A DNA stretch of 64,000 bases from contig NZ_CP040813.1 of the NCBI RefSeq assembly GCF_009498295.1, positions 1,867,001 through 1,931,000 on the forward strand, read 5' to 3'. Positions 1-64,000 of the stretch are shown one piece after another. This DNA comes from Oceanihabitans sp. IOP_32 (lineage in GTDB: Bacteria > Bacteroidota > Bacteroidia > Flavobacteriales > Flavobacteriaceae). The position numbers and the translations under genes are program-made. Under the pieces are notes generated by a model. That model saw nothing but the letters and a program-made list of their open reading frames with translations, ran no database searches and was not told the DNA's origin. Numbering within the stretch: position 1 is the first letter of the stretch; the number at the start of each line of letters is the position of its first letter.

Positions 1-666
<666 letters not shown>

Positions 667-697
667 TAAAAATATCCTTTTATAATCTGGTTATACG

Positions 698-731
698 ACA
701 CGTTTACAGTTTTGTAAGCGTGTTGTTATTT
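698..731 (+). terminator. Intrinsic terminator after hppD
   Basis: ACACGTTTACA pairs with TGTAAGCGTGT (11 bp, one G-U) across a 4-nt loop and is followed by a T-rich stretch, 30 bp after the hppD stop. The rest of the 295-bp gap to the next gene holds no gene that I can support. A TATTTTTG element at 877-884 could be the -7 box for the downstream gene, but no good TTG lies at the expected distance. Confidence 0.7.
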
Positions 732-961
732 ACTAATTGAAAGCCATTGTTGTTATTGATTGCTTAATGAATGCTTTAATTTGAATACCTCTTAAAATGC
801 TGCAGTTTATCTTTTTAAATTTACAAACGCAAATTGGTCTTAACAATTATTATGGAATCGCTAAAAAGAAATTTCATATTTTTGGAACGGTAATTGTTTG
901 TCGTAATATTTAACAATAAAAGTAGACTAAACAAGTTAGCATATCTACGACCCATTATAGC

Positions 962-1741
962 ATGAAAAACACCATAATATTTTTGTCGTTAATCTTTATA
1001 CAGCTGTCCTTTGCTCAGCAAGAGTCAGCATTTGCCGATGGCGAATGGTTTAAATTTAGAATGAGTTATAGTAATTGGCTAAAGGCGGGCGAAGCTACAC
1101 TTACAGTTAAAGAAACTAAATTAAAGAACAAAGAGGTATATCATGTCGTAGGTAAAGGCAAAACAACCGGAATGATAAAATGGTTTTTTAAGGTTAAGGA
1201 TCGTTATGAAAGTTTTTTTGACAAAAAGACCATATTGCCCTATAAATTTATTAGAGATATTAACGAAGGCGGCCACACGAAAGATATTGAAATAGAATTC
1301 GACCAAAGAAACCACAAAGCACACGTTAACGATAAAAAACACAATAAACAAACGGTCATAGATACCAAGCCGAATATTCAAGATATGGTGTCTACGTACT
1401 ATTATTTAAGAAACAAAATTGATATAAATACCTTAAAAATTGGTGACGAGATTAAAACCTATATGTTTTTCGATGAAGAAAACTACGGTTTTAAATTAAA
1501 GTATTTGGGAGAAGAAATTATTACTACGAAGTTTGGTAGAGTGAAGACGCTTAAATTTAGACCGTATGTTATGGCGGGGCGTGTTTTTAAAGAAGAAGAA
1601 AGTTTAACGCTTTGGGTATCTAAAGACAAAAATAAAGTACCTTTGCGAATTAAAGCAGATTTAGCGGTGGGTTCGCTAAGGTCAGATTTAGAGGCTTTTA
1701 AGGGGTTAAAACATCCGTTTACTATAATTTTTGATAATTAA
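962..1741 (+). CDS. DUF3108 domain-containing exported protein
   Basis: A 259-residue protein of the DUF3108 family, whose function is unknown. It starts with a signal peptide of about 18 residues (a KN-rich start, a hydrophobic FLSLIFIQLSF core, cleavage near FAQ), so it is exported to the periplasm or outer membrane. The body has the family look: GEWFKFRMSYSNWLKAGEATL near the N terminus, then alternating beta strands and a Lys-rich, low-complexity middle around residues 105-135. It has no membrane segment after the signal. The next gene overlaps its end by 11 bp if that gene uses its upstream ATG, which suggests cotranscription with the tryptophan dioxygenase gene. The family call rests on residue pattern only. 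Confidence 0.8.
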   Translation: MKNTIIFLSLIFIQLSFAQQESAFADGEWFKFRMSYSNWLKAGEATLTVKETKLKNKEVYHVVGKGKTTGMIKWFFKVKDRYESFFDKKTILPYKFIRDINEGGHTKDIEIEFDQRNHKAHVNDKKHNKQTVIDTKPNIQDMVSTYYYLRNKIDINTLKIGDEIKTYMFFDEENYGFKLKYLGEEIITTKFGRVKTLKFRPYVMAGRVFKEEESLTLWVSKDKNKVPLRIKADLAVGSLRSDLEAFKGLKHPFTIIFDN

Positions 1742-2666
1742 AGGCATTTTAAAATTGAGTATACACGATAAACTTAAAGAAAAATATAATCTATTGGACC
1801 AAGATCTAGAGGTTCATTTAGAAGGTTTGTTGTATAGTAAGCCTTTAAATTATTGGGATTATATTCAAACCGATGCCTTATTAAATCTTCAAACACAACG
1901 CAGCACTTTGCCAGACGAGATGGTTTTTATACTATATCATCAAATAAATGAGTTGTTGTTTAAAATGGTGCTTGGCGAAATTGAACAGGTTGCGAAACAA
2001 GACCATGTAAATGCAGAATTGTTTAGCTCAAAACTAATGCGTATTAGTCGTTATTTCGATATGTTAACCTCGTCGTTTTCTATTATGAGGGACGGTATGG
2101 ATGTCGAGCAATACAACAAGTTTAGAACAACATTAACACCAGCCAGTGGCTTTCAAAGTGCACAGTACAGGAAAATTGAATTTGCCTCTACAGAGCTTAT
2201 TAATTTAATAGATAAACGTTTTAGAGACACCATAGATAGAAATACGTCTTACGAACATGCTTTCGAGCACTTATATTGGCAAGCTGCAGGAAAAGATTAT
2301 AAAACAGGAAAAAAAAATTATACTTTAGCAGCTTTTGAAAAAAAATATAAAGCAGAGCTTATCCAATTTACAGAGTTTTATAATACACATAATCTATGGT
2401 CAAAATTTAAAGCACTTCCTAAAGTCGTAAGAGAAGATGAGAACTTAATTAAAGCCATGCGACATTACGATTATACGGTAAACATAAAATGGGTAATGGC
2501 GCACTACAATACCGCAAATCATTATTTAAACATTGGTGGAAAACCTGCCGAAGCCACAGGAGGGAGTGAGTGGACAAAATATATGCACCCGAAATATCAA
2601 AAAAGAATATTTTTTCCAGAATTATGGACAGAAAAAGAATTAAAAGAATGGGGAACAAATGTGTAG
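1731..2666 (+). CDS. kynA: Tryptophan 2,3-dioxygenase family protein
   Basis: This haem enzyme opens the indole ring of tryptophan to give N-formylkynurenine, the first step of the kynurenine pathway. The segment LPDEMVFILYHQINELLFKM (residues about 61-80) corresponds to the family's substrate/haem-pocket helix with its HQ..EL..K pattern. SGFQSAQYRKIEF matches the conserved SGFQS-RxxE region, and the C-terminal NHYLNIGGKPAEATGGSEWTKYM carries the GGT/GGS-type loop. At about 311 residues it fits the divergent Bacteroidota branch. The start is uncertain: ATG 1731 overlaps the preceding gene by 11 bp, whereas TTG 1755 would give MSIHDKLKEKYN and no overlap. Its 3' end overlaps the next gene, so 962-3955 probably forms one transcription unit. 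The hppD fragment nearby suggests shared aromatic catabolism. Confidence 0.88.
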   Translation: MIIKGILKLSIHDKLKEKYNLLDQDLEVHLEGLLYSKPLNYWDYIQTDALLNLQTQRSTLPDEMVFILYHQINELLFKMVLGEIEQVAKQDHVNAELFSSKLMRISRYFDMLTSSFSIMRDGMDVEQYNKFRTTLTPASGFQSAQYRKIEFASTELINLIDKRFRDTIDRNTSYEHAFEHLYWQAAGKDYKTGKKNYTLAAFEKKYKAELIQFTEFYNTHNLWSKFKALPKVVREDENLIKAMRHYDYTVNIKWVMAHYNTANHYLNIGGKPAEATGGSEWTKYMHPKYQKRIFFPELWTEKELKEWGTNV

Positions 2667-3955
2667 TTCTTGCTGTTTTAGCAATAACTGGTATTGCTTG
2701 TAAAAACGAAAAACCAGAGTCAATAATACCTCAAGAAGATGTTGCTATAGTTGAAGCTCCAAAAGAAGTTTTGGAGTTTGGCTTTAATTTGAATGACTAT
2801 ATCGTTAAACGAGACACGATAAAAAATGGGGATAGCTTCGGAAAAATTTTAGAACGCAATAATATAGGCTATCCAAAGATTTTCCATATTGCCGAAAAGG
2901 CTAAAGACACCTTTAACATTCGAAAACTTCAAGTAGGTAAGCCTTATGCTTTAATGTATTCTAAAGATTCTAAGGACTCTATAAAAATACCAGAAAGTTT
3001 TATTTATCAGCCTACAAAAGAAGATTATGTAGTGATAAATTTCAAGGATTCCATTCATGCTTACAAAAGTAGTAAGCCTATAACCTATGTTGAAAAAACC
3101 ATATCGGGTATTATAACCAGCAGTATTTCTGAAACTCTGGATGAAAAGGGTGTTAGCCCAGTGTTAACTAATAAATTAGCAGATAACATATACGCTTGGA
3201 CCATCGATTTTAATCGTCTTCAAAAAGGCGATCGTTTTAAGGTGATATATACCGATAAATACATAGACGACAGTATTTACGGTGGCGTACACGATGTGAA
3301 AGCGGTGCTTTTTGAGCATAAAAACGAACCCTTTTATGCTTTTAGATTTCAAACCGATTCACTAAAAGGTATTATCGATTATTTTAACGAAGAGGCTAAA
3401 AATTTACGTCGTGCTTTTTTAAAAGCACCAGTGGAGTTTGCTCGAATCTCATCAAGGTATAACCTCAATCGACGTATCGCTCTGTACGGTTATAGTGTTC
3501 GTGCTCATAAAGGAACCGATTTTGCGGCTCCCATAGGAACTCCTATTCGGGCAACAGCAAACGGAACCGTTACAGAATCAAGACGAAAAGGCGGGAATGG
3601 TAACTATGTAAAAATTCGACATAACGCCACTTACGAAACGCAATACCTACACATGCAAAAACGAAAAGTAAAAGTAGGTGACTTTGTGAAGCAAGGCGAC
3701 GTTATTGGGTGGATAGGCATGACCGGTAATACCAGTGGACCACATGTGTGTTATCGTTTCTGGAAAAATGGCAGACAAGTCGATCCCTTTAAACAAAAAC
3801 TTCCAGAAGCTAAACCTATTTCAGATTCTCTTAAACTAAAATTTTTGGAGCATATTAAGCCCATAAAATATCAGTTAGACAATATTTTATACGAACCTGA
3901 AATTCCTGAAAATCAGTATCCGGAACAACCTGTAATAAGACAGTCAACTACATAA
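2624..3955 (+). CDS. M23 family metallopeptidase lipoprotein (LytM-like)
   Basis: A putative cell-wall endopeptidase of about 443 residues, anchored as a lipoprotein. The N terminus is basic ([12 protein letters not shown]), then hydrophobic, and ends in a lipobox-like ITGIAC. I prefer ATG 2624; ATG 2648 (MGNKC) is also possible, and either start overlaps the tryptophan dioxygenase end. The C-terminal LytM domain has the first zinc motif HKGTD (H295, D299), the YLHMQ catalytic-His segment and a [10 protein letters not shown] loop. Unusually, the canonical HxH motif reads H374-V-C376, so the residue that is normally the third zinc-ligand His is Cys. Cys can ligate zinc, and I recall this version from related Bacteroidota proteins, so loss of activity should not be assumed. 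The middle of the protein (residues about 60-250) is a family-typical beta-rich extension. Confidence 0.88.
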
Positions 3956-3957
3956 AT

Positions 3958-5577
3958 ATGCCATTACCATCTGTAAACCCAACCACAACAAAAGCTTGGG
4001 AAAAACTTCGTGTTCATTATAAAAACATCAAGCATGAACACATGAAAAATTTATTTGCTCAGGACGCAGAGCGTGCCAATAAATTTACCATAAAATGGGA
4101 AGATTTTTATGTCGATTTTTCTAAAAACAGAATAACTGAAGACACTTTTAAATATTTACTAGAATTAGCAGATGAGGTAAAGTTAAAAGACGCCATTAAA
4201 AGTCAGTTTTCTGGCGAGAAAATTAACCAAACCGAAGAAAGAGCCGTATTGCACACCGCCTTACGCGCACCAAAAGATGCACAATTTTTTGTTGATGGCC
4301 GTCATGTCATGCCAGAAATATACCAAGTAAAACAAAAAATAGAAAACTTTACAAACTCGATAGTTAGCGGCCAAAAAAAAGGCTTTACAGGAAAACCATT
4401 TACCGATGTGGTAAATATTGGTATTGGGGGCTCAGACCTAGGCCCTGCCATGGTTGTAGAGTCGCTACAGTACTATAAAAATCACCTAAACGTCCATTTT
4501 GTAAGCAATGTAGATGGCGATCATGTTAATGAAGTTATAAAAAAATTAAATGCAGAAACAACGCTATTTGTTGTAGTATCAAAAACCTTTACGACACAAG
4601 AAACTTTGTCGAACGCCAATACCCTTAAAACGTGGTTTTTACAATCGGCACCAAAAGATGCCATTGCCAAGCATTTTGTTGCGGTCTCTACGAATACAGA
4701 AAGTGTTAAAAATTTCGGAATAGATAAAGCCAATATTTTCCCGATGTGGGACTGGGTTGGTGGTCGTTTTTCACTTTGGAGTGCTGTTGGTTTGTCTATA
4801 AGCTTGGCGGTAGGATACAATAATTTCGACAGCCTATTAAAAGGCGCACATAAAATGGATACTCATTTTAAAGCCGAAGATTTTAAAACCAATATCCCCG
4901 TAGTTTTAGCTTTAATTAGTGTCTGGTATAACAATTTTTTTAAAGCCGAAAGTGAGGCCGTTATCGGGTATTCGCAATATTTAAACCAGTTTGCAACTTA
5001 TTTGCAGCAAGGTATTATGGAAAGTAATGGTAAAAGCATCGATAGAAACGGTGAGGCTATCGATTATGAAACCGGAACTTTAATTTGGGGAGAACCAGGA
5101 ACCAACTCCCAACATGCCTTTTTTCAACTTATACATCAAGGCACTAAATTAATTCCCGCAGATTTTATAGGCTTTGTAGAATCTTTACATGGTAATGAGG
5201 AACATCATGATAAATTAATATCTAATTTTTTAGCCCAAACCGAAGCGCTTTTAAACGGTAAAACTAAAGAAGAAGTTATTGCAGAGGGCACTTCAAAAGA
5301 AATTATTCCATTCAAAGTATTTAAAGGAAATAAACCAACAAATACTATTTTTATAAAGAAGCTTACACCAGAAAGTTTAGGGAAGTTAATCGCTATGTAC
5401 GAGCACAAAATATTTGTGCAAGGAATTATTTGGAATATTTTTAGTTACGATCAATTTGGAGTTGAATTAGGAAAACAATTAGCCAATAAAATTTTAAGAG
5501 AATTTAACAATAGTGCGGTTAGCAATCATGATTCTTCAACTGCGAATTTATTAGATTATTATAAGAAATTTAAGTAG
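3958..5577 (+). CDS. pgi: Glucose-6-phosphate isomerase
   Basis: A cytoplasmic glycolytic enzyme that interconverts glucose-6-phosphate and fructose-6-phosphate. At 539 residues it matches the usual bacterial length. The phosphate-binding GIGGSDLGP segment (about residues 157-165), PGI signature 1 ([17 protein letters not shown], about 265) and the C-terminal [12 protein letters not shown] helix are all visible. The catalytic region [11 protein letters not shown] and the [17 protein letters not shown] loop with its His are also intact. It begins 2 bp after the M23 gene stop and is probably cotranscribed with it. I am sure of this identification. Confidence 0.97.
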
Positions 5578-5702
5578 TTTATTGGTTTTTAGACGGCAAT
5601 TGCCTTTAAAAAGATAATTATTACTAATATCGTGTTTTTTAAGTTTAGGTGTACTTGTTAAATTTCTTAACATTAAGTTAATGTTAATCGCTTAATTATA
5701 TG

Positions 5703-5710
5703 TACTTTTG
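5703..5710 (+). promoter_or_regulatory. Bacteroidota -7 promoter element for the TonB-dependent receptor gene
   Basis: TACTTTTG matches the Bacteroidota sigma-A -7 consensus TAnnTTTG exactly, 33 bp upstream of the receptor start. The expected -33 TTG is only approximated (TTA at 5684-5686). The 166-bp gap after pgi otherwise holds a GGCAATTGCC palindrome at 5594 that may belong to pgi termination. Confidence 0.6.
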
Positions 5711-5743
5711 CAGCGACTAATTTCCATATAATTAATTTAAATT

Positions 5744-8374
5744 ATGAAAAGAACTACTAAGTTTTTAATGTTAGCTGTAGCGTTTTTGTTCTCTACGGTT
5801 ATTATGGCACAGAGTACCTTGAGAGGTACCATAATGGATGCCGAAATTAATGCGCCACTACCAGGTGCAAATATTGTCGAAAAAGGAACTGCAAATGGGG
5901 TTTCTTCAGATTTTGACGGGAATTTCACTCTAACAACAACAGCATCTTCTGGACAAGTTGTGATCTCTTTTGTTGGTTATGCACCAAAAACGGTGTCTTT
6001 TAGCGGTAATTCAGATTTAGGAAATATTGCTTTAAATCCTGATAATACATTAGACGAAATAGTAATTATTGGAACTGGAATTATTGATTTGGCAGAAGGT
6101 AGAGAAACTCCAGTAGCTGTTTCTACAATTCAAGGTGCCGATATTCAAATGAAATCAGCAGGTAATGTTGAGTTTGGTGAAGCTTTAAAAAACACACCAT
6201 CGGTTTATGTTTCTAATCAAGCGGGAGGTTTTGGCGATAGTCAGATTTTCTTAAGAGGATTCGATCAAACAAACACAGCATACCTTTTAAACGGTCAGCC
6301 AATCAACGGTATGGAAGATGGTAGAATGTACTGGTCAAACTGGTCTGGTATGAGTGATGTGGCTAACGCGGTACAAATACAACGTGGTTTAGGTGCTTCA
6401 AAACTGGCAATATCTTCTGTAGGTGGTACTGTAAACATTGTGTCTAAAACTACAGACAGAAATGAAGGTGGCTTTGTTAGATTTTTAGGAGGTAACGACA
6501 GCTACATGAAAGGCACATTTGCTTACGATACAGGTTTGAACGATAAGGGCTGGGCATTTTCGGTACTAGTAGATCATTGGCAGGCACATAGAAAATACTC
6601 CATAGGTACTGCGGGTCAAGGACAAAACTATTTGTTCTCTGTAGGTTACAAGCCTAACGATAAACACTCATTTAATTTCTTATTAACAGGTGCACCACAG
6701 TGGCACGATCAAAACTTTTCTCAAGATTTGGAGTTTTATGAGCAATATGGCGAAAAAGCTAACGATAACTCAGGATTCTATAAAGGAGAGCGTTTTACCG
6801 AAAGAAGAAATTACTACCATAAGCCTGTAGCTAACTTAAACTGGGATTTTGATATCAACGAAAAACTAGAACTTTCTAGTGTTTTATATGCATCTTGGGG
6901 CCGCGGTGGTGGAACGGGTGCTGTAGGGCCGGATCGAACTGGATCAAGCAGAATACGAAATCAGGACGTTGGTATATTCGGTCTAAATGAGCAAGAAATA
7001 AATTTTGATGCTATTGAAGCAAATAATATAGCGAACGCTGATGCAAATAATAACGGAAGTTTTGGTAGTTCATATTTAAGAAGAGCGTCGGTTAATGCTC
7101 ATAACTGGTATGGCTTCCTTTCTAACTTGAATTATGATGTTGATGAAAACTGGTCTTTAAACGTAGGTGTAGATGGTAGAACTTATAATGGTGTTCACTT
7201 TAGACAACTTGTTGATAAACTTGGTTTGAATGGTTATAACGATAACTTTAGAACCGATCGTCCAAACGATTATGTAATAACCGAAACTTTTAAGGCAAAT
7301 CCATGGTCTGCTTTATTCGATTTTGCTGATGACGACCAAAGATATGATTACAACTATGAAGAGGTTATAAACTATTTAGGAACTTTTGGACAAGCTGAAT
7401 ATAAAAATGATAATTTTTCTGCATTTGTTCAAGGGGCATTATCGACACAATCATACCAAAGGGAAGGTTTCTTTTCTGGAAGAGGTAACGGTTTAGGAAA
7501 GTCTAAAAAAGTTGATAAAGTAGGATATCAAATAAAAGGAGGTGCAGCTTATAAATTTAACGAGCAGCATTCTGTATTTGCTAATGTTGGGCAATTTTCT
7601 CGCCAACCATTTTTAGATAATATTTTTGCCGATATTAGATATGATAACAGATTGGCAGAACCAGATGTTGACAATGAAGAAATCACGAGTATTGAAGGTG
7701 GGTACCGTTTTAAAAATAACGTTTTAAGATTAAACGTGGACGTTTATTCTACCGAGTGGGGTAACAGATTTTTATCCTTTGCAGGCCCTCGACAGCCAGG
7801 CGATGAGACCAGTACTTATAGGTTAACCGATGTTACTCAAGTGCACACTGGTGTAGAGTTCGATTTTGAATACAGACCCCTTACTGCGAATTGGAGCTTA
7901 AGAGGTTACGGATCGATTGGAAACTGGAAGTACGATGGAACTACGCCTTATAATTTACAAAATGATGAAACGGGCGATTTCCTTATTACAAATGAGACTA
8001 TAGATTTAACAGATGTTAAAATTGGTAGTGCGCCGCACACTTCTTTTGGCTTTGGTTTAAATGTTGATATCTTAGATAACTTATCTGTTGATGGGGCCTA
8101 CAACATTTACAGTAGTTTATACGAATTTGTGGATCCAGAAGATGTTGCTAGTGCGGCATTAGCTGGTGGGAAGTACGAGTCTGTTAGACTACCGGCATAC
8201 ACCTTAGCAGATGCAGGTATAACTTATAAATTTAAATTAGGTGAAAATAATATAACCTTTAGAGGTAATGTTTACAACTTATTTAATGAAGCTTATATTA
8301 ATCAAAAGAACGCTTTTGGTTATTACTTAGGCATAGGAAGAACTTGGAATGCTAGTATTCGTTACAACTTCTAA
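5744..8374 (+). CDS. TonB-dependent outer-membrane receptor with N-terminal CarboxypepD_reg-like domain
   Basis: An 876-residue active-transport receptor of the outer membrane. A signal peptide (MKRTTKFLMLAVAFLF..., cleavage after MAQ) is followed by a carboxypeptidase-regulatory-like domain (about residues 25-105, GTIMDAEINAPLPGANI...GVSSDFDGNFTL), then a plug domain (about 115-235) and a 22-strand barrel ending in aromatic IRYNF. The plug holds a WSNWSGM motif (about 198) whose counterpart WSNWGGI occurs in the receptor at 10423-13227, so the two are related. There is no SusD-like gene next to it, which argues against a classical glycan uptake pair. The substrate is unknown; siderophore, nucleotide or peptide uptake are all possible. 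It has its own promoter and a strong terminator. Confidence 0.93.
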   Translation: MKRTTKFLMLAVAFLFSTVIMAQSTLRGTIMDAEINAPLPGANIVEKGTANGVSSDFDGNFTLTTTASSGQVVISFVGYAPKTVSFSGNSDLGNIALNPDNTLDEIVIIGTGIIDLAEGRETPVAVSTIQGADIQMKSAGNVEFGEALKNTPSVYVSNQAGGFGDSQIFLRGFDQTNTAYLLNGQPINGMEDGRMYWSNWSGMSDVANAVQIQRGLGASKLAISSVGGTVNIVSKTTDRNEGGFVRFLGGNDSYMKGTFAYDTGLNDKGWAFSVLVDHWQAHRKYSIGTAGQGQNYLFSVGYKPNDKHSFNFLLTGAPQWHDQNFSQDLEFYEQYGEKANDNSGFYKGERFTERRNYYHKPVANLNWDFDINEKLELSSVLYASWGRGGGTGAVGPDRTGSSRIRNQDVGIFGLNEQEINFDAIEANNIANADANNNGSFGSSYLRRASVNAHNWYGFLSNLNYDVDENWSLNVGVDGRTYNGVHFRQLVDKLGLNGYNDNFRTDRPNDYVITETFKANPWSALFDFADDDQRYDYNYEEVINYLGTFGQAEYKNDNFSAFVQGALSTQSYQREGFFSGRGNGLGKSKKVDKVGYQIKGGAAYKFNEQHSVFANVGQFSRQPFLDNIFADIRYDNRLAEPDVDNEEITSIEGGYRFKNNVLRLNVDVYSTEWGNRFLSFAGPRQPGDETSTYRLTDVTQVHTGVEFDFEYRPLTANWSLRGYGSIGNWKYDGTTPYNLQNDETGDFLITNETIDLTDVKIGSAPHTSFGFGLNVDILDNLSVDGAYNIYSSLYEFVDPEDVASAALAGGKYESVRLPAYTLADAGITYKFKLGENNITFRGNVYNLFNEAYINQKNAFGYYLGIGRTWNASIRYNF

Positions 8375-8396
8375 AAAACATAGAATATAACAATTT

Positions 8397-8430
8397 AAAA
8401 ACCGCTTCATACGAAGCGGTTTTTTTATGC
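8397..8430 (+). terminator. Strong intrinsic terminator after the TonB-dependent receptor
   Basis: ACCGCTTC pairs perfectly with GAAGCGGT across a 4-nt loop. The stem is extended by A-T pairs (AAAA before, TTTT after) and followed by a seven-T run. It lies about 23 bp after the receptor stop. Confidence 0.92.
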
Positions 8431-8463
8431 CTTTTATTATTACATTTGTAAAACCAAGTTTGA

Positions 8464-8490
8464 TACCAACCCTATAATAGCCATTTGGTA
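8464..8490. repeat. Short palindrome with MITE-like ends
   Basis: TACCAA (8464-8469) and TTGGTA (8485-8490) bracket only 15 bp. These hexamers are the same as the tips of the MITE-like family described elsewhere in this window. It may be a remnant deleted internally, or chance. No 3-bp duplication flanks it (TGA left, TTT right). Confidence 0.3.
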
Positions 8491-8520
8491 TTTAATCAAA
8501 GTATTAAAAAAAAATGAACC

Positions 8521-8955
8521 ATGTATAAAACTATACTAAACCTACATTCTTATTTAGCATATGTCATTTTAATCGTTTTAATTATAGCGGTAGCAAATGC
8601 ACTATTTAAAACTTTTGGCGCTAAAGAGTACACCGCTAAAGATTTTAGAATATCACTTTTCACCTTAATTTTATCGCATATACAGTTGTTAATTGGTTTG
8701 ATATTGTATTTTGTTTCACCTAGATTGGCCTTGTGGAGTGAGTTGGGTGCAGGTGTTATGGGGAATTCTTTAGCGCGGTTATACCTTGTAGAACATCCTT
8801 TAACTAATATAATAGCTGTCGCATTAATTACTATTGGGTATTCTAAGCATAAAAAGAAATTGACCTCTGGGTACAAGCTAAAAACACTAGCTATTTTTTA
8901 TACCATTGCCTTGGTGTTGTTTTTATCAAGAATCCCATGGAGCACTTGGCTTTAA
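8521..8955 (+). CDS. Small four-helix membrane protein (cytochrome b-like, function unknown)
   Basis: A 144-residue integral membrane protein with four hydrophobic segments at about residues 10-30, 44-64, 90-108 and 122-138. Histidines sit in or beside the helices (H9, H53, H92), which fits the frequent annotation of such Bacteroidota proteins as cytochrome b-like, but no haem motif is certain. A TACATTTG element at 8451-8458, about 70 bp upstream, could be its promoter. It stands between the receptor terminator and a MITE copy and is convergent with the secreted nuclease gene. The function cannot be assigned. Confidence 0.75.
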   Translation: MYKTILNLHSYLAYVILIVLIIAVANALFKTFGAKEYTAKDFRISLFTLILSHIQLLIGLILYFVSPRLALWSELGAGVMGNSLARLYLVEHPLTNIIAVALITIGYSKHKKKLTSGYKLKTLAIFYTIALVLFLSRIPWSTWL

Positions 8956-8962
8956 TATATAA

Positions 8963-9224
8963 TACCAAATTAGCCATGTCATGCCGTATATAATTCGTTT
9001 ACTCACATCTTTCTATTTTATAAAATAGGTGTTCATGATGTGCTTCGCAGTTCTTTTTCGCCCATATTTCGGTATAAAATAAAACCATAACTCAGGCTAT
9101 GCTTTGATTTTAGCTCACGCTTCTATTATTGTAAAATAATGAGTTCGTGAATCTGCGATTTCTATCTCATCTGAACAAAAAATAATTCAAATTAATAAAA
9201 CGACATTTCAAAACTAAATTGGTA
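8963..9224 (+). repeat. MITE-like element, copy A (long form, 262 bp)
   Basis: A non-coding element bounded by TACCAAATTAG and CTAAATTGGTA (imperfect 11-bp terminal inverted repeat) and flanked by a perfect TAA duplication (8960-8962 and 9225-9227). It is about 97% identical to copy B at 16655. Compared with the 160-bp short form (copies C, D, F) it has two additional hairpin-forming modules, at about 9001-9052 and 9112-9161, that resemble each other. It lies between convergent genes, 15 bp after the end of the secreted EEP gene. It has no open frame of interest and no transposase. Confidence 0.85.
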
Positions 9225-9239
9225 TAATGCTATGGGCGA

Positions 9240-10301
9240 TTAGTTTTTAAGATTAGAAACTTCTTTTATCACATAAACATAAACGGGATAATGGTCGCTA
9301 AAACCACCCGTAAATGTATTGCTGGAAAAACTTCTAAAAGGATAACCCTCGTACTTTCCTTTTTTATTGGTTAAATAATTTTTATTAAAAATACCGGCTT
9401 TGTAAAACCTAAAGGAAGAAAAATCTTTTTCTAGTAAGGGTTTAGTCATCATAATCTGGTCAAATAGAAACCAATTATCTCTAAAAGCATTGGTTCCCAA
9501 GCCTGCCTTATAAAGTTTTTCAAAAGGATTGTAGATGCCTTTTAATCCTACTTTTAATCTATCTTTTTCAGCTTTTAAAATAGTTTTCACACTCGCATCG
9601 GTTGGATTATCATTTAAATCACCCATAATAAAAATTTTAGCATAGGGGTCGGTCGATTGTAGGGAATCTATCAAACGTTTACTTAATTTGGCAGCCGCCA
9701 TGCGCTTTGGACGGCTTCTTGCTTCTCCACCTCTTCTTGATGGCCAATGGTTAACCATAACATGAATGGTTTCACCATCTAAATCACCACTAACCAACAA
9801 TTGGTCTCTAGTGTAAACACGCTCTTTACTGGCATCGTCATAAATTTTTAGCGTATGGCTACTGGTATGTGTAGGTGTAAATATTTTTTTCTGATAAAGC
9901 AAGGCGACATCAATTCCGCGTGTGTCGGGCGAGTCGTAATGTACAATCCCATAATCCTGAGACACTAATAAAGAATCGTTAACCAAATCTTCAAGAACAG
10001 CTCTGTTTTCAACCTCAGAAACGCCTATAATCGCTGGGCTATTATTGGTGATATCTTTACCAATGTCTGCTATTACCCGCGCCATATTTTTTATTTTCTT
10101 TTGATAAACACGACCACGCTCGTTTTTTATGGTCATTATGGGACTGAACTCATCAAATTTATTTGGATCGTTGATAGTGTCGAATAAATTTTCTAAATTG
10201 TAGAACCCTATAGTGTGGATTTTGTATTTTTTTTCTTGAGAATTTACAGTTGTAATAATGCTCAGAAATAAAATCGAAATACTAAGTCTTAAAATATTCA
10301 T
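9240..10301 (-). CDS. Secreted endonuclease/exonuclease/phosphatase (EEP) family protein
   Basis: A 353-residue metal-dependent phosphodiesterase or phosphatase of the DNase I/EEP fold, exported by an N-terminal signal peptide (hydrophobic core ISILFLSIITTV, cleavage near NSQ). EEP landmarks in order are GFYNLENLFD (N, E metal site, about residue 32), GVSEVENRAVLEDL (catalytic E), DVALLY, VNHWPSRRGGEARSRPKR (catalytic H), IMGDLNDNP (D, N) and FSDHYPVYV (terminal DH). All catalytic residues are present. It is transcribed divergently from a TonB-dependent receptor and a DUF5689 lipoprotein, which suggests that it digests extracellular nucleic acid or another phosphodiester and that the receptor imports the products. 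A paralogue without a signal peptide lies at 16932-17900. The substrate is inferred. Confidence 0.9.
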   Translation of the reverse strand: MNILRLSISILFLSIITTVNSQEKKYKIHTIGFYNLENLFDTINDPNKFDEFSPIMTIKNERGRVYQKKIKNMARVIADIGKDITNNSPAIIGVSEVENRAVLEDLVNDSLLVSQDYGIVHYDSPDTRGIDVALLYQKKIFTPTHTSSHTLKIYDDASKERVYTRDQLLVSGDLDGETIHVMVNHWPSRRGGEARSRPKRMAAAKLSKRLIDSLQSTDPYAKIFIMGDLNDNPTDASVKTILKAEKDRLKVGLKGIYNPFEKLYKAGLGTNAFRDNWFLFDQIMMTKPLLEKDFSSFRFYKAGIFNKNYLTNKKGKYEGYPFRSFSSNTFTGGFSDHYPVYVYVIKEVSNLKN

Positions 10302-10422
10302 GTAATAATTAACTAAAGGTTTACTAAGGCTATATTACAAAACCTAAGCCAAAGTTTGTTAAATGAATGGGTTTTTTTGATTTACACACGCATCTATTGT
10401 AACAACTTAACTCTAAGTAAAT

Positions 10423-13227
10423 ATGGAGAAATATGCCTTAGTTTTTTTATTTGGGTTTTTTTCAGTGTGCTCAATTTTCGGACAACAAACAACGATTAAA
10501 GGTAGCGTAAAAGATGCTATAGCTAAAAAACCAATAGCCAATGTAACGGTTGCTATAGAAGACACCAAACAATCAACCCAAACCAATGCCTTAGGGGAAT
10601 TTGCTTTTAATTTTAATGTACCTCTGGGAGAACAGGTTTTAAGAATTTCTAAAATAGGTTATATCTCCAAAAGATATCCCATAGTTGTCTATGAGAACGA
10701 AACGGTGAATATTACCGATATGACTCTTGAAACAGCAGCCTCTAGAAATCAAGATTTATTTACCATAACACTTACCGACGATGAGTTAAATGACGATACT
10801 AGCGCATCTGATAATATCTCAGGATTACTGGCTTCATCTCTAGATGTGTTCCAGCGCACAGCAGCTTTCGAGTTTAGTGCTTCATTTTTCAGAGTTAGAG
10901 GCATGGATTCCAACCACAGTTCTGTTTTAATTAATGGATTGGAGATGAATAAAATCTACAATGGGCGGCCGCAATGGAGTAATTGGGGTGGTATAAACGA
11001 TGTGCTTCGAAATCAAGAATTGGCAGCCAATTTATCGCCGTCCAGCTATACTTTTGGTGGCGTTTTGGGTGCTGTGAATATTAATACTAGAGCCTCCGAA
11101 GCTAGAGCTGGTGGTCGCGTAACCTATTCCTCATCTAATCGCAGTTATACCCATAGGTTGATGGCAACCTATGCCTCTGGTTTGTTAAAGAATAATTGGG
11201 CGTACACCATTTCGGTGGGAAGACGTTGGGGAAATGAGGGGTATCAAGAAGCAACACATTATAAAGCCAATTCGTTTTTTACTGCCGTCGAAAAGAAAAT
11301 TAGCGATGCCCATAGTTTAAATGTAACGGCCATTTACACACCAAATCGCAGAGGGAAATCGTCGCCAAACACACAAGAGGTTTACAATTTAAAAGGTATA
11401 AAATATAACGAATATTGGGGATTTCAAGATGGCGATAAACGCAACTCCAGAATTAAAGAAGTTAACGAGCCCATAATCATGTTAAATCATTATTGGGATT
11501 TTAACAGCAGAACGAGCTTAAATACGAATATTGGCTATCAATTTGGAAAACTTGGCAATAGCCGATTGGATTATAATGGCACCGATTTGGTTAATGGCTT
11601 TCCACAAGGCGGGGGTGCAAATCCCAGCCCGGTCTATTATCAAAAACTACCGAGTTACTTTGAACGCAACTTCCCAAACGATTTACAGTTTGCTTATGTG
11701 GCTTTAAACCAGTTTTTAGAGGATGGCCAAATAGATTGGAATGCCATGTACAGCGCCAATATTAATAATGCCCAACAAGGGGGAAATGCTATTTACGCCT
11801 TGTATGAAGATCGCGTGGATGACACACAAATCTCATTTAATTCTATTTTTAATACCGAATTGAATTCCCATACCACAATTAATGCCGCTGTAAACTACAA
11901 AACTTTAAAATCTGAAAATTTCGCACAAGTTTTAGATCTTTTGGGCGCAACTACCTACTTAGATATTGATGGTTTCGCCACAGATATCGATGAGGCTCAA
12001 AACAACCTATTAAATCCTAATAGACTGGTTAGCGAAGGGGATCGTTTTAAATACAATTACAATATATTGGCTAACGAAATGAGTGCCTACCTTCAAGCGC
12101 AATTTAAATATAGAAAGGTTGATTTTTATGTGTCTGGAAGTGTAAAAAATACGCAATACCAAAGAGAGGGTGTCTATCAAAATGGAGGTTTTCCAGATAA
12201 TTCCTTAGGAAAAGGTGATAAATTAACATTTACAGGCTTTGGAGCCAAAACTGGCATCACTTATAAACTTGCAGGTAACCATATAATTGATGGAAATGCA
12301 GGCTATATTTCTAGAGCACCTTCCATTCAAAACACATTTTCTAACGCAAGGGAAAATCATAATGTAGTGCCTCAAATTTCAGAAGAAAAAATATTAAGTA
12401 CCGATGTCAGTTATATTTTTAGATCATCAATATTAAAAACAAAATTAACAGGGTATTATACCAAAATAGAGGATGCCAGTGACATTGGGTTTTATTTTGC
12501 CGATGGTGTTGGTGGTGATAATGCTGTTTTTGTTCAAGAAATTTTACAGGGCATTGACAAAAAACATTTAGGAGTCGAATTAGGTATAGAGGCTCAAGTG
12601 ACACCAACCATTACTTTGCGGGGTGTGGCATCTGTTGGACAGTTTACTTATGATAATAACCCGAATTTATTTTTATCTACAGAACCCGACGCCGAAGCGA
12701 TTGCAGCGGGATTTGTAGATGGTTTTAAAGATTTTGGAGTATCTAATTTAAAAAACTATAAACTCGCATCTGGGCCGCAAAACGCTTATTCGGTTGGGTT
12801 TGATTACCGCGACCCCGATTTTTGGTGGTTTGGTGCCACCGCCAATTTTTTCTCTAAGATATATGTAGATGTCAATCCCTTAACACGATCGTCCAATTTT
12901 ACAACAGATTTTGATGGTAACCCTTTTAATGATTTTGATGAAGATTTAGCAAGAACATTATTAAAACAAGAACGCTTCGACGATTATATGGTTATTAATT
13001 TGGTGGGCGGAAAATCTTGGAAAATTGGTAACTATTATGTCGGTCTTTTTGCAAGCATCAATAATCTTTTAGACGAAGTTTATAAAACTGGTGGTTTCGA
13101 ACAAGGCAGGAATGCAAATTATAGAGAATTAAGAGATGATAAAGCGTTAGACAAACCCATTTTCGGATCAAAATATTGGTACGGCCGTGGCACGACTTAT
13201 TTCTTGAATTTAAATGTTAGATTTTAA
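10423..13227 (+). CDS. TonB-dependent outer-membrane receptor, partner of DUF5689 lipoprotein
   Basis: A 934-residue outer-membrane receptor. A signal peptide (LVFLFGFFSVCSIF, cleavage near FGQ) is followed by a carboxypeptidase-like beta-sandwich domain (about 22-105), a plug with FRVRGMDSNHSSVLINGLEMN and WSNWGGI (about 185-195), and a barrel ending in LNVRF. It is related to the receptor at 5744-8374. The DUF5689 lipoprotein gene follows after 11 bp, in the position SusD would occupy, and a secreted EEP enzyme is divergent 121 bp upstream, so the intergenic region should hold back-to-back promoters. A role in uptake of nucleic-acid breakdown products or phosphate esters is an inference from context; nothing in the receptor itself fixes the substrate. 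Confidence 0.93.
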   Translation: MEKYALVFLFGFFSVCSIFGQQTTIKGSVKDAIAKKPIANVTVAIEDTKQSTQTNALGEFAFNFNVPLGEQVLRISKIGYISKRYPIVVYENETVNITDMTLETAASRNQDLFTITLTDDELNDDTSASDNISGLLASSLDVFQRTAAFEFSASFFRVRGMDSNHSSVLINGLEMNKIYNGRPQWSNWGGINDVLRNQELAANLSPSSYTFGGVLGAVNINTRASEARAGGRVTYSSSNRSYTHRLMATYASGLLKNNWAYTISVGRRWGNEGYQEATHYKANSFFTAVEKKISDAHSLNVTAIYTPNRRGKSSPNTQEVYNLKGIKYNEYWGFQDGDKRNSRIKEVNEPIIMLNHYWDFNSRTSLNTNIGYQFGKLGNSRLDYNGTDLVNGFPQGGGANPSPVYYQKLPSYFERNFPNDLQFAYVALNQFLEDGQIDWNAMYSANINNAQQGGNAIYALYEDRVDDTQISFNSIFNTELNSHTTINAAVNYKTLKSENFAQVLDLLGATTYLDIDGFATDIDEAQNNLLNPNRLVSEGDRFKYNYNILANEMSAYLQAQFKYRKVDFYVSGSVKNTQYQREGVYQNGGFPDNSLGKGDKLTFTGFGAKTGITYKLAGNHIIDGNAGYISRAPSIQNTFSNARENHNVVPQISEEKILSTDVSYIFRSSILKTKLTGYYTKIEDASDIGFYFADGVGGDNAVFVQEILQGIDKKHLGVELGIEAQVTPTITLRGVASVGQFTYDNNPNLFLSTEPDAEAIAAGFVDGFKDFGVSNLKNYKLASGPQNAYSVGFDYRDPDFWWFGATANFFSKIYVDVNPLTRSSNFTTDFDGNPFNDFDEDLARTLLKQERFDDYMVINLVGGKSWKIGNYYVGLFASINNLLDEVYKTGGFEQGRNANYRELRDDKALDKPIFGSKYWYGRGTTYFLNLNVRF

Positions 13228-13238
13228 ATGTATTCATT

Positions 13239-14684
13239 ATGAAAAACTTCAGCAAATTAAAAATAGTACTAAGTGTTGTTTTAACGCTTTTGTTCATTAT
13301 GTCTTGCGTAAAGGACGACGATTTTAAAGTCCCAGATGTTTCAATAACCGAACCTGAAATCCCTCAAGATAAAATAACAACCTTTAATGCTATTAAATCG
13401 CTTTACGAACAAGCCAAAAATAATGGTAATGCCACCGTTATTTTAGATGATGACAACCCGTTGTATATACAAGGTTATGTAATTTCTTCAGATAAATCGG
13501 GTAATTTTTTTGAAGAGCTTATCATTCAAAATAAAACCGATGGGAGTAGTCCAGATAACGACCCTAGATTGGGTTTTAAAATTAGTATAAATGCCAATAA
13601 CTTATCCGACACTTATCAATTTGGGCAAAAAGTTTACGTAAAACTTGCCGGCTTAACCGTGGGTGAAAGTAACGGCGTTTTAACCCTAGGCAAAGGTGAT
13701 GCGGTAACGGTAAAACAAATACAGGAAGCAGAATATAAAGATATTGTAATACGAAGCAACGACATTGCAAGTATAAGCCCAAAAGTTGCGGCCTTATCAG
13801 ATTTAAATGCATGGGATGAAAACACCTTGATCCAATTAAATAATATGCAGTTAAATCGGTTTCAAATGGGAGCCACCTACGCCAGCGAATCTATTGACGA
13901 ATTTGATGGTGATCGTTTACTGGAAAGCTGCGATTCTGGTATTTCAATGGTTTTGCAAACCAGTACCTTTGCCGATTTTAAATCTTTAATCGTTCCGCAA
14001 GGGCAAGGCACGGTTACTGGTGTTTTTAGTCGGGATTTTCGTGATAACTATAATGTGTTAATTATTAACAGTACTCAAGATATTAGCCTAGATGGTGAAG
14101 TGCGTTGCGATCCCATAGAACTGGACTGCGGTTTAGCTACAACTGTTGGTACGGGGAATTTACTCATGGAAGACTTTGAGTCTCAAAAAAACAACAAGCC
14201 TATAGTTATTGCAGGTTGGACCAATTATATGGAAACAGGCACAGTTGCTTGGGAAGGCTACTCGTCAACTTCATCGAATGCATCTTTGGGGCGCTCTGCA
14301 AGGTTTCAACCCGCTAGTTCTGGAGATCTTAGTAATATTGGATGGTTAATTACCCCAGCCATTAATTTAGATGCTCAAGAAGGCGAAACACTGCGTTTTA
14401 AAACCTCAAACAGTATGGCAGATAGTAGTTTTATGGAAGTCTTATATTCACTAGATTGGAATGGAGATGAAGCCACTATTACAAGTGCCACTTGGGGTGT
14501 ATTATCTGCGGCTTATGTTGTGAAAAACACCGACTCTTTCGTACCGTGGTTTAACTCTGGAACTGTCGATTTATCTTGTGCTACAGGTATTATGCACATT
14601 GCATTTAAATATACAGGAAGCGGACAAGATACTTTTGATGGGGTGTATGAATTGGATGATATTCGTATTGATTATGTTGAGTAA
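13239..14684 (+). CDS. DUF5689 / choice-of-anchor J domain lipoprotein
   Basis: A 481-residue surface or periplasmic lipoprotein. The signal peptide ends in a lipobox (LLFIMSC, Cys about 23) followed by DDD, an acidic +2 region often seen in surface-exposed Bacteroidota lipoproteins. Residues about 45-280 fit DUF5689, an OB-fold-like domain (IQGYVISSDKSGNFFEELIIQN... and VYVKLAGLTVG). Residues about 300-480 look like a jelly-roll choice-of-anchor J domain (EDFESQKNNKPIVIAGWTNY... through ELDDIRIDYVE). It follows the TonB-dependent receptor by 11 bp and is presumably cotranscribed. It probably captures a ligand and passes it to the receptor, in the manner of SusD; this is inference. A truncated MITE lies directly after its stop. 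Confidence 0.85.
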   Translation: MKNFSKLKIVLSVVLTLLFIMSCVKDDDFKVPDVSITEPEIPQDKITTFNAIKSLYEQAKNNGNATVILDDDNPLYIQGYVISSDKSGNFFEELIIQNKTDGSSPDNDPRLGFKISINANNLSDTYQFGQKVYVKLAGLTVGESNGVLTLGKGDAVTVKQIQEAEYKDIVIRSNDIASISPKVAALSDLNAWDENTLIQLNNMQLNRFQMGATYASESIDEFDGDRLLESCDSGISMVLQTSTFADFKSLIVPQGQGTVTGVFSRDFRDNYNVLIINSTQDISLDGEVRCDPIELDCGLATTVGTGNLLMEDFESQKNNKPIVIAGWTNYMETGTVAWEGYSSTSSNASLGRSARFQPASSGDLSNIGWLITPAINLDAQEGETLRFKTSNSMADSSFMEVLYSLDWNGDEATITSATWGVLSAAYVVKNTDSFVPWFNSGTVDLSCATGIMHIAFKYTGSGQDTFDGVYELDDIRIDYVE

Positions 14685-14693
14685 CACCAATTT

Positions 14694-14750
14694 AGTTGAG
14701 TAATGTCGTGTTAATAAATTTAATTATGACGTGATGAGTTAAAATAGAAA
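14694..14750 (-). repeat. Truncated MITE-like element, copy G
   Basis: ACACCAATTTAGTTGAG followed by TAATGTCGTGTTAATAAATTTAATTAT resembles one end of the MITE family in the same order as copy C (51451). After about 55 bp the similarity is lost and no opposite end is found, so this is a decayed or truncated copy. It begins 9 bp after the DUF5689 gene stop. The rest of the gap to 14846 shows nothing further. Confidence 0.5.
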
Positions 14751-14845
14751 ATTGTTAGTACCTGTTTTACCAAAAGGTGGGTAGTATTTAATAGTACAAT
14801 GATTTTCGCAATTAGGATGGCACTATTATTAAAATATTTACGTTG

Positions 14846-14878
14846 TTGGCAGTAATTTTTTTATATTGAGTAAATTTG
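14846..14878 (+). promoter_or_regulatory. Promoter of the two-gene PIN module
   Basis: TTG at 14846-14848, a 22-bp spacer and TAAATTTG at 14871-14878 fit the Bacteroidota promoter. The -7 element would put transcription start at about 14883-14886, which rules out TTG 14876 as translation start and leaves GTG 14891 with a leader of only a few bases. Confidence 0.65.
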
Positions 14879-14890
14879 TATTTTAGAAAC

Positions 14891-15658
14891 GTGGAAGAGC
14901 AAGGTTACATAGAGTTAAAGGTTAGTAATAAGGATAATACCTTAAGTCCTAAAGACATTGATTTAAACGAAGTAATAGACTTTATATCGAATGTAGAATC
15001 CTTCTTGTACCCAAATCGGAAAGAGAAACAAAATCGACCACATATATCCTATGATATAGAAGAAGGTTCAGCCAAGCATAAATTCTTTTTGCCAATAACC
15101 GCTGTAATATTATTTAATGGATTAACTAGTGAAATAAAAAACAGAAACAATCTTGATTTTTTAGATTACAAAAGACAATCTATAATTGATAAATTTCAAA
15201 AAAAGGCCATTAAAGAAGGGTATATAATTGAGTTTAATAATTCGATTTCAAAAAAAACCACTTTAGTTATAGATTATACTACAAATTTCGAGATGATTGC
15301 CCCAGCTTTTTATGAAAGTGAGTTTTATCTTTATGGTGAAATCTATCAAGAAGGGGGTAAAAACCCGAATTTACATATAAGCACTAATAAGTATGGTAAT
15401 CTCACAATTGCTGCTACCAAAGAGCAGATAATGGATGGAGAGAAAAAAACATATAAGCCTTACGGAATTAAAGTTCGAGGAAAAAAAAGTTTTGAAGATG
15501 ATAAATTATCTGATTTAGAATTAATTGAATTCATTCAATATAAACCTGTTTTTAACAAATCTCTGTTAGAAAAGGTCATTGAAAAAGCATCTGTCAACTT
15601 AAGTAAAATAACAAATGTCGATGCTTGGGTTGATGACTTAAAAACAGATGGGATATGA
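14891..15658 (+). CDS. Unknown protein paired with a PIN-domain nuclease (possible antitoxin or sensor)
   Basis: A 255-residue soluble protein that I do not recognise as a named family. GTG 14891 (EEQGYIELKVSN) is chosen because a TAnnTTTG element overlaps the upstream TTG. It has no signal peptide and no long hydrophobic segment apart from a short stretch at about residue 74 (FFLPITAVILFNGLT). It is Lys/Glu-rich with mixed alpha/beta character. The C terminus (residues 205-255) reads like helical partner-binding sequence (DLELIEFIQYKPVFNKSLLEKVIEKAS). Its stop overlaps the PIN gene start by 4 bp (ATGA), a common toxin-antitoxin arrangement, but at this size it is much larger than a usual VapB. 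Antitoxin or sensor are both possible. Confidence 0.7.
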   Translation: MEEQGYIELKVSNKDNTLSPKDIDLNEVIDFISNVESFLYPNRKEKQNRPHISYDIEEGSAKHKFFLPITAVILFNGLTSEIKNRNNLDFLDYKRQSIIDKFQKKAIKEGYIIEFNNSISKKTTLVIDYTTNFEMIAPAFYESEFYLYGEIYQEGGKNPNLHISTNKYGNLTIAATKEQIMDGEKKTYKPYGIKVRGKKSFEDDKLSDLELIEFIQYKPVFNKSLLEKVIEKASVNLSKITNVDAWVDDLKTDGI

Positions 15659-16137
15659 AAGGTATAAGAAGTGTTCTTTTAGATAATTCTTTTTGTATTC
15701 GATTACTAAAATCCGATGATGACTACCACCAAAATGCTATAAATTATTTTGAGCACTTTCTAGAAAATGGAATTGAGATGTACCTTTCTACTATTGTAGT
15801 CAGTGAATATGCAGTTGGTGATAATCCAGATAATTTACTTTCTTTAAATGCATTCAGATTATTGGAATTTGATTATGCTGATGCCAAAACTGCTGGAAGT
15901 TTTTTTTTAGAGCTCAAAGAAAATGAGGGTCTCAGAGAATCTGAACAAAGAAAAGTAATAATCAACGATATTAAATTGTTTTCACAAATTCATAATAGAA
16001 AAATTGACGCTTATATCACAAAGGATAGAAAATCTTTAGCTAAAATGATTGAACCTTTAGGGATATCACATAATTTAAACTTTGAGTTTATTGACTTGGC
16101 AATTCCGCTTAATGATAGATTGGGAAGATTGTTTTAA
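15655..16137 (+). CDS. PIN-domain putative ribonuclease (VapC-like toxin candidate)
   Basis: A 160-residue protein with the acidic constellation of PIN-domain ribonucleases: D10 in SVLLDNSFCIRLL, E51 in STIVVSEYAVGD, D105 in VIINDIKLFSQIHNRKIDAYI and D124 in TKDRKS. The predicted beta-alpha order and the length fit VapC-like enzymes, which cleave tRNA or rRNA when freed from their antitoxin. The start overlaps the upstream stop by 4 bp, so translation is coupled to the 255-residue partner. PIN membership is well supported by the four acids; toxin activity and target are inference. Both genes are AT-rich and lie between a truncated MITE and a complete MITE, consistent with an accessory module. 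Confidence 0.8.
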   Translation: MKGIRSVLLDNSFCIRLLKSDDDYHQNAINYFEHFLENGIEMYLSTIVVSEYAVGDNPDNLLSLNAFRLLEFDYADAKTAGSFFLELKENEGLRESEQRKVIINDIKLFSQIHNRKIDAYITKDRKSLAKMIEPLGISHNLNFEFIDLAIPLNDRLGRLF

Positions 16138-16208
16138 ATTGTAACTAACTAATTAGGTTCAGTTATTAGAATCGCAGAAAGTATTTAATAAAACAGTAAA
16201 TTCGCCAA

Positions 16209-16586
16209 ATGACAGTTTTCGATCAGTTTTACTATTCTGTATTTTCGTTTTACAAAAAACGCTACAAGCAAAAAGCCAATACTATGGCTTTGGTTTACGT
16301 CTCTATGCTTCAAATAAGTTTATTGTTGCTTTTGGGGTGTTTTTCGGCCGCTTTTTTTAGTCAAATGCATGCCGATACCATGTCCAGCACCAGTGCATGG
16401 ACTTTATTTGCTATAGCTTCTATTGGGATTCATTTTAAAAACTGGATCCAATACACCGGCAAAAAACGAATGATGATAAACGCCAAAATGGTGAAAAAGA
16501 AAAAACCACAGACTAACATTGGCTTGCTTTGGGCTTTACCTATTATTGCCTTAGCCTTGGCTTTTGTTATGCTTCAAGCCATTTAG
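16209..16586 (+). CDS. Small membrane protein of unknown function
   Basis: A 125-residue protein with three hydrophobic segments at about residues 27-49, 60-76 and 104-123, and a basic loop at 82-101 (KKRMMINAKMVKKKKPQ), which should be cytoplasmic by the positive-inside rule. The N terminus (FDQFYYSVFSFYKKRYKQKAN) is aromatic and basic. No catalytic motif is visible. It stands alone on the plus strand, followed by MITE copy B and convergent with the second EEP gene. I cannot assign a function. Confidence 0.7.
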   Translation: MTVFDQFYYSVFSFYKKRYKQKANTMALVYVSMLQISLLLLLGCFSAAFFSQMHADTMSSTSAWTLFAIASIGIHFKNWIQYTGKKRMMINAKMVKKKKPQTNIGLLWALPIIALALAFVMLQAI

Positions 16587-16654
16587 TTAGAATTTTGAAA
16601 ACCAGATAGCAATAGGTATTGTTATCTTTAAACCATTGGGCTTCTTGTTGGTTA

Positions 16655-16915
16655 TACCAAATTAGCCATGTCATGCCGCATATAATTTGTTTACTCACAT
16701 TTTTCTATGTTATAAATAGGTGTTCATGATGTGCTTCGCAGTTCTTTTTCGCCCATATTTCGGTATAAAATAAAACCATAACTCAGGCTATGCTTTGATT
16801 TTAGCTCACGCTTCTATTATTTTAAAATAATGAGTTCGTGAATCTGCGATTTCTATCTCATCTGAACAAAAAATAATTCAAATTAATAATACGACATTTC
16901 AAAACTAAATTGGTA
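16655..16915 (+). repeat. MITE-like element, copy B (long form, 261 bp)
   Basis: It has the same ends as copy A (TACCAAATTAG ... CTAAATTGGTA) and is flanked by a perfect TTA duplication (16652-16654 and 16916-16918). About seven substitutions and one 1-bp gap separate it from copy A over 262 bp. It contains both extra hairpin modules. It lies between convergent genes, 16 bp after the end of the second EEP gene. The remaining bases of the 345-bp gene-free stretch (16587-16651) show nothing. Confidence 0.85.
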
Positions 16916-16931
16916 TTAAAACGCATTAAAA

Positions 16932-17900
16932 TCAACGCTTAAAGACGATGTAGACTGGAAAATGATCGCTGTAACCGCCTTGGTATTTTTTACCGATATA
17001 GGTTCTAAATGGCGTCCCTTTAAATTTGCCATCTAAAACCTTTAAAAAATCTTCATCAAAAATATTGGCGGTATCATATTCAAAAAATTCATCTGAAGTT
17101 TTAAGAAAATGGTTCGAAATCAAAATTTGATCAAATAAATACCATTGTCTTCTGTAATAGGTAGACCCTCGGCTAAAAGTGCGCAGGGTTTCCATAGGAT
17201 TGTAAAAATCAAAGGTATTTACCAATTGTTTTACGCTATGGTTATGCGGCTCGTCATTAAAATCGCCAACAAGAATAATTTTTGAGTTATCATTTGCTAA
17301 GCGTAATATATTAATAATTTCACCTAATTTATTTGAAGAAGCTATGCGCTTGGGCTCCGTTTCTTTTTCGCCTTCACGCCTAGAGGGCCAATGATTCACG
17401 ATAACATGAATAGACTCCCCATCAAGTACACCAGAAACCAACAAAATATCTCGAGTGTAATTAGTTAAGCCGTCTGTATGGGGTAGTTTAATAGTAAATG
17501 TTTTAGAGGTAGCAACATCAAAAACATTAGCGTTGTATAATAAAGCGACATCAATACCACGTTGGTCTAAAGAATTGTTGTGAATATATTTGTAATTTAA
17601 ATGCTTCAAATGCTTCGATGTTATTAAATCTTTTAAAACACTATCGCTTCCAACTTCGCACAATCCAACAATCGCTGGATGTTTTCCGGTTTCTTTTCGC
17701 CCTATTTTAGAAATGCTAAAGCCTAATTTTTCAATTTTATCTTGGTAGCGTTTGGCTGTCCAGTTTTTTAAGACGGTTGGCGAAAAATACTGATGGTTTG
17801 CATGGACATTCGTTCTAAAATCAAATAAATTTTCACAATTATAAAAGGCCACAGTTTGTGTGTTGTGTTTAATCGAGTTATCATCAAAAGGGTGAGTCAT
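16932..17900 (-). CDS. Cytoplasmic EEP-family protein (paralogue of the secreted enzyme)
   Basis: A 322-residue EEP-fold phosphodiesterase/phosphatase. The motifs line up with the paralogue at 9240-10301: AFYNCENLFD, VGLCEVGSDSVL (catalytic E), DVALLY, VNHWPSRREGEKETEPKR (catalytic H), LVGDFNDEPHNHSV (D, N) and YSDHFPVYIV. There is no signal peptide (MTHPFDDNSIKHNTQ), so it should be cytoplasmic, which separates its job from that of the exported paralogue. It stands alone; divergent hflX starts 151 bp away. The substrate is unknown. Both paralogues carry a long-form MITE just beyond their stop codon. Confidence 0.88.
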   Translation of the reverse strand: MTHPFDDNSIKHNTQTVAFYNCENLFDFRTNVHANHQYFSPTVLKNWTAKRYQDKIEKLGFSISKIGRKETGKHPAIVGLCEVGSDSVLKDLITSKHLKHLNYKYIHNNSLDQRGIDVALLYNANVFDVATSKTFTIKLPHTDGLTNYTRDILLVSGVLDGESIHVIVNHWPSRREGEKETEPKRIASSNKLGEIINILRLANDNSKIILVGDFNDEPHNHSVKQLVNTFDFYNPMETLRTFSRGSTYYRRQWYLFDQILISNHFLKTSDEFFEYDTANIFDEDFLKVLDGKFKGTPFRTYIGKKYQGGYSDHFPVYIVFKR

Positions 17901-18039
17901 ACTTCAAAAATAGATTTAAAAATCTTAAAAGATAGATTTTATCCCGTTGTCTTCCGTATATATAAATACGTCAAATGTAATGCAAACGATATAAAACCGA
18001 TCAAAGCATTCTTTTTTAACAAAAATGACGGCAATTACG

Positions 18040-18047
18040 TAACTTTG
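18040..18047 (+). promoter_or_regulatory. Bacteroidota -7 element for hflX
   Basis: TAACTTTG matches TAnnTTTG and ends 4 bp before the hflX ATG (18052), so the transcript would be leaderless or nearly so. No TTG is found at the expected -33 distance, so this is moderate support only. Confidence 0.5.
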
Positions 18048-18051
18048 CAAC

Positions 18052-19266
18052 ATGATAGAAGAGATAGACTTAAATTTAGAAAGAGCTGTTTTAATAGGTG
18101 TGATAACCAAAGAACAAAACGAAGAAAAATCTAAAGAGTATTTAGACGAACTAGAGTTTTTAACCTTTACCGCTGGAGGAAACGCCATAAAACGCTTTAC
18201 GCAAAAAATGGACATGCCAAATCCTAAAACCTTTATAGGAACCGGCAAGATGGAAGAAGTGCGTCAATTTATTGAAGATAATGATATTGGTACGGCTATT
18301 TTTGATGACGAATTGTCTGCCGCACAAGAGCGCAACATCAGTAAAATACTTAATGTAAAGGTACTTGATAGAACCAATTTAATACTCGATATTTTTGCTC
18401 AACGCGCCAAAACCAGTTATGCCAGAACACAGGTAGAATTAGCACAATGCGAATATTTGCTACCACGCTTAAAAGGGATGTGGACGCACCTTGAGCGCCA
18501 AAGAGGTGGTATTGGTATGCGTGGTCCTGGTGAAACCGAGATTGAGACCGATAGACGTATAGTGCGCGATAAAATCACCTTATTAAAAGAACGCATAAAA
18601 ACTATCGATAAACAAATGGCTGTGCAGCGTGGTAATCGGGGTAAAATGGTGCGCGTGGCTTTGGTGGGTTATACCAATGTTGGGAAATCGACCTTAATGA
18701 ATGTGATAAGTAAAAGCGATGTCTTTGCCGAAAACAAATTGTTCGCCACGCTAGATACCACGGTTAGAAAAGTGGTGATTAAAAACCTGCCCTTTTTATT
18801 AACCGATACCGTAGGTTTTATTAGAAAACTGCCAACACAATTGGTAGATAGTTTTAAAAGTACCTTAGACGAGGTTAGAGAAGCCGATTTACTCCTGCAT
18901 GTTGTCGATATTTCGCATCATAATTTTGAAGAGCATATCGAATCGGTTGAGAAAATTTTAGGTGAAATAGATTGTGGTGATAAGCCAACCATTATGGTGT
19001 TTAATAAAATTGATGCTTATGAAGCAGAGCCTTTTGAAGCAGACGATTTAGAAACAGAGCGCACCTCTATGCACTATTCTCTTGAAGAATGGAAAAAAAC
19101 ATGGATGAATAAAGTGGGCAACAATGCTTTGTTTATTTCGGCATTAAATAAAGAAAATATAGAGGATTTTAAGGCCCGCATTTACGATGAGGTACGAGAT
19201 ATCCATATTACACGTTTTCCTTACAACCATTTTCTTTATCCAGATTATAAAGAGGCTCAAGAGTAA
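18052..19266 (+). CDS. hflX: GTPase HflX
   Basis: A ribosome-associated GTPase that splits stalled 70S ribosomes under stress. It has 404 residues with an N-terminal HflX domain (about 1-190, including NPKTFIGTGKMEEV and the ERQRGGIGMRGPGETEIETDRR linker). The G domain follows: G1 GYTNVGKST (about 205), G3 DTVGF (about 250), G4 NKID (about 320) and G5-like SALNKEN. All GTP-binding motifs are intact. The product would start within a few bases of the predicted transcription start. It stands alone between the divergent EEP gene and the downstream PBP gene. The identification is secure. Confidence 0.96.
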   Translation: MIEEIDLNLERAVLIGVITKEQNEEKSKEYLDELEFLTFTAGGNAIKRFTQKMDMPNPKTFIGTGKMEEVRQFIEDNDIGTAIFDDELSAAQERNISKILNVKVLDRTNLILDIFAQRAKTSYARTQVELAQCEYLLPRLKGMWTHLERQRGGIGMRGPGETEIETDRRIVRDKITLLKERIKTIDKQMAVQRGNRGKMVRVALVGYTNVGKSTLMNVISKSDVFAENKLFATLDTTVRKVVIKNLPFLLTDTVGFIRKLPTQLVDSFKSTLDEVREADLLLHVVDISHHNFEEHIESVEKILGEIDCGDKPTIMVFNKIDAYEAEPFEADDLETERTSMHYSLEEWKKTWMNKVGNNALFISALNKENIEDFKARIYDEVRDIHITRFPYNHFLYPDYKEAQE

Positions 19267-19356
19267 TATGAGTTTAGAAGTGTGACTTCATCAAAAAAAT
19301 TAAATTATTTTTTTGGTTCTTCCACGCGTATAAAGGGAACTAAATTTCGATATGCC

Positions 19357-19386
19357 AGACTGTATGACTTAAGACTATATGACTTA
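19357..19386 (+). repeat. Two tandem 15-mers in the hflX-PBP spacer
   Basis: AGACTGTATGACTTA (19357-19371) is followed directly by AGACTATATGACTTA (19372-19386) and then by a decaying GGACAATAAGACTATAATA. The 298-bp spacer 19267-19564 also has an AT-rich inverted repeat just after hflX (about 19293-19316) that could act as a terminator. I see no gene in it. Confidence 0.6.
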
Positions 19387-19564
19387 GGACAATAAGACTA
19401 TAATATTAGTGGTAATAGTTTTTTATTTAGGATTAATGGATGTATCGCATTTTCATCAATCGAGAGTTTTAGATCCTTCCGTACTATGTGAAATTCAATA
19501 AATAAAAATTTCTACCCACAGAAATATTGTATAATTTTTTTTTGATTTACTATAAATGATTTAA

Positions 19565-21835
19565 ATGCCAGAGATTCAAATGAAACGCATATCGTTAATA
19601 CTTAAAAACAAATGGATTAAGTGGTCCTTAAGGGCTGGCGCAGCCGTAGTTCTGTTTTTTGGTGTTATTTATATCAGTGTGTTTTTAGGGTTTTTTGGAA
19701 AACTGCCTACGGCTAAAGATTTAAGCTCTATTACACAAGCTGAAGCCACACAGGTACTTGATGAAAATGGAAAATTAATTGGAAAATATTATGTTTACGA
19801 TAGGCAGCCTTTAAAATTTGAAGACTTTCCGAAGCATCTAATCGACGCCTTAATTGCCACCGAAGATATCCGGTTTTACAGTCACGATGGCGTTGATAAC
19901 GTAAGCTTATTACGCGTATTTGTTAAAAATAGTATGCTTCGAGATAAGTCGGCCGGAGGGGGGAGCACCATTACCTTGCAATTAGCTAAAAATCTCTATG
20001 GTCGTAAAAATTATCTGATGTTCAGTATGTTAATTAATAAATTTAAAGAATCTATTATTGCCAAACGGATTGAAAACATCTACTCTAAAAACGATATTCT
20101 TACGCTGTACTTAAATACGGTACCCTTTCCAGATAACACCTATGGCATTGAAAGCGCAGCACGTAAATTTTTTAATAAGTCTGCATCGCAATTATCGCTT
20201 ACAGAAGCTTCAACTTTAGTGGGCACGCTTAAGGCAACTACTTATTTTAATCCGCGGCTTCATTTAAAACGCAGTCAATCCAGACGAAATGTTGTTTTTC
20301 AGCAAATGTATAAATACGGTTATCTTTCAGAAGATTCTGTGGCCGTTTTAAAAAATCAAGATCTCGTTTTAAATTATAAGTCGTTTAATCACGATGTAGG
20401 TTTGGCACCTTATTTTCGGGCTCAGGTAAAAAAGGAATTGGCCGTAATTTTAGATTCTATAAAGAAGCCAGACGGCAGTGCTTACGATTTATACCGAGAT
20501 GGTTTAAAAGTTTACACGACATTAGATTCTAGCATGCAAGCGATTGCCGAACAAGCCATGAAAGAACATCTCAAGGCTTTACAACAAGTTCACGAAAAAT
20601 CGTTTGGTAAAAATGCGCCGTGGCTTACAAACAAGCGCATAATAGAGTCCGCCATTAAAAATCTGCCACAATATAAGGCGTATCAAGAAGCGGGATTAAC
20701 CCAAGCACAAATATTAGATAGTCTTTCCGTTAAACGGAAAACAGAATTGTTTAACTGGTCGGGCGATACCATCATGAATATCTCGGCTATAGACAGTTTA
20801 AAACACCACTTAAAGTTTTTAAATACGGGCATGCTAGCTATCGAGCCCCAAACAGGCGCCATAAAAAGCTATGTAGGAGGTATTGATTACAGGTATTTTA
20901 AATACGACCATATTTCGCAAAGTGAGCGTCAAGTGGGCTCTACTTTTAAGCCTTTTGTTTATACAGCAGCTATTGAAAACGGCATGAAACCATGCACTTA
21001 TTTCCCGTTAAAGGAAGTGACTTACACCAATTTCGATAATTGGACACCCACGAACTCTGGAGCAAACGAGGAAGACCCTCACCTCAATTATAATTTAGAA
21101 ATGGCTTTAAGCAACTCGATAAACACCATAGCCGTAAAGGTTCTAAATGAAGTGGGCATTGAAAATGTGATACAACAAGTAGAAAAGTTGGGTATTGCAA
21201 AAACGCTTCCTAGAGAGCCTTCGTTGGCTTTAGGCGTGGCAGAGATTAACTTAAAACAACTTACAGGTGCTTTTGCAAGTTATGTAAACCATAGTAAAGG
21301 TGTAAAACCCTACGCTATAACCAAAATTGAAGACAAAAATGGCAATACAATTGCAAGTTTCGAGCCTCAAATTATGGAAGCTCCAGCTTATAGTGATTAT
21401 ACAAGACAAGTGTTGTTGCAAATTATGAAATCTACGGTTAATAATGGGACAGCTGCCAGATTGCGAACTACCTATAATCTAAAAAATGACATGGCTGGCA
21501 AAACTGGAACAACGCAAAACAATAAAGATGGTTGGTTTGTGGGTATTACCCCCAATTTAGTAACGGTGAGTTGGGTAGGGAATGACAACCATAGTATTGG
21601 GTTTAAATCTACAAGCATAGGTCAAGGTGCAAATTCTGCTTTGCCCATTTTTGCTAAGTTTTATCAGAAATTGAATACCGATGTTGCTTTCAACCACATT
21701 ACTAAAGCCAAATTTGAAACCCCGTCAGCTTCAGTTTTAGAGGATTTAGACTGTAATCCAGAAAAACGGGATAATTTTTTTAAACGCCTTTTCGGAAGAA
21801 AAAATAAGAAGAAAAAATTTAAAACGGATGATTGA
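19565..21835 (+). CDS. Class A penicillin-binding protein (glycosyltransferase/transpeptidase)
   Basis: A 756-residue bifunctional peptidoglycan synthase, inner-membrane anchored by one helix at about residues 22-42. The GT51 domain holds ATEDIRFYSHDGVD (catalytic Glu about 100) and GGGSTITLQLAKNLYGRK. The transpeptidase domain holds the active-site SxxK as STFK (about 459), SNS (about 518) and the KTGT box (about 646). It has a Lys/Arg-rich C-terminal tail. ATG 19580 (MKRISLILKNKW) is an alternative start five codons in. No partner gene is adjacent. A strong bidirectional terminator separates it from the convergent DUF3078 gene. I am sure of the family; the exact subclass (PBP1a-like) is an inference. 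Confidence 0.93.
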   Translation: MPEIQMKRISLILKNKWIKWSLRAGAAVVLFFGVIYISVFLGFFGKLPTAKDLSSITQAEATQVLDENGKLIGKYYVYDRQPLKFEDFPKHLIDALIATEDIRFYSHDGVDNVSLLRVFVKNSMLRDKSAGGGSTITLQLAKNLYGRKNYLMFSMLINKFKESIIAKRIENIYSKNDILTLYLNTVPFPDNTYGIESAARKFFNKSASQLSLTEASTLVGTLKATTYFNPRLHLKRSQSRRNVVFQQMYKYGYLSEDSVAVLKNQDLVLNYKSFNHDVGLAPYFRAQVKKELAVILDSIKKPDGSAYDLYRDGLKVYTTLDSSMQAIAEQAMKEHLKALQQVHEKSFGKNAPWLTNKRIIESAIKNLPQYKAYQEAGLTQAQILDSLSVKRKTELFNWSGDTIMNISAIDSLKHHLKFLNTGMLAIEPQTGAIKSYVGGIDYRYFKYDHISQSERQVGSTFKPFVYTAAIENGMKPCTYFPLKEVTYTNFDNWTPTNSGANEEDPHLNYNLEMALSNSINTIAVKVLNEVGIENVIQQVEKLGIAKTLPREPSLALGVAEINLKQLTGAFASYVNHSKGVKPYAITKIEDKNGNTIASFEPQIMEAPAYSDYTRQVLLQIMKSTVNNGTAARLRTTYNLKNDMAGKTGTTQNNKDGWFVGITPNLVTVSWVGNDNHSIGFKSTSIGQGANSALPIFAKFYQKLNTDVAFNHITKAKFETPSASVLEDLDCNPEKRDNFFKRLFGRKNKKKKFKTDD

Positions 21836-21971
21836 CGACGAAAGACCGTTGTGCTTTTAGAATGAAGAATGAAGAATCAAGACTTGATAACAATGGAATC
21901 GGAAATTCTTAAAAGCCTACAAAATATACGTTATGTAAATCTAAAAAAGACCTTTAATATGTACTACCGAT

Positions 21972-22015
21972 AAAATAAAATGCACTTCCGAAAAGAAGTG
22001 CATTTTATTTTTTTT
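21972..22015. terminator. Bidirectional terminator between the PBP and DUF3078 genes
   Basis: A 17-bp perfect inverted repeat (AAAATAAAATGCACTTC / GAAGTGCATTTTATTTT) with a 6-nt loop is bounded by A-runs and T-runs on either side, so it can terminate both convergent genes. The short stretch before it (21840-21890) holds imperfect AGAATGA repeats. Confidence 0.9.
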
Positions 22016-22032
22016 GAAGACCAAAAATGTTT

Positions 22033-22986
22033 TTAGAACTTATAGCTCAACCCTACAGTATAATAAGTTTGTAATTTATTATCTACATTGTCAAAAGTTG
22101 GCTCAGTCTCATTTAATTGTTCAGCAGGTGTTAAGTTTTGATAAGCGATAGAAGCATAATTTAAGGCTTCTTGTTTATTGCTTCTCAACCCGAAATCAAA
22201 CCCAATACCAATCATTTTCCACAAGGTGTAGCTAAAAGAATTGGTCCATGTAAAGTTCGATAAATCACTACTTTTATAACTTTGGAAGGTAGAGAAGTTC
22301 GTTTTAAAATTAATAGCCCCAATTTGTCTGGTGTAATCTGCAACAATCTTTGCACCTAAAGACGAGTCGAAAACAAGATCATTGTCGCTAAATACAAAGT
22401 TGTAGTTTAACGGGTGTACAACAACGATTAAATTTTCAATTGGCGTCCACGTAGCACCAATACCAACATCTAAATAGCCAGGATCGTTAAAATTGTCTAA
22501 AAGTGTTGTTCTGTACTCCACCAATCCAGAGGCTGCTAGGGTTTTAGTAATATTTCTACCGTATAAAGACGAGATATTAAACACATCGGTAGTAGGTTTA
22601 AAGCTATCGTCGTCGGTATCAATATCTTTATTGTCTAATTTTACCCAGTTTAAATTGGTGGTTAGCGCATTTCTCCAGAAAAACTTGTCTTCAATTAAAT
22701 TGGCATAAGCATTAATGGTTATACCTATATTTCCAGATACATTATTTGGCGAGCCTTGTGAGTACCAATTATTAAAATGAGATAAGCTTCCGCCAATAGT
22801 ACCAAAAGCTCCTTTTCTCCATCCCGGTAGGGCATCAATTTGTGCTTGTAACGCATTGGCTTCAGCTTGTGCAGCATCGGCTATAGCCTGCTTTTCCGCT
22901 TTTTGTGCTTGTAATTCTTCCTTAGTCTGTGCATTTATCGAAATCATACCGATAAATAACGTGAATAATAATATAGTTTTTTTCAT
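22033..22986 (-). CDS. DUF3078 domain-containing outer-membrane beta-barrel protein
   Basis: A 317-residue exported protein with a signal peptide (MKKTILLFTLFIGMISINA, cleavage before QTK). ATG 22986 is preferred to TTG 22998. A short Ala/Gln-rich coiled segment follows (residues about 22-52, EELQAQKAEKQAIADAAQAEANAL). The rest is a DUF3078 barrel with alternating aromatic strands, ending in the typical outer-membrane C terminus VGLSYKF. Such proteins are specific to Bacteroidota and of unknown function. I recall that DUF3078 and DUF2480 genes often sit just downstream of suf genes, and both are found here. Confidence 0.88.
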   Translation of the reverse strand: MKKTILLFTLFIGMISINAQTKEELQAQKAEKQAIADAAQAEANALQAQIDALPGWRKGAFGTIGGSLSHFNNWYSQGSPNNVSGNIGITINAYANLIEDKFFWRNALTTNLNWVKLDNKDIDTDDDSFKPTTDVFNISSLYGRNITKTLAASGLVEYRTTLLDNFNDPGYLDVGIGATWTPIENLIVVVHPLNYNFVFSDNDLVFDSSLGAKIVADYTRQIGAINFKTNFSTFQSYKSSDLSNFTWTNSFSYTLWKMIGIGFDFGLRSNKQEALNYASIAYQNLTPAEQLNETEPTFDNVDNKLQTYYTVGLSYKF

Positions 22987-23099
22987 TTTTTTGAACAATT
23001 TTAAGTTTCACAAAACGGTCTCAAATATTGTGGGGCATCTAAAGATACTAAAATCCTTAGGTTTATTTTAGTGTTCAATTAGTAAATGTTAAGCAGATA

Positions 23100-23606
23100 C
23101 TACTTGTTTTTGTAGAGCGGCACCGAAGAACAGGCCTCGCCATACATAATGGACTTGGCAACCGGTTTTAGTTTAGTGGCCAGCATAATATAAGCATTTT
23201 GTGGTATGGGCTTATTGGTACAACCCTTAATAATTAGAGATTGATCTTTAAACTCAAGCACATCAAGGGTGTTAATAATATCTTGAAATATAGAGGTTTC
23301 TAAAAGTTCAAGATCACCAATCATTATTTTTTTTGCAAATGGCTCTAGTTGAAGGCTTAATAAAGTATAGGCCCAACCTGGAATTATAGCGTCTGTACTG
23401 CACATTAACGCAACATAGGTGTTTTTATATTGCGACCAGTCGTGCGCTAAAATTTGGTTTCTAAACTCTTTTTCTCGTAGCACAAGACCTTCGTGTAACC
23501 AATCTTTTAGGTCAAACAAGAGGCGTTTACCCTCAGGATAATAATCTTCAAGGTTTATGGTGACTAATTTGCTGTTCGCTACGCGATTTATAATTTTGTT
23601 CGACAT
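23100..23606 (-). CDS. DUF2480 family protein
   Basis: A 168-residue soluble protein that fits the Bacteroidota family DUF2480: a conserved IINRVANSKLVTINLEDYYP start, DWSQYKNTYVALMCSTDAIIPGWAYTLL in the middle, and GCTNKPIPQNAYIMLATKLKPVAKSIMYGEACSSVPLYK at the end, with Cys residues in both the middle and the end. No function is established for the family. As I recall, in related genomes it follows the suf operon directly; here 4 kb of plus-strand accessory genes separate it from the DUF59 gene at 27608. The family assignment is confident. Confidence 0.88.
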   Translation of the reverse strand: MSNKIINRVANSKLVTINLEDYYPEGKRLLFDLKDWLHEGLVLREKEFRNQILAHDWSQYKNTYVALMCSTDAIIPGWAYTLLSLQLEPFAKKIMIGDLELLETSIFQDIINTLDVLEFKDQSLIIKGCTNKPIPQNAYIMLATKLKPVAKSIMYGEACSSVPLYKNK

Positions 23607-23904
23607 ATATTTATTTTTAACAAAGTTATTTAAAAAATATGATATTTATACACTAGAGATATTTAGCACAATGCTTTTAGCTTTCGTTATTTATCAATAT
23701 AAAATTGATCTCCTTATTGTTTTTTTAGTTAAATATATTTTGTCCGTAATTCTCTTATTAATTTGATATAAATAAAATACATTCTACTGAGCAGCGTATC
23801 CAAAATTTTAATGACGCTTAATGTTATGGTATTGTTCATTCAGTTTTTGTTGTAATCTTAAGATTTTGTATATTTCACGGATAAAGAAACGACTTAAATT
23901 TTTA
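23607..23904. other. AT-rich gene-free stretch at the left edge of the accessory island
   Basis: About 298 bp between the DUF2480 start and the chimeric small gene. It is strongly AT-rich. A frame open from 23821 can be read through to the next gene, but its N-terminal residues match nothing in the paralogous copy, so I do not call it coding. No promoter with both boxes is evident. Confidence 0.5.
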
Positions 23905-24225
23905 ATGAAACTAAACAAACTTAAAGAAAATATAATTTTAATTAATACAATCAAACATCACTCAAACTTCTATTTCATTAGTACACGAAGTAAATTATTT
24001 TTTCAAAGTAAAAAAGAGTTTAGATATTATTTTAATGAAAATACAGCCGAAGCGAAACTGGCCTTTCAAAATATATTTAAAAATCCAAAAAGGGCGAAAG
24101 AGTTATGGGAATTAAATCCAGATTTGTTTAAGTCTTTAGACAAAAACATAATAGAGGATTTTGAAAGTCTTGTTGAGCTAGCTGAAACAGGAAAATTAAT
24201 TAACTATATAAATTGGGTGTATTAA
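23905..24225 (+). pseudogene. Chimeric remnant: propeller fragment fused to the tail of the small secreted gene
   Basis: 106 codons from ATG 23905. Residues about 5-33 (ENIILINTIKHHSNFYFISTRS...) match an internal piece of the beta-propeller protein encoded at 25813-26811 (about its residues 48-75). Residues about 34-106 (KKEFRYYFNENTAEAKLAFQNIFKN... NYINWV) match the C-terminal half of the secreted small protein encoded at 25374-25811. The join falls in an A-rich stretch shared by both genes (near 24005-24015), which suggests deletion between tandem repeat units. No signal peptide remains. It may be expressed, since the frame is intact, but it is best read as scar tissue of a former array unit. 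Confidence 0.75.
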
Positions 24226-24226
24226 T

Positions 24227-25222
24227 ATGGAGCTGGAAAAGGTTAAAATGATTAATGAAATATATTCTGTTATAAAAGCACAGGGCAAGCTGTTAGTTTC
24301 TAGCACTAATAAAACTATAAGCTATTATAATAGCAATTTAGAATTGGAGCAGCAATTAGAATGCGAAATACAAATTTTGGATACATTTAAATTTGACTCT
24401 TCAATTTATTATATAAGCACTAGAAACGATTTATTTACGCAAGCAGAGAGATACATTACTCCATTTTTAAAAGAACGCATTCGCTTAAATGTACCTCAAA
24501 TTATAGAGAATATCGTTTTGTACAAAGGAAAAATATTTAATCAAAAATACTCAGTATATTCCTTATCAAAAAAACAAATTCTATGGGAACTTGATGAACC
24601 TTTAGATATTATTGGTGATTACTGTTTTAGTAGAAAAAAATCGAATTTCAAAGCCCGCAACATAGAAACTGGAGAAGTTCTATGGAGTAAAACAATAACC
24701 GATGACTTTCCTGAAAGCACAGGCTATAAATTTTTAACGGTTTATAATAAAGTACTAGTTATGGCAATAAAAAATACTACGCTGGCTGGATACGATGTTG
24801 ATACGGGTGAATTATTATGGTCTGTTAAGAAAACTAATAACAGAAATTTGTTAGTTGACATTGATGGTAAGTTAAAAGGAGTAACCTCTACAGGATATTT
24901 TGAAACAGATATTGCAACAGGCAATCATCGTAGATTAGAATTTGCGCCTATTGAGGCAATTAACAAGCCGAATTGGTTTGATTCGCAACGTGACAATTTT
25001 GTGATTGTGGACAACCATATTATTACCACTGATTTCTTCAGCAACCGCATTGGTGCTTTTAATATGGAAACCCAACAGTATGATTGGTTCTATACTGAAG
25101 AAAATGCAACAGGTTTTCCTGCATCTAGACCCATAAAGTATTTTGAACCTTATTTATGCCTTATTGATAATAAAGATACTTTACATATTTATGAAGTTAA
25201 AAAAGATAAACAAGTAGTGTAA
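24227..25222 (+). CDS. PQQ-like beta-propeller protein, array unit 1
   Basis: A 331-residue cytoplasmic protein without a signal peptide. It contains recurring beta-propeller blade motifs such as NIETGEVLWSKTI and DVDTGELLWSVKK, in the style of PQQ-binding-like repeats (D-x-x-T-G-E-x-L-W). Its C-terminal two thirds (about 130-331) are nearly identical to the paralogue at 25813-26811, while the first 130 residues are clearly divergent. It starts one base after the chimeric gene stop. Proteins of this type occur next to secreted toxin genes in Bacteroidota, so an immunity role is possible but only inferred. It binds no obvious cofactor. Confidence 0.8.
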   Translation: MELEKVKMINEIYSVIKAQGKLLVSSTNKTISYYNSNLELEQQLECEIQILDTFKFDSSIYYISTRNDLFTQAERYITPFLKERIRLNVPQIIENIVLYKGKIFNQKYSVYSLSKKQILWELDEPLDIIGDYCFSRKKSNFKARNIETGEVLWSKTITDDFPESTGYKFLTVYNKVLVMAIKNTTLAGYDVDTGELLWSVKKTNNRNLLVDIDGKLKGVTSTGYFETDIATGNHRRLEFAPIEAINKPNWFDSQRDNFVIVDNHIITTDFFSNRIGAFNMETQQYDWFYTEENATGFPASRPIKYFEPYLCLIDNKDTLHIYEVKKDKQVV

Positions 25223-25270
25223 TGATAAAAAGTAAATTTATAGCATATACCGTTTTTTATCCCTGCTAGT
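25223..25270 (+). pseudogene. Truncated start of the array's membrane-protein gene
   Basis: The reading frame MIKSKFIAYTVFYPC then stops. It sits directly after the propeller gene stop, in the same place as the membrane protein gene of unit 2, and its first residues resemble that protein's start (MKLGKFIVNFIFYLIA). It is therefore the 15-codon stump of a lost third gene. The following 103 bp to 25373 carry no recognisable gene. Confidence 0.6.
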
Positions 25271-25373
25271 GCGAGCGCTAGGTTCTTACCGTACAGGAGT
25301 AAGTAAGAGAGCATAAGCCAATTGAAATGGAAGAAAAATTAAGAAAAGAAAAAACAAATCATAACTAAAAATT

Positions 25374-25811
25374 ATGAATAAAAGACACCTATTAATCATT
25401 GTAAGCCTGTGGGGTTTTGCACTAAGTGCAGCCACAAGTACGCCTGTTTTTAGTTTAGAAACAGCATATAAACTAGATTTATTATTTAGAAATTCTTCGG
25501 ATAACCTTCAGCGAGCTATAGAACTTAAAAACTGGAAAAAAGTAACAAGCATTGCTGCAGATGAAAAAAGTCAGTTTTATCAATACATAAAAAGTAAAAA
25601 AGAGTTTAGATATAATTTTAATGAAAATACAGCCGAAGCGAAACTGGCCTTTCAAAATATATTTAAAAACTCAGAAAAAGCAAAAGAGTTATGGAATTTA
25701 AATCCTGAATTATTTAAGTCTTTGGATTCAGAAATTATAAAAAGCTCTGAAAATTTAGTCCAGCTTGCAGAAAAAGGAACATTAGTTAACTATATAAACT
25801 GGGTACGTTAG
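25374..25811 (+). CDS. Small secreted protein, array unit 2
   Basis: A 145-residue protein with an N-terminal signal-like segment (MNKRHLLIIVSLWGFALSAATS). The mature part is helical and charged, with NENTAEAKLAFQNIFKNSEKAKELWNLNPELFKSL and a terminal LVNYINWVR. The same C-terminal half occurs in the chimeric remnant at 23905-24225. The sequence has the look of the helical pre-toxin stretches found before toxin domains in Bacteroidota polymorphic toxins, but I cannot name a family and no catalytic motif is visible. The propeller gene starts 1 bp after its stop, so the two are coupled. The function is unknown. Confidence 0.7.
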   Translation: MNKRHLLIIVSLWGFALSAATSTPVFSLETAYKLDLLFRNSSDNLQRAIELKNWKKVTSIAADEKSQFYQYIKSKKEFRYNFNENTAEAKLAFQNIFKNSEKAKELWNLNPELFKSLDSEIIKSSENLVQLAEKGTLVNYINWVR

Positions 25812-25812
25812 T

Positions 25813-26811
25813 ATGGAGTTGCTAAAACTTAAGGAAATTAAAAATGTTTATTCGATTGTTCAATTGGACACCTCTTTACTGGTCTCTGATAAGAAAGGTA
25901 TTTTAAACTATCATCAATTTGATAATCTAACATTAAAATTCAAAATCGAAGAAAACATAAGTGTAATTGATACAATCAAACATCACTCAAACTATTATTT
26001 CATTAGCACACGAAGTAAGTTATTTGTTCAAATTAAAAATGAGATAGTTCCTTTTTTAAATGAATTTTTGTGTGTCGATAGTTTAAAAGTAAAGAATTAT
26101 ATAGTCTTATATCAAGGCGATATAGAGTATCAAAAGAATAGCATTTATTCTTTAACAAAAAAGCAAATATTGTGGAGCTTAGAGAATATTTCACTATGTG
26201 TTATTGGTGATTACTGTTTCAGTAGAAAAAAATCAAATTTCAAAGCCCGCAACATAGAAACAGGAGAAGTTCTATGGGATAAAACAATAACCGATGACTT
26301 TCCTGAAAGCACAGGCTATAACTTTTTAACGGTTTATAATAAGGTATTAGTTATGGCAATAAAAGATACTACGCTAGCTGGATACGATGTAGATACGGGT
26401 GAGCTATTATGGTCTGTTAAAAAAACCAATAATCAAAATCTGTTAATGGACAATGATGGTAAGTTAAGAGGCATTTCTATTACAAGTTATTTTGAAACAG
26501 ATATACAAACAGGTGTTTATCGTAGAGTAGAATTTGCCCCGTATGAAGCTTTTAACGAACCAGGTTTTTTCTCATCTGAACGCGACAATTTTGTAATCAT
26601 AGACAACCATATTATCACTACCGATTTTTATAGCAACCGCATAGGCGCTTTTAATATGGAAACCCAACAGTATGATTGGTTCTATACCGAAGAAAATGCA
26701 ACAGGTTTTCCTGCATCTAGACCCATAAAATATTTTGAACCTTATTTATGCCTTATTGATAATAAAGATACTTTACATATTTATGAAGTTAGAAAACAAG
26801 AACACGTGTGA
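25813..26811 (+). CDS. PQQ-like beta-propeller protein, array unit 2
   Basis: A 332-residue paralogue of the protein at 24227-25222. Residues about 130-332 are almost the same as in that copy (GDYCFSRKKSNFKARNIETG..., DNHIITTDF.SNRIGAFNMETQQY, ATGFPASRPIKYFEP), but the N-terminal 130 residues differ strongly. This mosaic pattern suggests gene conversion of the 3' part or selection for variation of the 5' part. It has no signal peptide. The stop TGA shares one base with the ATG of the next gene (TGATG), which indicates translational coupling. Immunity or scaffold function is conjecture. Confidence 0.8.
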   Translation: MELLKLKEIKNVYSIVQLDTSLLVSDKKGILNYHQFDNLTLKFKIEENISVIDTIKHHSNYYFISTRSKLFVQIKNEIVPFLNEFLCVDSLKVKNYIVLYQGDIEYQKNSIYSLTKKQILWSLENISLCVIGDYCFSRKKSNFKARNIETGEVLWDKTITDDFPESTGYNFLTVYNKVLVMAIKDTTLAGYDVDTGELLWSVKKTNNQNLLMDNDGKLRGISITSYFETDIQTGVYRRVEFAPYEAFNEPGFFSSERDNFVIIDNHIITTDFYSNRIGAFNMETQQYDWFYTEENATGFPASRPIKYFEPYLCLIDNKDTLHIYEVRKQEHV

Positions 26812-27454
26812 TGAAATTAGGTAAATTTATAGTAAATTTTATTTTTTATTTAATTGCGCTTCCGCTTATGGCTATAATGCTCGGGCCTCAAATGGTTTCA
26901 AAAGGAAAGCAAATAAAAACAAACCCTTTACCTATACTCAGGTTGATGCCATGTATATTAAGCCATTTCCACCAAATACAAGGGTTGTACAACTTGTAAA
27001 TGTCGGTTTTATTTCGAATCAAGATACTATTGCATTGCAGTTTAGGCTTTATGAAAACAACCATGAGCGGTTGTTACAATTTCTCTATGAAAACGGTTTG
27101 CTTAAAAACAAAGAAGATTTTCGCAGTAAAATTCATAAGCATTACAATAAAGAAGATTTAGCTTTTATTAATGCATTAGATGTACTTTATGTGCAATATA
27201 ACAATAAAGACCCTCAACCCGATTATCTGGCCTTAAATGGAGAGAACATTAAAGGGAGCATCCCCTATTTTAGAAAGTACGCTACTATAGTGTTTGGGTA
27301 TATTATGATTATTGTTAGTGTTTTAATGACTATTTTGTTGTTTTGGGGCTCGTATTATCAATTAAAAGAATACAAACAAACAGGCAAAGCACCAACATCA
27401 ACAAATAAATGGGACGGATTAAAGGAGGCTTTTAGATGGTTTAAAAAAGAGTGA
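26811..27454 (+). pseudogene. Membrane protein gene with a single-base frameshift, array unit 2
   Basis: The frame starts MKLGKFIVNFIFYLIALPLMAIML (first membrane helix) and runs into PILRLMPCIL and a stop at 26999. A second frame gives NKPFTYTQVDAMYIKPFPPNTRVVQLV... and ends at 27454. Adding one A to the five-A run at 26915-26919 joins them into a natural 214-residue protein with an N-terminal helix and a second helix at about 155-180 (ATIVFGYIMIIVSVLMTILLFWG), followed by a basic cytoplasmic tail. It could be a real mutation, a slippery site or a sequencing error. It overlaps the propeller gene stop by one base. Confidence 0.75.
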
Positions 27455-27536
27455 GAAACCTCTGAGAGCCTGCGCGAATGTTTTGTCTTTGGCTCAGCCC
27501 ATGAGCAAAAAGCATTTGGCTGTCATGACTTTAAAA

Positions 27537-27578
27537 CATATAGAGCGATTTAATTATAAAATTATACCGCTCTATATG
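27537..27578 (+). terminator. Hairpin after the accessory array
   Basis: CATATAGAGCG (27537-27547) pairs with CGCTCTATATG (27568-27578) across a 20-nt loop and is followed by a T-rich GGTTTTATAAAA. It marks the right edge of the plus-strand island and faces the convergent DUF59 gene. Confidence 0.55.
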
Positions 27579-27607
27579 GTTTTATAAAAATATGGAAAGC
27601 CAGAAGT

Positions 27608-27934
27608 TTAAAGCATCCCCAATTCCAATTTCGCTTCTTCACTCATTAAATCTTGAGACCATGGTGGGTCGAAAGTAATTTCTACCTCGGCACTTTTTAC
27701 TTCGTTTATAGATTTTACTTTCTCTTCAACTTCCAAGGGTAAGGTTTCGGCTACCGGGCAATTAGGCGTTGTTAGTGTCATTAAAATTTTAACGTCGTAA
27801 TCTTCGTTTACAAAAACATCGTAAATTAAACCCAGTTCGTATATATCCACTGGAATTTCTGGATCGTAAATGGTTTTTATAACGTTTACTATTTTTTCGC
27901 CTAAAGCGTGTACATCTATAGTGGTTTTACTCAT
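27608..27934 (-). CDS. MIP18/DUF59 family iron-sulfur assembly protein (SufT/PaaD-like)
   Basis: A 108-residue cytoplasmic protein of the MIP18 (DUF59) family, which helps in iron-sulfur cluster maturation. The diagnostic stretch IYDPEIPVDIYELGLIYDV (residues about 21-39) and TLTTPNCPVAETLP, with its conserved Cys, are present. It follows sufE on the same strand by 98 bp and is the last suf-cluster gene before the accessory island. SufT-like carrier or maturation roles are known for related proteins; the precise role here is inferred. Confidence 0.9.
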   Translation of the reverse strand: MSKTTIDVHALGEKIVNVIKTIYDPEIPVDIYELGLIYDVFVNEDYDVKILMTLTTPNCPVAETLPLEVEEKVKSINEVKSAEVEITFDPPWSQDLMSEEAKLELGML

Positions 27935-28032
27935 AATTTTATTTTTTTCTTTCCGCGAAAGCGAAAACAGATTAAACTTGGTTTGTTGTTTAGTCGGTTC
28001 TTATAAGAACAACATTACAGCAAACATAGTAG

Positions 28033-28455
28033 CTAATTAAGCTGGGTTTGGTAGGCTATGGCGTACATTTTAAGTTGTTTTACCATACTTACTAAGCCGT
28101 TGGCACGTGTTGGTGACAAATGTTCTTTTAAGCCAATTTTATCGATAAAATCGGTATTGGCATCGATAATATCTTTGGGGTGTTGATTTGAGAATGCACG
28201 AATTAAAATAGCGATTATCCCTTTTGTAATGATGGCATCACTATCGGCCGTGAATACTAATTTATTATCTACCATCTCGGCATGTACCCATACTTTACTT
28301 TGGCAGCCTTTAATAATATTGCTGTCGGTTTTGTATTTCGGGTCAATTAAGGGCAGGTCTTTGCCTAAATCAATCATGTATTGGTAGCGTTCTTCCCAGT
28401 CTTCAAACATGGCGAACTCTTCTATAATTTCGTTTTGAATACTTTCAATAGTCAC
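28033..28455 (-). CDS. sufE: Sulfur acceptor protein SufE
   Basis: A 140-residue protein that accepts persulfide sulfur from the cysteine desulfurase SufS and stimulates it. The active-site Cys lies in NIIKGCQSKVWVHA (about residue 50). Start GTG 28455 (TIESIQNEIIEEF) is chosen over TTG 28482 because a TATTTTTG promoter-like element covers 28472-28479 on this strand, which would place transcription start downstream of that TTG; the resulting length also matches the family. An internal promoter in the suf operon is therefore possible, though no TTG box is evident. Confidence 0.93.
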   Translation of the reverse strand: MTIESIQNEIIEEFAMFEDWEERYQYMIDLGKDLPLIDPKYKTDSNIIKGCQSKVWVHAEMVDNKLVFTADSDAIITKGIIAILIRAFSNQHPKDIIDANTDFIDKIGLKEHLSPTRANGLVSMVKQLKMYAIAYQTQLN

Positions 28456-28494
28456 AGTAACAGGTTTTATACAAAAATACAATAAGAAATCTTT

Positions 28495-28923
28495 CTATTC
28501 TTTATTTTTAGAAATTGATAAGATTTCTTTAACAAGGGCAGCGATTTCTTTTGGCGGATTGCCATGATCGAAACTTTGCGACTCGTAAGTGTTATTATGG
28601 TATTTAATTTTTAATTTCCCAATGGCGGCACCATCAAAAAAACGGTCTTGAGACGGTGCTTTTAAATGGGGTATGTTTTTTACGTCAATGGTTTTTAATA
28701 TGGCCATGAGCTTCGTCCAATCCTTTTCGCTTAGTACATTATTAACGGGCTTGGCACCGTGCTTGTTTATTTTTGAAACCCGTTTTTTTTGTATGGTAAT
28801 ACTTTTATAAGCACTTTTTCCCTGTGTGGTATACTCTAAAGTAATGGCTTCTTGATTTATTTTAGAATTTGAACAGCCATTATCGGTAACCAGCAAAGTG
28901 AACATTATAAAAAGATACTTCAT
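28495..28923 (-). CDS. Putative lipoprotein of unknown function within the suf operon
   Basis: A 142-residue protein with a short hydrophobic N terminus (MKYLFIMFTLLVT) and a Cys at 17 in DNGCSNS, a weak lipobox, so it may be a lipoprotein. The rest is Lys-rich with ISKINKHGAKPVNNVLSEKDWTKLM and a DGAAIGKLKIKY-SQSFDHGNPP pattern, but no domain that I can name. It lies between sufS (36 bp) and sufE (about 40 bp) and should be cotranscribed with them. I recall similar small lipoproteins in the same place in other flavobacteria. Confidence 0.75.
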   Translation of the reverse strand: MKYLFIMFTLLVTDNGCSNSKINQEAITLEYTTQGKSAYKSITIQKKRVSKINKHGAKPVNNVLSEKDWTKLMAILKTIDVKNIPHLKAPSQDRFFDGAAIGKLKIKYHNNTYESQSFDHGNPPKEIAALVKEILSISKNKE

Positions 28924-28959
28924 GTTGTTTCTAAAGTGGTTTTAAAGTTTATTCGGACT

Positions 28960-30174
28960 TTAAGAAAGCATCATTTTGGCTTTTTTAATACCTTCTACTA
29001 AAACGTCAATTTCGGCTTTGGTATTGTAAAAAGCAAAAGAAGCGCGAACGGTTCCTGGTATTTTATAAAAATCCATAATGGGTTGTGCGCAATGATGTCC
29101 TGTACGTACGGCAATACCAAGTTTATCTAAAATGGTGCCCACATCGTAAGGGTGAATACCTTTTAAATTAAATGAAATCACCGAGGTTTTATTTTTAGAT
29201 GTGCCGTAGATTTTCAAGCCTTCAATTTCTAAAAGTTGGGCTGTCGCATAGTGCAACAAATCTTGTTCGTAGGCGTGAATGTTATCAAACCCAATACCGT
29301 TCATATAGTCTAGAGCAGCTCCAAAAGCGATACCTCCAGATATGTTTGGGGTTCCCGCTTCAAATTTATGAGGCAAATTGGCATAGGTGGTTTTCTCGAA
29401 AGTGACCTGATCGATCATTTCGCCGCCACCTTGGTAAGGGGGTAATTTATTTAGCCATGCTTCTTTGCCATACAGCATACCAACTCCTGTTGGGCCACAA
29501 ATTTTATGAGCTGAGGTCACATAAAAATCGACATCTAATTTCTGCACATCTGGTTTTAGGTGCGGACAGGCTTGCGCCCCATCAATTAAAACGGCCGCAC
29601 CAACGCGATGCGCTTGGTCTATAATATATTCGATAGGATTTAAAGTGCCTAGCGCATTCGAAATATGATTTACAAATACGAGTTTTGTTTTTTCTGAAAG
29701 CAGTTCCTTATAAACGTCCATTAGCAATTCGCCATCTTCGCTCATGGGTATAACTTTTAGAATTGCACCCGTGCGTTCACAAAGCATTTGCCAGGGTACA
29801 ATATTGCTATGATGCTCTAATGCAGAGACGATAATCTCGTCGCCCTTTTTTAACAGACTTGTAAACCCACTAGCCACTATATTTATACTATGTGTGGTGC
29901 CTGCGGTAAATATGATTTCGTGCGAAAATTGGGCATTAAAATGGGTTTGTATTTTTAAGCGTGCTTGTTCGTACAAATCGGTCGCTTCTTGACTTAGCGT
30001 ATGTACGCCACGATGAATATTAGCATTGTAATTAGAGTAATAGTCTACAATAACATCCATAACCTGTTGTGGGGTTTGCGAGGTGGCCGCATTATCTAAA
30101 TACACCAAAGGTTTCCCATTTACTTTTCGAGAAAGTATTGGGAAATCTTGCCTAATATCGTTTACGTTGAACAT
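28960..30174 (-). CDS. sufS: Cysteine desulfurase SufS
   Basis: A 404-residue PLP-dependent group II cysteine desulfurase that supplies sulfur for cluster assembly. The PLP lysine lies in TSAHKICGPTGVGMLYG (about residue 225), the sulfur-carrying Cys in VRTGHHCAQPIM (about 363), and the pyridoxal-facing His in ALEHHSNIVPW (about 122). The N terminus DIRQDFPILSRKVNGKPLVYLDNAATSQ is typical. It is followed by the small lipoprotein and SufE, its functional partner. Confidence 0.97.
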   Translation of the reverse strand: MFNVNDIRQDFPILSRKVNGKPLVYLDNAATSQTPQQVMDVIVDYYSNYNANIHRGVHTLSQEATDLYEQARLKIQTHFNAQFSHEIIFTAGTTHSINIVASGFTSLLKKGDEIIVSALEHHSNIVPWQMLCERTGAILKVIPMSEDGELLMDVYKELLSEKTKLVFVNHISNALGTLNPIEYIIDQAHRVGAAVLIDGAQACPHLKPDVQKLDVDFYVTSAHKICGPTGVGMLYGKEAWLNKLPPYQGGGEMIDQVTFEKTTYANLPHKFEAGTPNISGGIAFGAALDYMNGIGFDNIHAYEQDLLHYATAQLLEIEGLKIYGTSKNKTSVISFNLKGIHPYDVGTILDKLGIAVRTGHHCAQPIMDFYKIPGTVRASFAFYNTKAEIDVLVEGIKKAKMMLS

Positions 30175-30282
30175 AGTTTTTTTTTAGCACTGTATTCGCC
30201 ATTCGGCTGTTTTATTAGCCTTAAATTTTTTTGTTTTTCAAGAAAGAAATGGTGTATGGCGGGAATTAGCTTCAAATTACAA

Positions 30283-31596
30283 TTATAAATCGAAGCCCAT
30301 ATTTACTCCTAATTTGTTTGCAATTATTTTGGTAATACGTTGTTTAATTTCAGGAATTTTAACCGATTTTAAAACATCATTACTAAAGGCAAACATTAAA
30401 AGGGCTTTGGCTTCTTTTTCGGGAATACCGCGCGAACGCATGTAGAACATGGCACTTTCGTCTAATTGACCAATAGTACAGCCGTGTGAGCATTTTACAT
30501 CATCAGCAAAAATTTCTAATTGCGGTTTGGTGTTAATAGTGGCCTTATCGCTAATTAAAATGTTGTTATTCGCTTGAAACGCATTGGTTTTTTGAGCTTC
30601 TTTTTCTACTATAATTTTACCGTTAAATACACCTGTAGCATTCTCGCCAAAAATGCCTTTATAATCTTGATGACTCTCACAATTAGGCTCGATATGATTA
30701 ACTAAGGTATTGTGATCTACATGTTGTTTATCACCAATAATAGTCACCCCTTTTAAGATGGAATTAATGCGCTCGCCTTCTTGATAAAAGTTAAGGTTGT
30801 TACGTGTTAATTTACCACCAAAAGAGAAGGTGTGTACCGATGCCACACTCTCGCGGTGTTGTTTAACAAAAGTATTGTCTATTAACGAAGCGTTAGCTTT
30901 ATCGTTTTGTAACTTGTAATAATCGACAATAGCACGTTTTTTGGTAAAAATTTCGGTAACGCTGTTGGTTAAAACAGGATTATCGGTTAAGCTTTGGTGG
31001 CGCTCAATAATTTGTACATGCGCGTTCTCCTCAACCACAATTAAATTACGTGGTTGCAACATGGTAGCGGCTTCATTTCCTGTGGCCAAATGTATAAGCT
31101 GAATGGGTTTGCCTACTATTTTATTTTTTGGTATGTGAATATAGGCACCTTCTTTAGAAAAAGCGGTGTTAAGCGACGGCAAGCTGTCTTTTGTTGCAGC
31201 TTTATTGAAGTAGTTTTCAATAACCAAACGGTATTTTGGTTTTGATAGGGCTGCAGACATTAGGCACACATCTACACCATCGTGCGTGGTTTCAGATAGG
31301 TGTGAGGAGTATTTACCATCTATAAACACAATTTTATAGCTGTCTATATTATGGATAAAATACTTTTTAATGTCGTTATAATCTAAATCTCCTTCCTTTT
31401 TTGGAAATAAACAATAATCTTCTTTTAAGATGGTATTTAAAGCGGTGTATTTCCATGCTTCTTCTTTTTTAGAAGGGAAGCCAGAGGCTTTAAATATGTT
31501 TATGGCATCGTTTCTAAGGTCCTGTAGGTAAGAATCGGCCTCGGCGTAGTCTTCAGATACTAGAAAAGATGATACTAATTTTTCTTTTAAATCCAT
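30283..31596 (-). CDS. sufD: Fe-S scaffold complex subunit SufD
   Basis: A 437-residue component of the SufBCD scaffold. It shows the SufBD beta-helix core (NDKANASLIDNTFVKQHRES..., VDHNTLVNHIEPNCESHQDYKG) and the C-terminal EIFADDVKCSHGCTIGQLDESAMFYMRSRGI helix that contacts SufC, including the conserved Cys/His pair. The N-terminal region KKEEAWKYT is typical. It lies 126 bp after sufC and 108 bp before sufS. Confidence 0.96.
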   Translation of the reverse strand: MDLKEKLVSSFLVSEDYAEADSYLQDLRNDAINIFKASGFPSKKEEAWKYTALNTILKEDYCLFPKKEGDLDYNDIKKYFIHNIDSYKIVFIDGKYSSHLSETTHDGVDVCLMSAALSKPKYRLVIENYFNKAATKDSLPSLNTAFSKEGAYIHIPKNKIVGKPIQLIHLATGNEAATMLQPRNLIVVEENAHVQIIERHQSLTDNPVLTNSVTEIFTKKRAIVDYYKLQNDKANASLIDNTFVKQHRESVASVHTFSFGGKLTRNNLNFYQEGERINSILKGVTIIGDKQHVDHNTLVNHIEPNCESHQDYKGIFGENATGVFNGKIIVEKEAQKTNAFQANNNILISDKATINTKPQLEIFADDVKCSHGCTIGQLDESAMFYMRSRGIPEKEAKALLMFAFSNDVLKSVKIPEIKQRITKIIANKLGVNMGFDL

Positions 31597-31722
31597 GTTT
31601 TTCAGATTTCATTTGCTAGGTTTAGTCTCTATAAGATTAGCGGCTAAACCACAAACTTTTACGTTTTTAATATTTTGTGTAAGTAATGGTTGAGCATTTG
31701 TCAACTATTACGAGATAATGCT

Positions 31723-32475
31723 CTAGGCACCAACTTCTTCTTTAACCCAATCGTATCCTTTTTCTTCAAGTTCGTGTGCTAGTGAAGCATCTCCAGACTT
31801 AACAATACGACCTTCGTGAATGACATGTACAAAATCTGGCACGATATAATCTAATAAACGTTGGTAATGTGTGATAACAATTACAGCGTTGTCTTTAGAT
31901 TTAAGCTTATTTACACCATTGGCAACAATGCGTAGGGCATCGATATCTAATCCAGAATCGGTTTCATCAAGAATGGCTAATTTTGGATCTAGCATGGCCA
32001 TTTGAAAAATTTCGTTTCGTTTTTTCTCACCACCAGAAAAACCTTCGTTAAGTGAACGCGATAAAAATTTTCTATCAATTTCTAATAAATCGGCCTTCTC
32101 ACGAATGAGTTTTAACATGTCTTTGGCAGGCATGTCTTCAAGACCCTTAGCTTTTCTCGTTTCGTTGATGGCTGTTTTTATAAAGTTAGTCACCGATACG
32201 CCCGGAATTTCTACAGGATATTGAAACGAAAGGAAAATGCCTTTGTGCGCACGTTCTTCGGCCGAAAGTTCTTCTATGTTTTCATTGTGTAAATAGATTT
32301 CGCCTTCATCAACTTCATATTCCTCTTTTCCAGCAATAACAGATGCCAATGTACTTTTTCCAGAGCCATTTGGCCCCATGATAGCATGTACTTCTCCGGG
32401 TTTAACCTCAAGATTAATACCTCTTAAAATGGCTTTATCGTCAACACTTGCGTGTAAGTTATTTATTTTTAACAT
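31723..32475 (-). CDS. sufC: Fe-S assembly ATPase SufC
   Basis: A 250-residue ABC-type ATPase that drives conformational change of SufBD. Walker A is GPNGSGKST (about residue 35), the ABC signature is [13 protein letters not shown] (about 150), Walker B is [12 protein letters not shown] (about 171) and the switch His is in [14 protein letters not shown] (about 203). All motifs are intact. It lies between sufB (106 bp) and sufD (126 bp). Confidence 0.98.
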
Positions 32476-32581
32476 ATTTAATTTTTTCTTGTTTTTTTAA
32501 TCTTTTTTATTTCTCAAAACAGGGTTTTTGTGCGGTCTTTTTAAATGGTAAGACTTGATTTAATCCCTGAAGTGTTGTTGC

Positions 32582-34030
32582 TTATCCTACGCTGCCTTCT
32601 AAGCTTATTTCTAACAGTTTTTGCGCTTCAACGGCAAATTCCATAGGCAGTTTATTTAAAACTTCTTTACTAAAACCATTTACAATTAAGGCAATCGCTT
32701 TTTCGGTATCTATACCACGTTGATTACAGTAAAAAATTTGGTCTTCACCAATTTTACTGGTTGTGGCCTCGTGCTCTATTTTAGCCGATTTGTTTTTAGC
32801 TTCAATATAGGGGAAGGTATGCGCGCCACATTCGTTACCCATTAGTAAACTATCACATTGTGAAAAATTACGTGCGTTTTCTGCTCTAGAGTTTATCTGT
32901 ACCAATCCGCGATACGAGTTTTGCGATTTCCCTGCAGAAATACCTTTTGAAATGATAGTAGATTTCGTGTTTTTGCCTAAATGAATCATCTTAGTTCCGG
33001 TATCGGCTTGCTGATGGTTGTTGGTAACTGCAATAGAGTAAAATTCGCCAACCGAATTATCACCTTTTAAAATACACGATGGGTATTTCCAGGTTACAGC
33101 AGAGCCTGTTTCAACTTGTGTCCACGAAATTTTAGCATTCTTCTCACACAAACCTCTTTTGGTAACAAAGTTAAATACCCCACCTTTGCCCTCGGCGTTG
33201 CCTGGAAACCAGTTTTGTACGGTCGAGTATTTTATCTCGGCATCTTCTAAAGCAATTAGCTCTACAACGGCGGCATGTAATTGGTTTTCGTCTCGACTAG
33301 GGGCTGTACAGCCCTCGAGATACGATACATAACTACCTTCGTCGGCAATAACAAGCGTGCGCTCAAACTGACCGGTACCGGCTTGATTAATTCTGAAGTA
33401 GGTAGAAAGCTCCATTGGGCAGCGTACACCTTTTGGAATGTAGCAAAACGAGCCATCACTAAATACAGCCGAGTTTAAGGCTGCGTAAAAATTATCTTTA
33501 GTAGGCACAATGGTACCAATATATTTCTTGACAAGCTCTGGGTGCTCTTTAATAGCTTCAGAAATACTCATAAAAATGATGCCTTTTTCGGCAAGGGTTT
33601 CTTTGAATGTGGTGGCTACCGAAACGGAGTCGACAACGACATCCATAGCAACGTTGGCCAATTTTTTTTGCTCGTCAATAGAAATACCTAACTTTTCAAA
33701 AGTGGCTAATAATTCGGGGTCAACTTCATCTAAACTGTTGTACTTAGGTTTGCTGTTGGGAGCCGAATAGTACGAAATAGCCTGAAAATCTGGTTTTTCG
33801 TAGGTTACATTAGCCCAATCTGGTTCGGTCATTTCTTTCCAAACTTTAAAAGCCTCAAGTCGCCAATCGGTCATCCATTGTGGTTCTTCTTTCTTCTTAG
33901 AAATGGCACGCACAACGTCTTCATTTAAACCTACAGGAAATGTATCAGACTCTATATCGGTATAAAATCCGTATTCGTATTCTTTAGTTTTTAGCTCTTC
34001 GCGTAAATCGTCTTCTGTATATTTGCTCAT
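32582..34030 (-). CDS. sufB: Fe-S scaffold complex subunit SufB
   Basis: A 482-residue scaffold protein on which new [Fe-S] clusters are assembled. It has the SufB N-terminal [21 protein letters not shown], the [23 protein letters not shown] segment, the Cys of [22 protein letters not shown], and the conserved C-terminal [30 protein letters not shown]. The ATG is at 34030; the codon before it is TTG. It begins 20 bp after the sufA stop. Confidence 0.98.
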
Positions 34031-34050
34031 CAATTTTTTAGTTAATAATG

Positions 34051-34380
34051 TTATAGGGAAAAGCTTTCACCGCAGCCACAAGTGCGGTTGGCATTAGGAT
34101 TATTAAAAACAAATCCAGTGCCGTTAAGCCCCCCAGAATATTCGAGTGTGGTGCCTATTAAGTATAAAAAACTTTTTTTATCGACAATAATTTTCACGCC
34201 GTTATCTTCAAAAACTTTATCGTCGTCTTGTTGTTGTTTATCAAACTTTAAATCATATGATAAACCAGAACATCCACCGCTTTTTACCGATACGCGCACA
34301 AAATCGATAGCTGTGTTATAGCCATCTTCTTCCATAAGTTCAAAAACTTTTTTCTTAGCTTTCTCAGATACTTTTATCAT
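34051..34380 (-). CDS. sufA: A-type iron-sulfur carrier protein (SufA/IscA/ErpA family)
   Basis: A 109-residue A-type carrier that transfers clusters from SufBCD to apoproteins. The three conserved cysteines are in [13 protein letters not shown] (about residue 37) and TCGCGESF (about 102 and 104). It is the first gene of the suf operon and precedes sufB by 20 bp. Whether it is closer to SufA or ErpA cannot be told from the sequence alone. Confidence 0.93.
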
Positions 34381-34500
34381 AAATTTTAATCAGAATTAAT
34401 CATGCAATACTTCTATTTATGACATGCAAACTACTTAATAAAAGATGGTTATTTCAAAAATTGAAACATATTTTTATTAAGAAGGTTTCTAAATAGACCA

Positions 34501-34508
34501 CAAATATA
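34501..34508 (-). promoter_or_regulatory. Candidate suf operon -7 element; remainder of the sufA-thiL spacer
   Basis: On the minus strand this reads TATATTTG, matching TAnnTTTG, about 120 bp upstream of the sufA start. A TTG lies at 34533-34535 with a rather long 24-bp spacer. If it is used, the operon has a leader of about 115 nt. The spacer 34381-34810 (430 bp) otherwise holds the thiL promoter on its right side. I found no gene, no clear hairpin and no TPP riboswitch. Confidence 0.5.
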
Positions 34509-34776
34509 CGATATAACTCATGGTTTTTGGTACAAGATCACATTATATTCTTATATGGTTTTATAGGTTTTCTTTATTGAGTAATCTTGTTTGCGATATT
34601 GGCGTCTTAGAAGTGAAAAAATGGTAAAAAGAAAATGCTTCTGTCGGTATTTTTATAAATATTTAGGTTTTCGGGCCTCGAGTTTTATTTTTCAGAATTA
34701 TAAAAATGAAGTATGTTGCGAAACCTTGGAAAAAATAAGTTAGATGTTTATAAGCACATTATATGGGGAAAGCCTA

Positions 34777-34806
34777 TTGATAAATCAAAATAGCTTCTTA
34801 TTTTTG
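34777..34806 (+). promoter_or_regulatory. Promoter of thiL (leaderless-type)
   Basis: TTG at 34777-34779, a 19-bp spacer and TATTTTTG at 34799-34806 form a textbook Bacteroidota promoter. The -7 element ends only 4 bp before the ATG at 34811, so transcription would begin at or next to the start codon. Confidence 0.75.
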
Positions 34807-34810
34807 CAAT

Positions 34811-35863
34811 ATGATAGAAGATAAAAATCAACAAAGTACACCGTTAAGTACTTTAGGAGAATTTGCATTAATTGACCATTTAACTAAGGATTTCAAAATT
34901 AAGCATAAATCTACGGTCAAAGGCATTGGCGACGATGCTGCTGTATTGGATTTTAAAGGCAAAAAAATTGCAGTTACTACCGATTTTTTGGTTGAAGGCG
35001 TGCATTTTAATTTGAGTTATATGCCGCTTAAGCATTTGGGTTACAAAGCTGTAGTTGTTAATTTGTCTGATATTTACGCCATGAATGCCATGGCTACACA
35101 AATTACGGTTTCTATTGCTGTATCTAACAGATTTCCGCTTGAGGCGCTTGAGGAGCTGTATGCTGGTATTCAAACAGCTGCAAACATTTACAATATTGAT
35201 GTGGTTGGTGGAGATACTACCTCGTCTTTAACAGGCTTACTTATTACGGTTACTGCAATTGGGCAGTTTGAAGACGGAGATGAGGTGTTTAGGAGTGGAG
35301 CTAAACCAAATGATTTATTAGTGGTTTCTGGCGATTTAGGTGGTGCTTACATGGGTTTACAGGTGCTTGAACGCGAGAACGAAGTCTATAAAGTAAACCC
35401 AAAAAATCAACCAGATTTAGAACCTTACTCTTATATTATAGAGCGACAGTTAAAACCAGAGGCTCGGAAAGACGTTGTTAAATTATTGAAGGATTTAAAA
35501 ATAAAACCAACGTCTATGATTGATATTAGTGATGGTTTGTCTTCTGAAATTATACATATTTGTAAGCATAGCAAGGTAGGTTGCGATGTATTTGAAGAAA
35601 AAATTCCTTTAGACCCACAAGTTATCTCTACCTGTGAAGAGTTTAATATCGATAGTACGACAGTTGCTTTAAATGGGGGTGAGGATTACGAGCTTCTGTT
35701 TACCATCGCTCAAGACGATTATCCTAAATTAAAAGGTAATCCTAACTTTAGCGTGATTGGGTTTATGAAAGAGGAAAGTGCTGGTATGCATTTAGTGACT
35801 CGTGGAGAGTCCAGAATACCTATAAAAGCACAAGGATGGAAATATTTCAATGAGGAAAACTAG
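34811..35863 (+). CDS. thiL: Thiamine-monophosphate kinase
   Basis: A 350-residue enzyme that phosphorylates thiamine monophosphate to thiamine diphosphate. It has the AIR-synthase-like fold with GIGDDAAVLDFKGKKIAVTTDFLVEGVHF (ATP/Mg site, about residues 38-66), NLSDIYAMNAMA, VVGGDTTSS and the SMIDISDGLSSEI stretch (about 236). The C-terminal NGGEDYELLFTI is also typical. It stands alone with its own promoter. No other thiamine gene is in the window. Confidence 0.95.
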   Translation: MIEDKNQQSTPLSTLGEFALIDHLTKDFKIKHKSTVKGIGDDAAVLDFKGKKIAVTTDFLVEGVHFNLSYMPLKHLGYKAVVVNLSDIYAMNAMATQITVSIAVSNRFPLEALEELYAGIQTAANIYNIDVVGGDTTSSLTGLLITVTAIGQFEDGDEVFRSGAKPNDLLVVSGDLGGAYMGLQVLERENEVYKVNPKNQPDLEPYSYIIERQLKPEARKDVVKLLKDLKIKPTSMIDISDGLSSEIIHICKHSKVGCDVFEEKIPLDPQVISTCEEFNIDSTTVALNGGEDYELLFTIAQDDYPKLKGNPNFSVIGFMKEESAGMHLVTRGESRIPIKAQGWKYFNEEN

Positions 35864-35937
35864 GGTAAAAGCTATAACCCTGAGCGATTTCAAGTATAAC
35901 CGGTGTAAGTTGTCTTTTTTGTAAAAGTTGCAGTAAC

Positions 35938-36186
35938 TTAAGGATGTGTTCTTAGGCGTCTGGTTTTTGAATGGTGAATACGACTTAAAATGGCGTTTAT
36001 CCCTCTAAATTTTGGAGTTAGTTCTATTAAAGCACCGTTACTATTTGTAGTAAGTTCTTTTTTACAGTGTTTACAAGCATATTCTTTAACGTGGTAAGTT
36101 ACTTTTTTGGTAACTCGAAAATCGTGTCCAAAAAGGGCGCAGTACATTTTTGGAATAAAAGTAGGTTTGTTGGTAGTTTTACGCAT
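35938..36186 (-). CDS. Small cysteine-containing protein (DUF1660-like zinc-ribbon type)
   Basis: An 82-residue basic protein. CALFGHDFRVTKKVTYHVKEYACKHCKKELTTNSNG resembles the DUF1660-type pattern, with C-x-x-FGH before a CxxC pair, so a single structural metal site is likely. The C terminus is rich in Arg and His (SRIHHSKTRRLRTHP), suggesting nucleic-acid contact. It lies 60 bp upstream of the alpha/beta hydrolase gene start region, in the opposite gap from thiL. Function unknown. Confidence 0.65.
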   Translation of the reverse strand: MRKTTNKPTFIPKMYCALFGHDFRVTKKVTYHVKEYACKHCKKELTTNSNGALIELTPKFRGINAILSRIHHSKTRRLRTHP

Positions 36187-36246
36187 AAAATTTTGATTTT
36201 AGACTATAAACATAATAAATTTTATAAACTAAAACGACAAAACGCA

Positions 36247-37023
36247 TTAATATTCGATGAAATGCATGAGTTGAGGTAAAAGTTCTACCTTATTTTCAAT
36301 AGGCGCCATGTGGCCATCTTGAAAAACGACTATATTAGCTTGGGCAGATTTTGCTTCTGTTATGAGGTCCTGGGAGTTTAATAAGGGATCATTTAAACTT
36401 ATCATCATAGTGACATTATGTTTAAAAGCGTGCAGTATTTTTTCTCTATTAGGTCTAATTTTCATGCCTTCTAAGGCGGCGATAATGCCCTGTAATGGTG
36501 TTTTTAAGGCTTGCTCGATACAATATTTAATGTCTTCTTTAAAAACAGTTCTGTTTTTTTTAGTAAACAAATTGCTAATTGCGAGCCTAATAAATAGTTT
36601 ATGATTGTGTTTTACAACCTGAATGCTACGGTCTCGTTGTGCTTTTTTGCTGTTCGAATCTGCCTTGGCAGTAGAGTTTATTAAACACAAACGCGTTACG
36701 GCGTTTGGATAGGCTTCCGCGAAAGCGAGGGCAACATAGCCTCCCATGGAATGTCCTATTAAGAGGCATGGTTTAATATTCAAATGATTTAATACAGCTT
36801 TAACGGCATCTGCCATAAGTTCCATGGAATGAACGTGTCCTAAACACCCTGTTTTGCCATGACCTAATAAATCAATACAAATCACTCTGTTTTTTTTAGT
36901 TAATTCCGGCAAAAAAGCCTGCCACATGGTGCTGTTTTCTAAAAAACCATGCAGCATCACAATAGCTTGTCCTTTGCCTTCATCTTTATAAAAAATATCG
37001 ATGCCTTTGTAAGCTAAAATCAT
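36247..37023 (-). CDS. Alpha/beta-fold hydrolase
   Basis: A 258-residue cytoplasmic hydrolase. The oxyanion segment is VMLHGFLENSTMW (about residue 22), the nucleophile Ser is in LIGHSMGGYVALAFAE (about 92), an acid candidate is in NDPLLNSQD, and the terminal His is in FQDGHMAPIE (about 238). The catalytic triad is complete. The substrate is unknown; it resembles the broad esterase/haloperoxidase-like group. The gene is divergent from brnQ with only 33 bp between the start codons. Confidence 0.88.
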   Translation of the reverse strand: MILAYKGIDIFYKDEGKGQAIVMLHGFLENSTMWQAFLPELTKKNRVICIDLLGHGKTGCLGHVHSMELMADAVKAVLNHLNIKPCLLIGHSMGGYVALAFAEAYPNAVTRLCLINSTAKADSNSKKAQRDRSIQVVKHNHKLFIRLAISNLFTKKNRTVFKEDIKYCIEQALKTPLQGIIAALEGMKIRPNREKILHAFKHNVTMMISLNDPLLNSQDLITEAKSAQANIVVFQDGHMAPIENKVELLPQLMHFIEY

Positions 37024-37040
37024 AATTATACTATCTTGCG

Positions 37041-37069
37041 CAAATATACGTAAGCTATGAGTAAAACAA
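37041..37069 (-). promoter_or_regulatory. Promoter of the alpha/beta hydrolase, overlapping the brnQ start
   Basis: On the minus strand TTG (37069-37067), an 18-bp spacer and TATATTTG (37048-37041) precede the hydrolase ATG by 17 bp. The -33 part falls inside the first codons of brnQ, so the two divergent promoters must overlap and may exclude each other. Confidence 0.6.
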
Positions 37070-38349
37070 GGGAAACACTTGTATTTGGTTTTGCATTATT
37101 TGCAGGTTTTTTTGGTGCGGGAAATTTAATTTTGCCGCCTTTATTAGGCTTTAAATCGGGGGCCGATTGGATGTGGGTTACTATGGGGTTTGTGGCTTCT
37201 GCTATTTTAATACCCTTTTTTGCTGTTTTGGGTCATGCGAGATTACAAGGTACCATGTTAGATTTTGGTAAAAAAGTATCTCCGTTTTTTAGTCTGATAT
37301 TCTGCTTGTGTGTTTATGCCATTGCGGTTGCCTTACCTTCTCCTAGAACGGCAGCTGTAACCCATGAAATGGCTATAGCTCCATTTTTTAATTCAAGCAC
37401 CTTATTAACTAGCATTGTTTATTTTTTGCTTGTTTTTATTTTCGTGATGAATAGAAACAATGTTTTAGATGTGTTAGGCAAATATTTAACTCCAATAATT
37501 GTGTCAATCATATTGGCTATTGTGGTTATTGGTGTTTTTTCTTCTGGCGGAACTATGAGGCCTTCAACATTCGAACGTCCCATAGTAAGTGGACTACTAG
37601 AGGGGTACCAAACCTACGATGCCGTAGCGGGTTTAATCATGGGAGGTGTTGTTTTAGTGTCCATCAATAACTCAAAAAGCAATTTATCTTTTATTGAAAA
37701 ACGACAAGTGATTATGAAGTCTGGTGCTATCGCTATGCTTGGCTTGTTTATCGTTTATGCGGGCTTAATTGCTATTGGGGCGTTTTATAACCAGCAGTTT
37801 GATACAGACATTACTAGAACGGGCTTACTCGCTGGTTTAGCCACTAAAACATTAGGTAGTTTTGGTGCTGTTTTTTTAGGTATTCTTGTGGCTTTAGCTT
37901 GTTTTACAACCGCTGTGGGCATTACGGTAAGTGTATCCGATTTTTTTAAAGACTATTTTAATGGGTCTAAAAAGGCTTATGTAATTTCCGCTGCCTTATG
38001 TTGCCTCATTGGGGTTTTGGTGGGGCAAATGGATGTGAAGTATATTATTGATGTCGCCATTCCGGCTTTAATGTTTATTTATCCTTTATGTATCGTGCTT
38101 ATTTTATTGAATGTAATTCCAGAGCATCTCGCAACAAAGCTTGTTTTTAGAGCGGTTGTTTTAATCACTTTTATTTTCAGTATACCCGATTTTTTAGGGT
38201 TTATAATCGCTGCCGATAGTCTTGAGGAGGTTAAAAATATTATACCATTAGCCCATTTAAATTTAGGTTGGGTATTGGCTGCTGTTTTCGCGTTTATTTT
38301 AACTAATGGGTATCAAAAGGCTGCAATTAAGTCCAATAAAGAAGCATAA
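37057..38349 (+). CDS. brnQ: Branched-chain amino acid:cation symporter BrnQ
   Basis: A 430-residue inner-membrane carrier for leucine, isoleucine and valine with about 12 hydrophobic segments. The N-terminal FALFAGFFGAGNLILPPLLGFKSG motif is the hallmark of the family, and AVALPSPRTAAVTHEMAI and FTTAVGITVSVSDFFKDYF also fit. The start lies 33 bp from the divergent hydrolase start. It ends 2 bp from the convergent gene at 38352. The identification is confident. Confidence 0.94.
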   Translation: MSKTRETLVFGFALFAGFFGAGNLILPPLLGFKSGADWMWVTMGFVASAILIPFFAVLGHARLQGTMLDFGKKVSPFFSLIFCLCVYAIAVALPSPRTAAVTHEMAIAPFFNSSTLLTSIVYFLLVFIFVMNRNNVLDVLGKYLTPIIVSIILAIVVIGVFSSGGTMRPSTFERPIVSGLLEGYQTYDAVAGLIMGGVVLVSINNSKSNLSFIEKRQVIMKSGAIAMLGLFIVYAGLIAIGAFYNQQFDTDITRTGLLAGLATKTLGSFGAVFLGILVALACFTTAVGITVSVSDFFKDYFNGSKKAYVISAALCCLIGVLVGQMDVKYIIDVAIPALMFIYPLCIVLILLNVIPEHLATKLVFRAVVLITFIFSIPDFLGFIIAADSLEEVKNIIPLAHLNLGWVLAAVFAFILTNGYQKAAIKSNKEA

Positions 38350-38351
38350 GG

Positions 38352-39008
38352 CTATTGTTTTAGCCGTTTTATCGCTGTAAAGGCTTTATCGACATACTCA
38401 TCTTCAACTAAAATAGTAAATTCATTGGTGGTTGAAATCACTTCGTAAAGTACAACACCTTCCCAGGCTAAACGTTTAAAAAAATGGTAGTATAAGCCCG
38501 CTACTTTTGAGTTGTTTTGAGGCAAATTTATCGTGATTGCCGATAAGCTGTCCTGAACAGCAAGCACATTTTCCTGCTTTAAATGTGTAGCCATATCATC
38601 CTTTAAGCTACTCGATATAATCATATTGCTTTCGTGAATACCCCTAGTAAAAGTGTAAAACAATTGAGATTCATCACCTATTTTTTCTAGTACTTTCGTA
38701 TGATTGTGAATAAGCGTATTTGAATTTTTTACAGTAAAATCGGTTAAATTAGATCGTAAAGTAATATCGCCTAAATCCTTTAGCATTCGTTGCATTTTTA
38801 CAGAATTAGACAATGCAACTGGTGGATGATATCGCCGTAATGCCATCATGATCGCACCGGGTTTAACCTCCTTTTTAAGCATAAGGCTAATAGGTTTTGT
38901 GAGTTCTACGGCTAAAGCACTAAAATTTATAATGTTTCGAGATAAAGCTTCCTCTAAAAAAGGCTGCGAAATTAAAATGTCTTCGACACAGTTGGATATG
39001 GTTCTCAT
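38352..39008 (-). CDS. Unknown protein with C-terminal ACT-like region, divergent from aspartate kinase
   Basis: A 218-residue soluble protein. The C terminus (WEGVVLYEVISTTNEFTILVEDEYVDKAFTAIKRL, about 180-216) resembles the strand-helix-strand of an ACT domain as in aspartate kinases, and the middle (NSNTLIHNHTKVLEKI...) may hold a second one. The N-terminal 70 residues are helical (FLEEALSRNIINFSALAVELTKPI). It is divergent from lysC with about 99 bp between starts, and a TACATTTG box (39031-39038, minus strand) may drive it. An amino-acid-sensing role is plausible but inferred. Confidence 0.7.
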   Translation of the reverse strand: MRTISNCVEDILISQPFLEEALSRNIINFSALAVELTKPISLMLKKEVKPGAIMMALRRYHPPVALSNSVKMQRMLKDLGDITLRSNLTDFTVKNSNTLIHNHTKVLEKIGDESQLFYTFTRGIHESNMIISSSLKDDMATHLKQENVLAVQDSLSAITINLPQNNSKVAGLYYHFFKRLAWEGVVLYEVISTTNEFTILVEDEYVDKAFTAIKRLKQ

Positions 39009-39107
39009 GTTAATTATATAACAATTTGTGCAAATGTAAACATATTTTATAAAAAATATTGGTGTTGTGAAATGGAGCTTTAGTTTTACGCATTAAAATA
39101 AATAATG

Positions 39108-40430
39108 ATGAAGGTATTAAAGTTTGGGGGCACCTCGGTTGGTTCCATTGAAAACATGAGTAATGTTAAGACTATAATTAATGATGGCCACAAGAAAATT
39201 GTGGTTTTATCGGCTATGTCTGGCACGACAAATCAGCTCGTTGCAATTTCTAATTATATTAAAGACGAGAAACGGGATGCTGCAATGGTAGAAATTCATC
39301 AGCTTTATGATAGCTATATCCCGGTAATTGATGGGCTTTTAACCGATAAAAATTTAAATACAGAGGTGAAACATTACGTTTCAGATATTTTTAGTTTTAT
39401 CATACAGGCTACAAACAAAACTTTTTCAAAAACCTTAGAGAATGAAGTCTTAGCTCAAGGTGAATTGCTCTCTACCTTTATATTTAATGCGTATTTAACT
39501 CAAGAAGGCATACGATCGGTCGTACTACCCGCTTTAGATTTTATGCGAATAGACGCTGCTAAAGAACCCGATTTACCTTATATAAAAAGGCGTTTTCAAA
39601 ACGTTTTTAACGCTTCCGAAGCTTCTGATGTATATATAACTCAAGGTTTTGTATGTTTAGATGCTGATGCTAAAATATCAAATCTACAACGGGGCGGTAG
39701 CGATTATACAGCCACTATTATTGCTGCGGTGATTAGGGCTGAAGAAGTGCAAATATGGACCGATATTGATGGTATGCATAATAACGATCCAAGAATTATA
39801 GAAAACACCAAACCCATCTCAAATTTATCTTATGATGAAGCCGCCGAGTTAGCTTATTTTGGGGCAAAAATATTACATCCGCAAACGGTAACACCAGTAA
39901 GGGCACACAATATACCTATTCGATTAAAAAACACGCTTAATCCTCAGGCTTTGGGGACTTTAATATCTTACCAAACCTCAGAAAATGGTGTAAAGGCAAT
40001 GGCGGTTAAAGATGGTATTACGGCGATAAAAATTAAATCTGATCGTATGTTGCTAGCTCACGGCTTTTTAAGAAAGATATTTGAGGTTTTTGAGCTTTAC
40101 GAAACGGCTATAGATATGATTACAACCTCTGAAGTTGCCGTGTCTCTAACTATAGATGATGCTAAAAATTTAGAATATATCATTGCAGAGCTACAAAAGT
40201 TCGCTGTGATTGAAGTTGACGAAAATCAAAGTATTGTGTGTTTAGTGGGGCATGAAGTTGCAAATCATCAAGATACTTTTAAGTTGTTTCATATTTTAAA
40301 AGATGTGAAAATTAGGATGATTTCTTATGGAGGCAGTAATAACAATATCTCCCTACTAATTAATACCAACGACAAGATAAAAACACTAAAAAAATTAAAT
40401 ACTTATGTGTTTGATTGGGTTGGGGTTTGA
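39108..40430 (+). CDS. lysC: Aspartate kinase
   Basis: A 440-residue monofunctional aspartokinase that phosphorylates aspartate at the head of the lysine/threonine/methionine pathway. The N-terminal MKVLKFGGTSVGS is the ATP-binding signature; FVCLDADAKISNLQRGGSDYTATI (about 190-213), WTDIDGMHNNDPR and PISNLSYDEAAELAYFGAKILHPQTV complete the kinase domain. The C-terminal 150 residues form tandem ACT domains for feedback control. Two ATGs are adjacent (39105, 39108); I chose the second. It is followed by a heptamer repeat array and a hairpin. Confidence 0.93.
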   Translation: MKVLKFGGTSVGSIENMSNVKTIINDGHKKIVVLSAMSGTTNQLVAISNYIKDEKRDAAMVEIHQLYDSYIPVIDGLLTDKNLNTEVKHYVSDIFSFIIQATNKTFSKTLENEVLAQGELLSTFIFNAYLTQEGIRSVVLPALDFMRIDAAKEPDLPYIKRRFQNVFNASEASDVYITQGFVCLDADAKISNLQRGGSDYTATIIAAVIRAEEVQIWTDIDGMHNNDPRIIENTKPISNLSYDEAAELAYFGAKILHPQTVTPVRAHNIPIRLKNTLNPQALGTLISYQTSENGVKAMAVKDGITAIKIKSDRMLLAHGFLRKIFEVFELYETAIDMITTSEVAVSLTIDDAKNLEYIIAELQKFAVIEVDENQSIVCLVGHEVANHQDTFKLFHILKDVKIRMISYGGSNNNISLLINTNDKIKTLKKLNTYVFDWVGV

Positions 40431-40438
40431 TTTAGTTT

Positions 40439-40522
40439 TAGAACCTAGAACCTAGAACCTAGAACCTAGAACCTAGAACCTAGAACCTAGAACCTAGAAC
40501 CTAGAACCTAGAACCTAGAACC
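40439..40522 (+). repeat. Heptamer tandem array, 12 perfect copies of TAGAACC
   Basis: Exactly 12 head-to-tail copies of TAGAACC begin 9 bp after the lysC stop and run into a degenerate TAGAATC. It lies between convergent genes, so it does not change any reading frame. Such arrays vary by slippage, so copy number probably differs between strains. Confidence 0.97.
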
Positions 40523-40544
40523 TAGAATCTATAGAATAGAAAGT

Positions 40545-40570
40545 CTAGAGTCTAGAAATCTAGACTCTAG
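40545..40570. terminator. Perfect inverted repeat between lysC and pepP
   Basis: CTAGAGTCTAGA (40545-40556) and TCTAGACTCTAG (40559-40570) are exact reverse complements with only two bases between them. The sequence is built from the same TAGA-type units as the heptamer array. It may work as a bidirectional terminator, although no T-run adjoins the stem. Confidence 0.6.
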
Positions 40571-40586
40571 CTTCTAAAATTCTTTT

Positions 40587-41879
40587 TTATGAGTTCATTA
40601 AATCTTCAATCTCATCAGCTTCAATAGGAATGTTACGCATTAAATTAAAAGGTTCAGCGTTTTCTTGTATGACCACATCGTCTTCTAATCGAATTCCAAA
40701 GCCTTCATCTGGGATATAAATACCAGGCTCTACCGTAAACACCATATTAGCTTGCATAGGTTCTGTTAAAATACCATAATCATGAGTGTCTAATCCCATA
40801 TGGTGACTGGTACCATGCATAAAGTATTTTTTATACGCCGGCCATTCTGGGTCTTCGTTATGTACATCGGCTTTATCGAGTAAACCTAAACCTAGCAGCT
40901 CACTAGTCATAATTTTACCCACTTCAACATGGTAGTCGGCCCAAATGGTTCCAGGCACTAGCATTTTTGTTGCTTCCTTTTTTACGCGATTAACCGCATT
41001 GTAAACGGCTTTCTGTCTTTGAGAAAACTTACCAGAAACTGGTATGGTTCGGGTCATGTCACTCGCATAATTTGCATACTCAGCCCCAACGTCTATTAAG
41101 ATAAGATCGCCCGCTTTACAAATTTGGTTGTTCTCAATATAGTGTAGCACATTAGCATTATTCCCAGAAGCTATAATGGGTGTGTAAGAAAATCCTTTGG
41201 AGCGGTTATTTAAAAACTCATGCATAAATTCTGCTTCAATATTGTATTCCCAAACCCCAGGTTTCACAAAATTTAAAATACGACGGAAACCTTTTTCAGT
41301 AATATTACAAGCCTGCTGTATTAAGTCGATTTCAATAGGGTCTTTCACCGATCGCAAACGCTGTAAAATTGGATTACTTTTAGCAACCGCATGAGCGGGA
41401 TACTTATCTTTTAACCATTTTGTAAAACGATCTTCTCGGGTTTCGGTTTCGTTGGTGGCACGGTAATGCTCGTTGGTGTTTATATAGACGGTGTCGCACT
41501 GTGTCATGATTTCAAACATGATTTTCTCTAAATCTTGCAGCCAATACACGGTTTTAACTCCCGAAGTTTCAAAAGCCTTTTCTTTAGTTAATTTTTCGCC
41601 TTCCCAAACCGCAATGTGGGCATTGGTTTCTTTTAAAAATAAGATTTCACGATGCTTTTCTTTTGGGCAATCTGGAAACAGAACTAAAATACTTTCTTCT
41701 TGATCTACACCACTTAAATAAAAAATATCGCGATGTTGCTCAAATGGCATGGTGCTATCGGCACTTATAGGATAGATGTCGTTAGAATTAAAAACAGCTA
41801 AGCTGTTAGATTTCATCTGGTCAGCGAAATTTTTTCTGTTCTTTATAAATAGTTCTGAATTTATTTGTTGGTATTTCAT
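40587..41879 (-). CDS. pepP: Xaa-Pro aminopeptidase (M24 family)
   Basis: A 430-residue metallopeptidase that removes N-terminal residues preceding proline. The N-terminal creatinase-like domain ends near residue 170. The M24 pita-bread domain holds the five metal ligands: D in LILIDVGAEYANYASDMTRTI (two Asp), H in FMHGTSHHMGLDTHD, E in FTVEPGIYIP and E in GIRLEDDVVI. All are present. It is convergent with lysC. The long 5' region (41880-42334) separates it from the next gene. Confidence 0.94.
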   Translation of the reverse strand: MKYQQINSELFIKNRKNFADQMKSNSLAVFNSNDIYPISADSTMPFEQHRDIFYLSGVDQEESILVLFPDCPKEKHREILFLKETNAHIAVWEGEKLTKEKAFETSGVKTVYWLQDLEKIMFEIMTQCDTVYINTNEHYRATNETETREDRFTKWLKDKYPAHAVAKSNPILQRLRSVKDPIEIDLIQQACNITEKGFRRILNFVKPGVWEYNIEAEFMHEFLNNRSKGFSYTPIIASGNNANVLHYIENNQICKAGDLILIDVGAEYANYASDMTRTIPVSGKFSQRQKAVYNAVNRVKKEATKMLVPGTIWADYHVEVGKIMTSELLGLGLLDKADVHNEDPEWPAYKKYFMHGTSHHMGLDTHDYGILTEPMQANMVFTVEPGIYIPDEGFGIRLEDDVVIQENAEPFNLMRNIPIEADEIEDLMNS

Positions 41880-42334
41880 GTGTTTATTTTTATTGTTTTT
41901 TATCGGTCACATGCAACATCCCATTCTCGTAATCATTTCTTTGGAAATCAAGTTTTAAATAGGGATGTTTCATGATACGAGTTGTTTTAGTGCATAAAAG
42001 TAATAATAATTATAAGTATATCCATAAGTATGATTTGATAGAATTGAATATGACAGTAGTTTGCTTCTGTCTACTCGTTTTTTTTTAATTAATTTTCTTG
42101 CTTCTTGTTTTTATTATGAAAAGTGGGGTTTTATGTTTTTTCTGTTTAAAACGTTCGTGTATTATTGAAGCGAAACAGGTTTTAGATTGATCATTGAGGA
42201 TGAAGCATTAAAGGTGTTACCTGCCTAGGTTGGTTATTGGTTGTGAAATGTAAACACTCCGGGTTGGCGATTAAATAAAAGTTTTGTTAAAACCACGAGA
42301 ATGCGTAATTTTAAAAGATATAAAATTAGTCCAT
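41880..42334. other. Intergenic stretch between pepP and the BNR-repeat gene
   Basis: 455 bp between divergent starts. It is AT-rich, with a T-run at about 42080-42092, and should hold the promoters of both genes, but I found no pair of TTG and TAnnTTTG at a convincing distance. No open frame or repeat is supportable. Confidence 0.5.
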
Positions 42335-45178
42335 ATGCGTATTCTACAATACTTTTTTGTTTGCTTTATTTTTTCGTTCTATGTTGGCTTTAGTCAACAA
42401 AAACCAAGCCCTCCAAAAGTAATACAGCAGGCCCTTGAGAACAAAAAGGATTTAACCGAAAACTCCATCGTTAAAAACCTAGCTTTCGAAAATATCGGGC
42501 CTACAGTAATGAGTGGGAGAGTGGTAGATTTAGATGTTAACCCGAGCGATCCCACCGAATTTTATGTGGCGTATGCCTCTGGTGGTGTTTGGCATACCAG
42601 TAATAATGGGAGTGCGTTTACCCCTATTTTAGACTCATCTGCTACTCAAAATGTTGGAGATATTGCAGTAGATTGGAAAACAAACACGATTTGGGTAGGT
42701 ACAGGAGAGAACAATGCGTCGCGCTCTAGTTATGCGGGAATTGGAATTTTAAAATCGTCTAACCATGGTAAAACCTGGGATCATGTCGGGCTTCTAGATT
42801 CGCATCATATTGGTCGTATTCTTATCAATCCAAATAATCCAGATGAGGTTATTGTTGGAGTTACTGGGCACTTGTATTCTTCAAATAATAATCGAGGTAT
42901 CTATAAAACAACCAATGGCGGAAAGACTTGGCAACACACCCTTTTTATCGACGAGATAAGTGGCGTAATCGATGTGCAACACGTCCCCAATAATTTTAAT
43001 ATTATGTTTGCTTCGTCGTGGACCAAAGATAGGAAAGCATGGAATTTTACAGGAAGCGGAAACAATTCAGCCATATATAAAAGTACAGATGCGGGAAGTA
43101 CTTGGACCAAAATTTCTACGCCAGCAAGCGGTTTCCCAACTGGCGATGGTGTGGGTAGAATTGGTTTAGCCGTTTTTAGTGAAAATATCATTTATGCCTT
43201 ACACGACAATCAGTTTAGACGTAGTAAAGAAAAATCAGAAAGTCCACAACAAGATTTAACAAAGGAGGATTTTAAAACCATGAGCGCGACTGCTTTTTTG
43301 AAGTTAGATGATAAAACACTTAACGAGTTTTTAAAAACTAATGGCTTTCAAGAAAAATACAGAGCTGAAAATGTGAAACAATTAGTGCGTAGTGGCCATA
43401 TAAAACCAATCGATTTGGCCAAATATTTAGAAAACGCAAACACGCTACTTTTTGATACTCCTGTTGTTGGCGCCGAAGTGTATAAAAGTATGGATGGTGG
43501 CGACACATGGCAAAAAACACACGACAATTATATCGAAGATCTGTATTATAGTTACGGGTATTATTTTGGGGAAATACGGGTAGATCCCCAAAACGAATCC
43601 GCTATTTATATCATGGGTGTGCCTATTTTAAAATCTAAAGATGCTGGTAAAACCTTTAGCTCGATTAATAAGGAAAATGTACATGTCGATCATCATGCAC
43701 TCTGGATTAATCCTGAAAAGACTGGGCATTTAATTAATGGAAACGATGGCGGCGTTAACATAAGCTATGACGATGGAGAGAGTTGGGAGAAATTAAATGT
43801 AACCGCTGTAGGGCAGTTTTATGCCATAAATGTAGATAACGAAACCCCCTATAATGTATATGGAGGTTTACAGGATAATGGGGTTTGGGTTGGTGCTCAC
43901 AACGCTGTTATGGATAAGCGATGGCAGCAAACAGGGCATAATCCTTGGGAAAGTATTATGGGTGGCGATGGCATGCATATTCAAATCGATAATCGAGATG
44001 TTAACACGGTTTACACGGGATATCAATTCGGAAATTATTTTAGAATAAATAGAGCAAATCATAGCCGAAAATACATTCAACCCAAACATAAATTAGGAGA
44101 AAGACCATACCGTTTTAATTGGCAAACCCCCATTTTGTTGTCAATTCATAATCAAGATATCTTATACTTGGGTGCCAATAAATTAATGCGTTCTATGAAT
44201 CAAGGCGATGATTGGACTGCCATTAGTAACGATCTCACTCAGGGCGAAAAACAAGGTAATGTGGCTTATGGCACTTTAACGAGTATTAGCGAATCGCCTT
44301 TTCAATTTGGCTTAATTTATACAGGAAGCGACGACGGATTAATTCATATTACTAAAAACGGGGGCGGGAGCTGGGAAAATATCTCCAATACTTTACCACA
44401 AAATTTATGGGTGTCGCGAATTGTGGCCTCTCAGCATAAAAAAGAACGAGTTTATGTGACTTTAAATGGCTACCGTTGGGACGATTTTTCGGTGTACGTG
44501 TACCAGAGTGATAACTACGGAGAAACTTGGCGAAATATTAGTTCAAACATCCCGCATTCGCCAGTAAATGTAATCAGGGAGGATCCTAAAAATGAATCTG
44601 TTCTGTATTTAGGGACAGACAATGGGGCTTATGTTACCTTTAATAACGGAGATCGATGGGAGGCGTTTAGCAAAGGCTTGCCAAGTGTGGCTGTTCATGA
44701 CATGGTAATTCAGCCGGAAACAGGCGATTTGCTTTTAGGAACACATGGCAGAAGTATTTACAAAACCAATATTAAGCCTTTTCAAGATATGCATGTCGCA
44801 AAAATAAAACAATCACTGGTGCTTTTCGATGTAGATAATATAAAGCATTCATCCCGTTGGGGAAGTGGTTTTACGGTGTGGTCTGAGGTTGTTGAACCTT
44901 CAATTAATATTAATTTCTATGTTAAAAAATCTGGTGAGCAAACCATTGCGATTTTATCTGAAAACAATTTAGAGGTACATCAAATAAAAGTAAAAGCAGA
45001 TAAAGGATTTAATACGGTAGCCTACGATTTAAGTATTTCTGAAGCTGTAAAAACTTCATTAAATGAGAGTCGTAACGGAAAGAAGATTACTAAATCGGAT
45101 AATGGACGTTACTATTTGCCAAAAGGCGAATATACCATACAAATCGGGATGCAAACCACTCAATTTAAAATCGACTGA
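42335..45178 (+). CDS. Secreted BNR/sortilin-like multi-propeller protein
   Basis: A 947-residue exported protein. ATG 42335 gives a good signal peptide (MRILQYFFVCFIFSFYVGFSQ); an upstream TTG (42284) would bury it. Repeated Asp-box motifs (S-x-D-x-G-x-T-W: SNHGKTW, TNGGKTW, STDAGSTW, SMDGGDTW, SYDDGESW, SDNYGETW) show sortilin/VPS10-type beta-propellers, probably two of them. An insertion at about 310-370 (KEKSESPQQDLTKEDF...) interrupts the first. Such proteins are often misannotated as glycosyl hydrolases; no catalytic residues can be assigned. It has no type IX sorting tail that I recognise. It is probably periplasmic or outer-membrane associated. Confidence 0.85.
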   Translation: MRILQYFFVCFIFSFYVGFSQQKPSPPKVIQQALENKKDLTENSIVKNLAFENIGPTVMSGRVVDLDVNPSDPTEFYVAYASGGVWHTSNNGSAFTPILDSSATQNVGDIAVDWKTNTIWVGTGENNASRSSYAGIGILKSSNHGKTWDHVGLLDSHHIGRILINPNNPDEVIVGVTGHLYSSNNNRGIYKTTNGGKTWQHTLFIDEISGVIDVQHVPNNFNIMFASSWTKDRKAWNFTGSGNNSAIYKSTDAGSTWTKISTPASGFPTGDGVGRIGLAVFSENIIYALHDNQFRRSKEKSESPQQDLTKEDFKTMSATAFLKLDDKTLNEFLKTNGFQEKYRAENVKQLVRSGHIKPIDLAKYLENANTLLFDTPVVGAEVYKSMDGGDTWQKTHDNYIEDLYYSYGYYFGEIRVDPQNESAIYIMGVPILKSKDAGKTFSSINKENVHVDHHALWINPEKTGHLINGNDGGVNISYDDGESWEKLNVTAVGQFYAINVDNETPYNVYGGLQDNGVWVGAHNAVMDKRWQQTGHNPWESIMGGDGMHIQIDNRDVNTVYTGYQFGNYFRINRANHSRKYIQPKHKLGERPYRFNWQTPILLSIHNQDILYLGANKLMRSMNQGDDWTAISNDLTQGEKQGNVAYGTLTSISESPFQFGLIYTGSDDGLIHITKNGGGSWENISNTLPQNLWVSRIVASQHKKERVYVTLNGYRWDDFSVYVYQSDNYGETWRNISSNIPHSPVNVIREDPKNESVLYLGTDNGAYVTFNNGDRWEAFSKGLPSVAVHDMVIQPETGDLLLGTHGRSIYKTNIKPFQDMHVAKIKQSLVLFDVDNIKHSSRWGSGFTVWSEVVEPSININFYVKKSGEQTIAILSENNLEVHQIKVKADKGFNTVAYDLSISEAVKTSLNESRNGKKITKSDNGRYYLPKGEYTIQIGMQTTQFKID

Positions 45179-45228
45179 CTTGCTATAGATTATAACGATT
45201 CTAAATAGCAAAACATACCAAATGTTAT

Positions 45229-45259
45229 TTGTCTAAAACGCCTTCCATAGCTACCTTTG
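45229..45259 (+). promoter_or_regulatory. Promoter of the sdhCAB operon
   Basis: TTG at 45229-45231, a 20-bp spacer and TACCTTTG at 45252-45259 match the Bacteroidota consensus. The start codon is 27 bp further on. Confidence 0.75.
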
Positions 45260-45286
45260 TATAACTATAAACTAATTTTATAAATA

Positions 45287-45973
45287 ATGAGCGGATTTTT
45301 TAAATCTTCAATCGGAAGAAAAGTAGCCATGGCACTTTCAGCTTTTTTTCTTATGATATTTTTACTTCAACATTTAACAATCAATATTTTATCTGTTTTT
45401 AGTGCAGAAGCTTTTAACGAGGTGTCTCATTTTATGGGAACCAATCCCGTAGTGCAATTTGCATTACAGCCTGTTTTAATTTTTGGTGTTATATTTCACT
45501 TTGTTATGGGCTTTGTGTTAGAGCTAAAAAATAAAAAAGCGAGAGGTGTGGCTTACGCAAGAAATAACGGGGCGGCAAATTCTTCATGGATGAGCAGAAA
45601 CATGGTTTGGAGTGGTCTTGCCATTTTGGCCTTTATAATTTTACATTTTATAGATTTTTGGTTTCCAGAAATTAACACGAAATTTATTCAAGGCGATTGG
45701 TCTGGAACCATGGAAGGTATCAAAGGGTTTCGTTACCACGAGGAGTTAACACATAAATTTCACAGCACGGCGAGAACTATTGCTTACGTTGTGGCCTTTG
45801 TGTTTTTAACACTCCATTTATTACACGGTTTTACATCGGCTTTCCAATCTATGGGAGTCACAGCTGGAAGAAAGAAAACTTTACAAAACATTGGAAAGAT
45901 CTATTCAATTTTAATTCCATTAGGATTTATTTTTATTGCACTTTTCCATCACCTTAATTACATATTATCATAG
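45287..45973 (+). CDS. sdhC: Succinate dehydrogenase/fumarate reductase cytochrome b subunit
   Basis: A 228-residue membrane anchor with five hydrophobic segments (about 15-36, 62-82, 106-126, 158-180, 200-222). It is of the single-subunit, di-haem b type typical of Bacteroidota. Candidate haem ligands are His in [36 protein letters not shown] and TLHLLHGF. It transfers electrons from the SdhAB dimer to menaquinone. It starts the operon and is followed 2 bp later by sdhA. Confidence 0.95.
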
Positions 45974-45975
45974 AT

Positions 45976-47991
45976 ATGGCAACACTAGATTCAAAAGTAC
46001 CAGAAGGTCCAATTAAAGATAAATGGACAAACTATAAAAATCATATAGAATTAGTAAATCCCGCCAATAAACGTCATATCGATGTTATTGTGGTGGGTAC
46101 TGGTTTGGCGGGAGGATCGGCAGCTGCTACCTTAGCAGAATTAGGTTATAATGTTAAAGCGTTTGCTTATCAAGATTCTCCACGTAGAGCGCATTCTATT
46201 GCTGCTCAAGGGGGTATCAATGCGTCAAAAAATTATATGGGCGATGGTGATTCTGATTACCGCCTGTTTTACGATACCGTTAAAGGGGGCGACTACCGTT
46301 CCCGTGAAGCTAATGTGTACCGTTTAGCCGAGGTCTCTGGTAATATTATCGACCAGTGTGTGGCGCAAGGCGTGCCTTTTGCTCGTGATTATGGTGGCTT
46401 ACTTGATAATCGTTCGTTTGGAGGGGTACTCGTATCGCGTACGTTTTATGCTAAAGGGCAAACAGGACAGCAATTACTACTAGGGGCGTATTCAGCAATG
46501 AACCGTCAAATAGCGCGTGGTAAAATAGAAATGTTTAACCGTCACGAAATGCTAGATGTTGTAAAAATTGATGGTAAAGCTAGAGGAATTATAGCACGTA
46601 ATTTAATAACAGGAGAGCTGGAGCGTCATTCTGCTCATGCTGTGGTTATTGCCACTGGAGGTTACGGGAATGTGTATTTCTTGTCTACAAACGCTATGGG
46701 ATCTAACGTGACTGCAGCTTGGAAAGTACATAAAAGAGGAGCGTTTTTTGCCAATCCTTGCTTTACACAAATTCATCCCACATGTATTCCACGTTCTGGA
46801 GACTATCAGTCTAAATTAACCTTGATGTCTGAGTCCCTGCGTAACGATGGTAGAATATGGGTGCCTGCGAAATTAGAAGATGCTAAAGCCATTCAAGAAG
46901 GACGATTAAAACCAACACAAATTCCTGAAGAAGATAGAGATTATTATCTAGAGCGACGTTATCCTGCTTTCGGAAATTTAGTACCTCGTGATGTGGCATC
47001 TCGAGCAGCTAAAGAACGATGCGATGCGGGTTATGGCGTTAATGCAACTGGCGAAGCGGTGTATTTAGATTTCGCTTCGGCTATTGAGCGCTACGGAAAA
47101 GAACAAGCAAAATTAAAAGGCTTAAATAATCCTTCAAAAGAAGAGATTATAAAATTGGGCCAAGACATAATCAAAGCCAAATATGGGAATTTATTTCAGA
47201 TGTATGAAAAAATTGTGGCCGAAAACCCATATGAAACACCAATGATGATTTATCCAGCAACACATTACACCATGGGAGGGGTTTGGGTAGATTATAATTT
47301 AATGACAACCGTTCCTGGGTTATATTGTATTGGAGAAGCGAATTTCTCAGATCACGGCGCTAACCGTCTTGGGGCTTCCGCACTTATGCAAGGCTTGGCA
47401 GATGGCTACTTTGTTTTACCATACACTATTGGTGATTATTTAGCAGATGATATCCAAACAGGAAAAATACCAACAAATACACCAGAATTTGATGCGGTTG
47501 AAAATGAAGTAAAAGAAAGAATTGAATTCTTTGTTAATAATAAAGGCTCAAAATCTGTTGATTATTTCCATAAAAAACTTGGTAAAATAATGTGGGATAA
47601 GGTTGGTATGTCCCGTAATGAAAAAGGTTTGAAAGAGGCCATGGCTGAAATTAAAGCGCTGCGAGAAGAATTTTGGAAAGACGTTAATGTGCCTGGAAAT
47701 GCAAACGAAATGAATGCCGAATTAGAAAAAGCTGGACGTGTGGCAGACTTTTTAGAATTAGGAGAGTTATTTGCCAAAGATGCTCTAACAAGAAACGAAT
47801 CTTGTGGTGGCCACTTTAGAGAAGAATCGGTAGAATTAGAGGGTGAGCAAAAAGGAGAGGCAAAACGTAATGACGAAGAATACGCGTTTGTATCTGCATG
47901 GGAATATAAAGGCGAGCCGGCCGATGCGGTTTTACATAAAGAACACTTAGAATTTAACGATATTGAACTGAAACAACGTTCTTATAAATAG
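45976..47991 (+). CDS. sdhA: Succinate dehydrogenase flavoprotein subunit
   Basis: A 671-residue FAD-containing catalytic subunit that oxidises succinate to fumarate. The FAD-binding [18 protein letters not shown] (about residue 37), the FAD-linked His in [17 protein letters not shown] (about 76), the active-site HPTC-type segment ([18 protein letters not shown]) and [27 protein letters not shown] are all present. The long form of the FrdA/SdhA family used with a five-helix anchor fits Bacteroidota. It is followed by sdhB after 10 bp. Confidence 0.97.
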
Positions 47992-48001
47992 GATTGACAT
48001 T

Positions 48002-48742
48002 ATGAATTTAACGTTAAAAATTTGGAGACAGAAAGACGCCAGCTCAAAAGGTGCAATGGTCGAATATAAAGTTACTGATATATCGGAACACATGTCTTTT
48101 TTAGAAATGATGGATGTTTTAAACGAGCAATTAATAAACACTGGAGAAGCACCTGTGGCTTTCGATCATGACTGTCGTGAGGGCATTTGCGGTATGTGTT
48201 CGATGTATATTAACGGGCAAGCCCATGGTCCAGATCGCGGTGTAACGACTTGTCAGTTACATATGCGCTCATTTAAAGATGGAGATGTTATTACAATAGA
48301 ACCGTTTAGAGCAGCTGCTTTTCCTGTAATAAAGGATCTAGTTGTAGATAGAACGTCTTTTGATCGCATTCAACATGCTGGTGGTTACATATCTGTTAAT
48401 ACTTCTGGAAACACACAGGATGCTAATGCCATTCCAATTTCAAAACACGCTGCCGATGAAGCTATGGATGCAGCAGTTTGTATTGGCTGTGGAGCTTGTG
48501 TAGCAACATGTAAGAACTCTTCGGCTATGTTATTTGTTGGTGCAAAAGTATCGCAATACGCTTTATTGCCTCAAGGACAAGTAGAAGCTCCCGATCGTGT
48601 TAAAAACATGGTCGCCCAAATGGATTTAGAAGGTTTTGGAAATTGTACCAATACTGGAGCTTGTGAAATTGAATGCCCAAAAGGCATTTCTTTAGACACT
48701 ATTGCGCGTATGAATAGAGAACTGATGAAAGCTAATATTTAA
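48002..48742 (+). CDS. sdhB: Succinate dehydrogenase iron-sulfur subunit
   Basis: A 246-residue electron-transfer subunit. The [2Fe-2S] site is formed by Cys in [18 protein letters not shown] and TTCQLH (about residues 58-90). The [4Fe-4S] and [3Fe-4S] sites are formed by [17 protein letters not shown] (about 160) and [17 protein letters not shown] (about 218). The cysteine set is complete. It ends the sdhCAB operon and is followed by an intrinsic terminator. Confidence 0.97.
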
Positions 48743-48781
48743 TACGTTCAGTTTTTATAGGAATTTTACAATATATTAATT

Positions 48782-48812
48782 AAAAAGTCCAAACTTTAGT
48801 TTGGGCTTTTTT
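48782..48812 (+). terminator. Intrinsic terminator of the sdh operon
   Basis: GTCCAAAC (48787-48794) pairs with GTTTGGGC (48799-48806; one G-U) across a 4-nt loop, with A-run before and six T after. Confidence 0.88.
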
Positions 48813-48875
48813 GCTTTATCTCACACTATCTATTTTAGGATTTCCTTTTTTTTAAAAGTCAACAATATAATCTTA

Positions 48876-49034
48876 TACCAATTTAACCATATAATGTCGT
48901 AATAAATAGCTTCTTTTTTGCTTACTTTTCATCAAAAATAATTACCGTAACGATGCTATGCTATTTATTTTTCATTTCAATTAATCAAAAAATAATTCAA
49001 TTTATTTACACGACATTACAAAGTTAAATTGGTA
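48876..49034 (+). repeat. MITE-like element, copy F (short form, 159 bp, divergent)
   Basis: Its ends TACCAATTTAA and TTAAATTGGTA are flanked by a perfect TTA duplication (48873-48875 and 49035-49037). The interior aligns loosely with the short form of copies C and D (the ACGATGCTATGC segment and the AAATAATTCAA segment near the right end) but is well diverged, so this is an old copy. It sits between the sdh terminator and the xth promoter region. Confidence 0.75.
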
Positions 49035-49106
49035 TTAAGCATCAATACGGTGTTTTTAATTCAGCAAACATTTAAATAGTCTAATCACTGTGTCTTTTTG
49101 TGTTTG

Positions 49107-49199
49107 TTAATACTAATACCAGAATTTTATAGTATTAATGTATTTAATTATTTTAGCAGACTTAAATCCATTTTACTAGTATTAATACTAATACTTTTG
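49107..49199 (+). promoter_or_regulatory. xth promoter with palindromic operator-like sites
   Basis: TACTTTTG (49192-49199) matches the -7 consensus, 69 bp before the xth start codon. Directly before it lies a 14-bp perfect palindrome, TAGTATTAATACTA (49177-49190). Two further copies of its 9-bp half sequence lie upstream in inverted order: TTAATACTA (49107-49115) and TAGTATTAA (49130-49138). No TTG is at -33, which would fit a promoter that needs an activator. The regulator is unknown. Confidence 0.5.
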
Positions 49200-49267
49200 C
49201 AATATGGAATTGTTAATTTATAATAAAAAAACAAATGCTTCTTATTAGAAGCGAGAAAAATAAAGGG

Positions 49268-50029
49268 ATGAAAATTATATCTTATAATGTAAATGGTATT
49301 CGTGCAGCTGTTAATAAAGGTTTTGTAGATTGGTTAAAAAGTGCTGGTCCAGATGTCGTGTGTTTACAAGAAATTAAGGCTAATAAGGAGCAGTTAGATT
49401 TAAGTTTGTTTGAAGCGGCAGGGTACAAATACCATTATTGGTTTAGTGCTCAAAAAAAAGGCTATAGTGGCGTCGCTATTTTAAGTAAAACGGAGCCCGA
49501 CCATGTTGAATGCGGTACAGGTATAGAATCTATGGATTTTGAAGGTAGAAATATTCGAGCCGATTTTAACGGTATTTCTGTAATGAGTTTATATTTACCA
49601 TCGGGCACCAACGATGCCAGATTAGATTATAAATTTGAATACATGGATAAGTTTCAGGATTATATAAATGAACTAAAAAAAGATTTCCCAAATTTAATTA
49701 TTTGTGGAGATTACAATATTTGTCATCAAGAAATTGATATCCATAATCCTAAAATGAAAGGGGTTTCAGGATTCTTGCCAGAAGAGCGTGAATGGCTCGG
49801 AAACTTTATAGATAGCGGATTTATAGATTCTTTTAGATTTTTAAATAAAGATGTACAACAATACAGTTGGTGGAGCTATCGCGCCAATTCTCGGGCTAAT
49901 AATAAAGGCTGGCGATTAGATTATGCTATGGTATCAAATCCATTACAAGAAAACATCAAAAGAGCCGTTATACTTTCGGAAGCTGTGCACAGCGACCACT
50001 GTCCAATTTTGTTAGAAATTGAAAATTAA
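49268..50029 (+). CDS. xth: Exodeoxyribonuclease III / AP endonuclease
   Basis: A 253-residue EEP-fold DNA repair nuclease that cuts at abasic sites in base excision repair. ATG 49268 (MKIISYNVNGIRAAVNKGF) is the canonical start; a TTG at 49235 would add eleven unlikely residues. The motifs CLQEIKANKEQLD (catalytic E), YNGVAI-like KGYSGVAILSK, SLYLPSG, ICGDYNICHQEIDIHNPK (D, N), YSWWSYRANSRANNKGWRLDYAMVS and SDHCPILLEI (D-H) are all intact. Its promoter region carries operator-like palindromes. Confidence 0.95.
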   Translation: MKIISYNVNGIRAAVNKGFVDWLKSAGPDVVCLQEIKANKEQLDLSLFEAAGYKYHYWFSAQKKGYSGVAILSKTEPDHVECGTGIESMDFEGRNIRADFNGISVMSLYLPSGTNDARLDYKFEYMDKFQDYINELKKDFPNLIICGDYNICHQEIDIHNPKMKGVSGFLPEEREWLGNFIDSGFIDSFRFLNKDVQQYSWWSYRANSRANNKGWRLDYAMVSNPLQENIKRAVILSEAVHSDHCPILLEIEN

Positions 50030-50069
50030 TAGAATTTATTTCGTTTAAAATTTTAAAAACTTGAGAGTT

Positions 50070-51029
50070 ATGATTAAAAAAATCGTTTTTGCTGTATTAA
50101 CCCTAACACTAGTTTCCTCTTGTGTATCACCTAAAATATATAAAGAATTAGAAAGTAAATATGCCAATCTAAAACAGGAAAATAGAACGCTTTCTGAGGA
50201 AAATGAAGCTCTTTTAAATGCGAAAAACAGTGCCGAAAATGAATTAAAGCAAGTTCAACTGGCTTACGACGAAGCTGTGGCAGAACGCGATAAATTACAA
50301 GCCGATTACAACGCAACAAAATCTAATTTAGATAATTTAAAGGCATCGTATAGTGCTTTAGAGAAAAACAGTTCGGCGGCTATTGCAGCAAATTCTCAGA
50401 AAAACAGGGAGTTATTAGCGCAGTTAGAGGCCAAAGGGCAAGCATTGTCTGCTGAAAATGCGCGCTTAGAAAAGCTAAAAAGAGAACTAGAAGATCGTTC
50501 TAATCGCGTAGCAGAGTTAGAAAGTCTAATCGCGGCAAAAGAAGCAGCCATGACGGCCTTAAAAAATGCCATTTCAAGAGCCCTAACCGATTTTGAAGGT
50601 AAAGGCCTAACGGTAGAACAACGCGACGGAAAAGTTTATGTGTCTATGGAAAATAAATTGTTATTTAGCTCAGGAAGTTGGGCCGTAGGTGCAGAGGGCC
50701 GAAGAGCTGTACAACAATTAGGTGCGGTTTTGGCAGACAATCCAGATATTGCAGTTTTAATTGAAGGTCATACCGATAATGCCCCTTATATGGGAAGTGG
50801 GAATTTAAGTGGTAATTGGGATTTATCAACCAAACGCGCTACTGCTATCGTTAAAATATTAAAAGAGAACAGCGCTATTAACCCAGAAAATTTAACAGCT
50901 GCTGGTCGTGGGGAATATGCACCCATCGCTACAAATGAAACGGCAGAGGGTAAAGCAAAAAACCGACGTATAGAAGTTGTTTTAACTCCAAAATTAGACG
51001 AGCTTTCTAATTTATTAAAAGAGTATTAA
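50070..51029 (+). CDS. OmpA-family peptidoglycan-binding lipoprotein with coiled coil
   Basis: A 319-residue lipoprotein: lipobox LTLVSSC with Cys about 17 (ATG 50070 start; an upstream TTG at 50061 is less likely). Residues about 25-165 form a long heptad coiled coil rich in Glu, Lys, Ala and Leu. Residues about 190-305 are an OmpA C-terminal domain with LLFSSGSWAVGAEGRRAV, IEGHTDNAPYMGSGNLSGNWDLSTKRA and AAGRGEYAPIATNETAEGKAKNRRIE, the meso-diaminopimelate-binding signature with D and R. It should tie the outer membrane to peptidoglycan. Confidence 0.93.
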   Translation: MIKKIVFAVLTLTLVSSCVSPKIYKELESKYANLKQENRTLSEENEALLNAKNSAENELKQVQLAYDEAVAERDKLQADYNATKSNLDNLKASYSALEKNSSAAIAANSQKNRELLAQLEAKGQALSAENARLEKLKRELEDRSNRVAELESLIAAKEAAMTALKNAISRALTDFEGKGLTVEQRDGKVYVSMENKLLFSSGSWAVGAEGRRAVQQLGAVLADNPDIAVLIEGHTDNAPYMGSGNLSGNWDLSTKRATAIVKILKENSAINPENLTAAGRGEYAPIATNETAEGKAKNRRIEVVLTPKLDELSNLLKEY

Positions 51030-51180
51030 TATCGTGGTATTTTTAATACTATGTAAAGCGTTTCTAACCAAGATGCTATTGTTTTATTAAAAAACCGCAA
51101 CAATTTGGAAGACGAACCTTTTGAGGCTATTTGGTAATCCATCTGCTTTAGGAGCTCGTCTTTAAAATTATAGTGCTATA
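51030..51180 (+). other. Gene-free stretch after the OmpA gene
   Basis: This is the first part of a 631-bp gene-free stretch (51030-51660). I see no gene in it. Its distance from the OmpA stop to the strong hairpin at 51181 means the transcript has a 150-nt 3' tail or that a small RNA ends at that terminator; neither can be decided by eye. The part 51221-51450 holds an imperfect hairpin (GACCT ... AGGTC near 51307-51330) and nothing else. MITE copy C follows. Confidence 0.4.
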
Positions 51181-51220
51181 AAAAACCTTTAAAAGCTAAT
51201 CATTCTTTTAAAGGTTTTTT
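51181..51220. terminator. Strong bidirectional terminator downstream of the OmpA gene
   Basis: A perfect 15-bp inverted repeat, AAAAACCTTTAAAAG (51181-51195) and CTTTTAAAGGTTTTT (51205-51219), with a 9-nt loop, an A-run on one side and a T-run on the other. Confidence 0.88.
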
Positions 51221-51450
51221 ATATTTACAAAAGGTTTGTAAGCCTGAGCGTCCTATAATTAAAATTGTTTATCCGTTTTTTGCCACAAAATTAAAAAATC
51301 TGCATGACCTACCTGCTTGCAGTCAGGTCTCTGTAATCTATGGGAAATAAATAGCAGCTCAACAGTGAACTGTCTCGCTGATTTCGCTGAATAAAAATAA
51401 TTATTTGTTTCGATAATGAAATAAAAGTGTCAATGCATCGTAACAAATTA

Positions 51451-51610
51451 TACCAATTTAGTTTTGAAATGTCGTATTATTAATTTGAATTATTTTTTGT
51501 TCAGATGAGATAGAAAATCAAAGCATAGCCTGAGTTATGGTTTTATTTTATACCGAAATATGAGCGAAAAAGAAACAAATTATATGCGGCATGACATGGC
51601 TAATTTGGTA
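51451..51610 (-). repeat. MITE-like element, copy C (short form, 160 bp, inverted)
   Basis: It is the reverse complement of the family orientation used for copies A and B. It starts TACCAATTTAG, ends CTAATTTGGTA, and lacks both hairpin modules, joining the flanking core segments cleanly. The flanks are TTA on the left and TTG on the right, so the target duplication is one base from perfect. It lies 50 bp upstream of the aldo/keto reductase start and could influence that gene's expression. Confidence 0.82.
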
Positions 51611-51660
51611 TTGTGGGATTATGACAGCTTACTGATAAGTACAAATTAAAAAACACTAAA

Positions 51661-52698
51661 ATGAAATACACAACACTACCAAACACCAATATAAAAATTA
51701 GCAAAATATGCCTAGGTACCATGACTTGGGGAAACCAGAACACACAAGACGAGGGTTTTGCTCAAATGGACTATGCCTTAGATCGAGGTATAAACTTTTT
51801 TGATGCTGCCGAGTTGTATCCTGTACCTGCAACTCCAGAAAGATATGGGCATACCGAAACCATAATTGGCAATTGGTTTGCAAAAACGGGCAACCGCGAT
51901 AAGGTGATTTTAGCTACAAAAATTGCTGGTAATGGGGATTACACAGCGCATATTCGTACCAATGGCTTTGCACCAGAAGCCCTTAAAGATGCTGTAAACC
52001 ATAGTTTAAGGCGATTACAAACCGATTATATTGATTTGTATCAATTGCATTGGCCAGAGCGTGATACCAATTATTTTGGCGTAAGAGATTACCAACACCA
52101 GTCTGATGAGGCATGGCAAGATAATTTTAATGAAGTGCTGCACACGCTAGAAGAATTAATTAAAGCTGGAAAAATTGGTCATATCGGGATTTCAAACGAG
52201 AAAGCTTGGGGAACCATGCGTTTTTTAGAAGAATCTAAATTTAATAATTTACCAAGAATGGCAACCATTCAAAATCCATATTCCTTATTAAATAGAACCT
52301 TTGAAGGGGATTTAGCCGAAATCTCTTTCCGAGAAAACATAGGTTTATTGGCTTATTCGCCTATGGCATTTGGCGTATTATCGGGTAAATACATAAAGCA
52401 AACGGCGGCAGATAATGCGCGCTTAAAACTGTTTCCAAGGTTTTCGCGTTATTCTAATACGCAAGCCACCGAGGCGACTAAACGTTATTTAGAAATTGCA
52501 GAAGCACATAATTTGTCTTTAGCACAAATGAGTTTGGCTTTTGTAACCCAACAACCCTTTGTAACTAGTAATATTATTGGAGCAACTAATTTAGAACAAC
52601 TCAAAGAAAATATTGATAGTATCGAGTTGGTTTTAGGTGAAGATCTATTAACTGAAATAAATGAGGTGCATGCGGTAATACCCAATCCAGCGCCTTAA
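51661..52698 (+). CDS. Aldo/keto reductase (Tas-like)
   Basis: A 345-residue NADP(H)-dependent oxidoreductase with the (beta/alpha)8 fold. The catalytic tetrad is visible: D in NFFDAAELYP with Y following, K in KVILATKIAGNG, and H in YIDLYQLHWPERDTNYFG. The extended loop with RDYQHQSDEAWQDNFNEVLHTLEELIKAGKIGHIGISNE and the C-terminal ATNLEQLKENIDSIELVL fit the Tas/YajO branch. The physiological substrate is unknown. It stands alone, with MITE copy C just upstream. Confidence 0.92.
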   Translation: MKYTTLPNTNIKISKICLGTMTWGNQNTQDEGFAQMDYALDRGINFFDAAELYPVPATPERYGHTETIIGNWFAKTGNRDKVILATKIAGNGDYTAHIRTNGFAPEALKDAVNHSLRRLQTDYIDLYQLHWPERDTNYFGVRDYQHQSDEAWQDNFNEVLHTLEELIKAGKIGHIGISNEKAWGTMRFLEESKFNNLPRMATIQNPYSLLNRTFEGDLAEISFRENIGLLAYSPMAFGVLSGKYIKQTAADNARLKLFPRFSRYSNTQATEATKRYLEIAEAHNLSLAQMSLAFVTQQPFVTSNIIGATNLEQLKENIDSIELVLGEDLLTEINEVHAVIPNPAP

Positions 52699-52762
52699 CT
52701 TTTGCGAAAACAAAAGTTTTATAACACGAAAATTTGTGTCATAGCTCTTATAATGCAAACAA

Positions 52763-52795
52763 AAAAAGACCAAAACGATTGCTTTGGTCTTTTTA
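52763..52795. terminator. Terminator between the aldo/keto reductase and the barrel remnant
   Basis: GACCAAA (52768-52774) pairs with TTTGGTC (52783-52789), extended by A-T pairs, with an 8-nt loop, A-run before and T-run after. It serves the plus-strand reductase and, on the other strand, would have ended the degraded outer-membrane protein gene. Confidence 0.85.
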
Positions 52796-52816
52796 TATTA
52801 TGTATGTGTTTGTTGC

Positions 52817-53024
52817 TTAGAAAAAGTAACCTACAGAAACTTGATTTAATATTAGAACCTTCAATATCGTTAATATCGCTTAGCCCTAAGTTATATCGTG
52901 CATCAAAGTTTAAACCAGACTCGAATTTATAACCTAATCCAAAATTAAGACCAAAATGGATACCAGGAGTTACATTTTTAAGATCTATGGATTCAGAGCT
53001 AGTTAATGTTGTAATTCCTAACAC
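52817..53024 (-). pseudogene. C-terminal remnant of an outer-membrane beta-barrel (PorT/porin-family) gene
   Basis: On the minus strand the frame reads GIHFGLNFGLGYKFESGLNFDARYNLGLSDINDIEGSNI, the usual penultimate strands of flavobacterial 8-strand barrel proteins. The expected last strand, NQVSVGYFF then stop (TAA at 52819-52817), is present but in another frame; removing one A after GSNI joins the two. Upstream in the first frame is a stop (TGA) and no signal peptide or N-terminal part. So the gene has lost its 5' part and carries a frameshift. Its own terminator remains at 52763-52795. Confidence 0.7.
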
Positions 53025-53098
53025 TCGTTTTATAGTTCAATCCTGTTTATAAAGCAATGTTCTCGGTAGCTTATTAACCTCCCGACCTATGGAGTAGT

Positions 53099-53890
53099 TT
53101 AATCTATAGATTCTTTCTTAGAAAAAACAACATTGTCGATCCATAAATGTGTGTCTTCATTGAATCCAGAATTAGACCAGCCTAATAAATATCCAAAACG
53201 GTAGCCATGTTTTTCATTCGCCGCATAATTATCCAGCAAGCCCTCATTATTCATTAATAATTTGTTGTTTTTCCAAAGCTTTAAAGTTCCTTTTTTGTTT
53301 GCTGTAGCGGCTTGAGCATATACTTTAATTCTCATCCATTTTCCTAAATCGGATGCATTGATAAAATCTTCAATTTTCTCACCCTTCGGACCTACACCTT
53401 GACCGGGTTTTGCCCAATCGGCAATGGCAACAGACATGCCTTTACCATTTTGCCAAGCAGAAACACCTACTTTTTCTGCATTACCATACTTAGTATGCCA
53501 TAAACGAAGCATTTTGTTATTGTCGGAACTCGTGGCATCTCTATGATGATAATTAGAGGGGATAAACAAATCGTAGCTTAGCCAAAGTTCAGAATATACG
53601 GTACCTAAATCAAAACGTAATTCGGCAAAAGCATCTTCACTTAAATCGTGACTTCCAATATATGTAAAATTGGCAGCAGGGTTTCCGTCTTTTTCTACTA
53701 CGCTTACCCTTACTTTACTTCCCCATTTGGCATTGCCTTGAGTAAAGGAAAAATCGCCACTACTAAAATCGTCGGCAAAAATAATACCGATATCTTCTTG
53801 TTCTGCTACCTCATTGTTTGGTGGTTCTGTGCTATCACAACTAGAAAGTAAGGCAGCGGCGACACATAGCGTTATTAGATGTTTTTTCAT
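53099..53890 (-). CDS. Jelly-roll-like lipoprotein 1 of a four-gene operon
   Basis: A 263-residue lipoprotein with lipobox ALLSSC (Cys about 18). The mature part starts with FADDFSSGDF and ends with THLWIDNVVFSKK, which are the edge strands of a concanavalin-like (LamG/polysaccharide-lyase type) beta sandwich. It contains ELWLSYDLFIPSNYHH, where the other three paralogues have similar W-x-x-Y/W-V-P segments. Enzyme or glycan-binding activity is possible; no catalytic residue is certain. Its start overlaps the stop of the preceding gene by 4 bp, so they are translationally coupled. Confidence 0.75.
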   Translation of the reverse strand: MKKHLITLCVAAALLSSCDSTEPPNNEVAEQEDIGIIFADDFSSGDFSFTQGNAKWGSKVRVSVVEKDGNPAANFTYIGSHDLSEDAFAELRFDLGTVYSELWLSYDLFIPSNYHHRDATSSDNNKMLRLWHTKYGNAEKVGVSAWQNGKGMSVAIADWAKPGQGVGPKGEKIEDFINASDLGKWMRIKVYAQAATANKKGTLKLWKNNKLLMNNEGLLDNYAANEKHGYRFGYLLGWSNSGFNEDTHLWIDNVVFSKKESID

Positions 53891-54771
53891 TTTAACAAAC
53901 TATTTGTTGAAACCGTAAATTGATCCATAAGCCAGTCTGTATGTTCTTCATAGGGTGGGTTGATCCAACCCATAATATAGCCTTTAGCCCAGCCATTTGG
54001 GCCCGTTGATGGGAAGGGCATATTGATATCTTTTAATTGATGAATTAGTGTAAATTCCGCTTCGCTTTCCCATCGTCTGTAAGTTTCAATTAGTGCGTCG
54101 TTGGTATTTTTACCTGTAGAAGCTTTGGCGCGCAGCACGATTTGCATCCAGCGGCCTTGGTCTTCTGGATAGCTAATCCAAGGTTGTGATTGCATATGTC
54201 CTCCAGTACCTCCAGCACCACCTTCTTTGTAAACTATAGTAAGTGTGCTACCATTTTGGCCATCATTCCAGGGATTCCAAATAACCGTAGGGCCTGTCCC
54301 TTTTGTAGAATAACCGTCCATCCAAAGTGCGAATAGTTTTTGGTTGGTGGGATTGCTGGCACCGTGTTTAAAATTAGTAGGCACTCTAAGCCAATATTTA
54401 AACCATATTTCGGGATAGGCACCGCCTAGGCTAAAGCGCTGCTCGGCCCATTCTTTTCCTGCAGGGTAGTGAAATCTTAAGCTATGGGCGCCGTCTTTGG
54501 GGGTCCAATCTCTGCCATCGGGTTTAGGATTGTTAATTTCTCCATTGTTCCAGACTGCAGCCTCGTTGGTTACAATTGAGGTTCTGTTATTATTAGCCCA
54601 CTTGAATCCATCGGCGTTTGTGGTTAACATATTGGCTGATTCGAAAGAATCGTAAAATAGGACATTTTCGGGTTCAGGATTTTGTTCTAGATTTTCTGTT
54701 GCGTTATCACTGTTGCAACTCATAAATAGTAAGCTAGAGATCCCTGTAAATAGTATTATACTTTTTTTCAT
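53887..54771 (-). CDS. Jelly-roll-like lipoprotein 2 of a four-gene operon
   Basis: A 294-residue lipoprotein (lipobox SLLFMSC, Cys about 19). FYDSFESANM opens the domain and DWLMDQFTVSTN closes it. PEIWFKYWLRVPTNFKHG matches the equivalent central strand of its neighbours. A Gly-rich loop (KEGGAGGTGGHMQSQPW) and several exposed Trp residues would suit carbohydrate contact. It is similar in plan to, but clearly diverged from, the other three. It overlaps gene 1 by 4 bp and follows the frameshifted gene 3 by 11 bp. Function inferred from fold only. Confidence 0.75.
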   Translation of the reverse strand: MKKSIILFTGISSLLFMSCNSDNATENLEQNPEPENVLFYDSFESANMLTTNADGFKWANNNRTSIVTNEAAVWNNGEINNPKPDGRDWTPKDGAHSLRFHYPAGKEWAEQRFSLGGAYPEIWFKYWLRVPTNFKHGASNPTNQKLFALWMDGYSTKGTGPTVIWNPWNDGQNGSTLTIVYKEGGAGGTGGHMQSQPWISYPEDQGRWMQIVLRAKASTGKNTNDALIETYRRWESEAEFTLIHQLKDINMPFPSTGPNGWAKGYIMGWINPPYEEHTDWLMDQFTVSTNSLLK

Positions 54772-54782
54772 TGTTATGTAGT

Positions 54783-55615
54783 TTAATTTCCTATAAATAA
54801 ATTGCCATCCTCATCTTTTTTGGTGGGTGGGTTTGCATCTGTAGCTATAATTACATCATCTATATACATGTAGTTGTTAGGCGGGTTCTCGTTGTTCCAG
54901 TAGGTAAACAGGTAAAAATAATCTATAACTCCATTGGCTTCTGTAATGGTAGGCACATCGGTACGGTCGAATATAATTTTACCATCTCGCCAAATGCGCA
55001 TTCTGCCTTTACCGCCATCATCAACAGGTACATTATCGATAAACAAATACATTTCGTAAGTTTCCCAAGTAGCTCTTGGTATAGGTGCGCCATTATAAAC
55101 ATTCCATTTGTTATGAATTTCTTTAATACAGCGTAAAACAGATTCGGGACCATCGGCTTTATGGATATACAAATCATTATAGCCGCCATTTTTGCCTGTT
55201 CCTGTTTTGTTATGTAAACGCAAAAACTTCATCCACGGGCTTGCTGTAAATTGGAAATTACTTGGCCAGAAAGCTTTTAAACTCACCCAAAATTCTCCGC
55301 CTTTTGGTATATTGGGTTTAATAGGGATAATGCCGCCCCATTTACCAAAGCCGCCTTTATTGCCTTCGCGAATTTCCATTTTAGCTGAGGTTTTGCCAGA
55401 ATAACTTTGCTCGGTGCTTGCCGTGGTGTTGCCTGCGGCATCGAAAGGTTTGGAGTTTGATAATGATGAGCCGTCTTGATAAGACTCGAAATCATCGTAA
55501 AAAAAGGTGTAAAAGATAGTTCTTCTTCTTTTATAATAGTGTTGTCATCTTTGCTTGAGCAATTTAGAAAAGCAATTGATAGTATTATTAATAGTAGGAT
55601 GGTGTTTTTGGTCAT
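54783..55615 (-). pseudogene. Jelly-roll-like lipoprotein 3, frameshifted in a seven-base homopolymer
   Basis: From ATG 55615 the frame codes a lipoprotein signal (MTKNTILLLIILSIAFLNC) and reads to ELSFTPFF, then leaves the expected sequence. In the next frame FYDDFESYQDGSSL continues naturally to the end at 54783 (DDVIIATDANPPTKKDEDGNLFIGN). The switch lies in a run of seven T on the coding strand (forward A7 at 55499-55505); one more T restores a 277-residue protein with the same plan as its neighbours. It may be a true mutation, a phase-variable tract or a base-calling error. The central SLKAFWPSNFQFT strand matches the paralogues. Confidence 0.75.
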
Positions 55616-55629
55616 TCTAACGATTGAGG

Positions 55630-56562
55630 TTAAAAGTCTGATACTCTTGTTTTAGTGGAAATATAAGGTCTTCCACCATCGTCTAGGGTATTTGGTGCCC
55701 CATACCCCTCTAAATCACTGGCAATTATTATGTCGTCTATCCAAAAATCGGTTCGACCGGCTTTGCCATCTGTCCAAGGTACACCGTTCCAATAATCGCC
55801 AATGCCCCAATCTTTTACGGATGATCCGGGTGACATGGTTGGGCCGTTCATTTCGCCTAAGAACGTATCGTTTATCCAAGCTCTAATAAATCCGTCGGAT
55901 TCGCTAGATATTTTAACTGCCATTTGAAGCGAAAACCATTGGTCTCGCGGTAAATTGGCTTCTAGATTGGTTAGGCCATGCCCAAATTCGGTAATGATGC
56001 GCATGGTGCCAGAACCATCACCCAGGCTTCTTCTATAGGCTTGCGGATTAAAATAAACTCGACCTGTGCCGTTTGTAGGTGAGATAACCAACCACTTTAC
56101 GCGATTATTACCATCTTTGTTTTGTCCGCAGGCCTCTGCGGCTGCACGGTCGCCTTCGCCTCCATATTTGTAACCAAAACTAAAGGAACTGGGTATGTAG
56201 TGCATGATTCGAATCCAAATAGTTTTTCCAGGGGGAACACGTAAATTTTCATCTAAAAGTGTTCGGCCAGCAAATCTGTGGCTACCAGAACAATCGGGTA
56301 ATACGCCGCCCGGATTGGTAGAAATTTTTATGCTTTGTTCGCCTGAAAAAGATTTGGAGTTGTCGTGTACACTTTTGGTCCAATTTAAAAAACTGTTGCC
56401 TACAGCACTGTTTTCCATATCGTAACGGAGTAGGGGTACATAATTAACTTGAGTTGGTACTTCTGAGTCGTTATTTGGTGTATCGTCGCTTTGACAACCC
56501 ATATTGAAAATCAATAAAGTTGCAATTAGGGTTAAAAATGAAAGGATTTTAAAAATTTTCAT
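55630..56562 (-). CDS. Jelly-roll-like lipoprotein 4, first gene of the operon
   Basis: A 310-residue lipoprotein (lipobox LIFNMGC, Cys about 23) followed by acidic/Asn-rich spacer residues. RYDMENSAVGNSFLNW opens the domain, TIWIRIMHYIPSSFSFGYKYGG is the central strand, and DFWIDDIIIASDLEG closes it. The SGSHRFAGRTLL and ACGQNKDGNNRVKWLV segments are unique to this member. It is probably the promoter-proximal gene; the next follows after 14 bp. No SusC/D pair or glycosidase is adjacent, so this is not a standard polysaccharide utilisation locus. Confidence 0.75.
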   Translation of the reverse strand: MKIFKILSFLTLIATLLIFNMGCQSDDTPNNDSEVPTQVNYVPLLRYDMENSAVGNSFLNWTKSVHDNSKSFSGEQSIKISTNPGGVLPDCSGSHRFAGRTLLDENLRVPPGKTIWIRIMHYIPSSFSFGYKYGGEGDRAAAEACGQNKDGNNRVKWLVISPTNGTGRVYFNPQAYRRSLGDGSGTMRIITEFGHGLTNLEANLPRDQWFSLQMAVKISSESDGFIRAWINDTFLGEMNGPTMSPGSSVKDWGIGDYWNGVPWTDGKAGRTDFWIDDIIIASDLEGYGAPNTLDDGGRPYISTKTRVSDF

Positions 56563-56865
56563 TATTGGATGAAGTTTGTTTTAACTTAACATAACGATAA
56601 GGATGCGTTAAAATTGTATAGACGGTAACAGTTATTATATGCAATTCCTAATAAGCAAGATAGGTTATTTTATTGGGATGATTCGAATGCTTAATGGGTG
56701 TAAAAAAGATTTTATAGATTAAAGAAGAGACCAATCTAATTTAGATTGTGTTTACAAAAGCGCCAACTTATAGAGTTTTAAAGACAAAACATGTATTGTG
56801 TGTATAGTCCAATTTCAAAAATATAGCTTAACAAAAACACTAAAAAAAATGAAGCGCTCTTTTGA

Positions 56866-57073
56866 TACCTGTTTAGGTTTGAAATACCACAATATTAATT
56901 TGAGTTATTTTTTAATCAGATAAGATAAAAAACCAAAGCATAGCATTGGTTATAGTGTTTTTTATTACAAATATGAGCAAAAAGCACGGCAAAGCACATC
57001 ATGAACACTTATTTATAGAATAGAAAGATGTGAGTAAACACATTATAGACGACATGACATGGCTAATTTGGCA
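56866..57073 (-). repeat. MITE-like element, copy E (intermediate form, 208 bp, inverted, degraded)
   Basis: Read on the minus strand it starts TGCCAAATTAGCCATGTCATG and carries the first hairpin module (CTCACATCTTTCTATTCTAT ...) but not the second. It then joins the core and ends AAACCTAAACAGGTA. The ends have diverged and no target duplication remains (TGA left, TTT right). It lies 31 bp after the stop of the STAS-like gene. The rest of the 542-bp gene-free stretch 56563-57104 shows no gene; the promoter of the jelly-roll operon should lie in 56563-56860, but I could not pick it out. Confidence 0.7.
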
Positions 57074-57104
57074 TTTAATAAAAAAGCATAATTTACCAGG
57101 AATT

Positions 57105-57488
57105 TTAAATAAGAATACTAAAAGAATTGATCCAAAATAAAGCGGCTTCATGTGTAGAAAACACTTTGTATTTGTATTTATGATTGCTCGCAATCGCACC
57201 ATAAAGCGTGCCAATGGCAGCTGTTGAAGGGTTATTTATTATTACAGCACTTATGAGCAAATCGTAGTTATCTACAAACTTATTTTTTTCTTTATTGAAT
57301 GCTTGTATATCTGCAAAAGAAAATTTGGCTGATGCTTCTGTTGCATCTATAATTGTTTTTAATATTTTGGGGTAGCAGTTTTTTTTATTAAAGCTGCTTA
57401 AATAATCTATAATTTCTTTTCGACTAATAGGCCCTTTAAATTCTGTTTCTAGGATACTCAATTCATTGTTAAAAGTGGAAGTTATCAT
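57105..57488 (-). CDS. Small STAS/SpoIIAA-like protein of unknown function
   Basis: A 127-residue soluble protein. The opening strand-helix (LETEFKGPISRKEIIDYLSSF), ILKTIIDATEASAKFSFADIQAFNKEKNKFVDNYDLLISAVIINNPSTAAIGTLYGAIAS and the end KYKVFSTHEAALFWI match the pattern of SpoIIAA-like/STAS small domains, which fold into a four-stranded sheet with helices. No phosphorylatable Ser can be assigned. Function unknown. It stands alone between copy E and the RNase G terminator. Confidence 0.65.
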   Translation of the reverse strand: MITSTFNNELSILETEFKGPISRKEIIDYLSSFNKKNCYPKILKTIIDATEASAKFSFADIQAFNKEKNKFVDNYDLLISAVIINNPSTAAIGTLYGAIASNHKYKYKVFSTHEAALFWINSFSILI

Positions 57489-57645
57489 GCAGAAATTTTT
57501 TTAACAATTTAAGAATAAGAGAGTCTTTTCATTAAATAAATTAGATATTAAGTTCACGTAAATATATAGTTTTATTTATAGAGAAAAAAATCTTGATTTT
57601 CTTTTTTTAGTCATTTTAAACAAGAAATGGTGTAAAACAAAACCA

Positions 57646-57667
57646 CCTTACTAAAAAAATAGTAAGG
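57646..57667 (-). terminator. Terminator of the RNase G gene
   Basis: CCTTACT (57646-57652) and AGTAAGG (57661-57667) form a 7-bp stem with an 8-nt loop. On the minus strand it is followed by a T-rich GGTTTTGTTTTAC, 11 bp after the gene's stop. Confidence 0.8.
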
Positions 57668-57677
57668 CAGTTTCTAA

Positions 57678-59225
57678 TTATTTGATTTTATTACCGTCTT
57701 TATCGAAAAAGTGGTATTCTAAGTATGTGTAAGCATCTCTTGGTAATATTTTAACCCATTTTTTGTGTTCTAAAAACCATTTAAAACGCGGTGATGGAAA
57801 ACCTTTTGTTAAGAAGGCTGCTATAAAAGGATGTGTGTTTAAAGTCACCTTTTTGTAGTCTTTTTTTAATATTTTTTCTAGATCGTGATTTATTTTTTGT
57901 ATCAATCCTATTGGTGCTTCAACCTCAGTATCATTACTAGTCTCGTCTGGATTTTCCTCACGAGTTTTGATATTCATTTCTGGGCGAACACGTTGTCTTG
58001 TAATTTGTATTAAACCAAATTTACTAGGAGGCAATATTTTGTGTTTTGCTCTATCGTCCTTCATTTCATCGCGAAGGTGATTAAAGAGTTTTTGCCGGTT
58101 TTCTGCACTTTTTAAATCGATAAAATCGACTACTATAATGCCGCCCATATCACGTAGTCGTAATTGGCGTGCAATCTCTGTAGCTGCGATTAAATTGACT
58201 TCTAGTGCAGTATCCTGCTGATTATTTGCTTTGTTAGAGCGGTTACCGCTGTTTACATCTATAACATGCAGGGCTTCGGTATGTTCTATTACCAGATACG
58301 CACCTTTTGCCATAGAAACGGTTTTACCAAAGGAGGTTTTTATTTGTCTTTCTATTCCAAATTTTTCAAAAATAGGAACCTTAGACTGATACAATTTTAC
58401 GATCGATTCTTTTTTTGGTGCAATTTCTTGCACATAATCTTTAATTTGATAGTAAAGCTCTTCATCGTCAACATAAATACTTGTAAAGGTGTCGTTGAAG
58501 ATGTCTCTTAAAATAGAAGAGGCCTTGTTCATTTCTCCCAGTACTTTGCTTGGATGATGTGCTTTATGTAGCTTTTTACACATTGCCGTCCAGCGACTAA
58601 GCAAATTTTGTAAATCTTTATCTAGTTCTGCTACTTTTTTACCTTGTGCTACCGTACGTACAATTACACCAAAACCTTGCGGTGTGATGCTTTTAACCAA
58701 GCGTTTTAATCGGTCTTTTTCTTCTTTATCTTCTATTTTTTGTGAGATAGAAATACGATTTGAAAAAGGGACTAAAACGATATACCTACCTGCAATAGAG
58801 AGCTCGGAACTTATCCGTGGCCCTTTAGTCGAGATCGGCTCTTTGGCTATTTGTACTAATAACGATTGATTGGATTTTAAGACATCGGCAATTTTGCCAT
58901 CTTTCTCAATATCTTTTTCAAATGGGAAATTTTTTAAAGAAAAATCGTTTAGTTTACCTGTGCTTACACGTTTTGTGAATTTTAAAAGGGAAGGTAGCTT
59001 TGGGCCTAAGTCATGATAATGCAAAAAGGCATCTTTCTCGTAGCCAACATTTACAAATGCAGCGTTTAAACCTGGAACGGCTTTTCTTATTTTGGCTATA
59101 AACACATCGCCAACCGAAAAGTCGTTACTATCTTCATCCTTTTGTAATTCAATAAGTTTTCCATCTTTTAATAAGGCAAAATCAACATCGTCGGAACTAG
59201 ATCGGATGATCAACTCTTTATCCAT
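57678..59225 (-). CDS. rng: Ribonuclease G (RNase E/G family)
   Basis: A 515-residue endoribonuclease for rRNA maturation and mRNA decay. The N-terminal S1-like domain (about residues 35-125; GDVFIAKIRKAVPGLNAAFVNVGYEKDAFLHYHDLGP) precedes the RNase domain. The metal-binding aspartates lie in HVIDVNSGNRS (about 325) and GGIIVVDFIDL (about 368). There is no long C-terminal scaffold, as expected for RNase G. A hairpin lies in the 5' leader directly before the start and may serve autoregulation, as known for E. coli RNase E. Confidence 0.95.
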   Translation of the reverse strand: MDKELIIRSSSDDVDFALLKDGKLIELQKDEDSNDFSVGDVFIAKIRKAVPGLNAAFVNVGYEKDAFLHYHDLGPKLPSLLKFTKRVSTGKLNDFSLKNFPFEKDIEKDGKIADVLKSNQSLLVQIAKEPISTKGPRISSELSIAGRYIVLVPFSNRISISQKIEDKEEKDRLKRLVKSITPQGFGVIVRTVAQGKKVAELDKDLQNLLSRWTAMCKKLHKAHHPSKVLGEMNKASSILRDIFNDTFTSIYVDDEELYYQIKDYVQEIAPKKESIVKLYQSKVPIFEKFGIERQIKTSFGKTVSMAKGAYLVIEHTEALHVIDVNSGNRSNKANNQQDTALEVNLIAATEIARQLRLRDMGGIIVVDFIDLKSAENRQKLFNHLRDEMKDDRAKHKILPPSKFGLIQITRQRVRPEMNIKTREENPDETSNDTEVEAPIGLIQKINHDLEKILKKDYKKVTLNTHPFIAAFLTKGFPSPRFKWFLEHKKWVKILPRDAYTYLEYHFFDKDGNKIK

Positions 59226-59237
59226 TTCGTTAATTTT

Positions 59238-59272
59238 AATCCATCGCTTTAAAAATAAGCGACAGATGGATT
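59238..59272 (-). promoter_or_regulatory. Leader hairpin in front of RNase G
   Basis: AATCCATC (59238-59245) pairs with GATGGATT (59265-59272), with an inner GCTT/AAGC pairing and a 4-nt bulge. It lies 13-47 bases before the start codon, so it would be in the 5' leader of the mRNA. A role in self-regulation is inference. Confidence 0.45.
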
Positions 59273-59467
59273 ATACATTATTTTTAAATTTGATAATTAA
59301 AATCACTTTTAATCACCAAATTTGATGCCTTAATTAATCTAAATAACTGAAGATTAACTTTTTAATAAGGCATTTCACAGGATTTTAAAAATCTGTGGAG
59401 TTTTGTAAAACATATAAAATGCATGATTACGAAACTCATTTCAAAGAACTTGTTTTTGTTAAAACCG

Positions 59468-59496
59468 AAAAAAGTAGCTAAACTAACTACTTTTTT
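59468..59496. terminator. Terminator downstream of the small basic protein gene
   Basis: AAAAAAGTAG (59468-59477) and CTACTTTTTT (59487-59496) form a perfect 10-bp inverted repeat with a 9-nt loop, 4 bp after the stop of the minus-strand gene at 59501. Confidence 0.85.
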
Positions 59497-59500
59497 GGGT

Positions 59501-59593
59501 TTATTTTTTCTTCTTGTGACGGTTAGCGCGTCTACGTTTTTTACGTTTGTGTGTTGCTACCTTATGTCTTTTGCGTTTTTTACCACTTGGCAT
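59501..59593 (-). CDS. 30-residue highly basic protein (COX24/mS38-like, ribosome-associated candidate)
   Basis: ATG 59593 to TAA 59501 codes 30 residues, of which about 20 are Lys, Arg or His: MPSGKKRKRHKVATHKRKKR then RRANRHKKKK. This matches what I recall of a conserved flavobacterial mini-protein annotated as AURKAIP1/COX24-domain; the same domain is found in mitochondrial mS38 and mycobacterial bS22, both ribosomal. It is followed by a strong terminator and preceded by the HU gene on the same strand, 41 bp away. A plus-strand frame over the same bases is judged spurious. Confidence 0.85.
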   Translation of the reverse strand: MPSGKKRKRHKVATHKRKKRRRANRHKKKK

Positions 59594-59634
59594 AAATTGT
59601 GTGTTTTAAATTAATAATTTGTTTTTATGTGCTA

Positions 59635-59925
59635 TTATTTTACTTCTACATTGGTTTTAACGCCTTCAACAAAAACTTTTGCTGGCTTAAATGCAGGGAT
59701 ATTGTGTGCAGGAATTTTAATAGTTGTGTTTTTTGAAATATTTCTTCCCGTTTTTTCTGCTCTTGTTTTTATAATAAAGCTTCCAAAGCCTCTTAAGTAT
59801 ACGTTATCTCCACTCTGTAATGAGGTTTTAACTTCTTCCATAAATGTTTCAATAGTTGCTTGAACATCTCCTTTTTCAATTCCTAACTTGTCAGAAATCT
59901 TTGCTACTAAATCAGCCTTCGTCAT
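59635..59925 (-). CDS. hup: HU family DNA-binding protein
   Basis: A 96-residue histone-like nucleoid protein. MTKADLVAKISDKLGIEKGDVQATIETFMEEVKTSLQSGDNVYLRGFGSFIIKTRAEKTGRNISKN... shows the HU/IHF helical dimer part, and PAHNIPAFKPAKVF is the end of the beta-arm domain with the intercalating Pro. It could be an HU or an IHF-like subunit; a single gene suggests homodimer. It is transcribed with, or just before, the 30-residue basic protein. Confidence 0.94.
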   Translation of the reverse strand: MTKADLVAKISDKLGIEKGDVQATIETFMEEVKTSLQSGDNVYLRGFGSFIIKTRAEKTGRNISKNTTIKIPAHNIPAFKPAKVFVEGVKTNVEVK

Positions 59926-59971
59926 TTTTAATTTTTTATTTATAGTTATATTATAGATTATAAAAGGGATG

Positions 59972-60003
59972 CAAATATAGGAATTAAATTTTCAATATTT
60001 CAA
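59972..60003 (-). promoter_or_regulatory. Promoter of the HU gene
   Basis: On the minus strand TTG (60003-60001), a 21-bp spacer and TATATTTG (59979-59972) fit the consensus, 46 bp before the start codon. Confidence 0.65.
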
Positions 60004-60037
60004 ACCTAATTCATTAAAATTTAAGAATATAAACCTT

Positions 60038-60058
60038 TACTTTTGTGCGTTATATTTG
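60038..60058 (+). promoter_or_regulatory. mutY -7 elements
   Basis: Two matches to TAnnTTTG lie close together: TACTTTTG (60038-60045) and TATATTTG (60051-60058). The second ends 8 bp before ATG 60067. Either could be used; the presence of both argues against the earlier TTG (60043) as translation start. Confidence 0.55.
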
Positions 60059-60066
60059 TGAAATTA

Positions 60067-61107
60067 ATGAATTTTTCAAAAAGCATAACATCTTGGTATT
60101 CAATAAATAAGCGCAGTCTTCCTTGGCGAGAGACAAAAAACCCTTATTATATCTGGTTGTCTGAAATAATATTACAACAGACACAAGTGAAGCAAGGCTT
60201 GCCATATTACGAGGCGTTTATTACAAAATATCCAACAGTTTTTGATTTGGCTAAAGCCGAAGAAAATGAGGTTTTAAAGTTGTGGCAAGGTCTTGGTTAT
60301 TATTCGCGTGCTAGAAATCTACATTTTACGGCAAAGCATATTGTTAATGGTTTAAACGGTGAATTTCCTTCTACTTATAAAGCGCTTTTGCAATTAAAAG
60401 GGGTTGGCGATTATACCGCTAGTGCAATAGCCTCTTTTTGTTTTAATGAAGTAACTGCTGTGCTTGATGGGAATGTTTATCGCGTACTGGCTCGGTATTT
60501 TGGTGTGTTTACACCTATAAATAGTAGTAAAGGCGCAAAAGAATTTAGAGCCCTAGCTCAAGAATTAATCGATAAAAACAAGCCTGCGATTTACAACCAA
60601 GCTATAATGGAGTTTGGTGCTGTGCAATGCAAACCCAAGAATCCGGAGTGTTTTAGTTGTCCCCTAAACACCTCTTGTATTGCTTTTAATACAAATGTAG
60701 TGCACGAATTACCTGTTAAAATAAAACAGGCTAAAGCAAAAATAAAACACTTTAACTTTTTGGTATTTGTTTCTCACGATAAAAAAACCGTGGTAGAGAA
60801 ACGTAAAGGCAAAGGGATTTGGCAGAATTTATATCAATTTCCGCTTTTGGAAACCCAAGAAGAACAGAGTTATACCGCATTTAAAAAACTTGTAGAATCT
60901 CAAGATTATATGAAAAATCTGCCTTTTGAATTGTTGCTCTATAATAAGGAGGTTATTGTTCATAAATTATCGCATCAGCATTTATATACTAAATTTTGGA
61001 TTGTTAATGTGGCAAGGCTTAACTCTGAAGGGATTTCTATTTCGAAGATTCAAGATTTTCCTGTTCCTATGGTTATTGAGAATTTTATAGAAAGCTTTAA
61101 TTTTTAA
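60067..61107 (+). CDS. mutY: A/G-specific adenine glycosylase
   Basis: A 346-residue base-excision repair enzyme that removes adenine mispaired with 8-oxoguanine. The HhH-GPD domain has WYSINKRSLPWRETKNPYYIWLSEIILQQTQV, LKGVGDYTASAIASFCFNE (helix-hairpin-helix with Lys/Asp region) and VLDGNVYRVLAR (catalytic Asp). The [4Fe-4S] loop is CKPKNPECFSCPLNTSC with four Cys (about residues 195-211). The C-terminal NUDIX-like part (about 225-346) checks for 8-oxoG. ATG 60067 is preferred to an upstream TTG inside the promoter. It leads the mutY-ssb-gldE-gldD cluster known from flavobacteria. Confidence 0.95.
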   Translation: MNFSKSITSWYSINKRSLPWRETKNPYYIWLSEIILQQTQVKQGLPYYEAFITKYPTVFDLAKAEENEVLKLWQGLGYYSRARNLHFTAKHIVNGLNGEFPSTYKALLQLKGVGDYTASAIASFCFNEVTAVLDGNVYRVLARYFGVFTPINSSKGAKEFRALAQELIDKNKPAIYNQAIMEFGAVQCKPKNPECFSCPLNTSCIAFNTNVVHELPVKIKQAKAKIKHFNFLVFVSHDKKTVVEKRKGKGIWQNLYQFPLLETQEEQSYTAFKKLVESQDYMKNLPFELLLYNKEVIVHKLSHQHLYTKFWIVNVARLNSEGISISKIQDFPVPMVIENFIESFNF

Positions 61108-61194
61108 TACAATTATTTTGGGTGTCATATTTTTTTGTTAATTTTAAGTTTATCAAAAGCAAAAGAGTAGTTTTGCAAGTTATTAGTTAAATAA

Positions 61195-61354
61195 TACCAA
61201 ATTAGCCATGTCATGTCACCTATAATTCGTTTCTTTTTCGCTCATATTTCGGTATAAAATAAAACCATAGTTACGGCTATGCTTTTATTTTGTATCTCAT
61301 CTGAACAAAATACAATTCAAATTAATAATACGACAATTCAAAACTAAATTGGTA
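61195..61354 (+). repeat. MITE-like element, copy D (short form, 160 bp)
   Basis: TACCAAATTAG ... CTAAATTGGTA is flanked by a perfect TAA duplication (61192-61194 and 61355-61357). It lacks both hairpin modules. It separates mutY from ssb and ends 14 bp before the ssb start codon, so it forms most of the ssb upstream region. Confidence 0.85.
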
Positions 61355-61368
61355 TAATACATAAAATT

Positions 61369-61818
61369 ATGTCTGGAACATTAAATAAAGTGATGCTTAT
61401 TGGGCATTTGGGTGATGAGGTTAAAATGCATTATTTTGAGGGTGGAGGTTGTATAGGGCGTTTTCCCATAGCTACTAACGAAACTTATATAAGTAAACAA
61501 ACCAACGAACGTATTACAAATACCGAGTGGCATAATATAGTGGTACGAAATAAGGGTGCCGAAATTTGTGAAAAATATCTGAGTAAAGGCGATAAAGTTT
61601 ATATTGAAGGCCGCTTGAAAACTAGAAAATGGACAGACGACAAAGGACTTGATCGATATTCGACCGAAGTGCATTGCACAGATTTTACGTTTTTATCAAC
61701 AAAAAAAGAAAGTGATTCTAATGCAGCCAACAAATCAGCTGCACAAAATCCAGTTTCTGATAGAACATCTGAAATCAAGAATCCTGCTGAAAACGAACTA
61801 GACGATTTACCGTTTTAA
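61369..61818 (+). CDS. ssb: Single-stranded DNA-binding protein
   Basis: A 149-residue SSB. The OB fold (about 1-110) contains NKVMLIGHLGDEVKMHYFEGG, WHNIVVRNKGAEICEKYLSKGDKVYIEGRLKTRKW and RYSTEVHCTDFTFL. The low-complexity linker (about 112-143) is followed by the acidic protein-interaction tail DDLPF. It binds single-stranded DNA in replication, repair and recombination. It lies between mutY and gldE; a MITE now sits directly upstream of its start, so its expression might no longer follow mutY. Confidence 0.96.
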   Translation: MSGTLNKVMLIGHLGDEVKMHYFEGGGCIGRFPIATNETYISKQTNERITNTEWHNIVVRNKGAEICEKYLSKGDKVYIEGRLKTRKWTDDKGLDRYSTEVHCTDFTFLSTKKESDSNAANKSAAQNPVSDRTSEIKNPAENELDDLPF

Positions 61819-61849
61819 ATAATTATTTGTTTAATTAATACGATTTTAA

Positions 61850-63154
61850 TTGGATCCTGACCCCGCGAATTTTTTAGCATTACTCAATTCAATTGATTTT
61901 TCGGTTGTAGGTGGTTTTGTGCTGTTGCTTTTACTCTTAATTTCTTCTGGACTTATTTCTGGAGCCGAAGTGGCTCTGTTTTCACTTACAAGAACCGATA
62001 TTGATGAAGGTTTAGAGGCGAACTCTAAGCGTATTCAAATTATTGCAAAATTATTAGAGCGACCTAAAAAATTATTAGCTACTATATTGGTGGCTAATAA
62101 TTTTATAAATATTGCTATCGTTATTCTATTTGCGTATTTGGGTGGAAATATTTTTAGTTCCATTACCTCTCCTTTGTTAAAATTTACCATAGAAGTTATT
62201 ATTGTAACTTTTCTTATTTTATTATTTGGTGAAATATTACCTAAAATATATGCAAGTCGTAACAAGCTTAAATTTGTCACTTTTATGGCTAGACCTTTGG
62301 GAGTTTTAGATGTACTTTTAACACCTATAAGTATGCCTATGCGAGGAGTTACAGTGGCCATCCATAAAAAACTAGGTAAACAAAAATCGAATTTAAGTGT
62401 AGATCAATTATCGCAAGCCTTAGAGCTTACAAGTGAAGACGATACCACTAAAGAAGAGCAAAAAATATTACAAGGTATTGTCTCTTTTGGCAACACCGAT
62501 ACCAAGCAAGTCATGCGACCTCGAATAGATATTTTCGCCGTTAATATAGAAGCTAATTATGCAGATATTATGCCCGATATAATTGCTAATGGCTATTCTA
62601 GAATCCCAGTTTATAAAGATAATATTGATTCTATAGAAGGGGTGCTTTATGTTAAAGACTTATTACCCTATCTGGATAGAAAACAGTTTGATTGGACCGC
62701 ATTACTGCGCGAGCCCTTTTTTGTTCCAGAAAACAAGAAGTTAGATGATTTAATGGCAGAGTTTCAAGAGCGAAAAGTGCATTTGGCCGTGGTTGTCGAT
62801 GAGTACGGCGGCACCTCGGGTTTGATTTCTTTAGAAGATATTATTGAGGAAATAGTTGGAGATATTAGTGATGAGTTTGATGATGAAGATTTAATGTATT
62901 CTAAATTAGACGAGAATAACTTTGTTTTTGAAGGGAAAACGGCTTTAAAAGACCTATATAAAGTTGTTAAAGTTGAAGATGACAGTGTTTTCGAAAATCA
63001 AAAAGGAGAGGCCGAAACCATTGCAGGATTTGTTTTAGAAATTTCTAAAAGCTTTCCGAAATTAAACAGTAAAATATACTTTGAAAACTACGTTTTTACC
63101 ATTGAAGCTTTAGACAATAAACGCATAAAACGTATAAAATTAACTAGAACATAA
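61850..63154 (+). CDS. gldE: Gliding motility-associated protein GldE (HlyC/CorC-like)
   Basis: A 434-residue inner-membrane protein with a CNNM-type transmembrane domain (three to four helices within residues 15-165, including LISSGLISGAEVALFSLTR), paired CBS domains (about 205-325; MRPRIDIFAVN..., HLAVVVDEYGGTSGLISLEDIIEEIVGDISDEFDDED) and a C-terminal CorC_HlyC domain. The start codon is TTG (61850). Together with gldD directly downstream (1-bp overlap) this is the known flavobacterial gldED pair needed for gliding or assembly of the type IX/gliding machinery. Its biochemical role is not defined. Confidence 0.92.
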   Translation: MDPDPANFLALLNSIDFSVVGGFVLLLLLLISSGLISGAEVALFSLTRTDIDEGLEANSKRIQIIAKLLERPKKLLATILVANNFINIAIVILFAYLGGNIFSSITSPLLKFTIEVIIVTFLILLFGEILPKIYASRNKLKFVTFMARPLGVLDVLLTPISMPMRGVTVAIHKKLGKQKSNLSVDQLSQALELTSEDDTTKEEQKILQGIVSFGNTDTKQVMRPRIDIFAVNIEANYADIMPDIIANGYSRIPVYKDNIDSIEGVLYVKDLLPYLDRKQFDWTALLREPFFVPENKKLDDLMAEFQERKVHLAVVVDEYGGTSGLISLEDIIEEIVGDISDEFDDEDLMYSKLDENNFVFEGKTALKDLYKVVKVEDDSVFENQKGEAETIAGFVLEISKSFPKLNSKIYFENYVFTIEALDNKRIKRIKLTRT

Positions 63155-63735
63155 TGGCTAAATTTTTCTATTTATTACTAATTTTAAGCCTTAGTGTATC
63201 CTGTCGAGAAGCTACAGTGCCTAAACCCAAAGCGTATTTAAGGTTAGATTATCCCAAAGCCGAATATGTGCCCTCTAATATCAACGTTCCTTTTACATTC
63301 GAGGTGAATACCTTAGCGACTAAGGTAGCATTAAAGCCTATAGAGTCTAATACGAGCAGTTATGGTGTTAACCTAGAATATCCAACCTTAAAAGGAACCA
63401 TATTTTTAACTTATAAAGCGATTGAAAACGATCGAAAGAATTTAATCACTTTTTTGCGTGATGCTCAAAATTTTACCCAAAAACACAATATTAAAGCCGA
63501 CGGAATTTTAGAAACTGTTTATGAAAGCCCTGAAAATAATACCTTTGGTATGTTTTATGAGGTTGAAGGCAATGCCGCTTCACAGGCGCAATTCTACGTG
63601 ACCGACAGTACCCGCCATTTTCTAACAGGTTCGCTATATTTCTATGCTAAGCCTAATTACGATTCTATTCTCCCAGCCGCCCATTATCTACAAAAAGACA
63701 TAAAGCATATTATGGAGACGGTAAGGTGGCGCTAA
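63154..63735 (+). CDS. gldD: Gliding motility lipoprotein GldD
   Basis: A 193-residue lipoprotein (MAKFFYLLLILSLSVSC, lipobox Cys 17) of the GldD family: KPKAYLRLDYPKAEYVP near the start, NLEYPTLKGTIFLTYKAI, TQKHNIKADGI, GMFYEVEGNAASQAQFYVTDSTRHFLTGSLYFYAKPNYDSILPAAHYLQKDIKHIMETVRW to the end. It overlaps the gldE stop by one base. GldD is required for gliding motility in Flavobacterium johnsoniae. The identification is confident from sequence and context. Confidence 0.95.
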   Translation: MAKFFYLLLILSLSVSCREATVPKPKAYLRLDYPKAEYVPSNINVPFTFEVNTLATKVALKPIESNTSSYGVNLEYPTLKGTIFLTYKAIENDRKNLITFLRDAQNFTQKHNIKADGILETVYESPENNTFGMFYEVEGNAASQAQFYVTDSTRHFLTGSLYFYAKPNYDSILPAAHYLQKDIKHIMETVRWR

Positions 63736-64000
63736 TTAATTTAAGGATGTTTTAGAGGTTTGCTGGCAATTGCCTCAGGTTTTTTAAAGATGGAGAGAAC
63801 TATACTCAAGCTTAACCCATCTAAATATGTATAACCGTTTTTTATTGGTTTATGGTATTCGAAGTTATATGTTTGCTTGATATTGCCCTTTCTAACAAAA
63901 AATAGGGCTTTAGTATATGTTCTATAAATAAAAAAATCTGAATTTGATGTTTACACCAATTAAATTCAGCATTTTTCAGGTCTGTTTATACGCTAAAATA
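63736..64000. other. Gene-free end of window with hairpins
   Basis: 265 bp to the window end. A GGCAATTGCC palindrome lies at about 63763-63772 with a following T-run (possible gldD terminator). GCCCT/AGGGC (63885-63889 and 63904-63908) and CTGAATTT/AAATTCAG (63938-63945 and 63962-63969) could form hairpins with A/T flanks. No open frame or promoter is evident. Confidence 0.4.

Follow-up and report, generated by a model that had tools for sequence, protein, structure and literature searches.

The window analysed here is a 64,000-nt stretch (G000:C1:1867001-1931000) of the 3.48-Mb chromosome that forms the single-contig genome of the flavobacterium Oceanihabitans sp. IOP_32. It carries several copies of a MITE whose 163-bp core has the ends ATACCAAATTA.../...TAAATTGGTAT (terminal inverted repeats TACC...GGTA) and is interrupted, in some copies, by one or both of two short modules, M1 and M2. 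The features are as follows.

8962-9224, plus strand: MITE copy A, both modules, order L-M1-MID-M2-R (from the alignment and piece profiles of genome copies)
8999-9050, plus strand: module M1 of copy A, hairpin TTACTCAC...GTTCATGA with mini-hairpin TGC-TTC-GCA (presence or absence at the exact junction in genome copies; limits match the 49-bp Bizionia tandem unit)
9051-9108, plus strand: core segment MID of copy A, separating slot 1 from slot 2 (found whichever of the four module states a copy has)
9109-9158, plus strand: module M2 of copy A, hairpin GCTCACG...GTTCGTGA with mini-hairpin AATC-TGC-GATT (presence or absence at the junction in this genome and in genus G138)
16654-16915, plus strand: MITE copy B, both modules (M1 16691-16741, M2 16800-16849)
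51451-51611, minus strand: MITE copy C, no module
56866-57074, minus strand: MITE copy E, M1 only (56988-57037)
61194-61354, plus strand: MITE copy D, no module

MITE copies were collected from the genome by BLAST and motif matches, the sequence around the matches was retrieved, and the element was divided into five pieces (L, M1, MID, M2, and R), each of which was run as a profile search. At least 67 near-complete copies have usable L, MID, and R pieces. Identical 3-bp flanks, mostly of the form TWA, occur in 27 of 40 intact copies (16 TTA, 10 TAA), against 15.3 expected by base composition. By its inverted repeats, short length, copy number, lack of coding sequence, and 3-bp target duplication, the element is a MITE. 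No autonomous partner carrying its ends appears among the R-end matches listed in this genome (100 of 125). The copies avoid divergent gene pairs, with 2 lying between divergent and 21 between convergent genes.

Other short repeats lie in the same chromosome. About 50 copies of a palindromic element of 40 bp, TACCAAATTAACCATACGACATTTCAAAATTAAATTGGTA (e.g., G000:C1 10432-10469, 107847-107883, and 2307640-2307677; 21 of 22 measured are 40 bp), look like MITE L and R ends fused at a common CAAATTAACCAT repeat. The 7-mer TAGAACC forms a tandem array at 40425-40557 of the window, and 7-mer arrays are also found close to module arrays in Bizionia (L262, L275).

Two slots and four module states

Each slot holds either no module or one, with M1 in slot 1 and M2 in slot 2. 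In a 56-copy alignment, empty slot 1 reads ...AATTCGT joined directly to TTCTTTTTC..., and filled slot 1 reads ...AATTCGT-TTACTCAC...CTTCGCAG-TTCTTTTTC...; empty slot 2 reads ...CTTTGAT joined directly to TTTCTATC..., and filled slot 2 reads ...CTTTGAT-TTTAGCTCACG...AATCTGCGA-TTTCTATC.... Insert lengths are discrete. At slot 1, 40 of 47 filled copies have an insert of 51-52 bp, and 22 of 23 empty ones have 0-1 bp; at slot 2, the insert measures 49-52 bp for 46 of 47 filled copies and 0-1 bp for 25 of 28 empty ones. Among the 67 copies, 35 carry both modules, 15 none, 10 M1 only, and 7 M2 only. The same short T-run borders a module at either side (TT for M1, TTT for M2), and direct repeats mark the slots (GATTT around M2, TT around M1). 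The two modules resemble each other beyond chance, with an alignment score of 30 that 10 of 2000 dinucleotide shuffles equal. One M1-only copy (G000:C1:967850-968073) has a partial duplication inside M1.

The initial annotation had described the modules from the copies in the window, and its overall observation holds more strongly than first stated, since the same two junctions and four states recur over 67 copies genome-wide. It was right that A and B carry both modules, that E holds only the first, and that the two modules are alike; the clean joining of the flanks that it reported proved to be a near-invariant junction among genome copies. Its modules of copy A are real, with true limits lying two to three bases further left. 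C and D, which it had grouped with F as copies lacking the modules, are true module-less copies. Element F (about 48875-49034) was dropped from this set, as it has mainly its ends in common with the modular MITE and belongs to a separate 160-bp MITE family of at least 7 copies without modules. The suggestion of a second, smaller repeat unit that enters and leaves as a module is supported by the constant boundaries and the four discrete states. Inconsistent boundaries and a lack of similarity between M1 and M2 were both looked for as evidence against such a unit, and the opposite was found in each case.

Module history compared with core history

We compared pairwise distances between the pieces of 36 two-module copies by Mantel correlation. 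The core pieces L, MID, and R are mutually correlated (r 0.36-0.42, p <=0.006) despite M1 and M2 lying between them; neither M1 nor M2 is correlated with a core piece (r -0.09 to 0.03). Averaged over pairs of copies, divergence is 0.14 for L, 0.14 for MID, 0.13 for R, 0.055 for M1, and 0.089 for M2, and module variation is concentrated at a few positions (M1 site 11; M2 sites 13-15 and 22-23). A null built from core sites matched in variability gives a mean r of 0.34 (minimum 0.10) for M1 and 0.40 (minimum 0.13) for M2, and 0 of 500 draws fall as low as the observed core-versus-module values of -0.045 and -0.043, respectively. Low module variability is thereby excluded as the reason for the missing correlation.

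Individual copies display the same decoupling. Where cores are less than 3% apart, M2 still differs by 8.5%, and a linked five-site M2 haplotype (TTC...A..A) sits on both young and old cores, whose divergence from the consensus runs from 0.05 to 0.10. Among four copies with one and the same core sequence, two (943799+ and 1883654+) carry both modules and two (2567634+ and 2464669-) carry none. Old and young copies exist for every module form. Private changes in old copies are rarer in the modules (0.014 and 0.019) than in the core (0.029; Fisher p 0.003). The core tree, with 2 of 61 branches starred, is poorly resolved, and the 16 (M1) and 14 (M2) state changes counted on it are not forced and are therefore not relied on. 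As judged from sequence comparison of copies at different loci, with the genus represented by one genome, these data show gain, loss, and replacement of entire modules, independent of the surrounding core.

Module structure and relatives in other genera

A module consists of an imperfect hairpin, TTA-Y-TC-R...Y-TC-R-TGA, followed directly by a mini-hairpin with a three-base loop. The complementary ends seen in the initial annotation correspond to the imperfect hairpin in each module; the separate 3' mini-hairpin tail comes in addition. Among 105 cross-genus modules, selected by the invariant part of the tail, the pair Y1-R4 is formed in 98 (Fisher p 6e-24) and the pair R2-Y3 in 96 (Fisher p 2e-25), and all four combinations occur. 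A 16-sequence alignment contains 13 double-change cells against 4.3 in shuffles, and its paired cells reach 99% compared with <=46% when slid. The tail stem also varies with compensation (TGC/GCA, ATGC/GCAT, ATAC/GTAT, and ATC/GAT).

The two covarying pairs enclose an invariant TC/TC; read from the minus strand, this becomes a tandem GA/GA with Py-GA-Pu context, and mismatches of this kind are known to be stable. All 6 of the 6 wobble-capable exceptions form G-U or G-T on the minus strand and 0 do so on the plus strand. A site for a dimeric protein would also fit the covarying positions, but the central TC against GA lacks the symmetry that such a site would have. RNA folding, which the initial annotation had proposed, contributes little, as minimum-energy folds of single modules recover the covarying stem poorly; the module structure therefore rests on the covariation, which supports the stem.

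The element has relatives in 57 of 397 Flavobacteriaceae genomes, mostly in a short form with MID joined to R. Slot occupancy abroad follows the same rule, with M1 in slot 1 in G088 and M2 in slot 2 in G138 and G135. In genus G138, some copies have M2 in its slot and others lack it, the junction being the same as in our genome, and near-identical cores carry two M2 hairpin types (TTCA...GTTC and TTCG...ACTC), distinguished by a compensating change from A-T to G-C, a whole-module swap.

Module units also occur alone, as the initial annotation had thought worth checking. Of 397 family genomes, 13 have the M1 tail motif and none matches a reversed control; in a wider collection the motif is present in 108 stretches, nearly all from Flavobacteriaceae; because these cross-genus searches used the M1 tail, units with other tails are under-counted. 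Most of these M1-tail stretches have no trace of this MITE nearby. Bizionia algoritergicola has tandem repeats of the unit TTATTCG...CTCATGATGTGCTTCGCAG with a 49-bp period, and Bizionia arrays mix unit types in a cassette-like manner. In B. myxarmorum and related loci, a unit is present or absent beside another, with limits equal to those in the MITE. Within our own genome, searches detected M1 with its own tail only inside the MITE, one chance match in coding sequence aside; a single module-like unit, with another tail, is located away from any MITE (G000:C1:26563-26602, minus strand). Taken together, these results show that the modules belong to a family of ~50-nt structured repeat units that extends across the Flavobacteriaceae; the presence of relatives alone and in tandem rows in many other Flavobacteriaceae marks the unit as an independent building block.

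Further arrangements were seen around modules elsewhere. The motif ACGAACCAAAAA lies within ~100 bases of 32 of 115 modules (loci L258-L365, several genera), compared with a background of 0.07 per kb. In B. myxarmorum, ~3.4 kb without an ORF of >=120 aa (L276:3900-7300) is a mosaic of modules and other short repeats. At a contig end in G058 (L200:1-260, minus strand), a module lies between two ~76-nt arms that are inverted repeats of each other, an arrangement that could be either an element or an assembly effect.

Known counterparts and routes of module exchange

Neither the window nor the element region nor any of 16 related loci matched one of the 4227 covariance models of Rfam 15, at gathering or at permissive thresholds. 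Phage records gave no match, and plasmid records gave only weak 53-base matches, between the MITE R end and four Klebsiella plasmids, which we regard as chance. A cis-regulatory RNA was rejected, there being no orientation bias relative to neighbouring genes (22 vs 17 codirectional for the MITE, 23 vs 17 for the cross-genus modules). Searching the open-access literature for the module sequence motifs gave no paper, and no description of such a repeat in Flavobacteriaceae was found among the papers listed; because the search reached mainly open-access papers, with most subscription papers outside its reach, the module unit tentatively appears undescribed.

The closest known kind is the BOX element of Streptococcus pneumoniae and S. 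suis, a likeness of organisation (PMC3049150). As described there, BOX combines fixed outer parts with a variable set of ~50-nt internal hairpin modules, which are absent in some elements and tandem in others, and its terminal inverted repeats suggest mobilisation in trans by an IS. Fixed outer parts and variable ~50-nt modules are found here too, as four states at two slots. The same account describes a variable tandem boxB array, whereas our MITE has two different modules with one dedicated slot each; no slot held more than one module, and tandem arrays were found only outside the MITE, in other genera. The MITE also belongs to a different phylum, and its module unit occurs outside it across a bacterial family.

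Weaker parallels are found in Correia repeat enclosed elements and BrickBuilt. The Correia MITEs of Neisseria come mainly in two sizes, 153-157 and 104-108 bp, with an internal difference of ~50 bp (PMC2649163), but this reflects one internal segment and one alternative form rather than two independent modules and four states. BrickBuilt, from Porphyromonas gingivalis (PMC4596501), is likewise a MITE from this phylum that encloses a repeated unit, but that unit is a species-specific 23-nt tandem minisatellite, in contrast to 50-nt hairpin modules common to several genera.

REP/BIME sequences and their RAYTs likewise involve short structured extragenic repeats, single or tandem, and atypical structures have been reported beside Bacteroidetes TnpA subclass 2.6 (PMC3733652, PMC6006769). 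Our modules differ in flanking no Y1/RAYT gene tested and in having no GTAG or CGTC tag, which is absent from the hairpin foot in the module consensus. A RAYT or Y1 enzyme was rejected as mobiliser, since no module lies near the Y1 matches of 11 genomes and modules also occur in genomes without such a match. Our genome encodes a 190-aa RAYT-like Y1 transposase near 819 kb (L244:1435-2007), between inverted GC-rich hairpins CCCCCGCTAGC...CACGCTCGTGCC that are probably its own REP family. An integron attC site, considered for the junction between G and TT, was dropped because the GTTRRRY core is absent.

We tentatively favour, with somewhat less than even confidence, a BOX-like modular repeat in which cassettes pass from one MITE copy to another, independently of the transposon itself. 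Two copies would pair through their common core, the module of one would protrude from the heteroduplex as a hairpin loop, and repair would add or delete exactly that loop; loss followed by regain from a different donor would produce a variant swap. Such repair of a looped-out module would explain the exact junctions, the slot specificity, and the intact linkage of the core, and copy-to-copy transfer may be the main route within the MITE population. The MITE copies themselves would spread by an IS-type transposase in trans, with modules hitch-hiking. Slot specificity common to other genera (G088, G138, and G135) favours homology-based transfer over free insertion. Exchange among a few master copies before their spread would give part of the decoupling.

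A serious, if rather unlikely, alternative is that the modules are ~50-nt non-autonomous mobile cassettes on which a dedicated recombinase or transposase acts as single-stranded hairpins, with the MITE slots as preferred targets. It draws on the strongly conserved module structure, the matching T-run at both borders, the occurrence of modules outside the MITE in many genera, and the cassette-like mixing of units in 49-bp tandem arrays; such an enzyme explains the free and tandem units elsewhere better than copy-to-copy transfer does. Heteroduplex repair leaves those units unexplained; some mobility of their own seems needed there. Against a mobile cassette, however, no enzyme was found, modules lie away from Y1/RAYT genes in the 11 tested module- or MITE-bearing genomes having one, and G021 and G252 carry modules but no Y1 gene. 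M1- and M2-type units are each restricted to their own slot, and the M1 unit is not found outside the MITE in its own genome. Nor is there the replication strand bias frequent in IS200-type ssDNA elements (39 vs 43, with the origin estimated by GC skew of sampled stretches only). It is less probable still, in our judgement, that the units form a new class of ~50-nt cassette-like mobile hairpin across Flavobacteriaceae, which would insert, excise, and swap as a unit via its tandem G-A mismatches and mini-hairpin and ride as a second-order passenger in fixed MITE slots.

Loss from an ancestral two-module element, by replication slippage over hairpins between short flanking repeats and with selection on a structured RNA or DNA accounting for conservation, would suit the direct repeats at the slots, the hairpin structure, the predominance of the two-module form, and the old and young copies of every form. 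We consider it improbable: deletion alone cannot place one linked M2 haplotype on both young and old cores or make the modules of nearly identical cores diverge beyond those cores, the repeat flanking M1 is only 2 bp, and most other genera have the short form. Selection at dozens of dispersed loci is also unlikely, and orientation relative to neighbouring genes is unbiased. The missing core correlation could instead reflect saturation at a few hypermutable or convergent module sites, and much of the variation does come from few positions. This would be very surprising, however, as variability is controlled by the site-matched null, M2 variants are linked five-site haplotypes, and a similar whole-hairpin swap is seen in G138.

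This MITE allows a direct test of how BOX-like repeats gain and lose internal modules. Each genome offers dozens of copies, in four states set by two dedicated slots and with module variants tagged by their sequence, and related genera contain the module unit both free and in tandem. For finding the protein or repair route involved, the structure supplies a concrete target, namely the mini-hairpin with its three-base loop and the covarying pairs on either side of an invariant TC/TC, which reads GA/GA on the minus strand.
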